Below, in pieces: positions 1-64,000 of a stretch of 64,000 bases of DNA. The notes beneath the pieces were generated by a model that had not been told where the DNA came from, ran no database searches, and saw only the letters and a list, made by a program, of their open reading frames with translations. This DNA is from Thiocapsa marina 5811. GTDB lineage: Bacteria > Pseudomonadota > Gammaproteobacteria > Chromatiales > Chromatiaceae. The translations under genes were made by a program, and so were the position numbers. How positions within the stretch are numbered: position 1 is the stretch's first letter; the number at the start of each line of letters is the position of its first letter. Location: positions 1 through 64,000 of the forward strand of contig NZ_AFWV01000005.1 in NCBI RefSeq assembly GCF_000223985.1. The letters run 5' to 3'.

Positions 1-2052
1 GAAGAGATCGCAGTGGACGATGCCGGCGACGCCTATGTGACAGGGTACACATTTTCGGCAGATTTCCCCGCAGTCAACGCGGTATATCCGCACAGCTCGG
101 GATCTACCGATGTTTTCCTCGTCAAGTTGAACGCTACAGGCGAGACGCTGGTCTTCTCCACTTACATCGGCGGCAACGACTTTGACTTCGGCGCGGACGT
201 CGCCATCGACAGTGCGGGCAACGCCTATCTAACCGGGCATACCAGATCGCCAGACTTCCCAACATTCAATGCCCTCTATCCGAAACTCGCCGGCGAGGAC
301 GACGCCTTCGTCTTCAAGCTCAACGCGGCGGGCGACTCGGTCATCTACTCGACTTACCTGGGAGGCGGCAGGTGGGACGAGGGTGCGGCCATCACGGCGG
401 ACGATGCGGGAAACGCATACGTAACAGGGAATACTTCCTCATGGGAGTTCCCCACGGTAAACGCTTTCGATCCCAACCTTTCCGGATGGAGAAACGCCTT
501 CGTTACAAAGCTGACAGCCGCGGGTGATGCGTTGGCTTATTCGACCCATCTGGGCGGAAGTGACGGTGACTCCGGTTGGGGCATCGCGGTGGACCTCGCT
601 GGTAGTGCCTATGTAACTGGGATCACTCACTCGGAAGATTTTCCCACGGTCAACGCGCTCTATCCAAGCCTTACAGGAAACTACGACGTCTTCCTCTTCA
701 AGTTCAACCCCGCGGGCAATGCGGGACACTACTCAACTTTCCTCGGTGGAAGTGACTATGACGACGTCTACGGCATTGCGGTGGACGGTGCCGGAAACGC
801 TTATGTCACGGGGTTGACCGAGTCCTCGGACTTTCCCACCGTCAACGCCCTCTATCCAATCCATCTGGGGAAGTACGATGCCTTCCTCTTCAAGCTCAAC
901 GCCACGGGCGATTCGATAATCTATTCCACCTACCTAGGCGGCCGCGAAGATGACGCAGGCTACGGAATCGCTCTGGATGGCGCCGGCAATGCCTACGTGG
1001 CCGGGGCCACGTTCTCTTCGGACTTCCCCACCGTGGACGCTCCTTATCCAAACCCATTGGGCGATGCAGACGCTTTCGTCTTGATGCTCAACGCCGCCGG
1101 CAACGCCCTGGACTATTCCACCTACCTGGGCGGTAGTCGCTTTGATTGCGGTTGTGGCGGAATCGCGGTGGATAGCTCCGGCAACGCGTATATCACAGGG
1201 GATACTTACTCGGAAGACTTCCCCACGGTCCACGCCGTCTATCCGACCCCTGCATCTGATCATGACATCTTCATCGTCAAGATCGCGCCGCAGGACGACT
1301 TTATCGGCGTTTACGACCCCAGCGCCGGCTGGTGGTACCTCGACGTCAGCGGCGACGGCTTCTGGACAGGCGGTGCCGATGCCATCTTTCGCCTCGGGGG
1401 CGGGGAGGGTTCTCTGCCGGTCGCCGGCGACTGGAACGGCGATGGCGTCGACACGATCGGCCTCTACTATCCCCATGCGGGCTGGTGGTTCCTCGATGTC
1501 AACGGCGATGGCTTCTGGACAGAGGGTAGCGACAACGACTTCGGCTTTGGCGGCGGGAGGGGTTCTCTGCCGGTCGCCGGCGACTGGAACGGCGATGGCG
1601 TCGACACGATCGGCCTCTACTACCCCCATGCGGGCTGGTGGTTCCTCGATGTCAACGGCGATGGCTTCTGGATAGAGGGTACCGATATCGACTTCGGCTT
1701 TGGCGGCAGAGAAGGTTCTCTCCCGGTCGCCGGCGACTGGAACGGTGATGGCGTCGACGCGATCGGCCTCTACTACCCCCATGCGGGCTGGTGGTTCCTC
1801 GATGTCAACGGCGATGGCTTCTGGGCAGAGGGTACCGACATTGACTTCGGCTTTGGCGGCGGGGAAGGCTCTCTCCCGGTAACCGGCGATTGGAACGGTG
1901 ATGACGTCGACGCGATCGGTCTTTACTATCCCAGCGCTGGCAGGTGGTTCCTCGATGTCAACGGTAACGGACACTGGGATGCGGCGGATGACGCCACCTC
2001 TTCATTTGGCTTTCAGGGCACCAAACCCATCGGTGGACGCTGGGCTCACTGA
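1..2052 (+). CDS. SBBP beta-propeller repeat protein with C-terminal tandem repeats (5' partial)
   Basis: The frame is open to the first base, so the start lies outside the window. Residues up to about 430 are seven or more copies of the SBBP repeat (about 52 aa; pattern GNAYVTGxTxSxDFPTVNA, then STYLGG), a family predicted to form beta-propellers and usually found in secreted or surface proteins. From about residue 437 the protein switches to a second repeat built on GDWNGDGVD, GWWFLDVNGDG and DFGFGG, resembling FG-GAP/VCBS-like calcium-binding repeats. It ends with a short GTKPIGGRWAH tail. The gene converges on the injection-system cluster. Role unknown; a surface or secreted adhesive function is an inference from the repeats. 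Confidence 0.85.
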   Translation, partial: EEIAVDDAGDAYVTGYTFSADFPAVNAVYPHSSGSTDVFLVKLNATGETLVFSTYIGGNDFDFGADVAIDSAGNAYLTGHTRSPDFPTFNALYPKLAGEDDAFVFKLNAAGDSVIYSTYLGGGRWDEGAAITADDAGNAYVTGNTSSWEFPTVNAFDPNLSGWRNAFVTKLTAAGDALAYSTHLGGSDGDSGWGIAVDLAGSAYVTGITHSEDFPTVNALYPSLTGNYDVFLFKFNPAGNAGHYSTFLGGSDYDDVYGIAVDGAGNAYVTGLTESSDFPTVNALYPIHLGKYDAFLFKLNATGDSIIYSTYLGGREDDAGYGIALDGAGNAYVAGATFSSDFPTVDAPYPNPLGDADAFVLMLNAAGNALDYSTYLGGSRFDCGCGGIAVDSSGNAYITGDTYSEDFPTVHAVYPTPASDHDIFIVKIAPQDDFIGVYDPSAGWWYLDVSGDGFWTGGADAIFRLGGGEGSLPVAGDWNGDGVDTIGLYYPHAGWWFLDVNGDGFWTEGSDNDFGFGGGRGSLPVAGDWNGDGVDTIGLYYPHAGWWFLDVNGDGFWIEGTDIDFGFGGREGSLPVAGDWNGDGVDAIGLYYPHAGWWFLDVNGDGFWAEGTDIDFGFGGGEGSLPVTGDWNGDDVDAIGLYYPSAGRWFLDVNGNGHWDAADDATSSFGFQGTKPIGGRWAH
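1320..2040 (+). repeat. 153-bp in-frame tandem repeat, four-plus copies
   Basis: The block containing ctctgccggtcgccggcgac recurs at about 1411, 1564, 1717 and 1870, a constant spacing of 153 bp (51 codons). The copies are nearly identical at DNA level, the last being most diverged. This suggests recent expansion or homogenisation, and copy number could vary between strains. Confidence 0.85.
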
Positions 2053-2079
2053 ACCCGATGAACGGAAGCAAAGGCCGTG

Positions 2080-2165
2080 TGCGCCTCGTTCCTTGAACTC
2101 GGCGGTGTACTCTTGCTTCGGGATCTTCTGCATCATCGTCTCCAGTTTGACAGACAGTCTACGCC
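2080..2165 (-). pseudogene. IS3-family OrfA N-terminal fragment
   Basis: The minus strand reads MMQKIPKQEYTAEFKE from 2136 downwards, the usual start of IS3-family OrfA helix-turn-helix proteins. The preceding 30 bases would be the element's left end. The frame is lost after about 17 codons. Only a scrap remains. Confidence 0.6.
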
Positions 2166-2488
2166 ACCCTTGGAAGACTAAATTTCGGGGGAACCTCAGG
2201 TCGTAAATCCGGATAGCAGTATGGCCTCAAAGCAGACACCGCCGTTTGACTGCTCATGGGCAGCATGGCCCCATCAGCGGTCAGTCGCGGCCTTTCAGTC
2301 TTGCGGTCCTGAAGGGTCGTTGTCGGCCAGGTCCGGACGCTCAGCCGGAGCGAGTGATCGGCCGCAACCGCTCCTTTAGCAGACACTAAATCGAACTGGG
2401 CTGAAACGGCAACGCGAAGACTGGGCCAGGCCGCTCGCGCAATGCGGGAGCCATCATTGATGGGAGATTGCGTGGTAGGTCCGCTATT
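2166..2488. other. Intergenic, nothing recognised
   Basis: No reading frame with a ribosome-binding site, no recognisable repeat and no RNA gene was seen here. It lies between the IS3 scrap and a degraded coding-like frame. Confidence 0.5.
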
Positions 2489-2710
2489 TCATCTGACAAG
2501 CGTGAACGGCGGCCCGTTGATCTCACCTTTGGTGCAGGCCACATCCGCGAGGCACCAATCCGAATCCTCGCGCTCTCTCGGCGGCGCACCGTCGCCGATC
2601 TGCGCCAGGGAGTACATGCTCTGGAGCAGCGCCAGGTGCCCTAGGGCCAGGTCCAGTTGCTTGGAGTTTGAGACGACCTCCCGCTTGTAGACCGCGAGCT
2701 CGGGGCGGTA
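2489..2710 (-). pseudogene. Coding-like remnant downstream of the MITE
   Basis: The minus strand has an open frame of 73 codons containing VYKREVVSNSKQLDLALGHL and ending in TGA at 2489. It has no start of its own. If the MITE and one copy of its 8-bp target duplication are removed, this frame joins in phase with codons following the small gene at 2973-3125, separated from it only by that gene's TAG. It may be the 3' part of an older, longer gene. Family not recognised. Confidence 0.35.
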
Positions 2711-2718
2711 GAAGCGAC

Positions 2719-2912
2719 CATGCCTATCCGGTTGCCTCCCAAGCCAAGCTTCAGGCGGATGATCAAAACTCGCAACATGTTTGGGACCGCGGTGCCGGGC
2801 GAGAACTCACATCAGTGCAAGGCGTTGCGAGGCAGGGTGGACACATCATCGTGTTTGGCACGGGTGACGCTACCCAGGATCTACCATCTTGGGAGCTAAC
2901 CGGATAGGCATG
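2719..2912. mobile_element. 194-bp MITE with IS1595-type ends
   Basis: The ends are inverted repeats: catgcctatccggttgcctc at the left and, on the other strand, catgcctatccggttagctc at the right. The 8-bp sequence gaagcgac occurs immediately outside both ends (2711-2718 and 2913-2920), a clean target-site duplication. Eight-base duplications are characteristic of the IS1595 family, and the IS1595-type element at 37820-39002 has closely matching terminal repeats. No coding capacity is present, so this is a non-autonomous derivative. Confidence 0.85.
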
Positions 2913-2972
2913 GAAGCGACGGGAGACCGGCAGAACCGCGCGTATCAAGCCGAGCGCCGGAGCCCACTCGAC

Positions 2973-3125
2973 CTACCGCTCGATCTCTTCCCACCATACT
3001 TGCATCAGCCGCCTGATCATCGCCTCATCGACCTCGGCGACCCCACGCCAGCGACGGGTCATCGGCAGACTCTGATCTTTCCAGGGCTCCCGGATATCCG
3101 TCGTGAATTCCACTTCGAATGTCAT
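2973..3125 (-). CDS. Small 50-aa protein at the 3' end of the injection-system cluster
   Basis: ATG at 3125 follows gaagga at suitable spacing, and the frame runs 50 codons to TAG. The product (starting MTFEVEFTTDIREPWKDQ, ending WWEEIER) is charged and tryptophan-rich, with no membrane segment. It starts 64 bases after the stop of the 845-aa membrane hydrolase gene on the same strand, so co-transcription is likely. Family not recognised. It may be the N-terminal piece of a longer gene broken by the TAG and the MITE. Confidence 0.45.
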   Translation of the reverse strand: MTFEVEFTTDIREPWKDQSLPMTRRWRGVAEVDEAMIRRLMQVWWEEIER

Positions 3126-3189
3126 CGAATCCTTCGTAACGACTCAATTTGTCCGCCGCTCGCTCCTTCCCAGTGCTGCTCCGAGCAGC

Positions 3190-5727
3190 TCACTCCAGCT
3201 CGGATCGGAGAATGTCGCGCACCCTCGGGTCGTCCCCGTCGAGGTAGTGGGTATGGGCACCGGCGCCGAGCAGCACATCCATCTTGTCGACCTCGTCCGG
3301 GATCGCGTTGTCTCCCAACGGCATCGGCCTGTCCGGTTCCGGTTCCCAGAGTGCCCGGCCGACATAGTCCCCGGAGTGATAGAGATTGATCCATTTGGAG
3401 ACCCCGAAGAGGTCGTCGGGATCCGGACCCCGGGTCTCCGCCTTCTCGACCCATCCGTACTCGGTGGGGAAGCGCAACGCATAGAGCTGGCGCAGTGGGC
3501 AACCGGCGGTGATCAGCCGGATATCAGGCGGCGAATCGCCGAACACCCGGCGCACCATGCCTGGATCGGATTTCAGCAGGCGCAGTAGATCCGCCGTGAT
3601 CACCGAGCCCTGACTGGGGGCGACGATGACGATGCGCCGATATCCATGGGTCGAGTGCATCCAACGCAGCAGGCTCAGCGCGCGCGCCAGGATCTTCCCG
3701 CGCGGGTAACTTGACGGCCCACTGTGCCGATTCAGCCATGTATCCACGTCCAGAATGATGTCCAGCGGGATGCGAATTGCATTCGGGAGCTGGTCACGAA
3801 ACAGCAATACCATGGGCACGGATAACGAGATGGCAGCGCCCAACGCCGTGACCAAAGTATTCCCCAGTAAGGTCTGTGGAAGCCATTCAGTTTTGACGAG
3901 GCCGAGAGAATAGCCCGCCACCAAAACGGCAAGACCCGTAAATAAGACCCAGGCCGCTCCGGCCATCGCGACGAAGCCACTATCCAGCCAGCGCTTCAAG
4001 CGATCCGTACGGCACCCATCCATCCGTTCACGCAGAGGCAGAGGATTCCCCTCCAGCGCCGTGCTCGGTAGGACCGATGCGAGCAGGATCAGCAGACAGA
4101 GCACCAGGGCAAGCAAGAAGGTGTTCACGCCGAGTCCGGTGCTCAGAACCATCAGCTCATCGGCGTAGCAGGCCAGCGAATCCTGATCTGTCGGGCAAGG
4201 CCTGGGTTGCTTCGCCGCAGTTTCTTTGCCGCTACTGTCGTCGTCGGCAGCGCTCAGATCGGGAGCACTGGCGCTGTTTGGTGCCTGCAAAGTCCCATCG
4301 CCAATCCGACCCGCCGGCACCCCGCCAGCCGCGCTGTCCTCGTCTAGACCAGACCCCTCTTCCGGAGTGCCGTTCGCATCAATGTTCAGCGCGTACTCGG
4401 CCAATTGTTCGTTCACCAGGGGGAACGGCCGTTTGAATTGAACATCCTTGAGGGACGACTCCCCGAGGGCTGCCAGCACTACCGCCCAAAGCACGACCGT
4501 CAACAGCAGGAACAAAGTGGTCGACAATGAGACGCCGAGCACCCCCGTGAACTGCGCCTGAACCCTTTGGCGCGACCCGTCCCCGGATCGGGCCCTTTCG
4601 AACATCCACACAAGAAGGAGCACAAGGAGCGCCGCGAAAACGGGAAACCAGACGATTTGGAGCACGAAGAACACTCCGTGGATGGCGGTCGCGGCCGAGA
4701 CCAGCGGGGCGTGCGCGGCGGCCACATCGCCCGGACCCTGCAATCCAACGATGATCCAGCCGGTTACGTAGACGAGCGTGAGATAAGGTAGAAGTCGCAA
4801 CGGCCACGCACAGCCCCGAACGAGCAATCGCGAGGCCCAGGTTGCCCACGCGACCGCCAGCACGAGCGTGAGCCAGCCGGCGAGCGCAATCTGCTGCTCT
4901 ACTGGCCACAGGAAGATACCCGCCGCAGCGATACCAGAAAGCAACGCGACGATGCCGGGACCGATCAACCGCGTTTGGGCATTGATCTTCGTCAGCACCA
5001 AGAGCACGACGAGCGCCGCCAGGCCAGCGCCGATCGCGGGCCGCGCTTCCCCTGGCATGAGCTCGAGAAAGATCGGTGACGCCAGTGTCAGCAGGAACAG
5101 ATTCAGCAATGGGATGGTCGTCGGCAGCAGCCAACCCACGACGGAATGCACGCGATCCGACAGCTTCAGAACCCACGAATCGGGCTCATGCTCCAGGGCC
5201 TGTCTCGCGGCACGACCGCCATGCAGCGCGAGTCGAAAGGTCAGCTGATATAGCGTGAGCAGGAACCGGGGGAGCCATCCGGGGGCGCGGGAGAGGTCCG
5301 CCCACAGCAGCTCGTAGAGATCCACTCGCGGTTTGGTGCCGCCTGGTCCGTCCATGGAAACGGTGCGACAAACCGTGTCGTAGATCTCCGTTGTGGTGTC
5401 CTCGCCCTCGGTCGCCGTGGCTCCCATCTGCGTCCTGTGATCCCTGCGCATCCCGGCCAGCACCGCGCGAGACCATGCAATCCCGATGTCGTCCTTCCCT
5501 GCCGACTTGTCGCCAGGCGACGCCCAGCTCGATTCCACCGGTAGGCTGATAGCTGACGACACAAAGCAGCTCCCCCCAGCACCCGGTCCGCCTAAGACAT
5601 CGTCCCGCAGCAACAGGTTGGCCACCTCGCGCGACGGCACCCCGGGCGCAGGGTCGCCAACGCCGTGGACGCTGAGGATTGCGACGTCGCTGCCGGCTTC
5701 TTCCTTTCCCCCACCTTTGTCGCTCAT
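3190..5727 (-). CDS. Multi-spanning membrane protein with lipase-like alpha/beta-hydrolase motifs
   Basis: 845 aa. The N-terminus (VAILSVHGVGDPAPG, about residues 16-30) resembles the oxyanion-loop strand of alpha/beta-hydrolases. Residues about 200-430 and 530-650 hold roughly ten hydrophobic helices separated by a charged, probably soluble loop with CxTDQDSLAC. Near the C-terminus IVIVAPSQGSVITADLL supplies a nucleophile-elbow-like SxGS, followed by a candidate Asp (HSGDYVGRALW) and a candidate His (GAGAHTHYLDGD), a plausible catalytic triad. It is the last large gene of the minus-strand eCIS cluster, downstream of the nuclease cargo. Enzymatic activity is inferred. It could be an accessory lipase, a cargo-related protein or an envelope anchor. 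Confidence 0.7.
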   Translation of the reverse strand: MSDKGGGKEEAGSDVAILSVHGVGDPAPGVPSREVANLLLRDDVLGGPGAGGSCFVSSAISLPVESSWASPGDKSAGKDDIGIAWSRAVLAGMRRDHRTQMGATATEGEDTTTEIYDTVCRTVSMDGPGGTKPRVDLYELLWADLSRAPGWLPRFLLTLYQLTFRLALHGGRAARQALEHEPDSWVLKLSDRVHSVVGWLLPTTIPLLNLFLLTLASPIFLELMPGEARPAIGAGLAALVVLLVLTKINAQTRLIGPGIVALLSGIAAAGIFLWPVEQQIALAGWLTLVLAVAWATWASRLLVRGCAWPLRLLPYLTLVYVTGWIIVGLQGPGDVAAAHAPLVSAATAIHGVFFVLQIVWFPVFAALLVLLLVWMFERARSGDGSRQRVQAQFTGVLGVSLSTTLFLLLTVVLWAVVLAALGESSLKDVQFKRPFPLVNEQLAEYALNIDANGTPEEGSGLDEDSAAGGVPAGRIGDGTLQAPNSASAPDLSAADDDSSGKETAAKQPRPCPTDQDSLACYADELMVLSTGLGVNTFLLALVLCLLILLASVLPSTALEGNPLPLRERMDGCRTDRLKRWLDSGFVAMAGAAWVLFTGLAVLVAGYSLGLVKTEWLPQTLLGNTLVTALGAAISLSVPMVLLFRDQLPNAIRIPLDIILDVDTWLNRHSGPSSYPRGKILARALSLLRWMHSTHGYRRIVIVAPSQGSVITADLLRLLKSDPGMVRRVFGDSPPDIRLITAGCPLRQLYALRFPTEYGWVEKAETRGPDPDDLFGVSKWINLYHSGDYVGRALWEPEPDRPMPLGDNAIPDEVDKMDVLLGAGAHTHYLDGDDPRVRDILRSELE

Positions 5728-6014
5728 GACTGCTCCAGTTTCGAGCTGCGCGGCTCAGCAATGGCATTCTGTAGACCGCAACAGCCTATTCGCGCCTGCA
5801 AGCCCGACGCTCGGAACGCGCACCCGTAAGGCCGGGCCGGCTGCCCACTCACAAATGACTTGAGGCTAAATCCTGCCACTACGCGCGCCGTCCCAGACGA
5901 GCGCGTTGGGTGGCCTATAGCGAAGCGATATCGATCTCCTCCAAAATTGTGGCCTGTCTCGGAAAGCGCGGAAACAAGTATCAGCATATCCAATGGTATG
6001 CCATCACCGACTAC

Positions 6015-9000
6015 CTATTGACGCCGAAGCTTCGCGTTGATTAGTTCACGCAATTCAAAGTCCAACTCCGTTTCGAGCCCAATCATCTTATCGAGGAACT
6101 TCTCGTCAATTCCTCTATGCTCCCACCCCTTCATTTTCCCCCGCCATTCGGCAAATGTTCGATTCCCCCGAGATGCGTTCACATCCGGCGCAAAAGCTTG
6201 GAAGTTTCGCCAGTAACTCAAAACTTGCTTTTGATGTTGTGGGGTAAGTTTATCAAACCCTTCCATGCGTATAATCTTCGAGAAAGGCACAATATGATCT
6301 GCTTCTGGCGCTCCTGCCACAATTCCTTTCACCAACGGATCAAAGAACGGACCATCGCCAACGTCAACCATTGCATCTCTGATTGGTTTTGACACACGGC
6401 TACGCAGGCGCCGCTCATCGGCTTTTGTGAATCCTCCCGACCCAAGCACAGAGTCGCCCGCAATTTCTGCACCCCTGGTTTCCGCAGCAGGAACCGGCAT
6501 TTTCTCCCAATGAGATGCCGGACTTTGAGTACGCTCTATCCTTTCATAATGGCGGGAGCCCGCACGATGGTACTTCTTAGACCTCGTATTGACCCAGACT
6601 AGCTCTTCGATTGTTTGAGGTCTTTGAGAAATTCTTGAGACAAACCTTCCTAGAAATTCCTTAGCGCGACTAACGAGATCGACCGCGTACCTAGCCGTAG
6701 TTGCTACGATCCTTTGGATCGCTTCGGCGCCGTACTTCAATAGCGCCTCAACGTACTTAAGTCGACGCATTGATTTTAGTGCAGCGCGACCTCCAAGCTT
6801 TATGAGATCACCGACTCCAGGGATGTACCCAATCAGAACAAGTGCTAATTCTAGCCAAACATAGGGATCGCTATACTGTTTCTCGAGAAAAAGCCGATTC
6901 AGCACCTCGATCGTATCGCGTATATCGGCTGCAACACCGTACGGTGTAAAACCGACAATCGCCTGACCAATCAGATGCCAGTAACTCGGGTCTTTAACGA
7001 AATTCCCGAGCAGCGCCCCAGCAAATAGCTGCTCGCCAACGCCGACTTCTTCTCCCGACGGATAGAGCATGGGCTTTCCGGAGCGCATGCGCTCAAGAAC
7101 GCCCCTTAGCTTTGCAAGGCTCGGGCGAACGATATTGGAACGTGCCTCGTCATCTTCGGTCTTGCTTGGTTCATGCGTAGCCCGCTTGATCGGCACGTAA
7201 CAGGCGTCGATCTCAGCGCTTTCCGCGGGCGTTCTTTCTCCCCGTGTTTCCCTCAGAAAAATCTCCATGTCTTGCGGGTCACTGGCTAGCATGAGGCGGT
7301 AAGTCCCACCGTCGGCCGCTCGCTCGAAATAGAGCTGGTGCTCCTCACCATCCTGATCGCGGAAGGTCTCCCGAGCGTTCCACCAATCCGCCAGGCGCTG
7401 TACTCCTGTCTTTATGCCCTTCCAGGTAGCCTTGGCCGCGCCGATGATCTTATCCAGCACAAAATCAATCGCCCTCGTTACCGGCTCCCGCAGCTTGGTG
7501 ACGATCCGGCGCACCTTGGCGCCGAGTCCGCCGAGGCCGACAAGTTTGGCGAGGAAGGCGATGATCAGCGGGATGGCCTTGGCCATGGACTGATCGATGT
7601 AGTTGGCGGCGGCGGCGACGGCGCCCTGGGCCATCTGCTTGAAGCTGGCGGTGATGGACTTCACCAGGGCCATGATGTCCTTGGCCTTCTCGATGAAGAA
7701 CATGATGGTGTCGTACATCATCTTGATGGCCTGGATGAACGCACCGACCGGTGTGAACATCGTGGCCAGCTTCATGGCTGCCTTGGCGACCAGCTGGGTC
7801 ACCATCCAGTCGCTGACGGTTTCCACCACCAGGGTCTTCAACTTGGCGGCCTGGTCCTTGACCCAGTTCCAGACCGCCGCGGGCCCCTCGGTGACCAGGG
7901 TCTTCACCTGGGTCAGGACCTGCTCCAGGATGCCGACCTTGTGCTCACCGACCTTGCGCACCGCCCGCCCGCGGACGAACTCGAAGGTAAAGCCGAGCAC
8001 CTGGGTGATCATGGTGAAGATGGACTTGAGGTCCAGCTTGCTGGGCAGTTGCGCACCGCCCTGGGCCAGGTTGCCGAACAGCCAGCCGCCCATGCCTTGA
8101 CTGAAGCGGTCCTTGAAGTTGGCGACGAAGCTGCCGAAGCCCTGTTTGACCGACTTGAGCAGATTGCCGAGGAAAGACGCGGGCTTCTTGATGATGTGGA
8201 TCAGGGCGCTGGCGGCATCGGCGAGGATGGACAGCAGCATCTCACCGTCGATGCCGAGCGTCTTGCAGGCGGCGATGAACAGCGCCCGCGCCGCTCCCTT
8301 GAAGTCGCCACGCAGCAGGGCCGCGGTCACGGTCAACGTGGTCATCACCGCGATCTCGAAGACCTCGACGACCCGGTTCAGGAGGCCGCCGACCTTGTCG
8401 ACTAGAGCGGATACCTTGTCCTCCAGGGTCTGGGCGATGCGGTCGACGACGGCAACGGTATTCGACACCACATTGTCGATGGCGCCGTTGATGCGATCGC
8501 GCAGACTCGGCAGGAAGAACAGGAAGGTGCTCACCAGGGTCGTCAGGACCGTGGCGAGGCCCTTGATCATGCCGATCACGGCCGTGCGCAGGCTCCTGAC
8601 GATGCCGACGGCGAGCTTCTTGGCGCCTTCCAGGATGCCCTTGATCGCACGCTTGGCGAGGTCGAAGATGTCGTTCAGACGCGCCTTGAACCAGTCCAGA
8701 ACAGCCTGGGAAATCTCGACGACCCAGCCGACGATCTTGCCCCAAAGTCCCTTCTTCTTGCGCCGGGTCTTGCGCCGCTGCTTCTCGGCCTCGGCCTCCG
8801 CGGCCTGGCGCTCTGCTTCGGCCTGTTCCGCGCGTGCCTGCTGCTCGCCATCGGCGATGGCCTTGTCCGCCGCCGCCTGATCGGTTGCGATGCGGCTCTC
8901 GATGTCCCCGCGGGTCCGCTCGTGCTCGGCATCCGCCTGGGTCTCGAAGCGCCGCAGCTCCGCCTGGCTCTCGGTCAGACCCTGCTGCTTGGTGGCCTCC

Positions 9001-10307
9001 ACCTGGCGGCGCCCGTCGGCGATGGCCGCCTGCTGCTCGGCGTGCGCCTGATCGCGGGCCTGATCCGCCTCCTGCTGGCCCTGCTGGACGGCCTCGGCGC
9101 GCGACTGGTCCCTCTTGGCCGCGGCGTCTGCGATCTGGCGTCTTGGGCCTTCGAGGCTGGCGTCGAGCAGCGGGGCAAGGTCGCCGTCGGCGATCTGGAA
9201 CACCGAGCCGGGAACCGGCGCACCGGCATAGTCCAGCATCTCCAGGCTGGACTCGGTGCGAATCGACCTGTCCTTCTCCTCGAGCTTGAGCGCGTCGGCA
9301 CGGTCTACACCGATGGGCTGGATGCGCTCCCCGGATCGATCCGACGCAATGTCGCCGGCCAGCGCGTCCCGTGCCCCCGCGGCCTGGCTCGATGCGTTGG
9401 CGCGGGTTGCGTCGGCGCGCGCCGGTGAGGTCTCGCCATCAACCCTGTAGGTCGGCGCCGGGCCGGCATCGGTACTGAGATTGTGGCCGCCTGGCTGCCC
9501 GGGCACCTGGGCTTCCTGCGCGCCAAACTCCGGCCCCGCGGGGTCGGCAGGTTCGAGCAGGTCCCCGACCGCGTTTGGCAACGGATTCTGACCTAGCCTG
9601 GGCCCCTGGTCCGACGCGCCAGGGTCGGCCCCGGGTAGGAACGCCTGGATCTCCGGCGGGCGCGCATTTGACTCCATGCGCTCCGTGCCCATCTGCCCGG
9701 CGAGCGCCGGGCCAATGGCGTCGAATCCGCCGGCGATCTCAGAGGCCGGCTGGCGCATGAAGGCGATCAAGGAAGCCGAGCTGCGCTCGGGAGCCGCACC
9801 CGATGCCTCCTGCTCTCCACCGGCTTGTTCAGCCGGCGCGGAGGCGTCAATCACCGGGAATCGCTGCTCCACGGTGGTGCCTTCAGCTCCGCGGCCAGCG
9901 CCCATCGGCGCAGCCGCGATTGTGCTCAGTCCTTCGTCCGCCACCGGATTCCTGCGCGGTGTCGCGACCCTGGCCACCTCGCCCGAATCGGGCCGGGCGT
10001 TCAACGCGACGTCCAGCTTGCTCAGAGCGGCCACCTTCGCGCTGCGGTTGACGATGGCGTTCAACCGACTCAGAGACCCCATCGCCCGTTGACCGGGGCC
10101 CAACTTGGAATCTGAAGCAACGGCCTCGGGGACCTTCTCTCCGATGGCGGACGAAGATTCCGACTCAGGTCCGATCGCCGGTTCCAGCGCGGGTTCAAGG
10201 AGCGAGGGACCGGTGAAACCATCCAGGTCCCGCTGCCGGTTCGCCGCAGCCGTCGCCCCGCCCGGCGCTGAGCGCTCCCCTTCGGTCTTGGTGGCGAGGG
10301 CTCTCAT
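6015..10307 (-). CDS. Large eCIS-associated cargo/effector with C-terminal HNH-like nuclease
   Basis: 1430 aa. Residues 1-400 are low-complexity, Ala/Pro/Glu-rich; about 400-510 are Gln/Glu/Ala coiled coil ending in a KKKRR-like basic stretch; about 515-1010 form amphipathic and hydrophobic helices (VLDWFKARLNDIFDLAKRAI and similar), typical of large proteins in eCIS loci. The last 100 residues contain EADHIVPFSK (about 1335) followed by DVNASRGNRTFAEW, the spacing and residues of HNH/colicin-type nucleases (DH, N, N). The 3' third is visibly more AT-rich than the rest, suggesting module exchange as in polymorphic toxins. Its start overlaps the upstream gene's stop by 4 nt. Role as delivered DNase is inferred; no immunity gene was identified. 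Confidence 0.75.
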   Translation of the reverse strand: MRALATKTEGERSAPGGATAAANRQRDLDGFTGPSLLEPALEPAIGPESESSSAIGEKVPEAVASDSKLGPGQRAMGSLSRLNAIVNRSAKVAALSKLDVALNARPDSGEVARVATPRRNPVADEGLSTIAAAPMGAGRGAEGTTVEQRFPVIDASAPAEQAGGEQEASGAAPERSSASLIAFMRQPASEIAGGFDAIGPALAGQMGTERMESNARPPEIQAFLPGADPGASDQGPRLGQNPLPNAVGDLLEPADPAGPEFGAQEAQVPGQPGGHNLSTDAGPAPTYRVDGETSPARADATRANASSQAAGARDALAGDIASDRSGERIQPIGVDRADALKLEEKDRSIRTESSLEMLDYAGAPVPGSVFQIADGDLAPLLDASLEGPRRQIADAAAKRDQSRAEAVQQGQQEADQARDQAHAEQQAAIADGRRQVEATKQQGLTESQAELRRFETQADAEHERTRGDIESRIATDQAAADKAIADGEQQARAEQAEAERQAAEAEAEKQRRKTRRKKKGLWGKIVGWVVEISQAVLDWFKARLNDIFDLAKRAIKGILEGAKKLAVGIVRSLRTAVIGMIKGLATVLTTLVSTFLFFLPSLRDRINGAIDNVVSNTVAVVDRIAQTLEDKVSALVDKVGGLLNRVVEVFEIAVMTTLTVTAALLRGDFKGAARALFIAACKTLGIDGEMLLSILADAASALIHIIKKPASFLGNLLKSVKQGFGSFVANFKDRFSQGMGGWLFGNLAQGGAQLPSKLDLKSIFTMITQVLGFTFEFVRGRAVRKVGEHKVGILEQVLTQVKTLVTEGPAAVWNWVKDQAAKLKTLVVETVSDWMVTQLVAKAAMKLATMFTPVGAFIQAIKMMYDTIMFFIEKAKDIMALVKSITASFKQMAQGAVAAAANYIDQSMAKAIPLIIAFLAKLVGLGGLGAKVRRIVTKLREPVTRAIDFVLDKIIGAAKATWKGIKTGVQRLADWWNARETFRDQDGEEHQLYFERAADGGTYRLMLASDPQDMEIFLRETRGERTPAESAEIDACYVPIKRATHEPSKTEDDEARSNIVRPSLAKLRGVLERMRSGKPMLYPSGEEVGVGEQLFAGALLGNFVKDPSYWHLIGQAIVGFTPYGVAADIRDTIEVLNRLFLEKQYSDPYVWLELALVLIGYIPGVGDLIKLGGRAALKSMRRLKYVEALLKYGAEAIQRIVATTARYAVDLVSRAKEFLGRFVSRISQRPQTIEELVWVNTRSKKYHRAGSRHYERIERTQSPASHWEKMPVPAAETRGAEIAGDSVLGSGGFTKADERRLRSRVSKPIRDAMVDVGDGPFFDPLVKGIVAGAPEADHIVPFSKIIRMEGFDKLTPQHQKQVLSYWRNFQAFAPDVNASRGNRTFAEWRGKMKGWEHRGIDEKFLDKMIGLETELDFELRELINAKLRRQ

Positions 10308-11458
10308 TTCTCCTTGTCGGGCAGGTCGATTAAAACTGCGGCGACAAACGGATCGCCGGGCCGATCGCTCTGGGGCTTCGCGGATCGCGGAGAGGGGAAC
10401 CGAATCCTCAATGCGGCGTTGTCGCCGTCGTCGACCAGCGTCAACTCATGCCCCCGCCGCATCCGCTCCGTCAACGGGACCGCGACGCTGGTCTGGAAGA
10501 CCCACGCTCGCTTACCGGTGAACGGGGGCTCACCAGTCGGCTTCTCCTCCGGATCGGAGAATTCGATGACCTTCGTACCGTTCTTTACCTTGTCCTTGAT
10601 GCGAAAGCCGGTGAGGTTCTTGTCGGCATCCTCTGGCGCGACATAGCACTTCAACACCGCCTCCCGCGCCGGGAGCCGCAGGCCGAAACGCCTGCTCGTG
10701 ATTTTGCCCGACGCGTCGATGCATTCGGCTCCTTCCGCGGCGCCGGGGCTGCGCAGAAAGATCTCGATAATCCCCCAATTCGGCTTGGCGAAAGCCCTGT
10801 CGAGATAAAACTCGACGGTTTCCAGGGTGCTGAAATCGTCCTTGCAGAGCATCAGTTGGTAGGCGCCGGGCGACAGACCCGAGAGATCCATCGTGACCTC
10901 CCGGTAAGGTTCACCGGGCGCATCGGCTTCCGCCTCCGCTTCCTCGCAGGTCGCACCAAGCGGACCTACTCGCCACTTCGTCGCAGTTTGCTCGTCCTCG
11001 AATTCGTGTCGAAAGGCCGGGCGCTTTAAAGGCAGAGACCGACCGAGCGCACCCGTCTCATGCAATAGCAGAAATTCACCCCCATCACGCAACTGGCGAT
11101 TGTCGAACAGCCGAAGCTGTTGCGAACGATCATGCGTGCGTTGGGGCACCTTCGTGAAGGCATCGAAAGATGGTTCCCGATTGACCACAATGAAGCTGAA
11201 CGGCCGTACTCCATCGAAAGCCCCCAGGAGGGCCTCACCCCGCGTGGAACCGTTGTAGGTAATCGACCCGGGGTCCGCCCTCCTGAAATCGAAATACACC
11301 GCGCCGCCCTCGGCAGTGGGACGGAAAATGCAGCCAAAGCGCTGCAGCAACGCATCACACTCGGGCGTCGGGCGCATCTCGATCGCACGACAGGGGCCAT
11401 CGCCGTAGAAATCATGGCGGCATTCGATGCTGAACAGGTGCTCGAACCAGAAATCCAT
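10304..11458 (-). CDS. Unknown eCIS-cluster protein coupled to the cargo gene
   Basis: 384 aa, no signal peptide or membrane helix. N-terminal half contains FWFEHLFSIECRHDFYGDG and a Cys/His-containing region; the C-terminal half is rich in beta-strand-like segments (YQLMLCKDDFSTLETVEFYL). Family not firmly recognised. The ATG of the 1430-aa cargo overlaps this stop by 4 nt, and it lies 12 bases after the Pvc16-like gene, so it is part of the same operon. Tight coupling to the cargo suggests a cargo adaptor, chaperone or loading factor, but this is context only. Confidence 0.7.
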   Translation of the reverse strand: MDFWFEHLFSIECRHDFYGDGPCRAIEMRPTPECDALLQRFGCIFRPTAEGGAVYFDFRRADPGSITYNGSTRGEALLGAFDGVRPFSFIVVNREPSFDAFTKVPQRTHDRSQQLRLFDNRQLRDGGEFLLLHETGALGRSLPLKRPAFRHEFEDEQTATKWRVGPLGATCEEAEAEADAPGEPYREVTMDLSGLSPGAYQLMLCKDDFSTLETVEFYLDRAFAKPNWGIIEIFLRSPGAAEGAECIDASGKITSRRFGLRLPAREAVLKCYVAPEDADKNLTGFRIKDKVKNGTKVIEFSDPEEKPTGEPPFTGKRAWVFQTSVAVPLTERMRRGHELTLVDDGDNAALRIRFPSPRSAKPQSDRPGDPFVAAVLIDLPDKEK

Positions 11459-11470
11459 GGTGCCTCCCCG

Positions 11471-12040
11471 CTATAACTGGGTATCGATGCCGCGGATCGG
11501 TGAAACCGAATCCGCCGAGTCCCGACGCGTCAACAAGACCAGTCGCAGATTGAACAGCACCGACGGGATGTAGCGATTTCCGAAAATTCCCCAGAGATTG
11601 TTCAATTGCTGAAAATCCAGGTCCACCAGATCCACTGCAATTCTCTGGACTTCATCGGGGAGCTTGCTTGCATTCTCCGAGGTAAAGAACGAGCAGGCTT
11701 GGAGGAATGTCAGCGTCTCACTGAGATGCTTGAGGGCTTCGGGATAATGCTTGCTCGTTGCCGATATCAGCAGGGATAGATTCAAGGGCAACGTCTTCTC
11801 GGTCAGCATGCTCTGATTGCCGTCCGGCCGGTACGAGGCCAGTGGTGGGGCGACCGCGGCCACCCGCTCGACCTTTGCCAAGGTCAGAACGATCTTGTCG
11901 TCTATGTTCGCGGCAGGCGTGCCATCGCGATCGACAAGGTTCGAGAGTACCGCGATGCTCTCGCTGACCTCGAAGCGGGACATCAAGTGCTCGTCGATCT
12001 CGCTTCGCAGAAATTCAAGTACCTTGAAGATCACTCGCAC
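11471..12040 (-). CDS. Pvc16-like (DUF4255) tube/sheath terminator
   Basis: 189 aa. Begins with IFKVLEFLRSEIDEHLMSRF, then a segment on NIDDKIVLTLAKVERV and the conserved LPLNLSLLISA, matching the N-terminal domain of Afp16/Pvc16 proteins (DUF4255). In Afp, this protein caps the inner tube and sets particle length. Length is typical of the short members of the family. It follows the AAA ATPase gene, the same order as afp15-afp16. Confidence 0.88.
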   Translation of the reverse strand: MRVIFKVLEFLRSEIDEHLMSRFEVSESIAVLSNLVDRDGTPAANIDDKIVLTLAKVERVAAVAPPLASYRPDGNQSMLTEKTLPLNLSLLISATSKHYPEALKHLSETLTFLQACSFFTSENASKLPDEVQRIAVDLVDLDFQQLNNLWGIFGNRYIPSVLFNLRLVLLTRRDSADSVSPIRGIDTQL

Positions 12041-12122
12041 CCCCTGGATTCTCGATCAGTCCGGCAATCGATCTGCTGCACGCGGCGGAACGACAAACCG
12101 ATGCTACCCTGCTTTGTTGTCC

Positions 12123-13463
12123 TCATGGCGTCCGCCCGTCCTTTGCGTACTCTCGTCGGATTCCCTCCTTGATATCCTTCAGTCGCAACGACTTACCCCC
12201 CTGCTTCACGGTCATCAACGAAGCATGGCCCAAGACGTTGCAGATCGCCCCGCCGGTCATTTCATATCGCTCCGCCAGATCCTCCATCACTACATCAGAA
12301 TCCAGCACCAACGGCGGCGCAAACAAGGATTGCCACAAGCGCAGGCGTTCCTCGGCCTCCGGCACCGGAAAATGGATCACCGACTGGAATCGGCGCGAGA
12401 ACGCCGAGTCCATGTTTCCCCGAAGGTTGCTCGACAGAAGCACGACCCCCGGAAAGTCTTCGATGCGCTGAAGCAGGTAGGAAACCTCCTGGTTCGCGTA
12501 TCGGTCATGGGCGCTGCTGGTCTGTGTGCGCTGACCGAAAAGTGCATCGGCCTCGTCGAAGAAGAGGATCCAGTCATGATGCTCCGCTTGAGTAAAGATG
12601 TTCGCCAGATTCTTTTCGGTCTCGCCAATCCATTTCGAGATGACCAGCGAGAGGTCAATGCGGTAGAGAGGGAGACCGGTGGCCTTGCCCAAGAGCGCGG
12701 CGGTCATGGTCTTACCGGTACCCGGGGGACCGTAAAACAGCACCCGGAACCCCGGATTGAGGCGCCGATGCAACTGCCATTCGCCGAACAAGGTCTGCCG
12801 GTGGTCGATCCATGCCTTGATCGCCAGCACGTCGTTCAGCACCCGTGAAGGCAACACCAGGTCATCCCACTCCTTCAGCGACTCCAAGGGTTTCGCCGGG
12901 AAATGACTGTTGAAAACGGGTCGATAAGGCGCATTGATCGTCAAGCGGGTGAATTGTTCTCTGCGAATCCGAATGGGCGTATCGAATAGGCTCGGATAGG
13001 CAGCGGCATCCGTGGTATCCAGGACGCCATGCGCCATCAACGGATGCTCCGGCTGCAGCAATTGCAGTAGGCTCAATCGTCGCCGTAGATCGTCGCCGGC
13101 GACCATGAACGCCGCCGTTTCCAGCGTCGGCCAAAACCCGCCGTGGGGTTCCAGTACCGTCCCCCCGAACTGGGTGAAGCCGCGCTCGATCTGCCGATTC
13201 TTGGTCCAAAAGGGATCGAGCAAATGTGGACGCAGGTGCGGTGCGAGGGCGAGCGCGAGGACGACGCGCTCGGAGAACGAAGCATCCAACATCCCAATGA
13301 ATCGACCTAGCGCGCTGTCGTCCAGTTGCGGGGGGGAAATCTCGGTGATCTCAGACACCGTTTGTTGGTCGTCGAAGTACCGGCCGATCGACGCGTCGAT
13401 CACACGGGAGAGCCAATCAAGCTCCGCCTCGATCATGGCCACGCTGTCGTCAACGGTCTTCAT
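12123..13463 (-). CDS. AAA+ ATPase, Pvc15-like
   Basis: 446 aa from the chosen start. Walker A (FYGPPGTGKTMTAALLG), Walker B (WILFFDEADALFG), sensor-1 region (VVLLSSNLRGNMDSAF) and an arginine finger (SRRFQSVIHF) lie in the C-terminal 250 residues; the N-terminal 200 residues are a family-specific helical domain. ATG at 13463 overlaps the TGA of the tape-measure gene as ATGA, so that start is preferred over an ATG 60 nt upstream. Pvc15/Afp15 ATPases are conserved in eCIS loci and are thought to act in assembly or cargo loading. Confidence 0.92.
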   Translation of the reverse strand: MKTVDDSVAMIEAELDWLSRVIDASIGRYFDDQQTVSEITEISPPQLDDSALGRFIGMLDASFSERVVLALALAPHLRPHLLDPFWTKNRQIERGFTQFGGTVLEPHGGFWPTLETAAFMVAGDDLRRRLSLLQLLQPEHPLMAHGVLDTTDAAAYPSLFDTPIRIRREQFTRLTINAPYRPVFNSHFPAKPLESLKEWDDLVLPSRVLNDVLAIKAWIDHRQTLFGEWQLHRRLNPGFRVLFYGPPGTGKTMTAALLGKATGLPLYRIDLSLVISKWIGETEKNLANIFTQAEHHDWILFFDEADALFGQRTQTSSAHDRYANQEVSYLLQRIEDFPGVVLLSSNLRGNMDSAFSRRFQSVIHFPVPEAEERLRLWQSLFAPPLVLDSDVVMEDLAERYEMTGGAICNVLGHASLMTVKQGGKSLRLKDIKEGIRREYAKDGRTP

Positions 13464-15826
13464 CGCCAACTGGTGTAAAGCGTCTGTTGCATCCACGGTA
13501 GCCGAATCACCGAGACCGACCATGGGCAGCGGTCCAACAGGATGTCGAGGGTCTTGCGGCTGACCGCCAGCGACCAGTCTTGATCGTCGCGCCGGCTCAG
13601 TCGGCCCGGTCTTCGCAGAAAAGCCTCCCTGAGACCGTCCTCGGAGGTGTTCTTCAGCGCCTTCCAGTTGCCCACGACCCCGACACCCAGGAGTTCCCGA
13701 CTCAGCTCGATCTCCTCCGACCTCAGAGTGATTCCCTCAAGCACCGGAAACCTCGGCTGCAGACCGCATAGGATCTTGTTGAGCAGCAGGTCGGGCTCGC
13801 GACTGTGACTGTTGGCGTCTACGAGGTATTGGAGGAGATGCACCCCACGGCACGCATGCTCGGGTGTCTTGAATCGGTCTCCGTCGAGCAGTTCCAGCGC
13901 CCCGAAGAAGCGCGGCAGGAATGGATGCAGCAGCACCTGACCGGCGTTCTGAACGAACCAGTGCTCTTCCGTGTCATTGCCGGCCTCGGGGACCTGGTGG
14001 GCGGCCGACTGACTGGTCCCAGGGCGCGTCGCCGCCAGTGGCCTGGCGGCCCTAATTCTGGTTTGCACCTCGACGATGAGCGCCTTCAGGTCGCTGTCCC
14101 GGGCGACTACATCCAGGTCCAGGAGCTGCGCCAGCAAATCGTTGGACTGGGCGCGGTCCAGGTCCGCCGTCGCGGCGATACGAGCAAGCACGTCGACCGC
14201 CAGCGACATCTTTCCGCTGAGGTCGGTCGCGGTCCCACGCTGTGTTGCGGCGAACCGGCTCAGCAACTCGTAGGCGTCGCGGTAGGGAGGAACGACCTCC
14301 CCCGAATAGAGATAACGGCGTATCGCCGTCAGCAGCGCTGCCCTGGTCGTCGTCCCTGCCAACCCCCGTGCTTCCACAACCGGGGCTGACGCCGTAGAGT
14401 CCGCAGTCTCCTCCTGTTGCGTCTCCTCCCCTTGGTCGACCAGCGCGTGCAGAAGCTCGGCCAGAACCGAGAAACGCGCCTCGGTCTCGGCCCAACGAGT
14501 TGCGTGGGCCGCCAGGAGCCGAGCGAGTGCGGCCTCGGTGACTCCGAGTCGTAGAGCCAGTGACGCCACTGCGAGCTCCAGCAACAGCCTGGCATCGACG
14601 CCCCCACGCGGGGCCAGGAGCTGCAGGAGCACCACCTGCAGCGCCAACTTCGCAGCCCCGACGCCCAGCATCCCGCGCTCCTCCAAGCGTCGAACCGCGA
14701 GCAGCAAGCTGATCAACAGACCTGCGTAGGATGGCTCCAGGGCGGTGACGAGACGCTCGGCCAAGGCCCCATCGAGATACCTCGACAAACGTCCGATGGT
14801 CCAGGGCCGATGCCGCAACTGGCGCAACAACGCAAGCAGAAAGGCGCGACGCCCTTCGAGCAAGGCCCCGAACCATTGATCGAACTGGTTCAAGACCAGG
14901 CTCAGATGACTTTGGGATATCCGGCCCTCGACGAGTATCAGGCGAAGCGCGTCGAGGTCGTCGACAGGAATCTCGCGGCCGGGGGAGCCCCTGTCGTCCG
15001 AGCCCGATGACTGCGAAGGCGCCGGCTTGGACCTGACAGCCTCGCGCAATGCATTCGTCGCCAGTCCGATCCGGTCGGCGAATCGGGCAAACACGGCCTG
15101 CCCAGGCTCTCCCGTCGCGACCAGGCCGGGTCCGGAGAGGACGACGCCGAACGCCGCGGACCAAAGTTCGCGTTCGACGGTGGCGGCAGGAAGCCCGATC
15201 AATCCCTGGGATCTCTGCAGCGCCACGAGGCTGTCAACAGCGTCTATGATGGCCTCGCCGCGATCCCGGCCAAGGAGACCCAACAGTTCCCTCAGGCGCG
15301 CCTCGGAGCATGCGGCCGTCAGCCGGGGGACCAATACCGGCTCTTTCGACCAGCGCTTCAAGGCCTCCAGCAACTCTTTGGGAGCCGAATGGATCAGTAG
15401 TTCGAGCAAGGCGTCGGTATCCTTGATGCCGCTCTCCAGGGACCAGGGCCGCGCACCGTCAATGAGCAGACAACGCAATTGGGATAACCGAGCCGACACA
15501 TCGGATGCCGCCTCGCCTGCACTTTCCCCCGCTGCGACATTGGACGCCTGGGTCAGCTGTTGACGGATCGCGCCTTGCAGATGGTCGTCCAGTGCCGCGG
15601 CGAGCCGGGCCTCCAAAGCCCCCAGGGATATCGCGCCGAGATCCAGCACGAGGGTGTGCGCTTTGACACGACGGTCCCCGGGTGAGACGGCGTCCAGTAT
15701 GGGGCTCAGTCGCTGTTCGAACCACCGGGCATCAAATCGATTCAGAAGCTCATCCAGATCGAAATCATTTGCCTGCCTTGGCACGGTGAGATCCAGCCGG
15801 AGCGCTCGAATCACGTGAGCAGCCAC
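13460..15826 (-). CDS. Contractile injection system tape measure protein (Pvc14-like)
   Basis: About 788 aa. The N-terminal region (VIRALRLDLTVPRQ, then FEQRLSPILDAV and HTLVLDLGAIS) and the C-terminal block (NAGQVLLHPFLPRFFGALEL, about 600-620, then RLPWMQQTLYTSW at the end) match the eCIS tape-measure family. It sets sheath and tube length and probably fills the tube lumen. The start is uncertain: the frame stays open far upstream into the preceding gene, but family similarity begins at the GTG codons near 15826/15814, so a GTG start is proposed. Stop overlaps the ATPase start (ATGA). Confidence 0.85.
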   Translation of the reverse strand: MAAHVIRALRLDLTVPRQANDFDLDELLNRFDARWFEQRLSPILDAVSPGDRRVKAHTLVLDLGAISLGALEARLAAALDDHLQGAIRQQLTQASNVAAGESAGEAASDVSARLSQLRCLLIDGARPWSLESGIKDTDALLELLIHSAPKELLEALKRWSKEPVLVPRLTAACSEARLRELLGLLGRDRGEAIIDAVDSLVALQRSQGLIGLPAATVERELWSAAFGVVLSGPGLVATGEPGQAVFARFADRIGLATNALREAVRSKPAPSQSSGSDDRGSPGREIPVDDLDALRLILVEGRISQSHLSLVLNQFDQWFGALLEGRRAFLLALLRQLRHRPWTIGRLSRYLDGALAERLVTALEPSYAGLLISLLLAVRRLEERGMLGVGAAKLALQVVLLQLLAPRGGVDARLLLELAVASLALRLGVTEAALARLLAAHATRWAETEARFSVLAELLHALVDQGEETQQEETADSTASAPVVEARGLAGTTTRAALLTAIRRYLYSGEVVPPYRDAYELLSRFAATQRGTATDLSGKMSLAVDVLARIAATADLDRAQSNDLLAQLLDLDVVARDSDLKALIVEVQTRIRAARPLAATRPGTSQSAAHQVPEAGNDTEEHWFVQNAGQVLLHPFLPRFFGALELLDGDRFKTPEHACRGVHLLQYLVDANSHSREPDLLLNKILCGLQPRFPVLEGITLRSEEIELSRELLGVGVVGNWKALKNTSEDGLREAFLRRPGRLSRRDDQDWSLAVSRKTLDILLDRCPWSVSVIRLPWMQQTLYTSWR

Positions 15827-15890
15827 GACCGTTAACCCCGCAACGTCCGGTCTGTCGCGCGCAACGACTCGGCTTGGACCTCGGGCCAAC

Positions 15891-18815
15891 TCATGTTTGT
15901 GCCCTGGGTGTCGAATTCGACTGTCGCGACAACTCGCACAACCATCGCATCGGTTCCTCCATGAGCCGTGTCGTCTCCAGACGTCCGATCCGATCAAGCA
16001 TCTCGCGTTGCAGCATCGCTTCGGGAGCTGGCGTCTTGCAGGTCCCCGTCTCCTCATCCCCGTCGGGGCCAGATCGTTTGGCACACCCTACCGCGATCGC
16101 GCGCGCAATCTTGCCCGCGGCCTCTCGCCACCGACGCTCCATGTCCCTGTTGTCCGCGGTTCCCCCGTCCTCGGTCGCGGCGTCCTTGGACCGCGGCTCG
16201 GGGGCAGCATCCTTGTCGGCTTCGAGATCCCAGTAGCACTGCACTTGAAGATGCGCGGGGATATTGTCCGCGACGGTTTGCTCCACGAAGATGCGCCAGT
16301 CCTCTATGAGATCCTCCGTGTGGTCGTCGGGACTCGACTTGATGAGTGCGCTCACGCGATCGCCGCCAAGACTCAGCGCGAACTGCCATGGGGGAACCTC
16401 CACGACGGATCTTAGCCACTGCGACCAGGAACACAGCGCGAGGGACAACGCGGCTACGACTCCGCGAAGCGCCTTCTGAGCATCCTCCAGGGATGGGAAC
16501 TCCTCGAGGACGACGATCGGCTCGTCGTCGAACGACCCTGACCAGAAGCCGACGCGATAGCGCTCGTCGCCGATTTCGCCCTGGCTCCAGCAACGACCCA
16601 CGGAAAGCGCTCGGGACAAGGCGTCCGACCAAGACGAGTCCAGGTACCGGCGGGCCAGGTGCAGCACGTACTCACTGGACGGGCCATCCAGGGAAAGGCG
16701 AAGGACGCCGGTTTCCTCCGGAATACAGAAGTTCTCCGACCACGGTTCCTCCGGGGTTGGCTCGCCGTCGCGTGGGATTCTCAGACACCCAATGCCCGCA
16801 GGAGCTGCGGGGTTCCGCAGCAGCTGATGCTCCACCAGCAAGGGGCCGGATTGCATCCCGGCCAGCAACCGGATTCGTTCCTGGATCGGGTGTAGGTCAC
16901 GACTATCGTCGGCGGGCACCCCCGGCGGCGCAAGCGTTGCGCTCGTCTCGTTCTCGACGTCGCACTGTGAATCGAAGGACAAGGACGTATGTCCCCGTGC
17001 CGCCGTGAGCCCCGGCACCTGCTCCAGGAAGCGCTGCTGGTCTCGTCCCAGGCTTTCCCTGAACCGGTCCTCCTGCCGCATCTTTAGGCAATCGGAAAGG
17101 TCCGGCTGCGCTTGGCGATTCGTTGAAGACTCCTCGGATGGGACGCGAGGATCGAAGAACTGCCGCCGATGCCGAACCGGGAAGCCGACCCCGAATCGAG
17201 CCAGGAGGTGCTCCAGGAACATCCCTCGGCGCAGCTCGACGGGATCGCCGCAGGCCACGATTCCGTCAATCGCCGCGCGGTGCCGGCGAATCCTAGCTTG
17301 GGTATCGAGATCTCCCGCGGACTCGCCGTGGCCGATCAAATGACTGATGCGCGGCGGGGCATCAGGATCATCGGGGTCCGAGACGAAATCGGCGCAATAG
17401 TAAGTCCGCAGCTCATCGGGGGCCAGCGATAGCAGCCGCTTGGCGCCATCGAGCTGCGCGAGATGATCGGCAAGCAGTTGTTCGAACAGCAGCAGGTACG
17501 CCTTCAGTTGGAAAATCCGCGCCAGGTGGCGACGCCTGCGAACCTCTCTGGGCACGTTCGGATCCGCGTCGAGATCGATGATGGAGGTCGGCAGCCCCCG
17601 GGCTCCCAATCCGTAGACCGCGGGAAACCAGTGTTGGATCGAACGGTAGCGCGACAGGCCCCGACCGCCGGGCTTTCCTCGCGGCAATGATGCATAGGCG
17701 AGATCCTGGTTCTTCTTCACCGCGTAGCTGGCAATGCGTCGGCGCTGCTCCATGCGATGCCTGAGCCTTGCCAATACCAACTCGTAGTCGCTGGATTGCT
17801 CGGCAGAAACGTCGTCTACGCCATCGGTGCTCGCACGGGTTGGCCAACGCAGCATGCGTCCAGAGCGCAACTTGTTCAGGATGTCATCGACGACTTCTTT
17901 GCTGATCTTGAAGCGCGGCACCCAGGGTGGCGCCTCACTGCCACTATTGGTTTGCTTGCTTCCGGTCTCCTCGACCTCAAGGCCCTTCACATCAAGCACG
18001 CCGTCGACGGACAACACCAGCGACCGAACTCGATTCAACGCGATCTCGGGCTTGCGCTCCAGGCTTGCCCGAGAGATGACACCATGGCAAAGCCGGGGTC
18101 CCTCGAAGATCAGGTCGGGCGCCTGCCCCTCCTGCAGCAGCGTATCCACGGCGAGGAACTCGGGCGGCGGATTGACGAAGAGGTCTAACCTGAACAGGAG
18201 CTCCGCGACCACGTCGATGTCGGCGACGTCGGGGGCGAGGATCAGGGCCTCCATCCTCAGCTTGAAGAAGCGTAGATCGATCTGCCGAACCCGAAATGCG
18301 GTGCCCAGTCCACGAGCCTGGTTAAGACACTCCCGTACCGACTCAAGCGTCTTATCGCTCGCATTTTTTGTCAATTCCTCAGATAGTGCGTCTCCATCGT
18401 CCCAGAGGTCGACGAGGACGCGCAGCGGCTTATTCGGTTCCCCAGTTTCGAACCATAGGTTCCTCACCTTAGGCACCCGGTCGATTACAAACGCGCGGTA
18501 ATCGTCGACGGTGACCGGCGCCGTGGTGAGGATGCGGTCTCCCGTGAACAGGGAGGGACGTGGCGGATCGGTTTCGTTCGCCAGGGATTCGAGTAGGTCC
18601 TCCAGCTTGTGCTCGGTCCGATAGGCCGCGTCGGTCAGACCGAAACACAGCTGCTGAAGAATGGTGACGCCGGGATCGTGATCGTTGTAGTCGGTCCACA
18701 AATCGCCGGACAACGCCTGAACCCGCTCCAGACCGGCCTGGTAACGTCGGGCGAAGTCCAGGGCCGGCTCTTGCAGCGCGGAGCGGCTGATCGGCTGTAG
18801 ATCGTCAGTGTTCAT
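15891..18815 (-). CDS. Pvc12-like baseplate protein
   Basis: About 974 aa from ATG 18815 (MNTDDLQPISRSALQ); an ATG 60 nt upstream is possible. Residues about 40-75 carry LWTDYNDHDPGVTILQQLCF and LTDAAYRTEHKLEDLL, the hallmark of eCIS baseplate wedge proteins related to Afp12. Length agrees with Afp12 (about 970 aa). The middle section has arginine-rich and helical segments (RRRRHLARIFQLKAYLLLFE). The gene precedes the tape measure gene, as expected for afp12 before afp14. Confidence 0.8.
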   Translation of the reverse strand: MNTDDLQPISRSALQEPALDFARRYQAGLERVQALSGDLWTDYNDHDPGVTILQQLCFGLTDAAYRTEHKLEDLLESLANETDPPRPSLFTGDRILTTAPVTVDDYRAFVIDRVPKVRNLWFETGEPNKPLRVLVDLWDDGDALSEELTKNASDKTLESVRECLNQARGLGTAFRVRQIDLRFFKLRMEALILAPDVADIDVVAELLFRLDLFVNPPPEFLAVDTLLQEGQAPDLIFEGPRLCHGVISRASLERKPEIALNRVRSLVLSVDGVLDVKGLEVEETGSKQTNSGSEAPPWVPRFKISKEVVDDILNKLRSGRMLRWPTRASTDGVDDVSAEQSSDYELVLARLRHRMEQRRRIASYAVKKNQDLAYASLPRGKPGGRGLSRYRSIQHWFPAVYGLGARGLPTSIIDLDADPNVPREVRRRRHLARIFQLKAYLLLFEQLLADHLAQLDGAKRLLSLAPDELRTYYCADFVSDPDDPDAPPRISHLIGHGESAGDLDTQARIRRHRAAIDGIVACGDPVELRRGMFLEHLLARFGVGFPVRHRRQFFDPRVPSEESSTNRQAQPDLSDCLKMRQEDRFRESLGRDQQRFLEQVPGLTAARGHTSLSFDSQCDVENETSATLAPPGVPADDSRDLHPIQERIRLLAGMQSGPLLVEHQLLRNPAAPAGIGCLRIPRDGEPTPEEPWSENFCIPEETGVLRLSLDGPSSEYVLHLARRYLDSSWSDALSRALSVGRCWSQGEIGDERYRVGFWSGSFDDEPIVVLEEFPSLEDAQKALRGVVAALSLALCSWSQWLRSVVEVPPWQFALSLGGDRVSALIKSSPDDHTEDLIEDWRIFVEQTVADNIPAHLQVQCYWDLEADKDAAPEPRSKDAATEDGGTADNRDMERRWREAAGKIARAIAVGCAKRSGPDGDEETGTCKTPAPEAMLQREMLDRIGRLETTRLMEEPMRWLCELSRQSNSTPRAQT

Positions 18816-18896
18816 CGAGCCCACCCAGCGGATCCGGTGACCGGACGACGTGGAGAGTCCGCGCCGCGCGACCATGGAATCCGAGTAAACGCCAAC

Positions 18897-20408
18897 CTAG
18901 CCTACGCGGGTAACGCGACAGTGGATCGGCGCCCAGTCGCCCGCCTTTTCGCGGCCCGGGGGAACCGTCAAGATCCCGCACCGAACCTGCAGGGCCAGTC
19001 GTGTCCCATGGGGACCCTTGGTGTCAGCCTTCTCGATCCTAAACTGCAACGCGTGAACGGCGGGGCTGCTCACACGCCACAACAGGACCAAGGCGATCAC
19101 CGCCAAGAGCAGGAGCGACAGCGCCCAGACACTGTTGGTGCGAAAGCCGACGAAGCGATAGTCCCGGGATATGCCGAGAACCGCAAACACTGCGTTGACC
19201 CTGTCCGAAGCGGTACCCTCGTCGTGCTTCAGCATCGCCGCCAGACGCTGCTCGGGATATCCGTCCTCCCTCAATCCGGGCTGCGGCTTGTCGTCCCCGA
19301 TATAGGTCACGACCTTGGATTCCTTGACTTCGACCACGGGCGGCGGGGGCTCCCCGGCGCCCGAGCCCTTTCCCTGCACGGTCTTGACCGCCATCACCAG
19401 CCATTGGTTGACCTCGAGCTTCTGTCCTGCGTCCTCATTTCCTTCGATGGGGATCGCGCGGGCAGCACATTCCCAGTTGTTCTCGATCGTCTCGGACGCC
19501 AACTTCTCCAATCGCTGATCGGCGTCTCCCGCGTCGGGGATCGTATCGGGCTCCAGCTGCCAGTCGCAGACCTCGAAGAACAGGGGTGCCGTCAACCATC
19601 GCTCGATGAATTGCAGCAAACCGACATCGATGTCGTGAAGATCCTGCTGGATCCCACTCGGGGTCAAACCGTTGCGCAGGAGCTCACCCTTATCGATCGT
19701 CGTGAACGAGAACAGCAGCATCGGCTTGAGGACAAAGGCCCCCAGGATCAGCAGCACCGCGAGCGGCCAGAGCAGGAATGGCCAACCACGGGCTCGCCTC
19801 GGGTTCGCGATGCAGTCGACCCGTCCGACATTTGCTTCGCGGCCCGTACTGACCACGATCGCCCAGGCGGCGCTCCTCTGCTCGATCGGCTGTGTCTTCC
19901 CGAATAAGCCTCGAGTGGCCAGCCAGAGGCGGCGAAAAGCGGTGGGGATTCCTTCGGTCGATGCGACGACCTCGACCACTCGGGGGCTGTCGCCAAGATC
20001 CACGATCTCGTGCCAGTTGTTGTCCGCCACCGCTCCGGATCCCTTGGGCTGGTTCTTAACCTCGGCTCCGAGGCGTTCCTCCAGTTCCAGGCGCGGCATC
20101 CGCACCGTGCGCCGCTCCGACTGATCATCGGCGTCTTGCGAACCGCCATCGGCTCCAGTGAATCTCAGCGCGCCTTCTTTCTCGACGGCGAGACGCCATT
20201 GGCGGTCCCTGGGCCCGACGGTCAATTCCTCCCGGGCCTCCAACGCCTCGACCTCGGAAACGTGCGCCATCGAATCGATCAGCGCGGAGAAATCCGTGGC
20301 TCGCGGCACTGCGCCGGGGCCGAAGCGCCGCTTGAGGTCATCGCGACTGGTTGGATGTTTTTCGCATTCCGCGTCAGGCGCAGTCTGCTCCTGGTCTCGT
20401 TTTGTCAT
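18897..20408 (-). CDS. Two-helix membrane protein within the eCIS structural genes
   Basis: About 503 aa. ATG at 20408 follows aaaggga and is preferred over an upstream ATG at 20513. The N-terminus contains LKRRFGPGAVPRATDFSALI, resembling the LKxxFxTGxxPTxxxFxxLIDS motif common in phage and eCIS tail accessory proteins. Two transmembrane helices are evident: about 238-265 (FLLWPLAVLLILGAFVLKPM) and about 425-448 (SVWALSLLLLAVIALVLLW), enclosing a roughly 160-residue domain with two Cys that may be periplasmic. It takes the position between the two baseplate genes where a fibre or accessory gene might be expected. A membrane protein here could tether the particle to the envelope; this is inference. 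Confidence 0.7.
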   Translation of the reverse strand: MTKRDQEQTAPDAECEKHPTSRDDLKRRFGPGAVPRATDFSALIDSMAHVSEVEALEAREELTVGPRDRQWRLAVEKEGALRFTGADGGSQDADDQSERRTVRMPRLELEERLGAEVKNQPKGSGAVADNNWHEIVDLGDSPRVVEVVASTEGIPTAFRRLWLATRGLFGKTQPIEQRSAAWAIVVSTGREANVGRVDCIANPRRARGWPFLLWPLAVLLILGAFVLKPMLLFSFTTIDKGELLRNGLTPSGIQQDLHDIDVGLLQFIERWLTAPLFFEVCDWQLEPDTIPDAGDADQRLEKLASETIENNWECAARAIPIEGNEDAGQKLEVNQWLVMAVKTVQGKGSGAGEPPPPVVEVKESKVVTYIGDDKPQPGLREDGYPEQRLAAMLKHDEGTASDRVNAVFAVLGISRDYRFVGFRTNSVWALSLLLLAVIALVLLWRVSSPAVHALQFRIEKADTKGPHGTRLALQVRCGILTVPPGREKAGDWAPIHCRVTRVG

Positions 20409-20516
20409 GTTCCCTTTCCTCAAGTCTGATTCGGGTCCCCATGGGATCCGAAGCTTTGCCTGCTGAATTCGACACGGGCGGCTACGCGGAACCTCACCGG
20501 CTCCCTGCGCCACTGC

Positions 20517-23500
20517 TCAAAGCCCAACGATGAAATCCTCGCCGATACTCAAATCACCGATACCAATCGATCTCACGGGTGCGACACCGAAGCGCTCGGG
20601 AGCCTCCCCATCCAGGACCTCGAGCTCGCCACCGATCGACGCCTGACCGACAACCCCTCCCTGCCAGATTGAGAAACGATGTCGTGACGAGGGAACGAGT
20701 ACCGACCATGGCGTGCTGGAGCGCACGCGCCGGGCGCGCGAGCTCGACGGATCCACGCGGCTAGTGTCGAACAACCTCCAGCCAGAGTCCGATGCCCCTG
20801 CATGAGCCCGTTGATAGGCGTGCAGGACCGAAAGGCGGTGAACCCGCGCCACGGCGGGCTCTGCAATTAACACCTCGGACAGCCGATCCAGATCGACCCG
20901 CCCGCTGCCGATCTCTATTCGCTCATTGGGGTCCGAACGCCAGGGGGCAATGTGCGCGTCGACGGAGCGGTAAAGTCGCGAGATCGCGGAGGCGTCGAAA
21001 ACCGGGTTCAAGCTCACCCAGGCGAATACCCGAACGCGCTCGTACCGCGGGGAGCGGACATGGATGCGGCGCACCCCGGGGCTCACCTTCACCTCCAGAA
21101 ACCGAACGATCTCGTCGAGCCGATACTCCGGGACCCGGGGGTGAGCGCTGTCGCTCGCGGCCTCCGCACAGGGCACGACCACCACCCTCACCTCGCCGGG
21201 GTCAGCCCGCAGACACTCCGCCTGGCGCACCCAGGGAAACTCTTGGAGCACCAGGCTCTCGTAGTCCTCGGGCAGCACGGCGCGCTGCTTGTGACGAAGT
21301 CGTTCGCTGACGCGAACCCGGAACTCCCGCTCGCTCTCCTGTCGGCGCCCGCCCCAAGAGGGCTCCGGTTGTCTGACCTCGCCGATCTGCGGCCATCGAC
21401 CCACCAACTTGCTGAGCGTCCCCGGCGGAATTTGCGCAGGGAGTTCTTGCTCACGCCGCACCATGACCCGGGTCGCGGTGCCCCCGTTGCAACGAAGCTC
21501 GCGCAGGTTTTCGATCAAACGCAGGCGATTTCCGGTATCGCGCTTACCGGCGCAACTGGGACCGCCGGCATCTTGCCGGCCCGGGCGCGCGGTACCGACC
21601 AAACTTGCCGGCGGGACGCCAGCGGTCCCAGGCTCCACTTCACGGCGTGATCCGGGTACCGTCGTTTCGGTAATTCTCCTAAGCGGGCAGATTAAGGACA
21701 CCGAGAGCCAGACCTCGGCGCCCGAGTCCGAACCTCGATGGACGGCGATATCCGAAGGTAGGCGAATGATGACGATCCCGGAGCGGGTGAAGCCGTTAGT
21801 CGCGTCGGCGATCTGCTGGCGTGGCACCAATTCCGCCCAACCATCGACGGACAGGTAGCGCCAACGCAGCCGATCGGTGGCAGGCGGGGAATCCGAGTCG
21901 CGCCCGTCGCCCTCGTGATCCAACAGTCCGACGAAGAGTGACAAGGTCTGGGACGGCTGCAGCCCGTCCAGGCCGATGAACACATAGCCATCGTCCGTGA
22001 AGTCGCTGAGAATTGCAGACGACGGCGCCTGCAGTCGAGACGGATCAAAGGGATCGAGACGATAGATGCGACCATCGCCCGCATCGGTGCGCACCTGCGC
22101 GGATGGCTCGATGGCGACATACCCGGTGGCACTGTAGTCCAGTGTGATCGCGGCCGCCTCCGGTACAAAAGGTGCATTCGGCAACGGTTTGTTGGCGGCG
22201 TCCTGACCCTGTGCGCCGCCATTCTTCGCGTCCTTTTTGTCCTCATCCTTCTTGCCGATCCCCCCCGGAGTCAGTGCCGAAATCAAATCTTTGGAACGCT
22301 TGACGATCTTCTTGCCGAGGTTGTCACGCTGCGCGCGCTCCATCGCCGCATCGGTCAGCACCGTGGGATAGCGGGAGTGAGCGAACCCGAATTCGGGTTC
22401 GTCCAGCACCATGCTGAAGAATCCGGTCTCCACCGACTGATCGAAACTCGCCTCGGACCCCAGCGGCCGGAGGATATCGAAGAAGGTGTCTCTCACATCC
22501 AGCCGCCAACGGGACTCGGGTGCAATCTCGGACTGATTTTCCGGGGATTCGGCGAAGAGCCTTACGCGTTCCTCCGTCGCGGGCCTGTCTCCGGCAGAAG
22601 CCCCCAGGGGCATCCATCGATAATTCATCCGACGTGAGAAACGCACGCGAAAGCTGTCGTTGCGGATATCCAGGCCGTAGCCCGCGTAGTAGTTCTTCAG
22701 GTCCTTTGCCGGGCCGGTCAGATTGTTCCAGATCACCCGGACGCTGAGATCGGTGAGACGCTTCCGCCACAGCTCGTCGCTGGAAAATACGAAATAGGCG
22801 CCCTCAGCTGGAATTCCGCCGAAGGGCTGGAAGGGTTCACCGGGGGGAATCGGCCCTTGCGGGCCGTGCAGCACCAGATGCCTGCGCAGACCGCGAACCG
22901 CTACGCGAATCGCGACTCCCTCCAGTTGGAGGCCAAGCAGCGCGCTGTAGATCGGCACCATGGCATCGGCGTTGAGCTCGACCACAACCGTCGGATCGCC
23001 CGGTGAATCGCCTTCGACGTCACGGGGCAGCATCGGCGGGTCCGAGGGTTCGAGCAGAAAAGCGATACAAAGCCTGTCGGGCTCGGGAGCGGGGCCGATC
23101 CAGTATCGAGTCACCGCCACCGGCTGCCCTTGGGGACCCGAGTAGCTGAGAGACAGGGCATCGCTCAGGTAACGCTTCAACACGGCATCGGCTACCGGTC
23201 CTCCTGCAAACTCCCGCACCCGATCGGCATAGGCTGCCATCGCCTGCCGCAGCGACCTTGGTTCGGCCGCCCCGAACTCAAGATCGAGTTCCACATAACG
23301 CCGGCCCTCGCGGAGCAGCAGGACCGGTGATGCGATGGCGAAACCAAGCCGCGTGGGAGCGCCCGCCGCAACCGAATCCTTCAGCGTCGCGCCCGGGACG
23401 TCCCACGCATTGGTCGAGGTCTCTCGGTGAAACCGGATGCCCTGGATCCAATCGCCGCCGTCCCCCGGCAGGCGCTGTGCGAAGATCGCCCGCAGCTCCC

Positions 23501-24431
23501 TGACCCGGGCCGGGCGAACCACCAACTCCTTATCCAGGCGATAGTGGATGGCCAGGCCCCGATGGTCCTTGCCGGCGTCGATCAGTGTACCCTCTGGGAC
23601 CACAACGGATTCACGAAAGGGCTCCGCCAGGCTCAGACAGACAGCGGCTCGATCCGCAACCGCAGGCTGCGGCTCGAGGCCCAGCACCGTGCGGTAGTAA
23701 TAATCCAGGTGGCGCGCGGGGATTCGATTGAGATGGGACTTGGCGTCGCGCAGCAGACTGACGAACGCCAGTAACAGTCCGGTCTGCGGGGGATGATCCG
23801 ACTTCTCCCGCAACGAGATGTCCAGATAACCCGGCGCGACCTCCACCAACCGTCGAGTCGCTCGGTTGACCGCGCTGAATTCCAACGCAGTGCGGGTGCG
23901 TAGGGGGATCCATTCCTCGTCCGTCGTACGTTGGTTCTCGAGCGTCGTTATTTGCTGCTCCAACTTGCCCAAGCCGAGGTCAGCGGTCTCCTGTTCTATG
24001 ACCGTGTCGATCGCGTCGCGCAACAGGCGCTCGACCGCGGCGCCGGGTCGACGCTCCGCCAGCGCCTGGGCGTGATCCTGCCAGTCGCGCAAGCGCTGGA
24101 GGTGCCGCCTCGCCAGATCCAGCTGCTCCTGAAGACTCTTGTGTTGCCCTGCTGCATACTCACCCCGCGCGTCGGTCACGCAGATACGGGCCAGGAGGAA
24201 GCTGACATCATCTGCGAGGAATGCACTCCAATCCCCACGCGGCTGGTTCTCTTCGTCGACATAGGTCAAAAGCGTCGAGTACCGATAGGCGTAATCGATC
24301 AATTCCGCCTCGGTGCGACTGTCGAGCGGCACCCGCTCGGCATCCAATGCCGGTGGAAACCGGCTACCCCGCCAATTGCGACGATCCAGGGTATCGGACT
24401 GTGCGCGCACGGTGCCCTCTAGGTCGTTCAC
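20517..24431 (-). CDS. Baseplate J/gp47-like protein (Pvc11-like), oversized
   Basis: 1304 aa, about twice the length of Afp11. The C-terminal 350 residues carry the gp47/baseplate J signature (RESEREFRVRVSERLRHKQR, DYESLVLQEFPWVRQAEC, VVVVPCAEAAS, GVRRIHVRSPRYERVRVFAW). The N-terminal 950 residues contain coiled-coil stretches near 110-180 and many beta-rich segments. About 24 codons near residue 940 derive from an inserted palindromic repeat. The stop of the gp25 gene lies 2 bases upstream of this gene, so the two are translationally coupled. It should form the baseplate wedge linking hub to sheath. Confidence 0.85.
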   Translation of the reverse strand: MNDLEGTVRAQSDTLDRRNWRGSRFPPALDAERVPLDSRTEAELIDYAYRYSTLLTYVDEENQPRGDWSAFLADDVSFLLARICVTDARGEYAAGQHKSLQEQLDLARRHLQRLRDWQDHAQALAERRPGAAVERLLRDAIDTVIEQETADLGLGKLEQQITTLENQRTTDEEWIPLRTRTALEFSAVNRATRRLVEVAPGYLDISLREKSDHPPQTGLLLAFVSLLRDAKSHLNRIPARHLDYYYRTVLGLEPQPAVADRAAVCLSLAEPFRESVVVPEGTLIDAGKDHRGLAIHYRLDKELVVRPARVRELRAIFAQRLPGDGGDWIQGIRFHRETSTNAWDVPGATLKDSVAAGAPTRLGFAIASPVLLLREGRRYVELDLEFGAAEPRSLRQAMAAYADRVREFAGGPVADAVLKRYLSDALSLSYSGPQGQPVAVTRYWIGPAPEPDRLCIAFLLEPSDPPMLPRDVEGDSPGDPTVVVELNADAMVPIYSALLGLQLEGVAIRVAVRGLRRHLVLHGPQGPIPPGEPFQPFGGIPAEGAYFVFSSDELWRKRLTDLSVRVIWNNLTGPAKDLKNYYAGYGLDIRNDSFRVRFSRRMNYRWMPLGASAGDRPATEERVRLFAESPENQSEIAPESRWRLDVRDTFFDILRPLGSEASFDQSVETGFFSMVLDEPEFGFAHSRYPTVLTDAAMERAQRDNLGKKIVKRSKDLISALTPGGIGKKDEDKKDAKNGGAQGQDAANKPLPNAPFVPEAAAITLDYSATGYVAIEPSAQVRTDAGDGRIYRLDPFDPSRLQAPSSAILSDFTDDGYVFIGLDGLQPSQTLSLFVGLLDHEGDGRDSDSPPATDRLRWRYLSVDGWAELVPRQQIADATNGFTRSGIVIIRLPSDIAVHRGSDSGAEVWLSVSLICPLRRITETTVPGSRREVEPGTAGVPPASLVGTARPGRQDAGGPSCAGKRDTGNRLRLIENLRELRCNGGTATRVMVRREQELPAQIPPGTLSKLVGRWPQIGEVRQPEPSWGGRRQESEREFRVRVSERLRHKQRAVLPEDYESLVLQEFPWVRQAECLRADPGEVRVVVVPCAEAASDSAHPRVPEYRLDEIVRFLEVKVSPGVRRIHVRSPRYERVRVFAWVSLNPVFDASAISRLYRSVDAHIAPWRSDPNERIEIGSGRVDLDRLSEVLIAEPAVARVHRLSVLHAYQRAHAGASDSGWRLFDTSRVDPSSSRARRVRSSTPWSVLVPSSRHRFSIWQGGVVGQASIGGELEVLDGEAPERFGVAPVRSIGIGDLSIGEDFIVGL
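21556..21631. repeat. REP-like palindrome inside the baseplate gene
   Basis: Starts ctgggaccgccggcatcttg and ends with the near inverse complement (gccggcgggacgccagcggt, then cccag). Stems of about 18-20 bases flank a roughly 35-base centre. It sits in frame and encodes a GVPPASLVGTARPGRQDAGG-like peptide that does not match the protein around it, suggesting insertion of an intergenic repeat into coding sequence. Confidence 0.7.
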
Positions 24432-24433
24432 CT

Positions 24434-24856
24434 TCAGAACTCCCTCTGGTCCGTTGCTTCGTCCAGGTAGAACGGGTAAACCAGGTTGCCGCGGCTATTG
24501 GTCCCCTGCACCTTGTAGTCGATCCTGATCAGCAGCTCCCCCTGGCTCCCTGGATCGACCTCGACGTCGACCCGCTCCAGCACGACGCGCGGCTCGTAGA
24601 GGATGATGGTGTCCTCGACGTCCCGGCGCAGTTGACCCAGGGTGTTCGGGCCCATGGTGTCGAACACGAAGGTGCTCAAACCCGACCCCCACTCCGGAAG
24701 CATCAGGCGCTCCCCGCGGACCGTGGATAGCAGGACGCCGATGCTCTGGCGGATGTCCTCTTCCTCCTCGACCAACCCAACCCGCGCACCGACGCGATGA
24801 AACGTCGGCGGGAATGCCCAGCCACGTCCGAGAAACGGCCGCTCTCCCGTTGCCAT
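24434..24856 (-). CDS. GPW/gp25-like baseplate protein (Pvc9-like)
   Basis: 140 aa. Contains EEEDIRQSIGVLLSTVRGER, LPEWGSGLSTFVFDTMGPNT and EDTIILYEPRVVLERVDVEV, the standard gp25 pattern including the conserved EPR. T4 gp25-like proteins initiate sheath assembly on the baseplate. The length is typical. The gene lies just after the PAAR gene and is tightly coupled to the large baseplate gene that follows. Confidence 0.92.
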   Translation of the reverse strand: MATGERPFLGRGWAFPPTFHRVGARVGLVEEEEDIRQSIGVLLSTVRGERLMLPEWGSGLSTFVFDTMGPNTLGQLRRDVEDTIILYEPRVVLERVDVEVDPGSQGELLIRIDYKVQGTNSRGNLVYPFYLDEATDQREF

Positions 24857-24859
24857 GGC

Positions 24860-25159
24860 TCAGCCCCCAATCATGACCGACGGAAAGCCGCCGACGATCG
24901 AACCGCCGTGGGCGGTGGTATCACCCTGCCTTGCCGCCGGTTTGCCGTTAATGTTCACCGTGCTCGAACCTTTGACGATGGTGTCCGGCGGGCCGGCGCA
25001 AGTTGCCGTATCGCCGACCACCGCGGCCGGCTGCTGACCGATCAGCACGGTCGGGACGCCTGGCAGATTCAGCGGCCCACCCACATGCGGCGTAGGCGGT
25101 ACGGTCGGATTCTGCATTGGACAGGTATGCATGTCTGTCACTCGCGCGGCAGGAGGCAT
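24860..25159 (-). CDS. PAAR-repeat spike tip protein (Pvc10-like)
   Basis: 99 aa from ATG 25159 (MPPAARVTDMHTCP); an ATG 54 nt upstream lies closer to the VgrG-like gene but is less like the family. PAAR features are visible: the N-terminal PPAARVTDMHTCPMQN, the inner GQQPAAVVGDTATC and the terminal KPAARQGDTTAHGGSI, with His and Cys residues suited to metal binding at the cone tip. It caps the trimeric spike encoded by the adjacent gene. Confidence 0.93.
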   Translation of the reverse strand: MPPAARVTDMHTCPMQNPTVPPTPHVGGPLNLPGVPTVLIGQQPAAVVGDTATCAGPPDTIVKGSSTVNINGKPAARQGDTTAHGGSIVGGFPSVMIGG

Positions 25160-25190
25160 TGACGGGTCCTCGCTGTTAACGGCGGCGCGG

Positions 25191-26984
25191 TCAGTTGATG
25201 TTGACCAGGCCACCCTTGATGATCATGGTGCCCGAGGCCTCGAGCTGCGCCCTGGCAGACTTGATACCCAGTGTTTGGACCGCCTCGGCTGACACCTTCT
25301 GCGCTGCGGCCTCCAGATTGGCGCCGCTGTCAAGCGTCAGGTTCCCGGCTGCGTTCAATTGGATCTTTCCCTTGGAGCTCAACCTGATGTCCCCTTCACT
25401 CTCCAGGGTGATACCGTCCTTGCTCATGACCACTTTGTTGGCATTGCCGTCCAGAATGCTGACGCGCTGTGCCTCGTCATCCAGTTCGACGACGCGTCCC
25501 TCCGGGGTCTCGATGCGCAACCGCCCCTCGCCGTCGTCGAAGACGATCTTCAACTGCCCGGCGGTCGCGATGGACTTGCGTCGGTTGCCCTCGTCCGGCG
25601 TACAGGGTGGTTGGCGGGGTTTGCTGTGCAGTCCACCGAGGAGAACAGGAGACGAGGGATCCTCCCCGAGAAAACCGATGACGACCTCGTCCCCCGGCTC
25701 CGGAAAAAAACAGAAGCCCGCGTCTTTGCTTGCGTAAGGCTGGGCCAGACGCACCCAGAGATTCCGGGTATCACCGCCGACACAGGGCAAGCTAACCAGG
25801 ACACGTCCCGCGCCATCGGGATCCTCATGGCTCTGCACCACCGTCGCGATCTGCAGCCCCCTGGCTGGCGGCACCAGGCCGCCGGCCGCCGGCCCCTCCA
25901 TCTCGCGGTGACTGTCGCTGAAGGAGCGGGGCGACAAGCCGATGTCGACACGCGTGGTCCAGTCCCCGCGCTCGATGAGGTGGGTGATCCCGCTGAGATA
26001 GGCGTCACCGTTGAACCGGTTTCCAAGGTGCTCGAGGCGCAGCAAGGTGTCGGGCTTGGCCCTCGCATCTCCGGGAAAGGTCGCCCGCCCGCAGATTCGA
26101 GCGATGCGCATGCGACGCAGGAAGCCATCGGCCCATAGCTTCAACTCCTCCGGCTGCTTGTCGGCGAAGGTCCGCAATGAGATGAGATCCGCCCCGGCAC
26201 CGGCCGCCAGCCTGCCACCGTCGAGGTTTCCCTGCTGGTTGACCCTGGGCTCTCTGGCCGTCTCGTCCAAGACAGCCTGCGTTGCGGGATCCCAGGCGCG
26301 ACAGGCGATGGACTCTGCTTGAGCGGTGGCGTCGATATCCAGATCCAAGTCCAGGATGCTCTCGCCAAAGCCGACACCCAGGGTCGCGTCGCCGTCTGTC
26401 TTCGGCTCCCCGATCCGCACCGTGCCATCCTCGACGACGACGACCATCCCGTTGGCCTCGGCGCGGGTGACCAGCAGGTCCCAATCTGTGCAGTCATGCT
26501 GCACCAGCTGGGGATGCGTGACGCTGGTGTCGGCGATCTCGGCGTCGAGATCGTAGACCCCGAGCAGCAGGCGCATCACCTCGCTGTCCTTGCGCTCGGT
26601 GAACAACGCGTCGCGCCGGGCCAAGGTCATCCGCACCGCCACGTCCTTGCAGATCAATCGCAGCTGCGAGGCCCCGCGTCGCGGCACCTTGATGCTGTGC
26701 CGCACGATGACGCCTCGGAATAACCGTTCCCGCTTTCCCTCATATCCGGCTCGAATCTCGATTGCTTTGCCCGGCTCGAAGATCGACGACTGGCTCCCCT
26801 CGAAGCATTGCCGCGCGGGATCGCCATCCCCGATCACCAGGGTGGCGGTGGGAATGCGGTTGACGGCGCGCCGGACCTCGACGGCCCTGACGATGTGATG
26901 CTCGGGGATCGCCCGACCATCGACGGAGACTTGCACCGATGGTCCGAGGCGGCGGCCTTTGCGCGGCGAATCCGACACGATCAA
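25191..26984 (-). CDS. VgrG-like spike/hub protein (Pvc8-like)
   Basis: 597 aa. The N-terminal part resembles the gp27-like hub (GKAIEIRAGYEGKRERLFRG, TDWDLLVTRAEANGMVVVVE). An OB-fold gp5-like domain follows at about 375-460 (DPDGAGRVLVSLPCVGGD, LWVRLAQPYASKDAGFCFFP, GDEVVIGFLGEDPSSPVLLG). The C-terminus is a repeated beta-helix needle (KGKIQLNAAGNLTLDSG). ATG overlaps the preceding stop by 4 nt. It forms the trimeric puncturing spike that carries the PAAR tip. Confidence 0.93.
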   Translation of the reverse strand: MIVSDSPRKGRRLGPSVQVSVDGRAIPEHHIVRAVEVRRAVNRIPTATLVIGDGDPARQCFEGSQSSIFEPGKAIEIRAGYEGKRERLFRGVIVRHSIKVPRRGASQLRLICKDVAVRMTLARRDALFTERKDSEVMRLLLGVYDLDAEIADTSVTHPQLVQHDCTDWDLLVTRAEANGMVVVVEDGTVRIGEPKTDGDATLGVGFGESILDLDLDIDATAQAESIACRAWDPATQAVLDETAREPRVNQQGNLDGGRLAAGAGADLISLRTFADKQPEELKLWADGFLRRMRIARICGRATFPGDARAKPDTLLRLEHLGNRFNGDAYLSGITHLIERGDWTTRVDIGLSPRSFSDSHREMEGPAAGGLVPPARGLQIATVVQSHEDPDGAGRVLVSLPCVGGDTRNLWVRLAQPYASKDAGFCFFPEPGDEVVIGFLGEDPSSPVLLGGLHSKPRQPPCTPDEGNRRKSIATAGQLKIVFDDGEGRLRIETPEGRVVELDDEAQRVSILDGNANKVVMSKDGITLESEGDIRLSSKGKIQLNAAGNLTLDSGANLEAAAQKVSAEAVQTLGIKSARAQLEASGTMIIKGGLVNIN

Positions 26985-27652
26985 TCCCTGACAGGGGGAA
27001 ACAAGAGAACCTCCCCAGGGGGGAGGTGGACGAGGTCGTCCCGATCGTTAGCGCGGGCGAGCTTGGCATACAGTGTACTGTCCCTATACACCTCGAAGCA
27101 GAGCCCGGTCAGCGACACGCCATCCTTCACCAAGCGCGAGTGGGTGAGATCCGTCGAGCGCGAGGGAGAGCGTTTCGGCACCTCCTCGGGGGTGAGGAAC
27201 TGTCGAAAGCGCGTCGACAACTTGGCCCGCAACGGCAAACCGTCGGGGTCGAAGAGCATGTAGTCGACGTTTAGCGACGCCAACATACACTTGAAGCTCC
27301 ACTCACTGCCCCACCACAGCTTCAGGTAATTCGGGCTGTGCAGATCACGATTGTAGTCGTAGGCAACACGCTTGAAAGCCCTGATCTGAGCGGTCAGGTC
27401 CTTGCCGCCTCCGATACCGTCAACGACGCCGGTCGCGTCGAGATAGAACTCGAAGGAAACCTCCTGAGGCTGCTGAGTCTTAAACTTCGAAATGACGCCG
27501 GCGGTGTCGACGCCGCCGTCCTCGGTGAAGGCCGTAGTAAACGTCTGGGCGTATCGCTCCGGGTTGATCTGAACTTGGAAGTTGTCGATTTCCTTATTAC
27601 AGAGCTCGTCGCGGTAGGCCTTGATGATCAGTTTGCTCGGTGCCCGCGGCAT
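26981..27652 (-). CDS. Pvc7-like CIS tube adaptor
   Basis: 223 aa. Contains FQVQINPERYAQTF, QPQEVSFEFYLDATGVV and YLKLWWGSEWSFKCMLASLN, matching the CIS tube family (Afp7/Pvc7), which links the spike hub to the first tube layer. Many members carry a C-terminal LysM domain; this one ends with YAKLARANDRDDLVHLPPGE, which looks like a short LysM-type tail. It overlaps the next gene by 4 nt. Confidence 0.88.
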   Translation of the reverse strand: MPRAPSKLIIKAYRDELCNKEIDNFQVQINPERYAQTFTTAFTEDGGVDTAGVISKFKTQQPQEVSFEFYLDATGVVDGIGGGKDLTAQIRAFKRVAYDYNRDLHSPNYLKLWWGSEWSFKCMLASLNVDYMLFDPDGLPLRAKLSTRFRQFLTPEEVPKRSPSRSTDLTHSRLVKDGVSLTGLCFEVYRDSTLYAKLARANDRDDLVHLPPGEVLLFPPVRD

Positions 27653-27654
27653 GA

Positions 27655-27816
27655 TCAGCGCTCCCGTTCCCCATCAATGGCCTCGCGGATCATCGCCTCG
27701 CAGGCCGCGAGCAACTCGTCCCTCAGCGCCTCTACGTCGAGCTGCTTTGCGGACTCCACGGACTCGTCCTCCACCAGATTGGCGCGAACAATCAACTCTC
27801 TGATCTCTACGGCCAT
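27655..27816 (-). CDS. DUF5908 small protein (Pvc6-like)
   Basis: 53 aa, start MAVEIRELIVRANL, the conserved opening of DUF5908 proteins that sit at the afp6 position. It is acidic and helical. The open frame extends further upstream but only the last 53 codons match the family, so ATG 27816 is chosen. It stops 2 bases before the Pvc7-like gene start. Confidence 0.8.
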   Translation of the reverse strand: MAVEIRELIVRANLVEDESVESAKQLDVEALRDELLAACEAMIREAIDGERER

Positions 27817-27890
27817 CTCTGCCCCCAAACATGCCCGGAAAAAAGACCAATCCCGCGGATCGAGGCCGCCCCCTCCCAGAACGGATTCGC

Positions 27891-28352
27891 TCAGGATGGC
27901 GTGCGCTTTTGCACCACGGTCGCGTAGGCGAGCTCTAGGGTCTCCGTGACCACCCGGCCCTCCATGGCGTTGAAATCCGCGATCGAGCACTTGACAGGCC
28001 AGGCCCGGGAGACGATCCAGCTCAGGGTTGGATTCCCCCGATCATTCAGCAGCGAGACGACAACGTCCTGCACCTGCACCCGACGCCCCAATCCGCCCTC
28101 CAGTGTTTCCTTGCACCACAGGAACAACGGGGACGCCGCGAGCACGAGACCCCGCTTCAACACCAGGTTTCCACTTCTGCCCCGGTCCGGAACGCGATGA
28201 GCGTGCGTATTGACCCCGCCCTCGTTGATCTCGAAGACGCCGAGCTCGGTACTCAACCCGGAGACCTCGGCGAAGCTGGCATCGACCCCCGCGCCGTAGC
28301 TGCCGATCGCCGCGGTGAAGTGGAACCCAACCGGCGGATAGGTCGGCGTCAT
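27891..28352 (-). CDS. Tube protein paralogue (Pvc5-like, gp19 family)
   Basis: 153 aa. Phage gp19/CIS tube features: YPPVGFHFTAAIGS, the ASFAEVSGLSTELG strand, LVLKRGLVLAAS and SWIVSRAWPVKCSIADFNAM. Distinct from the neighbouring tube gene at 28450-28905. In Afp/PVC, tube paralogues occupy the baseplate-proximal layer; this is its likely place too. Confidence 0.9.
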   Translation of the reverse strand: MTPTYPPVGFHFTAAIGSYGAGVDASFAEVSGLSTELGVFEINEGGVNTHAHRVPDRGRSGNLVLKRGLVLAASPLFLWCKETLEGGLGRRVQVQDVVVSLLNDRGNPTLSWIVSRAWPVKCSIADFNAMEGRVVTETLELAYATVVQKRTPS

Positions 28353-28449
28353 GGCGCGGCGCCGGAGTCCCTGAGTGCGACCGACGTCGGCACACCCCGA
28401 CGGTGTCCGCCGCGCAGACTGCCCCGTCGCCGACTTCCCGGCACCGACA

Positions 28450-28905
28450 TCACTTCGTCTGGACCGTCAGGCCCTCATGGGCCAGTTCCAGAGTTTCGAT
28501 GGCCGCCTCGTTCGCATCGGACTTGAAGTCCGTGCCGACGATCTTGGTCGGCCAAGCTTGCTTCAGTGACCAGACCTGGACCGGCTGCTGCGCCTCGTTC
28601 AAGAGGGCGATGACGACGTCCCGCCGAGCGATGGTGTTGAGCCTGATCTCGTTGATCCAGTCGAAGAACTTGTTGTCGGCCGCGAACACCCCCTTCTTGA
28701 GGGTGACATTGCTGAACTTCTTCAAGCCCGGCATCTTCACCGGCGCGAACTCCTTGCTGTCGCCGTGCCGGTACTCGATGACCTGCGCCTCCATGTCCAA
28801 TCCGGAGACCTCATGGAACTGCGCTACGTCTCCAGACACCGACACGCTGAAGTAGAACTTCGGGAGCGGCCAGGGCTGCTCTTGTTTGTCGCCTGTTGCT
28901 GCCAT
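28450..28905 (-). CDS. Main inner tube protein (Pvc1-like, gp19 family)
   Basis: 151 aa. Shows the gp19 pattern: PKFYFSVSVSGDVAQFHEVS, YRHGDSKEFAPVKMPGLKKF, VTLKKGVFAADNKFFDWINE and WSLKQAWPTKIVGTDFKSDA. It follows the sheath gene directly (about 19 bases apart), the standard sheath-tube order, and should form the hexameric tube. Confidence 0.93.
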   Translation of the reverse strand: MAATGDKQEQPWPLPKFYFSVSVSGDVAQFHEVSGLDMEAQVIEYRHGDSKEFAPVKMPGLKKFSNVTLKKGVFAADNKFFDWINEIRLNTIARRDVVIALLNEAQQPVQVWSLKQAWPTKIVGTDFKSDANEAAIETLELAHEGLTVQTK

Positions 28906-28923
28906 TGCTCAGAATCCTCCGGA

Positions 28924-30987
28924 TCACGCGATCGCTTGCATCTGGGTGAACTCGATCTCGATGAACTCCGCGGGACGCGAGAAGTTCAAACCGACCTTGA
29001 CGAGTAGCAAGCCGTTACGAATGTCGTCCTGGGTGGTACCCGCATCTTCGCCCACCAGCACGTAGTAGGCATCCTCGGGTGCATCCCCCACCAGCGCCTC
29101 CGCGCGCCATTGGGTATACAGGAAGCCGGAGATCATCGACTCGATCCGACTCCAGGTCAGCGGGGTATTCGGCGCGAAGACGAAGTCCTTGACGGCATTC
29201 TTCACCGATTGCCGAATCATGATCATGGTCCGGCGCACATTGATATAGCGCCAATCCTGGCTGTTCCCGTCCAGCGTCCGCGCACCCCATACCGTCAGCC
29301 CGGTCCCCTGAAAGGTGCGCAGGGCGTTGACCGCCTTGCCGCCTTGGGTCGGCGCATTGAGTTCCATCTGCTCGTCGTCGTTGATCTTGACCGCCGGCTC
29401 CACGGCCAGCGCGATCCCGACATTGGCCGGCGCGCGATGGACGCCCTCGGCCTTGTCCACCCTGGCATAGATACCTGCCATGGCCCCGGACGGGGGCAGA
29501 CAATTCAGGGCGGCCAGCGCATCGGACATCGCTTCCGCATAACGCTTGTTTCGATTCAACAACTCGGAGTGAGCTTGCCGACGGATCTCATCATCCAGTC
29601 CGCCGTAATCCGGATTGCCCTCGATGTCGGTAGACAGCTTAACGGACGCATCCGCCGGACCCTCTTGAATGGTTCTTAGCGCCTTGCCTACAAGCAGCCT
29701 CTTAAATTCGTCTTTCGCCTTTGACTTTAACGGCTCCTGCAGTTCGCCCGACACGCCCGAGGGCGTGACCGCCTCTGACCATTTCTGGGCACCGCCCTTA
29801 AGACTGCTCAGATCGGTAATGGCTGCAATGCCAGTAGGATTCGTACCGACCTCAAATGTAATGGCGGTCCCCTCCACCGTGGCTCCACTATCCACGATCT
29901 CTCTCGCTTTGGTCTCGAGTGTGGTTGCAGACTCTAGGAATGTGAGTTGAGGCAGCGGAAGATCTGTATTTCTGGTGAATTCACTCAATAAGAGCGCGCT
30001 GAATACTTCCCGTGCATCCGCTGCCTGCTGATTTGAAATAGCATCTCCCGACGGAAGCGTCGGCGTAACGTGGGATGTAATCTTTCCGACAACTCCTTCA
30101 ACGTCGTACCACTTGGTCAACTGGGTTACTCCCAAACCCCCAATTGTCCCCAACTCGAACTTGAAATTATCCTTCCCATCGTCCCGAATCGTGCCGGCAA
30201 TGTCTATCAGGGCCGTTGGCTCTATCGGTCGCTTGGTTCCGCCCTTCGTCGCGTCGAATCCTTCTCCATCCAAATAGGCCTCCCACAAGATCCGCTTGCG
30301 CAAGGCTTCGTCGAGTACGCGGTAGTCGATGTCCCGGGCCGAGAACACCGCGGTCTTGAGCCACGGATAGTACGCCGCACCGTATTTGAGCGCCCCCGAG
30401 ACCTTTCGGAATTTGTCGATCACGTCATCGGTGGCGTCGTTGGTCCGTGGCTTGTCTCCATCGTACACATCCAGGATGCCGAATCGCGCCCCTGTCTTGT
30501 TGCAGTGCTTCAGGATCGCTTCCGCGACACCCGTACAATCCTCCGACGTCAGACTGACCGCATCTGGAACGACAACCATCGACGGCTCCAACTCTCTCTC
30601 GAGGATGCCTTTATCCGCGAGAGGCACTCTTAGGCGCTCGGCATCTATGCTGACTGAGGCACCGTACGTGCCGACGGATACGATCCAGCATGCTCCACCG
30701 CCATTCGCAAAGAACAACCGCATCGCGGGATAGAGCAGATATCGCTCGAGCGAGGCCGCGAAACTGTCGTTATCTTCGGACACGACGCCCGACAGGTGAG
30801 CCCCGCCAAAGAACCGCTCGAACTCGGCCATGGACGAGATCCGAGTCGGCTTATCCGTCAAGCTCTCTCGCCCACGCACCGCCTTCTCGGTATACCCGAT
30901 GAAAACTGGAATCGCCGTCGGGACCTGAACGATCGAGTTGGCGAACGCGTTCTTCTCTACGATATAGACACCAGGTGTTCTGTACAT
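28924..30987 (-). CDS. Contractile sheath protein (Pvc2-like)
   Basis: 687 aa. The N-terminus (YRTPGVYIVEKNAFANSIVQ, then VPTAIPVFIGYTEKA) and the C-terminus (QDWRYINVRRTMIMIRQSVK, FVFAPNTPLTWSRIESMISG, LNFSRPAEFIEIEFTQ) are diagnostic of tail sheath subunits. It is longer than the shortest eCIS sheaths, with an inserted, more variable central domain around residues 180-480, probably surface exposed. It is the first gene of the cluster; only one sheath gene is present whereas Afp has three. The 285 bases upstream, before the ISAs1 end, should hold the operon promoter, but no clear sigma-70 boxes could be assigned. Confidence 0.94.
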   Translation of the reverse strand: MYRTPGVYIVEKNAFANSIVQVPTAIPVFIGYTEKAVRGRESLTDKPTRISSMAEFERFFGGAHLSGVVSEDNDSFAASLERYLLYPAMRLFFANGGGACWIVSVGTYGASVSIDAERLRVPLADKGILERELEPSMVVVPDAVSLTSEDCTGVAEAILKHCNKTGARFGILDVYDGDKPRTNDATDDVIDKFRKVSGALKYGAAYYPWLKTAVFSARDIDYRVLDEALRKRILWEAYLDGEGFDATKGGTKRPIEPTALIDIAGTIRDDGKDNFKFELGTIGGLGVTQLTKWYDVEGVVGKITSHVTPTLPSGDAISNQQAADAREVFSALLLSEFTRNTDLPLPQLTFLESATTLETKAREIVDSGATVEGTAITFEVGTNPTGIAAITDLSSLKGGAQKWSEAVTPSGVSGELQEPLKSKAKDEFKRLLVGKALRTIQEGPADASVKLSTDIEGNPDYGGLDDEIRRQAHSELLNRNKRYAEAMSDALAALNCLPPSGAMAGIYARVDKAEGVHRAPANVGIALAVEPAVKINDDEQMELNAPTQGGKAVNALRTFQGTGLTVWGARTLDGNSQDWRYINVRRTMIMIRQSVKNAVKDFVFAPNTPLTWSRIESMISGFLYTQWRAEALVGDAPEDAYYVLVGEDAGTTQDDIRNGLLLVKVGLNFSRPAEFIEIEFTQMQAIA

Positions 30988-31272
30988 GAGGGTCCTCGTC
31001 GATGTACCGGCGGTGGTTCACTGTGCCCGTAGGGCATGCAGTAATGGCGGTCTGCGGGTCAAACTCCCAATTCAGTTGCGCATCCGGCGCAGGCGCTTCC
31101 AAAGGCATAATCGGTCTTTGGCGTTGGTCAAGGCCAGTTTCCCGCGCCCGGCGCGATGCTTGATTTGAGACTGACGCTCCTGGAATCGTCCGCAAGCGCG
31201 ATGGCATGAAGACGCACTCGCTCATCCATCCACACCCCTTTGTTCCCAATCCGACGGACGCTGGATACGGGG

Positions 31273-32525
31273 CAGGGCATTCGCATCAGAGAATTAGATT
31301 ATCTTTTAGAAATGACATCATGTTGCAGCCACAATGCACCGAGTTTTATGCCGTATCGAACTGCGACGATGGTGACGCTAGAAACCGAGTCCTCCCTCGT
31401 GGGCCACTTCAGCGTGCCGGAAGACCCGCGCGATGCGCTGCGGAGCCGGCACAATCTGCTCGACATAGTGATCATCGCCATCGCGGCGACGCTCGCCGGC
31501 CCCGACGGCTGGGTGGCCATCGCACATTTCGGTCGCGCGAAGGAGGCATGGTTTCGGAAATTCCTGGAACCGTCCGAGGGCATCCCGTCGCACGATACCT
31601 GCGGGCGGGTCTTCTCGCTGCTGGCGCCCGAAGCGTTCGAGGCGTGTTTCCGCGCCTGCGCGGCCTCGATCCGCACGGTGATCCCCGGTGAGATCATCGC
31701 CATCGAGGGCAAGACGCTGCGCCGTTGCATCTGGTCAGCGCTTGGGCGACCGCCAACCGGATGGTGCTCGGGCAGGTCCCCACCGACGCCAAGTCCATCG
31801 AGATCACTGTCATTCCGCAGTTGCTTGCGTTGCTGATGCTCGAGGGCGCCATCGTCACCATCGATGCGATGGGGTCTCAGACCAAGATCGGCGAGCAGAT
31901 CATCGACCAAGGCGGCAACTATGTCCTGGCCCTGAAAGGCAACCAGGGTGTCCTGGCTGCGGAGGTGGAAGAGGCCTTCATCGAGGCCGACGCCAAGGAC
32001 TCTGCCGAGGTCGACAGCGAAGCGCTCGACACCGCCGAACGCGGCCACGGCCGGGTCGAGACGCGCCGTTATAGCACCCTCGGCGATCTGTCCGGCGTGC
32101 CGCGCAGCGCGCTGTGGAAGGGCATGAACATGATTGGCATGGTCGAGTTCACGCGCGAGATCGACGGCAAGATCTCCCGCGAAATGCGCTTTTTCATCGG
32201 CACCGGTGCGGCCGACTTCGGGGGCGCCGTGCGCCGTAATTGGGGCGTGGAAAACGATCTGCATTGGAGCCTCGATGTGGCGATGCGCGAGGACGACTGC
32301 CGCGTGCGCGAGATTCAGGCCCGCGAGAACCTCGCGGTGTTGCGCCACATCGCCATGTCGCGGCTGAAGAACGACAGCACCAAACTCGGCATCAAGAACA
32401 AACCTCTCCAGGCGGGCTGGGACGAACGATACTTGGGGAAGCTCCTCTTCGGGACGCCACGGACCGCGGGTCAGAACGCTCCATCAGGTGATCCAATAAT
32501 TGCCGCGGTTGATGCGATTGCCCTG
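31273..32525 (+). mobile_element. ISAs1-family insertion sequence
   Basis: Terminal inverted repeats are visible: cagggcattcgcatca at 31273 and its near complement ending at 32525 (tgatgcgattgccctg on the plus strand). The interior encodes an ISAs1-type transposase that is broken. No target duplication was evident. The element lies 285 bases upstream of the eCIS sheath gene, in divergent orientation. Confidence 0.85.
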
Positions 32526-32723
32526 TTGCCCTGGAGCACGGGACTCACCAATCAGTCTCGACGGCGAAGCCCGATCAGGCGCAGCTCCGATCAAAATGAC
32601 ACTGCCGCTCCTGAGTATCTCAGCAAGGCAGATTCATTGCCGAAAGACACCACTGTTGGTGTATTCAAGAACAAGTTGCTGGATTGTGCAAGCATAGTTT
32701 GTGCTGAAGAGTGGAAGGCCTGA
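31348..32723 (+). pseudogene. ISAs1-family transposase, frameshifted
   Basis: First frame from ATG 31348: SLVGHFSVPEDPRDALRSRH, LLDIVIIAIAATLAGPDGWV, up to IAIEGKTLRR near 31724. The second frame resumes at once with LHLVSAWATANRMVLGQV and continues through VTIDAMGSQTKIGEQI, NWGVENDLHWSLDVAMREDD and LGIKNKPLQAGWDERYLGKL. About a dozen codons between KTLRR and LHLVSAW that family members have are missing, so a small deletion caused the frameshift. The normal stop is also lost; the frame runs past the right inverted repeat to 32723. Confidence 0.88.
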
Positions 32724-32792
32724 TACCGTTTGCGAAGAGTGCACGGTAACATCATGGTTATGCTCATCATCACTTGTGTCGACGCGTTCGTC

Positions 32793-33140
32793 ATGGCCCG
32801 CTATGTTGCTGCCCCCATCGACTTGACCAACAAACCCCGCCGCCGTCTCGAGGCCATCGTGCGCGAGCACAGCGCGCCGCAGAGCCTCGTGATGCGGGCG
32901 CGGATCATTCTGCTCGGCGCTGCCGGCGCGGGTGTGCGCGAAACCGCCGAGCAGTTGGGCCTCGGGCGTGCCAGCGTCCAGCGGTGGCGCGCACGCTGGA
33001 CGGCCACCGCGGGCCGGCCGTTCCGGGAGCGACTGGCCGACGCACCGCGCCCGGGAACTCCGGCGACGTTCACGCCCGAGCAGATCTGCGCAATCATCGC
33101 GCTGGCCTGCGAGAACCCGAGCGACGCCAGCTTGCCCATC
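32793..33140 (+). pseudogene. IS630-family transposase, 5' part (interrupted)
   Basis: Starts MARYVAAPIDLTNKPRRRLE and carries the winged-helix DNA-binding region (VRETAEQLGLGRASVQRWRA) to about residue 116, ending LPI. The next residues expected in IS630 proteins (HWT...) resume at 36922, so the gene has been split by the transposon between. The two halves are on the same strand and would join near codon 116. Confidence 0.85.
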
Positions 33141-33449
33141 CGGAGAGTCGCGTGTCCCTCGTGATGCCTCGCGGGGGCATCCTGCTGCCGCGAGGACTCG
33201 GTCCTTGGCGACGGCCTTCTGGGCCCGGGTTCGCCCTGCGGTCGCAGCCGTGCCCGACTCCCCGTTGGTCCGCCGGGCACGACTGCGCCCTCAAATGGCT
33301 TCACGGCGTGTGGGATGTGCTCTGCATGTTGCCTCCGCGGCTTCGGGACATCCGCCCCTTCGCCCCTGTGAGTACGGCCACCTTCCCTGATGGGTTTTTC
33401 CCCTTAAATCGTCATCTTTCATGAGGGAGAGCGGTGGGCCTCCCTCGGG

Positions 33450-34082
33450 GTGCTTGAACAACAGCACCCGTCGGGAGAGTCTCTTGTTTGCGAAGACAAA
33501 GAGACTCCAACAGTGTGCCACGCCTTCCTTGAAAGCCCCACGTTTTTCGCCGTGTTGCTGCACATCGACGAGGACCTCGCCGAGGTCGCCCGAGCGGAGG
33601 GTTGTCCCGCCTGCGGCGGCACGCTGCATCAGGCCGACTACCCCCGTAAGCCCCGCGGCTGTCCGGAGCCGTGGCGCGAGGCGTTCGCGAGGCGTCGCAG
33701 CTTCTGCTGTGCGCAGTGTCGGCGGCGCCTGACGCCGCGCTCGGTGCGGTTCCTGGGCCGGCGGGTCTATCTCGGCCTCATCGTCGTGCTGGCCTGCGTG
33801 CGTCATCGCGGACATCACCCCCAAGCGGCAGCATTGGCCGCGACGTTGGCGGTCCCGATCCGCACCCTGCGGCGCTGGCAGGCCTGGTGGCGGGAGCAGT
33901 TGGCGCAGACCCCGCTGTGGTGCGGCGCGCAGGGGGGCTTTGTGCCGCCGGTGGATCTGCAGCAGGCGCCGGGGAGTCTGCTGGAGCGCTTCCTCGGTGA
34001 TGCCGCGGACGCCCTGGTGGCGTTGCTGCGCTTTTTGAGTCCCTTGACGAGTCGTTCGTGCAGGCTGCACGAGGGCGGCTGA
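33450..34082 (+). CDS. Zinc-ribbon protein of the ExeA-type transposon
   Basis: 210 aa from the ATG; a GTG at 33513 is an alternative start. Two Cys pairs (CPACGGTLHQADYPRKPRGC and SFCCAQCRRRLTPRS, about residues 52-95) suggest a zinc ribbon. A helical segment with HTH character follows (AAALAATLAVPIRTLRRWQA). It sits first in the transposon operon, 97 bases before the transposase. Likely a DNA-binding accessory or regulatory protein; precise role unknown. Confidence 0.65.
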   Translation: MLEQQHPSGESLVCEDKETPTVCHAFLESPTFFAVLLHIDEDLAEVARAEGCPACGGTLHQADYPRKPRGCPEPWREAFARRRSFCCAQCRRRLTPRSVRFLGRRVYLGLIVVLACVRHRGHHPQAAALAATLAVPIRTLRRWQAWWREQLAQTPLWCGAQGGFVPPVDLQQAPGSLLERFLGDAADALVALLRFLSPLTSRSCRLHEGG

Positions 34083-34178
34083 CGCCACGCAGAGGATGCA
34101 GCTCGAAGGCGCCGGGGCACCCCGCTAGGCTGATCGCGAAGGTGCCGGAACCCCCGGCACCGTGGCCGGGAGACCCCT

Positions 34179-35624
34179 ATGCCGATCCCCATCGAGGTTC
34201 CGCAACGCGAGCGTTGGGCCCGCCTGCGCTTTGCGATCATCGGACCCTTGCTCGCCGCCCCGCCGTCGGACGGCGACTTGCAGGCGGCACTCGCCGCCTT
34301 GGCCGCCAAGACCTGGCGCCATCCCGTCACCGGCCTGGATGTTCGGTTCGGCGTGTCGACCCTGGAGCGCTGGTATTACGCGGCGCGCGCCGCGCCCGAT
34401 CCGGTGGCGGTGCTGCGCAATCGCGTGCGCGCCGACCGCGGGGCCTTCCCGAGCGTGCTGCCCGCCGCACGCGAGGCCCTGCAGGCGCAGTACCGCGACC
34501 ATCCCGGCTGGACTGCCCAGCTGCATCGCGACAACCTGGCCGCCACCCTCGCCGGCACCGCCACCGCGGTACCGTCCTATCCGAGCGTGCGGCGCTACTT
34601 GAAGGCGCAGGGGATGGTGCGTCGCGCCACCCCCAAGCGCGACACCGCCGGCGCGCTGGCCGCGCGCGATCGCCTGGAGCAACGCGAGGTCCGCAGCTTC
34701 GAGGTCGAGCACGTCTCGGCGCTCTGGCACCTGGATTTCCATCACGGCTCGCGCAAGGTGCTCACGGCGTCCGGAATTTGGCTCACGCCGCTGCTGTTCG
34801 GGGTCATGGACGATCGCTCGCGCCTGGTTTGTCACCTGCAGTGGTACACGCAGGAAACCGCCGAGGTGCTGGTGCATGGACTGTCGCAGGCGTTCATGAA
34901 GCGCGGCCTGCCGCGCGCCCTGATGACCGACAACGGCGCGGCGATGCTGGCCGAGGAGACGACCGCCGGACTGGCCCGTCTGGGCGTCCTGCACCAGACC
35001 ACCTTGCCCTATTCGCCCTATCAGAACGCCAAGCAGGAGGCCTTTTGGGGCCGCGTGGAAGGCCGCCTGATGGCGATGCTCGAAGGCGAGCCGGGGCTGA
35101 GCTTGGACACCCTCAACCGCGCCACCCAAGCCTGGGTCGAGCAGGAGTATCACCGCAGCACCCATTCGGAATTGGCCACCACGCCGCTGGCGCGCTATCT
35201 GGAGGGCCCGACCGTGGCGCGCCCCGGCCCGGACGCCGCTGCCCTGCGCGCGGCCTTTCGCATCGAGGTCGCCCGGCGCCAGCGCCAGGCCGACGGCACC
35301 GTCAGCCTGGCCGGCATCCGCCTGGAAATCCCCGCGCGCTACCGCGCCCTGGAGACGGTGCATCTGCGCTACGCGCGCTGGGATCTGGCCCATGTCGATC
35401 TGGTGGATCCGCACGGCGGCGTGATCTTGAGTCCCGTGCGCCCGCTGGATAAGGCCGCCAATGCCGGGGAGGCCCGCCGTGCGCTGGTGCCCGGCGCGCC
35501 CGCCCCGCAACCGAGCGCGCCCGGCGGCATCGCGCCGCTGCTGCGCCAGCTCCTCGAGACCCATGCCGCCACCGGTTTGCCGCCGGCCTATCTGCCTCTG
35601 AACACCGCCGAGGACACCCGATGA
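34179..35624 (+). CDS. DDE transposase/integrase (rve-type catalytic core)
   Basis: 481 aa. Catalytic core candidates: first Asp in ALWHLDFHHGSRKV (about 183), second Asp in PRALMTDNGAAMLAEE (about 250), Glu in SPYQNAKQEAFWGRVEGRL (about 285), a DDE arrangement. An N-terminal helical DNA-binding region (ERWARLRFAIIGPLLAAPPS) precedes it and a Mu-type C-terminal beta domain follows. Its stop overlaps the ATPase start by 4 nt (ATGA), showing coupled translation of transposase and ATPase. Confidence 0.88.
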   Translation: MPIPIEVPQRERWARLRFAIIGPLLAAPPSDGDLQAALAALAAKTWRHPVTGLDVRFGVSTLERWYYAARAAPDPVAVLRNRVRADRGAFPSVLPAAREALQAQYRDHPGWTAQLHRDNLAATLAGTATAVPSYPSVRRYLKAQGMVRRATPKRDTAGALAARDRLEQREVRSFEVEHVSALWHLDFHHGSRKVLTASGIWLTPLLFGVMDDRSRLVCHLQWYTQETAEVLVHGLSQAFMKRGLPRALMTDNGAAMLAEETTAGLARLGVLHQTTLPYSPYQNAKQEAFWGRVEGRLMAMLEGEPGLSLDTLNRATQAWVEQEYHRSTHSELATTPLARYLEGPTVARPGPDAAALRAAFRIEVARRQRQADGTVSLAGIRLEIPARYRALETVHLRYARWDLAHVDLVDPHGGVILSPVRPLDKAANAGEARRALVPGAPAPQPSAPGGIAPLLRQLLETHAATGLPPAYLPLNTAEDTR

Positions 35625-36466
35625 ATGCGCGACTGCTCGCCCTCTACGGCCTGAAATGGCATCCCTTCTCCTCGGAGCTGCCGATCGAGGCCCTCTACAT
35701 CCCCCCGCGCGTGGAGCAGTTCCTATGGCGCATCGAGCAGGCGCAGATCCGCGAAGGCGGGTTTGCGATGATCCACGGCGAACCGGGCACCGGCAAAAGC
35801 GTGGTGCTGCGTCTGCTCGCCGAGCGTCTCGCCCGGCTCCCGGATCTGAGCGTCGGCGCCATCGACCATCCCCAAAGCAGCCTCGGGGATTTCTACCGCG
35901 AACTCGGCGAGCTGTTCAGCGTCCCGCTGCGTCCGCACAACCGCTGGGGCGGCTTCAAGGCGCTGCGTGCCACCTGGCTCGGCCATCTGGAGACGACGCG
36001 TCGGCGTGCCGTGCTGCTGGTGGACGAGGCACAGGAGATGAGTCCCGCCGTGCTCAACGAGCTGCGCCTGCTCGCCAGCGCCCGCTTCGATTCCCAACCC
36101 CTGCTGTGCGTCGTCCTCGCCGGGGACACCCGCCTCACCGATCACCTGCGCCGCGAGGAGCTGCTGCCCTTGGGCTCGCGCATCCGCACCCGTCTGGCCA
36201 CCGAGCATGCGCGCCGCGAGGAGCTGCTCGCCTGCCTGCAACACCTGTGCGCCAGCGCCGGCAACGCCGCCCTCATGAGCGAGCCCCTGCAACACACCCT
36301 CTGCGACCACGCCGCCGGCAATTACCGCATCCTCGCCACCCTGGCCGCCGAGCTGCTCGCCGTCGCCGCCCAAACCGAGCGCCCCCACCTCGACGAGGCG
36401 CTCTTCCTCGAGGTCTTCACCCCGCCCGCCACCGCCACCCCGCGGCGCACGGCCTTGCCACGTTGA
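35621..36466 (+). CDS. ExeA/TniB-like AAA ATPase of the transposon
   Basis: 281 aa. Walker A is IHGEPGTGKSVVLRLLAERL (about residues 49-68), Walker B is RRAVLLVDEAQEMSPAVLNE (about 127-146), with sensor and arginine-rich region LPLGSRIRTRLATEHARREE. The start (ALYGLKWHPFSSELPIEALY) is typical of ExeA-type proteins encoded beside DDE transposases. By analogy with TniB/MuB, it probably handles target selection and transposase activation. Confidence 0.88.
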   Translation: MNARLLALYGLKWHPFSSELPIEALYIPPRVEQFLWRIEQAQIREGGFAMIHGEPGTGKSVVLRLLAERLARLPDLSVGAIDHPQSSLGDFYRELGELFSVPLRPHNRWGGFKALRATWLGHLETTRRRAVLLVDEAQEMSPAVLNELRLLASARFDSQPLLCVVLAGDTRLTDHLRREELLPLGSRIRTRLATEHARREELLACLQHLCASAGNAALMSEPLQHTLCDHAAGNYRILATLAAELLAVAAQTERPHLDEALFLEVFTPPATATPRRTALPR

Positions 36467-36483
36467 CCGACTCGGAGCAGCCC

Positions 36484-36714
36484 ATGACACAACCACAATC
36501 CCGCCAGACCCTGCAACCGATCGACCTTCCGCCGCTGCCCGACGAGGCCGCTGTTGCCCTGATCGAGGTGCTCAGGGAACTGCTCTTCCAATTCGAAGGC
36601 CACTACTTCGGCCAGCTGTGTCGGTATCACGCCGAGCACGCCGCCGAGCACCACCGGCGACAACCCGATCTGTTCGATGACGCCCCGGACTTCGACGATC
36701 CGCTGTTATTCTGA
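36484..36714 (+). CDS. Small conserved protein at the transposon 3' end
   Basis: 76 aa. ATG follows ggag at short spacing, 17 bases after the ATPase stop. Sequence: LPPLPDEAAVALIEVLRELL then FQFEGHYFGQLCRYHAEHAA with an acidic tail. Similar short proteins occur beside IS and transposon genes, with a conserved helix and the FEGHYF motif, but no function is known to me. Confidence 0.65.
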   Translation: MTQPQSRQTLQPIDLPPLPDEAAVALIEVLRELLFQFEGHYFGQLCRYHAEHAAEHHRRQPDLFDDAPDFDDPLLF

Positions 36715-36921
36715 TTCCCATCACCGCGCTTGACCCATCGCGCGATGCCGGCTCGACACGCCGGTCGCGCGAGGCGGGGAGACCGCTTCGCCGACCCCCA
36801 TCACGCAACTTGATCGCGCCACCATCAAATTGGCTGACCGCACTCACCTGCGGCAACACGCTCGCGCCCACGCCTACCCGGGACTAAGCGCCTTCGCTTC
36901 GCTCCCCATGGCGCGCAGCGC

Positions 36922-37767
36922 ACGCACTGGACCCACGCCACGCTCGCCGAGGAGGCGATCGCGCGCGGCATCGTCACGGAGATCTCCGCCCACTCCATCG
37001 GTCGCTTCCTGCGCGAGGTCGACCTGAAGCCGCATCGCACCCGCGGCTGGATCAACAGTCCGCGCGATGCGCAGTTCGAGGAGAAATGCCGCGATGTCTG
37101 CGAGACTTACCGCTTGGCGCCCGAGCGTGCGGCCGCCGGGATCCAGACGCGCAGCATTGACGAAATGACCGGGGTGCAGGCCCTCGAGCGGGCGACCCAG
37201 ACCCTGCCGATGCGCTTGGGGCGGGCGGAGCGACGCAAGTTCGAGTATATCCGTCACGGCACCTTGACCCTCATCGCCTCCTTCGATGTCGCCACCGGCC
37301 AAGTCACCTATCGGCTCGGACCGACCCGCACCGAGGCGGACTTCGCCCGGTGGCTCGCCGAGCTGCTCGCCGGTCAAGACGCCGCCACGCACTGGCATCC
37401 GATCATGGACAACCTCAACATCCACGTCGCCGAAGCCGTGGTGCGCCTCGTCGCCGAGGCCATCGGCTTCACCGGCGACCTCGGCGTCAAAGGCAAACGC
37501 GGCATCCTCAAGTCGGTACCCACTCGCGAGAAATTCCTGCGCGACCCGAGCCACCGCATCGTGATTCATTTCACCCCGAAACATGCCTCCTGGCTCAACC
37601 AGATCGAGATGTGGTTCTCGATCCTCGCGCGCAAAGTCATTCGTCGCGGCAGCTTCACGTCGGTCGAGGACCTTCAAAAGAAGATGTCCGAATTCATCGA
37701 CGTCTTCAACGCCACGATGGCCAAGCCGTTTCGCTGGACCTATCAGGGCAAACCCCTTGCCGCTTGA
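36922..37767 (+). pseudogene. IS630-family transposase, 3' part
   Basis: Continues the gene cut at 33140, resuming with [18 protein letters not shown]. The catalytic DDE positions are all in this half: D in [11 protein letters not shown] in [13 protein letters not shown], and E in [18 protein letters not shown]. No stop codons interrupt it, so the insertion is probably recent and the half-gene is otherwise intact. It ends with [14 protein letters not shown]. Confidence 0.88.
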
Positions 37768-37819
37768 GCGCCGAGAACGGTCTCGGGATTTCTACCGCGG
37801 AGCAGTAGTCTGTTCCATG

Positions 37820-39002
37820 CCTACCCGGTTGCTTCCCACAGCGAGACAGGCATATTCTGCGCGCATGCCGAATACTGTACCGCCGGTACTTGACAACGCC
37901 GAAGTCCCTTCCCAAGCTCCAGCGAAACTTCCCCAACGATGCGGCCTGTATCGACTACCCGTACGCGCAAGGGTTTGCCAATGGCGTCGAGTGCCCGCGC
38001 TGCGGCGTCACTGGCGAACCCTTTCGCCTTGGCCACCGACCGGGGGTTGTGCGCTGCCGGAACTGTAGGCATGACACGAGCATAACAGCGAACGCCGTCA
38101 TGCACCGTAGCAAGGTTCTCATATCCAAGTGGTTTTGGCGCGCCTATCTTGTGACGCATGGCCCTCCCGTCATGAGCGCCCTCCGGTTCCAGAAGTGGAT
38201 GGGCATGTCTGGTTATGAAACAGCTTTCCAAATGCTCCATATGCTGCGTGCTGCGATGGTGCGCCCCAACCGGGACTTGATCGGCAGTGAGTATCCCGTC
38301 GAAGTCGGCGAGATGCTGGTTGGCGGCGCGACGCAAGGTGAAGGAAAAGGAGTTCGCCACAAGACGCCGGTCATCGGCGCCGTCGAAGTTCACCCACGTC
38401 AATCCATTCCGTTCGCGGGTAAGGATCCGAACCTGATCCGAGGACAATCGCACGAGGAAGCGAAAGGCGCTGCGCGAAAAGGTAGCCGGCGGAAGGCAGA
38501 ACCGAAGTCCGCCAAAGGCGGACATGGCCGGAATGTCGTTGCGGGGCGGCTCAGGCTTCAGGTTATTGCAAAACGTAAGCAGTAAACGCTGGTACCCTTT
38601 GTTCCGGCGACCGTGCGGCCCGGGGCGATTTTGCGCACTGACGGTTGGACTGGATACGTTCCTATGGAGGTCGCCGGGTATGCCCAAGAGCGTGTCGCCG
38701 TGCGTCGCGACCACGCAATTACCACGCGCACCTCCCAATGATCCACATTGTTTTTGGCAACCTGGATGAAGGGCTTCTCGGCACACATCATGGGGTCAGC
38801 TCCAAGCACCTTCAGGCTTACCTGAACGAGTTCGTCTTCCGGTTCAATCGTCGGTTCTGGTCGGCGGCTGCGTTCGACGCAGCGCTGCGAATTGGAACGC
38901 GTAATGCCGGGCCGCCCTATGCCGGAATCTACCAGGGCACCTGGATCCATCCAGCCGGCACGGCGCCACCGCAGGAGGCGGCGTGGGAGGCAACCGGATA
39001 GG
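37820..39002 (+). mobile_element. Decayed IS1595-family element
   Basis: The left end cctacccggttgcttcccac (37820-37839) pairs with the right end, whose complement is cctatccggttgcctcccac (38983-39002): 18 of 20 bases match. Between them lies a broken IS1595-type transposase. The same terminal sequence bounds the MITE at 2719-2912. No target duplication could be seen. Confidence 0.8.
37890..38960 (+). pseudogene. IS1595-family transposase, multiply frameshifted
   Basis: The first frame gives the zinc-ribbon N-terminus (VECPRCGVTGEPFRLG, VVRCRNCRHDTSITAN) and ISKWFWRAYLVTHG then MSGYETAFQMLHMLRAAM. The catalytic region is disturbed after about 38380. Further pieces, RTDGWTGYVPMEVAGYAQER (about 38637) and HGVSSKHLQAYLNEFVFRFN (about 38790), occur in other frames. 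At least two frameshifts and probably an insertion near 38400-38620 make it inactive. Confidence 0.8.
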
Positions 39003-39767
39003 TGCGGTTTGTTCTTCGTTTCTTGAATCTCGCGACCCCAGAGGTGGGCACGGATAGAGAATCCAAGCGCTTTTGCACGTCCTGTGCGGCCTGAAAAGTG
39101 AGGCTAGCGGGGACTCGAAGATCGATCAAGCGCCCACCAAGTGGCCGACGGACCTCGTGGTCAGTGCAAGCGCGCACTTTGTCGAGCGATGGGACGAGAT
39201 GTTGGGGCGTAGCGCGTAAGCGCGAGACGGCGGAGATGGCACCCTCTTTGCGGAGGATTAAGAGCGGCTATCAGGCGATACGCTGATCGAACGCGAAGTG
39301 GGGCTCGCGCTGGCCGGGGAGGTCCCAGTCCGGCATCGGCTCCGGCGCCGGCGCCGGCGCCGGCGCATCGTCCCATGCGGGAGGTCTGCGGGCGGGAGCG
39401 ATCGGCGGCGTCAGTGATGAGGACGCCTACTCTCCCAATGTCCGCTCTGGGTTGCAATGCCGCCGTCGTTGTTCGCAGCGCCGATGTCTCCTCTGGGTCC
39501 TGACCGGTCCGTCAGTCGCCGCATGGCGCGTGACCGGTATCAGGATTGAGGAGTCACCACGCTGCGAACGACCGGTGACGGCTTCCTGGAACACAGCGAT
39601 TGGTCGGTTGGCTCGGCTCGGTGGTCGTTCTGGGTCGTCAGCCGCCTTTGCTCGACATCGAACGGCTCGTCCGATTAAACGCGAATCAGCCTGTTCGGAG
39701 GCACTCCGCGGTATCCGCTTCGGTGATACTCGGGATCGGCAGCGTGCTTGCAGGGTCTGGCACGGCG
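39003..39767. other. Intergenic, no gene seen; GC microrepeat
   Basis: No frame has a ribosome-binding site plus coding character. A run of four to five cggcgc hexamers (about 39339-39366) is the only marked feature. The segment is probably decayed sequence between the IS1595 end and the next gene. Confidence 0.5.
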
Positions 39768-40190
39768 TCAGAATATCTGGATTCGCGGGTATTCATCCGC
39801 CATGTGCGCCCAGAAACCGCCGCTCCAGTCAAAGGGCACGGCGAGTAACCAGTCCGAGGGAGTGGCGGCAACAACGGTTTCCACCATCATTCGCCCACAG
39901 CCCTGCTGCGCGGAAGTCATTCCGTAGAATTGCACCACGTGGGTTTTCGTGTCGATCAGTAACTCGACGCCGATGATCCCCTCAGCGCCGACCGCCACGA
40001 CTGGACTCTGCTTCCCATCAGTCGATAGCTGGTTCGAGGCACTCAGCCTTCCCGGGAAGAGCTTGATGAAGCGAAGATCCGGAATCGTTGCCAGCGCTTG
40101 CGCGAGGACTTCATAGATCGGCTCGACACGGCGCAGCGTGCGAGCCTTCCGGATCCGTTCGCCGTCGATGAAGCGCTGTCGCCGCGGCAT
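39768..40190 (-). CDS. Hypothetical protein, possibly GNAT-like fold
   Basis: 140 aa starting MPRRQRFIDGERIRKARTLR. The alternating strands and helices (QSPVVAVGAEGIIGVELLID, HVVQFYGMTSAQQGCGRMMV, SDWLLAVPFDWSGGFWAHMA) resemble an acetyltransferase-like fold with a cofactor-loop-like QQGCGRMM. No confident family assignment. Codon use is typical of the genome and the frame is intact; no operon partner is adjacent. Confidence 0.55.
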   Translation of the reverse strand: MPRRQRFIDGERIRKARTLRRVEPIYEVLAQALATIPDLRFIKLFPGRLSASNQLSTDGKQSPVVAVGAEGIIGVELLIDTKTHVVQFYGMTSAQQGCGRMMVETVVAATPSDWLLAVPFDWSGGFWAHMADEYPRIQIF

Positions 40191-40381
40191 CCCCGTCTCC
40201 GCTGTTCATATAGGGTTACCCAAGCAGGACGAGGCTCTCTCGAACGTGGCATTTGATTATGGCTCATCTCGCTGATGGTGGGGCGGCGTTGTCCAACGCC
40301 AACGTCTCCTAGTGGATCTGAAGCGGCATCTAGGCTTAACCTCGACACTGCCGGGGCGCCGGCGCGCGCTTGCTTCTCCAA

Positions 40382-40410
40382 TTGATCCCCGCGTCTGCGG
40401 GGATGAACCG
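40382..40410 (+). repeat. Solitary type I-E CRISPR-repeat-like sequence
   Basis: The 29 bases centred on ccccgcgtctgcggggatga have a perfect 6-bp stem (CCCCGC/GCGGGG) and end gatgaaccg, agreeing at about 25 of 29 positions with common type I-E repeats (remembered consensus). A second start, gtgttccccg, occurs at 40436 after a 25-base gap. No further full copy, leader or cas gene is seen, so this is at most a relic. Confidence 0.45.
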
Positions 40411-40543
40411 CGTGGTGCGTGGGCACAAAGCGCCAGTGTTCCCCGAGGGCAATCAGCGCCAACCCGACCCCTCGCGCGGTCGATGTCCTTTCCTCGCCCC
40501 AGTGGCAGGTCGTCCGGCCTCCCAGACCTCGGAGCTTTGAGCC

Positions 40544-41254
40544 ATGTTTCTCGATCCATTCCACGCGGCCGAAGACGGCACACTGCGCATCTCCGCGCCG
40601 CAAGGCAGCGCCTTCGCCAAGGAGGTCGCGGGTGACTTCAATCCGATCCACGATGCGACGAATCCGCGTTTCTGTGCCCCCGGCGATCTCCTCTTTGCGC
40701 TTGTCCTCGCCGGATGTGGTCTTGCGAGTCGGATGACCTTTCGCTTCACCGGAATGGTCGGAGCGGATGCCGCATTGAATGTCATTCAGAGCGACGCCCG
40801 CGTCGTGGTCGAGACGGCCGACGGCAAGCCCTGCCTCGAGGTCGAGCGTTCGGGACCGGTGACCAGGGATTCGATCATGATTGAGTCGCTGGTGCGCCGC
40901 TACGTGGCCTTTCCGGGTCGGAATTTTCCGCACATCCTGGTGCCGCTCATGGAGCAGCAGGGTGTGATGATCAACCCGGATCGGCCCCTGGTGATCTATG
41001 ACCGGATGTCGTTCGAGCTGGACCGATTGGACTGCCCCGACGTGGACATTGCTCTGGAATCGACCGAGCTGGAGGTGAAGGGCAAGCGCGGCGAGGCCCG
41101 ACTCGGGTTCCGCCTGACTGCCGCCGGGGAGCCGGTCGGGCAGGGCGCGAAGACCCTCATCCTGAGCGGCTTGCGGGCCTATGAGCCCGAGGCGTTACAG
41201 GGGTTGGTCGAGCGCTATGCCGGGTGGAAGGCAGCCTGTCTCGCCGGCGTCTGA
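40544..41254 (+). CDS. DUF3581 family protein, hotdog/MaoC-like
   Basis: 236 aa. Contains SAFAKEVAGDFNPIHDATNP (about residues 22-41), matching the MaoC-type hydratase signature GDxNPIH, followed by FCAPGDLLFALVLAGCGLAS. The overall pattern matches DUF3581, a gammaproteobacterial family of unknown function. ATG 40544 is preceded by cggag. Monocistronic as far as seen. A hotdog-fold acyl-thioester binding or hydratase role is plausible but not shown. Confidence 0.8.
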   Translation: MFLDPFHAAEDGTLRISAPQGSAFAKEVAGDFNPIHDATNPRFCAPGDLLFALVLAGCGLASRMTFRFTGMVGADAALNVIQSDARVVVETADGKPCLEVERSGPVTRDSIMIESLVRRYVAFPGRNFPHILVPLMEQQGVMINPDRPLVIYDRMSFELDRLDCPDVDIALESTELEVKGKRGEARLGFRLTAAGEPVGQGAKTLILSGLRAYEPEALQGLVERYAGWKAACLAGV

Positions 41255-41858
41255 CCGCCTTATGGATGCTGGCTCGTGGGCTGCTCGGGCGGAGCTGGAA
41301 ATGCCCCCGCTCATCGACGTCGGCAAGCCTCAGGCTGCAATCCATGTCGGGCAGGGCGATGCAGTCATCCAAAGTGGGGGTTTCGGCGGTTTGGGCCAAA
41401 ACCCCCATGTATCGGCCGCGACGGAACGCCAACAGGATCGAAGAGTCACTCGCTTCCGGTTGATGGGAGACGGCTCCTGCCGACGGTCGGCGGTCGGCGA
41501 GCGGCGGCGGAGCTTCTGCTTGGATTCCCTCGTTGGACGTGGGGCGTCGCGAGCCGAACTGGCGGCTGCGCGAGATCCCAAGCAATAACCCGTCGAGTTA
41601 GGGTCGCCACAACCGTAGTAGAGCGTCAGTTAAACGGGTGCTCCAGCGGCGGTGGCAGCTCCGGATCAATCGTCATCACGATGCCCCTTGCCTGGCCAGA
41701 GGGGTGGGACGACCCTCCCTGTTCCAGGCGGACCGGCATTGAGTGCTCCGAGGGCGGTCACACGACTGTAGTGTCTACCCATGCGACGGCGCACGGATGC
41801 CTTGGTGACCGGTGCGGTACGCTACGGACGGACCCTGGGCCTAAAAAGGACGGTCAGC
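41255..41858. other. Intergenic with a recurring sequence block
   Basis: No supported gene. Bases about 41446-41487 (containing tgatgggagacggctc) recur in diverged form at about 42436-42478, on the same strand. The upstream part, read on the minus strand, gives a short coding-like stretch (GVLAQTAETPTLDDCI) without a start signal. Confidence 0.45.
41446..41487 (+). repeat. Direct intergenic repeat, copy A
   Basis: About 40 bases around gatgggagacggctc; the partner is at 42436-42478, about 80 percent identical by eye. The two copies flank the gene at 41859-42296. Confidence 0.5.
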
Positions 41859-42296
41859 GTGAGTTACTCGACCCGCATCTACATCCTCGGACCGGACGAC
41901 ACCCTTTACCGGCTGGCCAGCGCGACGTTCTCCCGCATGGTCGATGACCCCGAGAGCCACCGACTGGAGCGCTTCGCGGGCCAGCGCGTGCGGATGGCCG
42001 AGGTGATCGTGGAGGTGCGTGATCGGGCACCCTACGCCATCGTCCGGCTCGTCTACGAAATGCTCGGGTTCGATGCCGAAGGGCGGTTGGACCGCGATGC
42101 GTTCATACGCCGGAACGCGGCGTTGGCGGAACTGGCCATAGATCCCGTGATACCTCGAAGGGTGGACGCGGAGAAAGCCGTGGTTGACGCCGGCAGCCGC
42201 TTCGTCGCGCGCGGGGGATTCCGGCATCCTTCCGCGGCGCTGGAGCAGGAGATTCTGCGCGCAGCGCTCGACGCGGCGCCGTGCAAGCGGCTCTAG
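41859..42296 (+). CDS. Hypothetical protein
   Basis: 145 aa from GTG 41859, chosen because aaaaagga lies at good spacing; an ATG 78 nt upstream gives an unlikely basic extension. Begins VSYSTRIYILGPDDTLYRLA, with MAEVIVEVRDRAPYAIVRLV in the middle and an Asp/Arg-rich helical C-terminus. The pattern of short strands and an amphipathic helix suggests a small soluble domain. No family recognised and no operon partner. Confidence 0.6.
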   Translation: MSYSTRIYILGPDDTLYRLASATFSRMVDDPESHRLERFAGQRVRMAEVIVEVRDRAPYAIVRLVYEMLGFDAEGRLDRDAFIRRNAALAELAIDPVIPRRVDAEKAVVDAGSRFVARGGFRHPSAALEQEILRAALDAAPCKRL

Positions 42297-42699
42297 CGCA
42301 ATCGGGCTCAGGCGTCGGAGAAAGCACTGACCTGGAGGGGGACCGGCTCTGCCTTCCGGGTAGCGACTCCCACAGTCAACCCTCGAGACCGGAAAGTCCG
42401 GACGATATGCTTTTTCGTCGGCTCTCGGGATTCAAGAGTCGCTCACTTGCGGTCGATGGGAGACGGCTCTTGGCCGAACCCCCGACGCCCCGCAGTCCGG
42501 GATCAGGCGATGCCTGCGGTGGGTCTCATGCCGTGGGTTGCCCGGCCAGGGTGTCCTCGCGAGCTTCGGTCGGTGTCTCGAAACCGAGGCGTCGGGATCG
42601 AGAGCAAGCCGCTGAAGTCCAGCGTTGCGCGCGACGGGGAGTGGCGCAAATCAGGCCGCCCTGCGGGCCGGCGTGCGCCGGTGCAGGCGCAGCGGCATG
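42297..42699. other. Intergenic; second copy of the direct repeat
   Basis: Holds repeat copy B (about 42436-42478). Otherwise no gene, RNA or mobile-element signal was seen. It leads into the relaxase remnant on the minus strand. Confidence 0.45.
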
Positions 42700-43191
42700 C
42701 CGCTTTTAGGCCCGAGCGTGGTCTGAGGTTCCGGCTCCAAGGGCTGGCCCGGATGCAGGAGCTCGAACCGGTAGCGCTGCCCGATAGTCGCCAGGATCAG
42801 CGGGTCGCCGCCTCCGAGACTCATCATCACCGCAGCTCGGGCGGGCTGCTGCGCCATTCTCTGGAGGTCGGCTTCTTCGCCGCGCAGGCGTCGATGCTCC
42901 ACGTCTTCGCGCTGGATCACGAGCCCAAGGATCGAGGCGGCGTACGACCGGCCGGACGAGGTCGCGGTCATCCGTGTCGGTCATGCCTACCCCGTCCTGC
43001 AGGCCCCGGATCAATTCGGTTTGCCTGGCGAGCAGCGCGTCCACGTCGGACGCCGGCAGCCCCTTGATGAAGGGCGGGTAGCGCAGCAGGTCCTCGTCGG
43101 GATCGGGGGCCGATTCGGGAATCGCATCGGAACCCGGTGCGGGCGGCGGTGCGGCCGGCTTGGACCGGCGAAACAGATCGAAGAGTGTCAT
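42700..43191 (-). pseudogene. MobH/TraI-type relaxase N-terminal remnant with inverted internal segment
   Basis: Minus strand from ATG 43191: MTLFDLFRRSKPAAPPP, then DLLRYPPFIKGLPASDVDAL and RDLVRPVVRR, the start of MobH (TraI_2 domain) relaxases. The expected next block with the HHH motif is instead on the plus strand at about 42805-42935: ASETHHHRSSGGLLRHSLEV then FALDHEPKDR. Short inverted repeats (cgccgcctc at about 42808 and gaggcggcg at about 42933) bound it, indicating inversion. Downstream, the minus strand resumes with DPLILATIGQRYRFELLHPG. The gene is inactive. Confidence 0.7.
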
Positions 43192-43235
43192 CGGGGCATC
43201 CTGCACCGTCGCGGATGCGCCCGGCCATGGCGATA

Positions 43236-44028
43236 ACCGCGCGGATGGGTCTGCTTTGCGGTGGACCGCCCGCTACGGCCGCGAGTCGCCGTCCAGACCC
43301 AGCTCGCGGCACCGCTTGGCGGCGGCCCGAAAGCGGATGCGCATCTCGGCGATGTGGCGCGCGGCGGCGCGGATGGCGCCGAATCCCTGCTCGGCGTCCT
43401 CCACGAGCGGGCGCTGCCAGTCCCGTGCAATGCCGCGAAAGGCGCTCTTCGGGTAGCGATCTCCGTCGCCCATGCGGATGTCGTCCGACAGATAGACGAC
43501 GCCCGCGGCGGTCTGCATGCACATGGCGGTAGGTGACCCACTCGATTGAGAAGGCGCCGGGGGTGGCGCGGTCGGCCCGCTGCGGGCGCACCCGCACGCC
43601 GATGCGACCCCATGCGCTACGCGGCAGTCCGCGACCGGCCTCCGCCAGGCGTTGCTTGAAGGCGCTGCATCCCTGCTCGGCAGGGCCGCCAGGTTGCGCG
43701 CGATCCAGGCGTCGAGCGCCTCCGCGACATGGCTCGGCGCCGCATCCTCCTCCGTGGCGTCGTCATCCTCGGCGTCCCTGCCCGTTGCGCCGAGCGGGCC
43801 TGCCCGGAAGGCTGCCTCGAGCCTGTGGGCAGGCGGCATGCCGGCCGGGTGTTCGCACCCTCTTATCTTTGGTGAAACAGCGCCCGCTGTTCTCACCTGC
43901 CGCGGGCAGCTTCCGGTCAGGGCAGGCAGTGCCGTGGTCGCTCGGACGCTTGCGGTGTCGCGCTTCCCTCGATCGGAAGGCGCAAGCGCGTTCTCGTCTT
44001 CCGTATTGCCGTTCGGTCGTCGTGTCAT
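43236..44028 (-). pseudogene. Conjugative-element gene, copy 1, frameshifted
   Basis: Pieces on the minus strand include PSHVAEALDAWIARNLAALP, FKQRLAEAGRGLPRSAWGRI, GAFSIEWVTYRHVHADRRGR and YLSDDIRMGDGDRYPKSAFR, ending AEMRIRFRAAAKRCRELGLD, spread over at least two frames. The assembled protein would be about 200 aa. It resembles accessory transfer proteins of integrative elements (MobI-type is a guess from memory). A second degraded copy follows at 44117-44540. Confidence 0.5.
43882..43938 (+). repeat. 57-bp segment inverted relative to its copy at 44558-44614
   Basis: Starts gcccgctgttctcac and ends gcaggcagtgccgtggt. Its reverse complement is at 44558-44614 with only one or two differences, whereas the DNA to its left (43290-43880) matches 44117-44530 in direct orientation. 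So one copy of this short block has flipped. Confidence 0.7.
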
Positions 44029-44116
44029 GGGTTGATCCCTGATCGTTTGGGACGGGCGTTCCTATTCGCTCATCCATCGGGTGGATGTCGCCGGACGGCG
44101 CAAAACGCCGCTCTGG

Positions 44117-44540
44117 TTTCCGTCCAGACCGAGCTTGCGGCACCGCTTGGCGGCGGCCCGAAAGCGGGTGCGCACCTCGGCGAGTTGGCGCGCGGCGGCG
44201 CGGATCGCGCCGAATCCCTGCTCGGCATCCTCCACGAGCGGGCGCTGCCAGGGGCACTGCGGGGAAGTCCGCGACCGGCCTCCGCCAGGCGTTGCTCGAA
44301 GGCGCTGCAGCCTTGCTCGGCGCGCTCCTACAGGGCCGCCAGGTTGCGCGCGACCCAGGCGTCGAGCGCCTCCGCGACATGACTCGGCGCCGCATCCTCC
44401 TCCGTGGCGTCGTCATCCTCGGCCTCCTGCCCGTTGCGCCGAGCGGGCCTGCCCGGAAGGCTGCCTCGAGCCTGTGGGCAGGCGGCACGCCGGCCGGGCG
44501 TTCGCACCCTCTTATCTTTGGTGAAACAGCGAGTGCGACG
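44117..44540 (-). pseudogene. Conjugative-element gene, copy 2, internally deleted
   Basis: Bases 44117-44251 match 43290-43424, and 44262-44524 match about 43618-43880, at roughly 90 percent identity, both in direct orientation. The roughly 190 bases separating the two blocks in copy 1 are missing here. Minus-strand peptides such as DDDATEEDAAPSHVAEALDA and WVARNLAAL are shared with copy 1. A tandem duplication followed by deletion explains it. Confidence 0.6.
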
Positions 44541-44919
44541 CGCCGACCGACCAAGCAACCACGGCACTGCCTGCCCTGACCGGAAGCTGCCCGCGGCAAG
44601 TGAGAACAGCGGGCCCTGCGGGTCGCGTCTGTTTCTCTTTCCCGCGATCGACAGCCGTTTTCCATTGCCGTTCGGCGCCGGGAGGTTAGCACGCGTGATG
44701 CGTCGGGCACCGCCCGGAAAGACACCGTTTTCGTGCCATCTAAACGGCTGGCGTTGCACCGCCTCGACGCCAAGAATGCCGAGCGTTCACTGTCGCCTTC
44801 TTGTGCGCCGATTGCGGATCTCTTGTGAACCTTGTCATCGGAATGCATCGGGACGGCGACGGCGTGAAGCGCGTTTGTGTACCGCCAGTGCATTCGGTGT
44901 GAACCCAACGGGCGGAGCC
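44541..44919. other. Intergenic upstream of the parM-like gene
   Basis: Contains the inverted 57-bp copy (44558-44614). The remainder shows no gene. It should include the promoter of the parM-like gene, but no clear boxes could be called. Confidence 0.4.
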
Positions 44920-45627
44920 ATGTACGTCGTCGGACTGGATATCGGCTATTCGAATGTGAAGATCGCGGCAGGGCCTCGCGGAGACCTGCAGCGACTGATC
45001 CTGCACCCGGCCGGGGCCGCTCCGCGGGAGAGTCTGGGCGAGCGCATCGGCGCGGAGGAGGAGGCCGGGAGCGCGACGGGCGCGGCCGCCGATCGGCCGG
45101 TCCCGGTCGATCTGGACGGCGTGCTCCGGGCAGCGGCGATCGAGCCCGAGCGCTTCGATGACTGGCAGCGCCCGCTGCACGAAGACTATCCGGCCACCCC
45201 GAGCTATCACGCCTTGGCCCTGGCCGCGCTTCGGCTGACGGGGCAGCGCGCCATCGACGTGGTCGTGACCGGGTTGCCGGTCGCCCAAGCCGGCGACCCT
45301 CGCCGTCGGGAGCGCCTGACGCGCCTCCTGACCGGGCGGCACGGCAGCGGCGAGGCGCGCCTTGAGGTCGGGGAGGTGCGGGTTGCTTCGCAGCCGATCG
45401 GCGCCTTCCTCGATCTGGTCTATACCGCCACGGACGAGGAGATCCTGGAACGCATCGAGACCGGCGCCGATCGACGCGGATCTGCCGGCCGGACACCGGA
45501 ACCGCCTTGTCCGGATCGGCCGTACCGCGAGCCCGTGCCGGGTCGGACGCCGAGCGTCGGCCCCGATCCCGAGTGCCCGAAGGCTGTTTCAGGGCATCTC
45601 GCGTTCGGCCTGCAGCCGATGGAATAA
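44920..45627 (+). CDS. ParM/StbA-like actin-fold protein, probably C-terminally truncated
   Basis: 235 aa from ATG 44920. Starts MYVVGLDIGYSNVKIAAG, the phosphate-1 loop of actin-like plasmid-segregation ATPases, and continues with YHALALAALRLTGQRAIDVV and VVTGLPVAQAGD. The usual second half (phosphate 2 and adenosine loops) is absent: after EEILERIETGA near residue 185 the sequence becomes Pro/Arg-rich and unlike the family. Members of this group normally exceed 300 aa. It is probably a remnant of the integrative element's partition gene. Confidence 0.65.
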   Translation: MYVVGLDIGYSNVKIAAGPRGDLQRLILHPAGAAPRESLGERIGAEEEAGSATGAAADRPVPVDLDGVLRAAAIEPERFDDWQRPLHEDYPATPSYHALALAALRLTGQRAIDVVVTGLPVAQAGDPRRRERLTRLLTGRHGSGEARLEVGEVRVASQPIGAFLDLVYTATDEEILERIETGADRRGSAGRTPEPPCPDRPYREPVPGRTPSVGPDPECPKAVSGHLAFGLQPME

Positions 45628-45696
45628 CCCTCGACCTCGCAGGAGTTGGCCCGAAATCCCGCCCGCATCGTGAACCCTGCCAACCCCGAGGTCGTC

Positions 45697-45870
45697 ATGC
45701 ATCTCGGCCACCGTCTGGTTCTGGCCCTGCCGATCGTCGTCATAGACACCGCGGCCTTCGCAGTCCCCCTTGCGTCGGTGCTGCTCGCGTACATTCTCCT
45801 CGCGCGTCCCGCTTGGGTCCGGGACCGGGTGGATCGGCTCTATCGCGGGGTTCCGCGTCAGGTGGCGTAA
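45697..45870 (+). CDS. Small membrane protein
   Basis: 57 aa from ATG 45697 (an upstream ATG at 45646 adds 17 residues). A long hydrophobic stretch, LVLALPIVVIDTAAFAVPLA then SVLLAYILLARPAW, forms one or two helices, followed by a basic tail (RDRVDRLYRGVPRQVA). Such small proteins occur among conjugative-element genes. Family not recognised. Confidence 0.45.
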   Translation: MHLGHRLVLALPIVVIDTAAFAVPLASVLLAYILLARPAWVRDRVDRLYRGVPRQVA

Positions 45871-46542
45871 GTTTGCGTGGTGCCGCGGAAGTTACAGTCG
45901 GGGCGCATCGGGAGGTCGAGTCGAGCCTGAGCGCCGCCGATGGCGACGATAATCCGCCGGAGCACAACCCTTACCGTGGAGCGAAGCGGGTACGCGGCAT
46001 GCGATCTCGGCTGCTGGTTCGCCGTCGATGGATTATGGTTGCCAGTGGAATGCGAGGAGGGTTCGCGACGGGAATGGGCCACGGAGACCGCAACCCTGTC
46101 GCGACCTGAGGAGACAAGGTCAAGCTCGGCCGGCGACCCGGTACGCGGGCATTGCTGTCGATCTAGTTCACGTGGTCGGGCGAGGAGACGACTCGGAACT
46201 ACCGCTCGGCGCCACGTCCTGAGCGACCGCTCCGGACGCGTAGCGGACTGTCGCAGTCAACCCTGTGAGCGACTCTGGACGGCCAAATTGGGACACAGGC
46301 GCCCGCCAAGCGAGCAGCCGATAAGCACTCCGCAGCGGTCTGTTGCGTCGAACACGACACGAGACCGTTCGATCCACATACTCTCCGCCGGTGTTGGCAA
46401 AGACAATCGGCTTGACGGGCATCGTCCGAGCCACCCTTCCGGAGTGCGGGCGCGCGCCCCTGTCGCCGAGCGGTGGTGACCGTTACAGGCGGAGCCCTGT
46501 CCTAGGCTCGTGTACTTGTAACCTACCAAAACCCAAGGCAAC
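45871..46542. other. Intergenic before the DUF262 operon
   Basis: About 670 bases without a supported gene. It separates the conjugative-element remnants from the defence operon and must contain that operon's promoter. Nothing else could be recognised. Confidence 0.5.
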
Positions 46543-47766
46543 ATGACGCGCCAGCTTACGATGCCGAGTGAAGGCTCCAAAATGTCAGCCCAAGATCCGA
46601 TTGTCGATTTCCCGGACTCCCTCGACGATCTGGACGCGGAGGATACGCGGTCGGACTCTGCCCCCATAAAGCCATGGGATCCCAATAAGATACGGATTAC
46701 CACCAAGAACTTCACGTTGCGTGAGGTCGTGGACCAGATCGAAGAAAAGGAGATCGATCTGGCACCCGACTTTCAGCGAGACTTCGTCTGGAAGCAGCGG
46801 CAACGAACCCGTCTGGTCGAGTCGGTTCTGCTTGGCATCCCTCTTCCAGCGTTTTATTTCAATCAGGACCGCGATGGAACCTACCAGGTTGTCGACGGCG
46901 TGCAGCGCCTGACGACCATTCGCTTGTTTATGGCCGGCCAACACACATTGGATAAAACCGACCTCGAATATCTTCGTGAGCTGCACGGTCGCACGTACTC
47001 GAACCTGACACCCGTACTGCAGCGCCGGATTCGGACCACCCAAATTGTGGTGCACGTGATCGAGCCCCAGACCCCCGACGAGATCAAGTACGATATTTTC
47101 GGGCGTGTCAATACGTTGGGAGAGCCGTTGTCGGCTCAAGAGATAAGACATGCGATGAGCAAAGATCGATCGCGCCGGTTTCTCCATGAGTTGGTGCAAC
47201 TTAATTCTTTTGACATAGCCACTGATTTCTATTTCTATCGCGGATCAACACAGGCGTCTCCGGGCGGTTTCCGCGACAGCAAGCGTATGACCGATCGAGA
47301 GTTCGCGCTGCGTTTTTGCGCCTTTTGGAATTTTTCGGCGGACGAGTATCGCAAGTTCGAGAATCTTGACGCTTATCTCGTCGAATATACTCGGCGAATC
47401 GACGGTCGTTCGACAAATGGGCCTGCGTTGTCAGACTGCCATCTTAATGAACTCAGCGACGCCTTCAATCGCGGCATGATAAACGCGGCGGGTATCCTCG
47501 GACATGAGGCTTTCCGACGCCTAAATCCAGAAACACTTCGTCGGGGTCCTATCAACAGAGCTGTTTTCGAGGCGCAGAGCATCGCTTTCTCTGGCTATGA
47601 ACTACAGCAACTCAAGCCGCGAGCGAACCGAATTCGAGAAGCGTTGCTTGGGGCATTCGGCGATTCCAATTATGTTCGGGCTGTGACCGTCGGCACCGGC
47701 GATTCAGGTGCGATTGATCTGCGGCTCAACAAAACGCGCGAGTTACTAGCCGAGGCGCTTCAATGA
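46543..47766 (+). CDS. DUF262 (GmrS/ParB-like N-terminal) protein
   Basis: 407 aa from ATG 46543; ATG 46582 (MSAQDPIVDFPDS) with gaagg 7 bases upstream is an equally good start. The DUF262 core is clear: DLAPDFQRDFVWKQRQRTRL, LGIPLPAFYFNQ, VVDGVQRLTTIRLFMAGQHT (usual DGQQRLTT, here DGVQRLTT) and FGRVNTLGEPLSAQEIRHAM. The HNH half (DUF1524) of GmrSD-type enzymes is absent; the C-terminal 200 residues are helical. DUF262 proteins often sense or hydrolyse nucleotides in anti-phage systems. Overlaps the next gene by 4 nt. Confidence 0.88.
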   Translation: MTRQLTMPSEGSKMSAQDPIVDFPDSLDDLDAEDTRSDSAPIKPWDPNKIRITTKNFTLREVVDQIEEKEIDLAPDFQRDFVWKQRQRTRLVESVLLGIPLPAFYFNQDRDGTYQVVDGVQRLTTIRLFMAGQHTLDKTDLEYLRELHGRTYSNLTPVLQRRIRTTQIVVHVIEPQTPDEIKYDIFGRVNTLGEPLSAQEIRHAMSKDRSRRFLHELVQLNSFDIATDFYFYRGSTQASPGGFRDSKRMTDREFALRFCAFWNFSADEYRKFENLDAYLVEYTRRIDGRSTNGPALSDCHLNELSDAFNRGMINAAGILGHEAFRRLNPETLRRGPINRAVFEAQSIAFSGYELQQLKPRANRIREALLGAFGDSNYVRAVTVGTGDSGAIDLRLNKTRELLAEALQ

Positions 47767-48884
47767 TTCACCGAATGGAGATCTTCGGTTTCAAGCGTTT
47801 CGCTGATGACAACTTTGATTTTGCTCCTCTAGTGGTGCTGGCCGGCCTTAACGGTACCGGCAAGACTTCGGTTATTCAGGCATTGCTACTGTGCCGTTCC
47901 GCGCTGGACGCAGAGCGTGGAACAGTGCAGCTTAACGGTGGGCCGTTTTGCTTGGAACTGGGTACCGCAGAGGATATTCATAATCGCAAGTCGACAGGAG
48001 ACATTATCTTTTCGCTAAATGGCGATTTCTGTGGATCACCTGCCACTTGGCGCTATGTGGTGCCTGCACAAGCGCCTGACGCTCTATTTCTCAACATCGT
48101 GGATTCCAAAGCGTCTGCAGGGATTGCCTTCGACATTCATTCAGAGCCCCGGGCCTTTACCTATCTCGGCGCGGAGAGACTAGGCCCCCGCAGTGTATTG
48201 CGTGCGTCACCGGTATCCGATGCGCAGTTGGAAGTCGGAGTGCACGGCGAGTTTTCGGCGCAAGTGCTTGCGGCTCTTGGGGGTCACCCGATGGAGCAAG
48301 CTGATCGACTGCACCCGGATCGGTCCGAGGACGCCGTGCCGTTTCTGAAGTACGAGTTGGAGGCATGGCTCTCGGAGATCGTGCGCCCGATCCAAATCGA
48401 AACAGTCGCGCACGCAGACGGTTTGTTTGCGTCGTTACGTTTCGGTGCGCCCGGCGGTGAGTTTGTCAGCGCACCCAACATGGGGTTCGGTGTGTCCTAT
48501 GCACTACCCGTCGTGCTGGCGGGGCTGATTGCCTTGCGCGGAGGGCTCTTGCTCATTGAAAATCCGGAGGCTCATCTGCATCCGGCTGGGCAGTCTCGCA
48601 TGGGCGTCTTCCTCGCCTGGCTCGCGGGTCACGGTGTTCAAGTGGTTGTCGAGACGCACTCCGACCACGTGCTAAATGGCATTCGGCGGGCGATCGGCGA
48701 GCATGCATTTCTATCCCACAACGACGCGATCATCCATTTCTTCGGTTCGGACGACAACGATGCCTGCGCGACCACCCCGTTGCGGTTCACCCCAAGCGGC
48801 GGTGTTTCGGATTGGCCTCCGGGTTTCTTCGACCAGTACCAGATCGACGTGGCCGCCCTCGGCCGCGTGCGCCGGCGGCGCTGA
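47763..48884 (+). CDS. AAA ATPase, DUF3696 family
   Basis: 373 aa. Walker A VVLAGLNGTGKTSVIQALLL (Lys 34), signature-like region PNMGFGVSYALPVVLAGLIA, Walker B GLLLIENPEAHLHPAGQSRM (about 261-280) and VVVETHSDHVLNGIRRAIGE with the conserved switch His. This is the OLD/RecF-like ABC-ATPase arrangement with the DUF3696 C-terminus. ATG overlaps the DUF262 stop as ATGA. The third gene starts 8 bases after its stop. Likely the energising component of the three-protein system. Confidence 0.88.
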   Translation: MIHRMEIFGFKRFADDNFDFAPLVVLAGLNGTGKTSVIQALLLCRSALDAERGTVQLNGGPFCLELGTAEDIHNRKSTGDIIFSLNGDFCGSPATWRYVVPAQAPDALFLNIVDSKASAGIAFDIHSEPRAFTYLGAERLGPRSVLRASPVSDAQLEVGVHGEFSAQVLAALGGHPMEQADRLHPDRSEDAVPFLKYELEAWLSEIVRPIQIETVAHADGLFASLRFGAPGGEFVSAPNMGFGVSYALPVVLAGLIALRGGLLLIENPEAHLHPAGQSRMGVFLAWLAGHGVQVVVETHSDHVLNGIRRAIGEHAFLSHNDAIIHFFGSDDNDACATTPLRFTPSGGVSDWPPGFFDQYQIDVAALGRVRRRR

Positions 48885-48892
48885 GGCGCTTT

Positions 48893-49888
48893 GTGGCGTT
48901 CGTAATCGACGGGGCCGAGTGGCAGTTCGACGGGTGGTCGGCGGCCGAGATCGAGATAGCGCTCGGGCGATTGCTTGACCGGGTGACTATCGCCCAAGGG
49001 CGTCGGGAGCGGGTTTGGATTGGGGACGATCTTCAGACTCGATCGGTGCTCTGGGGTCTGAGCGTTTGGGAGCTTTGGGGGCCCGAGTGCCCGGTCGATT
49101 TGCCACCAGAATTGCGCCAGGAGCTTGCCGCCATGCTCGGTCGGGCGCCCCTTTATCTGGACGAGGAAGCCTGGCCAGAGGGCATACCGGAGCATACGGA
49201 GATATCTGTATCGGGTTCTCAGCCGTCCGACAATCCCGACGTGGCATGGGCGCACCACAGCGTTCGCTCGGGGCATGCAGTGGCTTGTCTCGGGCTACGA
49301 CGCGCGGGCGTGCATCCAACGGTGACTGCCGCCTGCATCGCGAATGTACATTGGGTCATCGACGAGTCGGGGCACCGTGCTTTTTTCCGGGCGGCGATGG
49401 ACGTGGAACACGACTGCGAGGCTACTCTGGAACGTTTGGCAACACATGCCTTCCCGGATCTCTGTTTCGTCGATGGAATCTGGCGCGGCCTCGGCGACTT
49501 TGCTGGCGGGTACTCGGGAGTACGCGAGCCGCTTCGGGAACTTCTGGCCGTGCTGGATGACCACGGCCATTGGGCGTTTACCGCGCCGCCGCCGGCGATC
49601 CGCGAAGAGGATGAGGTGCCGACCAGGACCGGCGACCCATCCGCGAAGCTCATCCAGCAGCGATTCAATACCTACGGTATCGTGGTGGCGCCGGAGGCAT
49701 TGGACGTACGGCGGGACAAAACGTGCCGGGAGGCCCGAGAGCGCGTTTTTGGAGGCAGAACGCTTTATTGCGAGTGGCACGCGAAGCTGCGCGGCGACCG
49801 CAACCGCGTGCATCTACATCCTCCGGTATCCGAGTCAGAAGACAAACTTGTCGTCGCGATATTTCACGAACACCTTCCGCTTCCGTAA
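48893..49888 (+). CDS. Third component of the DUF262-DUF3696 operon, unknown family
   Basis: 331 aa from GTG 48893, chosen because gagg lies 6 bases upstream and earlier codons overlap the ATPase gene. Contains VWIGDDLQTRSVLWGLSVWE, DVEHDCEATLERLATHAFPD, RTGDPSAKLIQQRFNTYGIV and a C-terminal block ERVFGGRTLYCEWHAKL, HLHPPVSESEDKLVVAIFHE HLPLP. The WHxKL...H.H...VAIFxxHLP pattern looks like a conserved domain of defence-associated proteins, but I cannot name the family or a catalytic site. Operon position suggests effector or partner of the ATPase. Confidence 0.7.
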   Translation: MAFVIDGAEWQFDGWSAAEIEIALGRLLDRVTIAQGRRERVWIGDDLQTRSVLWGLSVWELWGPECPVDLPPELRQELAAMLGRAPLYLDEEAWPEGIPEHTEISVSGSQPSDNPDVAWAHHSVRSGHAVACLGLRRAGVHPTVTAACIANVHWVIDESGHRAFFRAAMDVEHDCEATLERLATHAFPDLCFVDGIWRGLGDFAGGYSGVREPLRELLAVLDDHGHWAFTAPPPAIREEDEVPTRTGDPSAKLIQQRFNTYGIVVAPEALDVRRDKTCREARERVFGGRTLYCEWHAKLRGDRNRVHLHPPVSESEDKLVVAIFHEHLPLP

Positions 49889-49988
49889 AGTGGATGCCGA
49901 GAACCGGACAATAGCGTTGCCTTGCGCCTAACCGAAAGCGGCCGAGAGAGATTGGGTGAATCGAAGGGCGACGTTCATAATCGCGGCA

Positions 49989-50067
49989 GGTAGGGTGGAC
50001 GAGCGGGAGCGAAGTCCACCGAACCCCGCGCCGGCGCTGGTGGACTGCGCTTCGCTTGTCCACCCTA
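49989..50067. repeat. Imperfect palindrome (gtagggtggac ... gtccaccctac)
   Basis: Arms gtagggtggacgagcg and cgcttgtccaccctac enclose a second inner pair (agcgaagtccacc / ggtggactgcgct). This is a widespread proteobacterial intergenic repeat type, able to form a long hairpin. It follows the defence operon by about 100 bases and could act in termination or mRNA stabilisation. Confidence 0.75.
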
Positions 50068-50098
50068 CAGCGCAGAATCATCGCAGTGGCCGGCGTTA

Positions 50099-50382
50099 TG
50101 AGCACTGCCGAATCGAAGCGTAAGAGTTAAACAGTGCGTTCAAGGCGTGGGTCGGGCTGGAGATGACCCGCGTGGCGAAGAGGATCAACGAGATCGGTCC
50201 GAAGTATGGGTGTTCACCCGGCGCAGGTGGGTCAGTGGAAGCGACGATCCAAGAGCAGGCCGAGACGCAGTTTGCGACCAAGCACGGGGAAAAGACAGCG
50301 GGCGCCACCGACGACGTTGAGCGCCCTTAAACCGCGAATGGTCGACTGAAGGTCGAGTTGGACTGGTTGAAACAAAGCCCGT
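50099..50382 (+). pseudogene. IS3-family OrfA remnant
   Basis: Three frames give parts of OrfA: FKAWVGLEMTRVAKRINEIG, then MGVHPAQVGQWKRRS, then IQEQAETQFATKHGEKTAGA and RLKVELDWLK. Several frameshifts and a stop make it inactive. No OrfB is left. Confidence 0.75.
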
Positions 50383-50840
50383 ACTACCCTGTGAAGGTGC
50401 AAGGGGAGTGAATTGAGCGAGAGGGGCCGGGCGGGCTGCCGGGCTCAGCCGCGCAATCGCAGAGTCGGGGCGGCTGTTTCTGGTTCCGGAACGGACGCCT
50501 GGCGGTCTACCGGGACTGGCCGGCTTGGGTCGTTAGCGCGCGCCCCAGTATCAGCGTCGTGGATGACCCTAAAGCGCGTCTTGTAGTCTCCTGGTTTAGA
50601 TCGCTGAACGGTACCTTCGTCCAATGCCGGACACCGGTGATTCGTCGGTCGGCGTCCGCAATCGCAGGGACAGCGGGCGCTGACCAATGTCAGCGAGAGA
50701 AGGTGCTAGACAGAGTCTGTGTAGTGTAACAATTAGTGAATCCGTCTAGCGGAATAACTAAGGATTCCGTCGAATCAGGCGTGTCAATTTCGGCCCATAA
50801 CAGGCAAGTTTTCATGCCGCCAATAAGGAGGACTTCGAAC
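50383..50840. other. Region upstream of the reverse transcriptase
   Basis: No gene. Short hairpins occur (for example ggaat/attcc near 50755 and gattc/gaatc near 50762). Some defence reverse transcriptases have an upstream template RNA, so this stretch is a candidate location, but no specific RNA could be identified. The RT's aaggagga lies at 50825-50832. Confidence 0.4.
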
Positions 50841-52526
50841 ATGGACCGCGTAGAACGACTCCTACGTTTAGGGTTTCTCCCCTCCCAACTGCCGCCCGCA
50901 TTCACTACCGCTGATCTCGCGATGCGTCACCTGACCGTGCTAGCAGTCTGGGATGGACTGCCACCCGCCGCGCGTGGCGTCAAAGTGCCTAAGTCACCAC
51001 CTACGAAGGCAGAGGTCTTTAGTGTCGCGCGCGCAGGACACCAGCGGCGGGCAACCAGTGTTCCAAACCCGGTCGCACAGGCGTACCTTTGTCGCGCTCT
51101 CGTCGCCAACTGGGCAGACATAGTCCGCCACTTCCGCCGCTCCAAGATCAGCGCAAGTCACCCGCGATTTCGCCGTGACACGACGCGCGCGGCGGCGCTT
51201 CCGTCAATGCAATCTCTTTACGAGCGGAGGCTCTCGCAGGGAGCCGGATTCAGGTATGTGCTCCGCACTGACATATCCAGATTTTTTCCCACAATCTACA
51301 CGCACTCCATCCCGTGGGCCCTGCACGGCAAGGCGATTTCGAAGAAGAACAGGGACATCACGCCGACGTACTACGGGAACCTGCTTGACCTTGTTGTCCG
51401 ACAGTGCCAAGACGAGCAAACGTTTGGTCTTCCCATCGGACCGGACACTTCACACATCATTGCGGAGTGCATCGCAACCGCAATAGACGTCGAGCTTGGC
51501 AAGAGGCTAGGCGCAACGCCTGCTGGCTTTCGGTATGTGGATGACTATTACTTCTTCTTCGAAAACTACTCTGCAGCAGAGTCAGCGCTAGCCCAGCTTG
51601 TACGGTGCCTCAAGGACTTCGAACTTCAAATCAACTTTGACAAGACCAGAATTTGCAAGACTGAAGAATTAGATGAGGATGGGTGGACGCACAAGTTGAG
51701 GAGCTTTGCTATAGCGCACAGAGGCCAAAAGCAGCGAAACGACTTCAATCACTACTTTGAGCTCGCCCGTGAACTTGCCAGAAGTCACAGGGACGGGAGC
51801 GTATTGGTCTATGCGCTGCGTCGCGCTGGCTCTATCATCGTACGCAAGGAAAACTGGCCCGCGTTTGAGGCGCAACTTTGCTTGGCTGCGACGTCGCACC
51901 CAGTCGCTCTTCAGTCTATTGCCCGCCTGCTGTCAACTTATTCCAGCATCGGCTATACCATTGACAAGCGCCGCCTGTCCCGCCTCGTGAACGCACTAAT
52001 TCAAGAGCACGCACCCCTTGAGCATCACAGTGAAGTGACTTGGAGTCTCTGGATGTGCAAGGAACTCGGGCTAACCCTTTCACCGCAGAGCGTGGACCTC
52101 GTCGCAGAAATGAATTCTTCCATCTGCGTTCTGATCCTTCTTGATCTTGCAGCCACTGGCCAGCTCCCCAAATTGCCGGCGCCGACTCGATGGCGAAACT
52201 TCGAGCGCTCCGAAGCCTTATGGGAGGATCTATGGATGCTGAGCTATGAAGCTGGTGTGCGTGGCTGGGGAGGTATGTCGGACACCCACATTCGAGAAAA
52301 CGAACACTTCGAAGAACTTCGTAAGCTTGACGTGCGATTTTACAACGATGCGGCAAAGCTGACGCCCCTGTTTGCGCCGAAACCCGATGCACTTAAGAAG
52401 CACAACGCTCAGACTGTCGCGGAGCTTCTTGAGATGGATGACCTAGATGACGTATTCGACTATGAGGACGACGACGGAGACATCTATGGCAGTCCAATTG
52501 CGGACGAGGATGACGAAGTGCTTTGA
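50841..52526 (+). CDS. Reverse transcriptase, UG/DRT-like defence group
   Basis: 561 aa. ATG 50841 has a perfect aaggagga 8 bases upstream. N-terminal MDRVERLLRLGFLPSQLPPA resembles the LPPxF opening of UG reverse transcriptases. RT motifs: A FRYVLRTDISRFFPTIYTHS (Asp 144), B FGLPIGPDTSHIIAECIATA (about 195-214), C FRYVDDYYFFF (YVDD 232-235), D FELQINFDKTRI. Residues about 300-480 are alpha-helical repeats like those of Abi/DRT proteins; the tail is strongly acidic (EMDDLDDVFDYEDDDGD). No maturase, integrase or retron features. It stands alone inside the defence island. The exact UG group could not be assigned. Confidence 0.85.
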   Translation: MDRVERLLRLGFLPSQLPPAFTTADLAMRHLTVLAVWDGLPPAARGVKVPKSPPTKAEVFSVARAGHQRRATSVPNPVAQAYLCRALVANWADIVRHFRRSKISASHPRFRRDTTRAAALPSMQSLYERRLSQGAGFRYVLRTDISRFFPTIYTHSIPWALHGKAISKKNRDITPTYYGNLLDLVVRQCQDEQTFGLPIGPDTSHIIAECIATAIDVELGKRLGATPAGFRYVDDYYFFFENYSAAESALAQLVRCLKDFELQINFDKTRICKTEELDEDGWTHKLRSFAIAHRGQKQRNDFNHYFELARELARSHRDGSVLVYALRRAGSIIVRKENWPAFEAQLCLAATSHPVALQSIARLLSTYSSIGYTIDKRRLSRLVNALIQEHAPLEHHSEVTWSLWMCKELGLTLSPQSVDLVAEMNSSICVLILLDLAATGQLPKLPAPTRWRNFERSEALWEDLWMLSYEAGVRGWGGMSDTHIRENEHFEELRKLDVRFYNDAAKLTPLFAPKPDALKKHNAQTVAELLEMDDLDDVFDYEDDDGDIYGSPIADEDDEVL

Positions 52527-52839
52527 CGCTCGAATGAGCGAAGCTCCACCGACCTCGGACGTTGGCGAGATCCGAGTTTCCGCAACCTGGGGCCTTCCCT
52601 TCAGCAACAAACGCGACGAATCTGCCCCTCCCGGCGTGAAGTGATCGGTGGCATCAGCAGCCGTGGGAGTCTCCAACGCGCGTCTTCCTGCCCTTGGAGC
52701 GTCTTGGCCGGGCGTAAGGTTTTTGCCGAATGCAGCCGCCCCGCAGTCCTGGACCGGATCGGCGCGCCTGATCGCTCGATCGTCCAGGAGACGCACAGGT
52801 GATCGCATGCTCCGGGGTTCCTTGATCTGGTCAACCACC
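52527..52839. other. Intergenic between convergent RT and recD2
   Basis: 313 bases with no supported gene. Minus-strand open frames here lack start signals and family similarity. A non-coding RNA belonging to the RT cannot be excluded. Confidence 0.4.
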
Positions 52840-55023
<2,184 letters not shown>

Positions 55024-55267
55024 GATGCTGCGGACCTGTTTTGACTGGGGGGCGGTGTCGGTGTGTCTCGCACGATGCCGATGGCGTTCTCAATACCCGA
55101 TCCGGGCCGGATCGGGATACCCTCATTCGACAATGCCGATTGAAGTGGAGGAGGGCGCAGCATAGGCCGAGATCGGCGAATGGCCAAGGACCTGCGCATG
55201 CGTTTTGATTTAGACTTGATGGTATGTTAGTGGAAAACGCGCCATGTACTTGGCAAAGGAAGAGACC

Positions 55268-58200
55268 ATGTTGCCGGTACCCGTCGTTGGTCAGCTCGCC
55301 ATCGTTCGCAAGCGACCTTTCGTCGTCACCGAGATCATTCCCGCCGCGCCCGGCATCGGCGGTGACGCCGTCAGGCGCACGAACCTGATTCGACTGTCTT
55401 CGGTCGAGGACGACGGTCTCGGCGAGGAGCTTCAGGTCATCTGGGAGCTGGAGCCGGGGACCGCGGTGCATGAGAAGTCCATGCTCCCTGATCCCGACAC
55501 CTTCGATCACCCCAAGCGCCTCCAGGCGTTCCTCGACGCGGTGCGCTGGGGCGCCGTCTCGCAGGCCGACGACAAGGCCCTGCAATCCCCCTTCCGCAGC
55601 GGTATCGAGGTGGACGAGTACCAGCTCGATCCGGTCGTGCGCGCCTTATCCATGCCGCGGGTCAACCTGCTGATCGCCGACGACGTCGGGCTCGGCAAGA
55701 CCATCGAGGCCGGCCTGGTGGTCCAGGAGATGATCCTTCGCCACCGTGTTCGCTCGGTGCTGATCGTCTGCCCGTCCTCGCTGCAAGTGCAGTGGAAAGA
55801 GGAGATGCGCGACAAGTTCGGCTTGGAGTTCCGCATCGTCGACAGCGAGAGCATCAGCCAGCTCCGCCGTAAGCGTGGCATCCACGTCAACCCCTGGTCC
55901 CACTTCCCGCGCCTGATCACCTCCATCGACTACCTCAAACGAGAGCGCCCCCTGCGCGCTTTGCGCGAGACCCTGCCGGCCGGCGAGCAGTCCGCTTACC
56001 CGCGGGCCTATGATCTGCTGATCGTCGACGAGGCCCACAACGTGGCCCCCTCCGGGCGCGGCAAGTACGCCACCGACTCCATGCGCACCCTGGCCATTCG
56101 CCTGCTGGCCCCGCACTTCGAGCACAAGCTGTTCCTCTCCGCCACCCCGCACAACGGTTACAGCGAGAGCTTTGCCGCCCTGCTGGAGCTGCTCGACAGC
56201 CAGCGGTTCGCCCGTGCCGTCACACCCGACCGCAATCAATTGGATGCCGTCATGGTCCGGCGGATGAAGTCGGAGCTGAAACTGCGCTGGGACGGCAGCC
56301 GGCGCTTTGCCGAACGGGTCGTCAAACACCTGGAGGTGCCCTACACCGAGGAGGAACGCCAAGCCCACCGCGCCTTGCAGACCTATTCCGCGCTGCGTCT
56401 CAAACAGGCCACCTCCGACGGCGAGCGCATGGCCGCCGAGTTCGTCCTCAAGCTGCTCAAGAAGCGCCTGTTCTCCTCGCCTGCCGCCTTCGGGATCACA
56501 CTGGAAAAGCACATCGCCAGCGTCGGCCGCCGAGCAGCCGCGAGCACCGCCGCGGTCGCCCGCGACATCGAGGATTTCTCCGACGATTACGCCGACGATG
56601 AGGCGTACGAGCTTGAAACCGGCGAGGTTGTCGGTTCCGTCAGTCAGGCCCTCTCGCCGATCTCCGCCGAAGAACAGGCACTGCTGCGACAGCTCAGCGC
56701 CTACGCCGCCAAAACCAGTCTGCGCCCCGACAGCAAGGCCCGGACCCTCATCGACTGGCTGAAGGACACCCTGCGCCCCGGCGGCCAGTGGAACCAGGCG
56801 CGCGTCATCATCTTCACCGAGTACCGCGCCACCCAGAACTGGTTGTATGACCTGCTGGCCCGCGAAGGCTTTGCGGAAGAGGGCCGGCTGGAGATGATCT
56901 TCGGCGGTATGCCCAACGATCGGCGCGAGCCGATCAAGGCCGCCTTCCAGGCCCACCCGAAGGAATCTGCCGTGCGCATCCTGCTCGCCACCGATGCCGC
57001 CTCCGAGGGTGTCAATCTGCAGAACCACTGCTCGCGGCTGATCCACTTCGAGATCCCCTGGAACCCCAACCGCATGGAGCAACGCAACGGCCGGGTGGAT
57101 CGGCACGGCCAAAAGGCCGCCGAGGTGCAGATCCACCACTTCGTCGGCCGCGGCTTCGAGACCGCGCAGATCTCGGACAAGCCCGCGGAGCTGGAAGACG
57201 ATCTCGAATTCCTGATGCGCGCGGCGCTCAAGGTCGAGACGATTCGCGAAGATCTCGGGAAGGTCGGCCCCGTGATCGCACGCCAGGTCGAAGAGGCCAT
57301 GCTCGGCCGTCGTCTCCATCTCGACACCTCGCGGGCCGAGCAGGAGGCCGAGCCGGTACGCCGCATGCTCAAGTTCGAGCGCAAGCTGCGCGAGCAACTG
57401 GAAAAGCTCGCCGCCCAGCTCAACGACACCCAACACGAGCTGAACCTCACCCCCGAGCACATCGAGAACGTGGTTCGCGTCGGCCTGGACCTGGCCGGTC
57501 AACCCGCCCTGATCCCGGCCGAAGTCCCCGGCCTCTGGCCTGACCCCACCGGTCTGCGCAAGACCTGCCCGGTTTTCCGGCTACCGGCGCTCGCCAACAG
57601 TTGGGCGCAGTGTGCCGACGGGCTCGCACACCCGCACACCAAGAGGATGCGCCCCATCGTTTTCGACGCCGCACTGGCCACGGGCCGCGACGATGTCGTC
57701 CTGGCGCATCTCAACCACCGTCTGGTCCAGATGTGCCTGCGTCTACTGCGTGCCGAGATTTGGTCTTTGGGAGGTCAAGGGGACGCGCGCGCCAAGCGCC
57801 TGTCCCGCGTCTCGGCGTGCGTGGTGGACGATTCGGCGCTGACTCACCCCGTGGTCATCGCCCACGGGCGCATCATCGTGCTGGGCGGCGACAACCACAG
57901 GCTGCACGAGGAGATCATCCATGCCGGCGGCGCGCTCATCGAGGGGCGCTTGAGCCGTCTCAACGTCGGTGACACCAAGGCAGCGCTCGCCGCAGCGACC
58001 GACACCCCCGCGTCGCCGGCCATCGAGGAACGCTTCCAGGCCCTTTGGCCCAAACACCGCGACGCCCTGCTGGCCGCGCTGGAAGCTCGCCGGGTCGAGC
58101 GCACCAAGAACCTGGAAAAGAACCTCGACGATCTGGCCGAGAAGGAAGCGAACAAGCTCAAGGCCGTGATGACCGAGCTGCACCGTGCCATCCAGGCCGA

Positions 58201-58447
58201 GCTGGACCGCAAGGACGGCCCCCAGCTCCTGCTCGATCTGGGCGGCGACGAGCCCGGCCAGCAGCAGCGCGAGCGCGATCTGGCAGCGCTGCGCCGCCGT
58301 CTCAAAGAGATCCCGGACGAGATCCAGCGCGAATCCGACCATATCCGCGCCCGCTTCGCGAACCCTAGTGCCCGCCTCTTTCCGGTCGCCGTCACCTGGC
58401 TCATCCCGCGCAAGGCAGTGCTTGCCATCACCGGAGGTCGGCCATGA
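55268..58447 (+). CDS. drmD: DISARM SNF2-like helicase DrmD
   Basis: 1059 aa from ATG 55268, which follows aaggaagag; ATG 55244 is possible. SF2/SNF2 motifs: I LIADDVGLGKTIEAGLVVQE, Ia VLIVCPSSLQVQWKEEM, II LLIVDEAHNVAPSGRGKYAT, III HKLFLSATPHNGYSESF, V RILLATDAASEGVNLQ, VI NPNRMEQRNGRVDRHGQKAA. Length and the helical C-terminal extension (RVERTKNLEKNLDDLAEKEA) fit DrmD of class 1 DISARM, an anti-phage system pairing methylation with restriction. Overlaps the drmMI start by 4 nt. Confidence 0.87.
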   Translation: MLPVPVVGQLAIVRKRPFVVTEIIPAAPGIGGDAVRRTNLIRLSSVEDDGLGEELQVIWELEPGTAVHEKSMLPDPDTFDHPKRLQAFLDAVRWGAVSQADDKALQSPFRSGIEVDEYQLDPVVRALSMPRVNLLIADDVGLGKTIEAGLVVQEMILRHRVRSVLIVCPSSLQVQWKEEMRDKFGLEFRIVDSESISQLRRKRGIHVNPWSHFPRLITSIDYLKRERPLRALRETLPAGEQSAYPRAYDLLIVDEAHNVAPSGRGKYATDSMRTLAIRLLAPHFEHKLFLSATPHNGYSESFAALLELLDSQRFARAVTPDRNQLDAVMVRRMKSELKLRWDGSRRFAERVVKHLEVPYTEEERQAHRALQTYSALRLKQATSDGERMAAEFVLKLLKKRLFSSPAAFGITLEKHIASVGRRAAASTAAVARDIEDFSDDYADDEAYELETGEVVGSVSQALSPISAEEQALLRQLSAYAAKTSLRPDSKARTLIDWLKDTLRPGGQWNQARVIIFTEYRATQNWLYDLLAREGFAEEGRLEMIFGGMPNDRREPIKAAFQAHPKESAVRILLATDAASEGVNLQNHCSRLIHFEIPWNPNRMEQRNGRVDRHGQKAAEVQIHHFVGRGFETAQISDKPAELEDDLEFLMRAALKVETIREDLGKVGPVIARQVEEAMLGRRLHLDTSRAEQEAEPVRRMLKFERKLREQLEKLAAQLNDTQHELNLTPEHIENVVRVGLDLAGQPALIPAEVPGLWPDPTGLRKTCPVFRLPALANSWAQCADGLAHPHTKRMRPIVFDAALATGRDDVVLAHLNHRLVQMCLRLLRAEIWSLGGQGDARAKRLSRVSACVVDDSALTHPVVIAHGRIIVLGGDNHRLHEEIIHAGGALIEGRLSRLNVGDTKAALAAATDTPASPAIEERFQALWPKHRDALLAALEARRVERTKNLEKNLDDLAEKEANKLKAVMTELHRAIQAELDRKDGPQLLLDLGGDEPGQQQRERDLAALRRRLKEIPDEIQRESDHIRARFANPSARLFPVAVTWLIPRKAVLAITGGRP

Positions 58448-61129
58448 GCGTCACCCGCCACCACGCCGAATGGCTGTCCCTGGTTGAGGTCTCCGGCCCC
58501 TTCGTCTCCCTGCCGGTGCTGCTGCGCACCTTCCCGCAGGGGCTGGAGCCGCGCGACCCGGTCCAGGCCAAGGCCCTGCGCGCCGCCTACGAGACCTGGC
58601 AGGACCACCCGAGCGCGCCCGGTCAGCAACGCGCCTGGGTGCTGCACGTCCTTACCCAGCTACTCGGCTATCCGGCTGGACAACTCGCGGAGGGCCAGAC
58701 CCTGCCTGCGGGTCTGGAAGCCAACATGCCTGAGTTGGGCGAGACTCTGCGTCCGGACTTCGCGCTCCTCGGTTCCGCGGGCAGCGACACGGCCGGTCAG
58801 GCGCAGATCCTCATCGCCAGCTACCCCGCCGAACAGGCCCTGGATCGCCCCGTCATCGGCAGGCACTGGAAGGCCACCCCCGCTACCCGGATGATGGAGT
58901 TGCTCCACGGGGCCAACGTGTCCGTGGGGCTGGTCACCAACGGCGAGCAGTGGATGCTGGTCTATGCCCCGCGCGGCGAGACCAGCGGCTACGCCTCCTG
59001 GTACGCTGCCCTCTGGTTGGACGAGCCGCTGACGCTGTGTGCTTTCCATTCCCTGCTCGGCGTGCGCCGCCTGCTCGGGGTGGCCGCGGACAGCACCCTG
59101 TCGGCCCTGCTCAAGGCGAGCGCGGAGGATCAGCAGGAGGTCACCGACCAACTCGGCTATCAGGTGCGCGAGGCGGTCGAGGTGCTGGTGCAGTCCTTCG
59201 ATGCACTGGACAAGGACAGCGGCCGGACCCTGCTCAAAGGTGTCGACCCCGGCGACCAATACGACGCCGCCCTGACCATCATGATGCGGATGGTCTTCCT
59301 CTTCTCCGCCGAAGAGCGCGGGCTGCTCCATTTGGGCAAGCCGCTGTACGACGACAACTACGCCGTCTCCACTCTGCAGGAACAGTTGCAGGAGGTCGCA
59401 GACCGTTCCGGGGAGGAGGTGCTGGAGCGCCGCACCGATGCCTGGGTACGGCTGCTCGCCACCTTCCGCGCCGTGCATGGCGGTCTCCAGCACCAGGATC
59501 TGCTGATGCCGGCCTACGGCGGTTCCCTGTTCGATCCCGACCGCTACCCTTTCCTCGAAGGACGCGCCGCGGGCACCCGCTGGCGCCATACCACCGCCGA
59601 CCCCCTGGCGATCAACAACCGGGTCGTGCTGCATCTGCTGAACTCGCTGCAACGGCTGCGCACCAAGGCCGGCGGCGCGGGCCAGGGCGGCTACGAGACC
59701 CGGCGCGTCTCCTTCCGGGCGCTCGGCGTGGAGCAGATCGGCCATGTCTACGAGGGCCTGCTCGACCACGCCGCAGTACGCGCCGCCGAGCCCGTTCTGG
59801 GTATCAAAGGGACGCGCAAGAAGGAACCGGAGATCGCGCTGGCCGAGCTGGAGTCCCGGCTGGCCCGGGGCGAAGACAAGCTCATCGACTTTCTCAAAGA
59901 CGAGACCGGCCGCTCCGTTGCGGCCCTGCGTCGTGAGCTGGGCGAAGGCGGCCTGCTCGACGCCCATCGGCTGCACCTGGCCTGCGATCAGGACGAGACC
60001 CTGGTCGCCCGCCTGCAGCCCTTTGTCGGCCTGATCCGCGACGACTCCTTCGAGCGCCCGTTCGTGGTGCTGCCCGGCAGCGTTTATGTCACTGCGGGCA
60101 CCAACCGCCGCAGTACCGGCACCCACTACACCCCGCCCTCGCTCACCGAGCCCATCGTCCAGCACACCCTGGAGCCGCTGGTCTACGAAGGCCCCGCCGA
60201 GGGCTGGCCCCGCGATCAGTGGCGGCTCAAGTCACCCAAGGAGATCCTGGCGCTCAAGATCTGCGACATGGCGATGGGCTCCGGTGCCTTCCTGGTGCAA
60301 GCCTGCCGTTATCTGGCTGAACGCTTGGTGGAAGCCTGGGAGAACGCAGAGCGCCAACATCCCGGCCAGATCCTCGTCAGCCCGGATGGTCAGTTCTCAG
60401 AGGGTGCTCCGAGCGAGCGCCTGGTGCCGGCGGATGCGGCCGAGCGCATCGCCATCGCCCGCCGCGTGGTGGCCGACCGCTGCCTTTACGGCGTCGACAT
60501 CAACCCGATGGCAGTGGAGATGGCCAAGCTCTCGTTGTGGCTCATCACGATGGACAAGAACCGGCCGTTTACCTTTCTGGATCATGCGTTCAAGTGCGGG
60601 GATTCGTTGCTGGGCATTACCTCGCTGGAACAGCTGGAGAACTTTAGCCTGCGTCCCGGTGGCGGCAAGCAGATGGCGTTCTCCACCCTGAACCTGTGGC
60701 GGCATATCGAGGAGGCCAAGAGGAAACGTGAGGCGCTGGAGGCCATGCCGTCCGATACTCGAGAGCAGATCGTGGCCAAGGCGGCGCTCTATGTCGAGGC
60801 GGAGGAGGCGGTGGCTAAGCTTAATGCGGCGGCGGATGTTCTGGTGGCGGTAGAACTGAAAGGCTTAAAAGGGCACGCGTACGACGCCGAGCGGGAGCAT
60901 TCGGCAGATAACGTGATGGCATATTGGGCTGATGGACTGCCAGAATTGCAGGACTTTTCCAGTCAGTTGCTCGTTGGGCGAAGTACCCTCCAATGGGCCT
61001 TGGTGTTTCCTGAAATTATAGGAAACAAAGGGTTCGACGCCTTTGTCGGTAATCCACCATTTCTTGGGGGAAAGAGGATCGGCCAGACCCTTGGTGACGA
61101 TTATTTCGGGTTGCTTAAAGAGGTTATAA
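58444..61129 (+). pseudogene. drmMI: DISARM adenine methyltransferase DrmMI, 5' part (interrupted)
   Basis: About 895 codons before the insertion. Eco57I/PglX-like N6-adenine methyltransferase: SAM-binding motif LKICDMAMGSGAFLVQACRY (about 602-621), LYGVDINPMAVEMAKLSLWL (about 682-701) and catalytic FVGNPPFLGGKRIGQ (NPPF about 870). The N-terminal 550 residues are the specificity/helical region. Just past NPPF the gene is cut at TTATAA by an IS1182-family element; the frame then runs 37 codons into the element. Overlaps drmD by ATGA. Confidence 0.88.
61124..61129. repeat. Target duplication TTATAA, left copy
   Basis: TTATAA here and at 62986-62991 flank the IS1182-family element. Joining the flanks through one copy restores the drmMI frame, which supports a 6-bp target duplication of a palindromic site. 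Confidence 0.8.
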
Positions 61130-62985
61130 TTAGTGCTCGACCGAAAACCCCGTTTTTTCCCGCCCCGGCACCTCGCCCTGAATGGCGGGCCGGGGCCAGC
61201 GTATTCAATCGAGCCGCATTCGATGCGGATTCGTGGAATTAAACCGGATTAATGCGAATGACTCGCATCACCGGCATTCCGCAGGCGCACCACTCCCGTG
61301 GGGGTCGGCACCGGATCCGATCGAAAGGGTCAAGCAGCGCGTCGGCGGCGCTGTCGTTCCCGCTCGCGCCGCGCCTCCTCGGCCTCCTGCGCCAGCAGCA
61401 GCGTACCGATGCGCTGGAGGTTGCGCGCCACCACCGCCAAGGCGACATAGCGCTTGAAGCCGTCGATCCCGTGATCGCGACAGCGGTCGAGCCCGTGGAC
61501 CTCCAGCGCGTTGATGGCGGACTCCACGGCGGAGTGTTTGCGGCGCAGCTGGATGAAGCGCGGATCGCCTTCGCGTTCGCGCTCCGCGGCCGAGCACTTG
61601 CCCTTCTTCGGCAGCACCGGAAAGTCGATCACCTCGGCCAGGGCGCGTTGGTTGGCGGGGCTGTGAAAGCCCTTGTCCATGCTGACGCTCCCGACCGCCG
61701 GGAAGCGCGCCACGATCTCTTCCACCAAGGGAACGGCGACCTGATCGTCGGTGATGCGCTCCATGACCCGATGGTGCAGGATGAAGCCGTGCTGATCTTC
61801 GCCGATCGCCACGCGCAGACCCAGCTCCACCGGCACGCCGGCCTTGCCTTTGCTGATCCACTCGGTATGGGGTTGGAAGATCGAGAAGACCTTCTCGGCA
61901 TGCGGGATGGTCTGACCGCACAGCACGCGGCGGCGGATCTGGTCGATCTGCCGCTCGCCGTGGGCGATGAAGGCATCGAGCGGCGCGAGCTGGACGTCCG
62001 GCAACGCGGCGATCAGGTGCAGGCGGATGCGCGTCTCGCGCGCCCGCATCAGAAAGCCCCCGGCCAGGTCCAGGTAGGCGGCATGGGCCGCTTCGATCTC
62101 GATACGCCGTGCGGCCCGTTTCTCCGGATCCTGCGCCGTGGAGTGCTTGAGGGTTTGCGCCCGCCGATAGGCTTTCTTCAGGCAGCGCACGTTGTAGGCG
62201 CTTTGCCGCCAATCGCTCAGGCCGGCGTCCTCGCACAATCCGGCGCTGGTCTCGATGGCCTTGCGCACCGCATCGAAGAGCAGGTTGATGTCGGTCGGAT
62301 AATGCACGTGGGTCTCGACCACGAAGGAGTCACAGCGCACCGCGAGGGAATCGTCCGGACTTTTTTTTACCAAGGCATGGCCGGCACCCACCAGCGCTTG
62401 GTTGATGCGCTCGAGCAGCTCGGGCGTGAACAGGCTCAGGTTGTCCTTGAGCGTCTGCAGATTGTAGGTCGTGTCGTCGGCCCAGTCGGCATGGCCGAGC
62501 ATCTTGCGCAGAGTGGTGTGCTGATTGGCCAGCTCGAGAATGCGGTCGTAATCGGCGTTCAGTCCCAAGCGCAGCACGCCGAGCACCAGGATCGCCCACT
62601 GCGACAGACCGGGCCGGCCGGTCTCGGGGCTCGCCTTGCCGTCCTCGCCGCTGCCCGGCGGGCGCAGCTCGGCGAGGATCGCGAACACCGGCTCACGCAC
62701 CTGCGGGGTGGTGTAGATGTGCTGCAGTCCACGCAAGAGCTGCGGGATATCGTCGCGCGAGCGCGGATCCAGAGCGATGGCGGCGATATCCTCTTCGCCG
62801 AGTTTCAATTGCGGATCGATCACGTTGCGCATAGTGGCTCGAATCACGACGTTCATGAAGACTCATGGCATGCCCCGGCGAAAATCGGCCGAAATCGCCT
62901 TCGAGTCATCAGGAAATCAATAGGTTAGCGTTTTCTCTGCCCCTCTCGATCGAAAATCGGCATGATCTTCGATCATGGGGACATA
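61130..62985 (-). mobile_element. IS1182-family insertion sequence in drmMI
   Basis: 1856 bp between two TTATAA copies, with one transposase gene on the minus strand. Terminal inverted repeats are weak by eye. A GC-rich hairpin (cccgccccggca / tggcgggccggggc, about 61160-61197) lies near the left end. Palindromic target preference is known in this family. Confidence 0.85.
61330..62856 (-). CDS. IS1182-family transposase
   Basis: 508 aa, intact. Begins MNVVIRATMRNVIDPQLKLG, with the N-terminal DUF772-type region (RPGLSQWAILVLGVLRLGLN), VRCDSFVVETHVHYPTDINL (first catalytic Asp of the DDE core), GSVSMDKGFHSPANQRALAE (second) and RRKHSAVESAINALEVHGLD (Glu region). The C-terminus is arginine-rich. 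With the frame intact, the element may still be active. Confidence 0.88.
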   Translation of the reverse strand: MNVVIRATMRNVIDPQLKLGEEDIAAIALDPRSRDDIPQLLRGLQHIYTTPQVREPVFAILAELRPPGSGEDGKASPETGRPGLSQWAILVLGVLRLGLNADYDRILELANQHTTLRKMLGHADWADDTTYNLQTLKDNLSLFTPELLERINQALVGAGHALVKKSPDDSLAVRCDSFVVETHVHYPTDINLLFDAVRKAIETSAGLCEDAGLSDWRQSAYNVRCLKKAYRRAQTLKHSTAQDPEKRAARRIEIEAAHAAYLDLAGGFLMRARETRIRLHLIAALPDVQLAPLDAFIAHGERQIDQIRRRVLCGQTIPHAEKVFSIFQPHTEWISKGKAGVPVELGLRVAIGEDQHGFILHHRVMERITDDQVAVPLVEEIVARFPAVGSVSMDKGFHSPANQRALAEVIDFPVLPKKGKCSAAEREREGDPRFIQLRRKHSAVESAINALEVHGLDRCRDHGIDGFKRYVALAVVARNLQRIGTLLLAQEAEEARRERERQRRRRAA

Positions 62986-62991
62986 TTATAA
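62986..62991. repeat. Target duplication TTATAA, right copy
   Basis: Right copy of the 6-bp duplication; drmMI coding sequence resumes directly after it at 62992. Confidence 0.8.
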
Positions 62992-64000
62992 CCCACTGTT
63001 CGGAAATAGAAAACGTGGTTTCTGTTCAGGCACTAATTAATACTAAGGGTGCTGGAGACCTGTCTGTATATTTCTTTAAGCGAGCATTGATACTGATGAA
63101 AGAAGGAGGCGTCTCAGGGTTAATAGCAACTGACACTTTCATTGAAGGAGACACACAGAGATGTGGCCCAGATCACCTCTTGAATAGCGGGGCTTCTTTT
63201 GCACGGGCTATTACCAGCCTGAAATGGCCTGGCGCAGCGGCTGTTAATGTATGTGTTGTTCATGCCTACAAGGGGGATTGGGCCGGCGGATGTTTTATTA
63301 ACAATAAGCCGGTGAAGTCTATAAGCGCCTTGCTCTCGGAAGATCCTGGGCATATGGATGTGGTGCAACTTAGTACCAGAAAAAGAATGGCGGCGAAGGG
63401 GGTTACACCGCTGGGCGACGGATTTGTGCTGTCCCCATCGTTAGCACGTGAATTGTGTCTTGACGACGAGCGGAATCACACTGTCATTAAGCCGTATCTG
63501 ATTGGTCAGGATTTCAATACTGATGTTCTGCAAAGGCCAAGCCGCTTCCTTATTGACTTTGGTGATATGTCGGAAGATGAGGCAAGAAGTTATCGGCTTC
63601 CCTTCGCAAGAGTTGAGGAGTTGGTACGCCCGGTCAGGGAGCGGTTGCACCGACAAATCCACGAATCATGTTTTTGGAAGCATTGGGATCGACGAACAGC
63701 TTTTCTTTCATCTCTCCCAAAGGGTGATGTTCTTGTAACTTCACTAATTAGTAAACACTGGGCACTGGCTTTCGTCGCGAATGGTTACGTTTATGACCAA
63801 AAAGTTGTCGTTTTCGCCGAAAATACGTATCAATGTTTTTGTATATACCAGAGCAACATCCATGAAGCGTGGGCGCGTCGCGAAGGTGGCTTAAATATCG
63901 GCCCAACGCCTTCCTACACTGTTAGCACAAATTTCAATACCTTCGCACCTCCAGAAGGGTTTCCATCAAATCTGGATTCGCACACCGGTGAGCGATTAGG
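62992..64000 (+). pseudogene. drmMI: DrmMI, 3' part, running off the window
   Basis: From 62992 the frame is open to the last base: THCSEIENVVSVQALINTKG, AGDLSVYFFKRALILMKEGG, VSGLIATDTFIEGDTQRCGP, LNIGPTPSYTVSTNFNTFAP and others, matching the region after NPPF in DrmMI/PglX-type methyltransferases. When joined to GLLKEVI of the 5' part through one TTATAA the reading frame is continuous. This part is noticeably more AT-rich than the 5' half. No start codon of its own with a ribosome site was seen. Confidence 0.85.

Follow-up and report, generated by a model that had tools for sequence, protein, structure and literature searches.

The window analysed here, a stretch of 64,000 nucleotides from Thiocapsa marina 5811, carries a three-gene operon that, judged by sequence, is almost certainly a Menshen system (nsnA-nsnB-nsnC), with an antiphage role that would carry over from the known system. 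We assign the operon to Menshen because all three proteins have near-full-length PADLOC matches and stand in the right order. Taken as a whole, the data are best explained by a Menshen operon in which NsnC would likely serve as a RelE/ParE-fold effector gated by NsnA and NsnB.

We take NsnA, NsnB and NsnC to be the components of Menshen. Menshen (NsnA-NsnB-NsnC) is reportedly described by Millman et al. 2022. The PADLOC matches are to PDLC03877 for NsnA (E 7.6e-113, residues 29-406), PDLC03878 for NsnB (E 8.6e-94, residues 1-366) and PDLC03914 for NsnC (E 1.1e-103, residues 2-330 of 331 and model positions 2-314 of 314). The operon thus has in common with Menshen all three components, their order, strand and tight spacing. 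An earlier note on this DNA had described a defence-type operon of a DUF262 protein, a DUF3696 ATPase and a third protein, with which the profile matches agree. It had not been able to name the trio, which these matches now do; a trio matching an already named system is the very outcome that the note had said would refute its proposal. That the operon is an unnamed new three-gene system is scarcely credible: the third protein is nameless in Pfam and NCBIfam, and no paper with both DUF262 and DUF3696 was found in the literature searched, but we rejected this reading because PADLOC names all three proteins. The operon is a further copy of a named system, and its own novelty is low. Passages of PMC10952713 describe Menshen as a DUF262 gene without DUF1524 whose partner is a predicted OLD nuclease, and state that mutation or deletion of the DUF262 gene abolishes resistance; Menshen is also cited in passages of PMC12704722 and PMC12839542. 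No feature distinguishing this operon from Menshen was found, though its NsnB lacks a TOPRIM domain and those passages of PMC10952713 mention an OLD nuclease.

Features of the Menshen operon, in positions of the window
Feature	Position	Strand	Description
nsnA	46543..47766	+	407 aa; DUF262 (GmrSD N-terminal, ParB/Srx-like NTPase), no DUF1524/HNH half; PADLOC NsnA, Pfam GmrSD_N
DGVQR motif of NsnA	46894..46908	+	corresponds to DGQQR, the nucleotide-pocket motif in DUF262 proteins
nsnB	47763..48884	+	373 aa; ABC/SMC-like ATPase, DUF3696 C-terminus, no TOPRIM domain found; PADLOC NsnB, Pfam AAA_15, AAA_21, DUF3696
Walker A of NsnB (GLNGTGKTS)	47844..47870	+	invariant residues in alignment
nsnC	48893..49888	+	331 aa, GTG start; third protein; PADLOC NsnC; AF2 model
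NsnC N-terminal module, about residues 1-166	48893..49390	+	type-specific alpha/beta domain, only weak Rossmann-like matches
NsnC C-terminal module, residues 184-331	49442..49885	+	predicted RelE/ParE-fold effector; conserved E268, H296-x-K298, R305, H327

The three ORFs adjoin one another on the + strand (46543-49888), with a 4-nt overlap followed by an 8-nt gap, in agreement with the coordinates of the earlier note. The nearest relative of the trio that we found lies in a Chromatiaceae metagenome bin, with protein identities of 79% for NsnA (over 359 residues), 77% for NsnB and 83% for NsnC. Relative to this bin, dN/dS is 0.05 for nsnA, 0.13 for nsnB and 0.21 for nsnC, the nsnA value being calculated over 359 codons, as the relative's contig begins inside the gene, and with a dS of 2.76 that is near saturation. 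All three genes are under purifying selection, and given the low dN/dS and the homologous trios elsewhere, the ORFs are real genes. The start of nsnA is uncertain, with further in-frame ATGs at codons 7 and 14. A promoter scan found none, against 1.4 expected, and a terminator scan was not informative (8 against 4.2 expected). As the earlier note had it, the operon lies beside a reverse transcriptase (RT), recD2 and DISARM: PADLOC places the RT in the Drt4/Drt6 type (E 2.7e-179 and 6.3e-176), DISARM is represented by drmD and drmMI, and drmA and drmB lie past the window edge.

The gene order recurs elsewhere. Across 204 genomes, NsnA matched 15 places at E <= 1.3e-93; L062 runs into a contig end and another place, not opened, sits 287 bases from the start of its contig, which leaves 13 places, the window included. 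NsnB follows NsnA in all 13 (once as a 92-aa remnant, L052), and in 11 of them the third gene either matches NsnC or carries the NsnC C-terminal module. In the other two a different ORF comes third: the one in L059 has a NACHT domain and no match to a PADLOC family, and its counterpart in L061 shares 87% identity with it over 309 residues. NsnB stood beside none of 11 weaker NsnA places examined (L063-L069 and L076-L079, from 28 weaker places), so DUF262 alone is no marker of Menshen. Starting from NsnB, we found 22 loci in the viral collection, among them at least three pairs of duplicates or near-duplicates. NsnA is adjacent in 19 of these, two start at a contig end (L097, L113) and one lacks NsnA (L117). 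Only these 22 were chosen through NsnB alone; the full set of 51 locus rows contains duplicates as well as loci chosen through NsnA or NsnC. Plasmid records were annotated with a DUF262, DUF3696 and hypothetical gene, in that order, in five of the six regions opened (Burkholderia glumae, Pantoea, Methylobacterium, Campylobacter and Photobacterium); the sixth, from Ensifer, has no annotated genes there, yet the three ORFs of the trio are present. The phage collection yielded no match to NsnC, and a scan of viral_contigs with A1 returned 16 pattern sites, among which no relative was confirmed.

NsnA matches Pfam GmrSD_N/DUF262 with an E value of 2e-27, and this is its sole Pfam match at E <= 0.1. 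No DUF1524 match was seen in Pfam, which bears out the claim that the first gene lacks the DUF1524/HNH half of GmrSD-type enzymes, and we rejected membership in GmrSD because NsnA is without the DUF1524 HNH domain. NsnA therefore has in common with GmrSD, BrxU and SspE (DUF262 + DUF1524) the DUF262 domain with its DGxQR motif, but not their DUF1524 nuclease domain. The motif D118-G119-V120-Q121-R122 is invariant in eight of eight aligned NsnA proteins, and a passage of PMC10952713 describes the DGQQR motif of DUF262 proteins. Given its DGVQR motif, NsnA probably binds nucleotide.

In Pfam, NsnB matches AAA_15/AAA_21 and DUF3696 (E 5.5e-11 for DUF3696). Its Walker and H-loop motifs are intact (the Walker A motif is accompanied by ENPEAHLHP and ETHSDH), and G28, N30, G31, G33 and K34 are invariant in 11 of 11 aligned NsnB proteins. 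Given these motifs, NsnB also probably binds nucleotide. The earlier note had called the second protein an OLD-like ATPase with intact Walker motifs; the ATPase part and the motifs hold, whereas TOPRIM is not among the nine Pfam families listed for NsnB at E <= 0.1. NsnB thus has its ATPase domain in common with the OLD, Gabija GajA and PtuA ATPases but differs in having no detectable TOPRIM domain, and membership among OLD nucleases was rejected since no such domain was found after the ATPase domain. These data bear on the possibility that the effector is an OLD-type DNA nuclease activity of NsnB, with NsnC as an accessory factor. We consider this very improbable: passages of PMC10952713 do give an OLD nuclease as the predicted partner in Menshen, but nearly all of the 373-aa protein, an AAA domain plus DUF3696, is covered by its PADLOC model, with TOPRIM unmatched at that threshold.

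The third proteins of Menshen loci are very diverse. The earlier note's description of the one in this operon as unrecognised holds for Pfam, in which NsnC has no match, and for NCBIfam, in which it has no name, but not for PADLOC, which has a model of its own for it. An AF2 model of NsnC has a pLDDT of 92.6 and a pTM of 0.88. The modularity of the protein is seen directly in hhalign comparisons between NsnC types, for which disjoint sequence groups were used. The C-terminal half of the window's type aligns with those of five other types at probabilities of 98.9, 97.6, 95.5, 76.6 and 10.7%, whereas N-terminal halves do not exceed 30.6% in any of 15 pairs. In a separate comparison with a CT profile, matches to t2c and t5c are not independent, as that profile includes members of both. 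The N-terminus is therefore type-specific and the C-terminus common to types. The family's conserved part does indeed lie in the C-terminal block that had looked conserved in the earlier note. Among 26 third proteins selected before counting (set A5), H296 and R305 are present in all 26, K298 in 25 (R in one), E268 in 24 and H327 in 22; the NsnC model matched by the window's protein is also matched by 23 of the 26. Left out of A5 were the plasmid-record loci L080-L085, broken copies (L052, L056, L070), duplicates or near-duplicates (L058, L097, L101, L102, L119), loci with no visible motif in the third gene (L050, L054, L059, L060, L061, L099, L107-L109, L113, L117) and a locus with no third gene (L115). 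Set A6 comprises 24 of the 26, with L104 and L116 not used.

The predicted structure makes it likely that the C-terminal module of NsnC has a RelE/ParE fold. In structure comparisons, small toxins are covered mostly or wholly by NsnC residues 184-331, as with RelE 4fxe_E (82 of 82 residues). Foldseek on BFVD returned nothing at E <= 0.001. Sequence searches of solved structures returned nothing for NsnC up to E 1 and nothing for L107, a search with the A5 profile gave six weak, chance-like rows (best E 0.055), and no Pfam toxin family matched any of the 26 NsnC members at E <= 1. We also aligned the module by hhalign with toxin profiles built from genome loci (ParE, 26 sequences; RelE-like, 5; Gp49, 6), from which three antitoxin-looking rows of the ParE set and one wrong-frame row of the Gp49 set had been dropped. 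The probabilities were 1.2-3.3%. Column shuffles, 30 of which served as a control, stayed below this range (at most 0.2-0.5%). Since Gp49 and NsnA, which are unrelated, still gave 1.8%, the toxin-profile probabilities carry no inference. The L107/L109 type failed by hhalign as a sequence bridge to HigB. The module would have its fold in common with the RelE, YoeB, HigB, YafQ and ParE toxins but shows no significant sequence-profile link to them, the hhalign probability against RelE/ParE families being at most 3.3%. It also differs from toxins of this type in sitting behind another domain and in having an insertion mid-module.

RelE has catalytic positions K52, K54, R61 and R81. Residues H296, K298, R305 and H327 of NsnC are spaced similarly along the sequence. 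ParE toxins are not known to have a conserved set of catalytic residues. It is therefore improbable, as we see it, that the module is ParE-like and acts as a DNA gyrase poison instead of cutting mRNA. The fold is common to both kinds of toxin, and ParE chains do turn up in the structure comparison (at ranks 37, 45 and 48-50, with rank 9 titled YoeB/ParE), but rows for YoeB, YafQ and RelE rank above those five, and NsnC has conserved H, K, R and E residues. For the C-terminal domain, ribonuclease chemistry has about an even chance of being correct.

The C-terminal module is found outside Menshen as well, at the end of two proteins, 542-544 aa long, with matches to the PADLOC candidate HEC-07. 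Their N-terminal regions differ from that of NsnC, and neither nsnA nor nsnB was found in the surrounding sequence covered, 6.6 and 9.0 kb respectively. Conversely, other parts can occupy the C-terminal position. L054 combines an N-terminus that matches an NsnC model (E 3.1e-10) with a DUF4160 domain behind it (over its cut-off, at E 1.4e-5), and this domain matches the DhiT toxin model weakly (E 0.0015, with 19 bits where the cut-off is 100). The NsnC proteins of L060 and L084 (PDLC03880) show, by eye, PLD-like HDRY...TSG motifs in this position, with no Pfam PLD match. From these few examples, the C-terminal slot of NsnC looks like a swappable effector slot.

The main rival to an effector role for the C-terminal module makes it a constant part for docking or scaffolding, bound to NsnA and NsnB, and leaves the variable N-terminal module as the effector. 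The constancy of the C-terminal module across types favors such a role, which we nevertheless regard as unlikely: the module also occurs in the HEC-07-type proteins with no nsnA or nsnB found nearby, different parts, themselves toxin- or nuclease-like, fill the slot in L054 and in L060 and L084, and the conservation of the polar residues E268, H296, K298 and R305 across types suggests an active site. We conclude that the C-terminal domain of NsnC is probably the effector.

With the C-terminal domain as effector, we infer the following course of events from trigger to RNase activity. NsnA, a DUF262 NTPase of the ParB/Srx type, and NsnB, an ABC/SMC-type ATPase, would form the sensing and gating part, and NsnC, with its type-specific N-terminal module followed by the RelE/ParE-fold domain, would be the effector. 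This domain would be kept inactive without infection. Upon infection, nucleotide turnover by NsnA and NsnB would free it. The freed domain would then cut mRNA, with the ribosome as the most likely site, as for RelE, HigB and YoeB. The cutting of mRNA would stop translation and hence phage growth. Such an arrangement differs from a type II toxin-antitoxin system in that NsnC has two ATPase/NTPase-type partners and that we recognised no antitoxin among the genes of the operon.

No link between Menshen and RelE was found in the literature searched; in passages of PMC12926258, both terms occur, but in different rows of a table and without a link. The literature searched on NsnC, Menshen and NsnB, a scope that excludes Millman 2022 and Li 2025, offered nothing further on NsnC. 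The 2025 paper on Menshen (Li 2025) may already make this structural proposal for NsnC. The possible gain is a testable proposal for the third Menshen component, namely a C-terminal module of RelE fold that carries conserved polar residues. More tentatively, Menshen might be a toxin-antitoxin-style weapon under two NTPases, in which the toxin in the NsnC slot would be interchangeable (of RelE fold in most of the types seen, and DUF4160/DhiT-like or PLD-like in the rest), the RelE-fold module would be traded with HEC-07 candidates, and NsnA and NsnB would replace the antitoxin and free the toxin on infection. If the RelE-fold proposal for NsnC is true, Menshen would join the systems in which toxins of the toxin-antitoxin kind are put to use as effectors against phage.

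Upstream of the Menshen operon (nsnA-nsnB-nsnC) we observed a duplicated stretch that holds four families of direct repeats (132, 106, 97 and 68 nt; 90-98% identical, spacing 640-831) and an 87-nt inverted pair. A short way downstream of nsnC lies a REP-like palindromic pair, recognized by eye and consisting of GTAGGGTGGAC...GTCCACC and its counterpart.

Location of features in the window, in adjoining or separate contig sequence of the same genome (L120, L121) and in homologous loci fetched for comparison (other L-numbers)
Feature	Sequence	Positions	Strand
Contractile-injection-system-like cluster	window	3190-30987	-
AAA ATPase of this cluster	window	12123-13523	-
Spike/baseplate V domain of this cluster	window	25191-26984	-
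Tail-sheath C-terminal domain of this cluster	window	28924-30987	-
Duplicated stretch	window	43289-44618	
REP-like pair	window	about 49990-50070	
Split drmMI	window, on into L120	58444-64000; 2366-3922	
558-aa ORF	window	61252-62928	
Second DUF262 gene	L121	1289-3129	
Degenerate Menshen copies	L052	2533-3466	
	L056	3715-4729	
	L071	907-1335	
NsnC relative	L054	3713-4513	
ORF following NsnA-NsnB	L059	3769-4992	
	L061	1745-2950	
HEC-07-type proteins	L073	4107-5741	
	L075	3698-5326	

Elsewhere in the window, a cluster resembles a contractile injection system and includes several very large ORFs that have no Pfam match at E <= 1e-5. At the window edge, the DISARM gene drmMI is split into pieces of 932 and 518 aa, the latter matching the C-terminal part of DrmMI, and the 558-aa ORF between them has no significant match in Pfam, NCBIfam or PADLOC. 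SoFic and a 555-aa ORF, the latter lacking a PADLOC match, lie ahead of drmA and drmB. The genome carries a further DUF262 gene on a different contig; it stands in a two-gene pair with an ORF judged by eye to be nucleotidyltransferase-like and is no Menshen copy.

Among the homologous loci, three hold degenerate Menshen copies. L071 has a short ORF that, judged by eye, joins an nsnA-like start to an nsnC-like end; in L056, nsnC is broken into two overlapping ORFs; and L052 retains an nsnB remnant with an nsnC fragment. Two related NsnA-NsnB loci have a different next ORF, which in L059 encodes a NACHT-domain protein without a match in PADLOC; the product of the L061 ORF shares 87% identity with this protein across 309 residues. 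The C-terminal module of NsnC is also present in two HEC-07-type proteins, around whose genes nsnA and nsnB are absent within the stretches fetched; an IetA-like ATPase gene lies near the one in L073. Finally, in an NsnC relative (L054) the module of predicted RelE fold is replaced by a DUF4160 C-terminus that is weakly DhiT-like.
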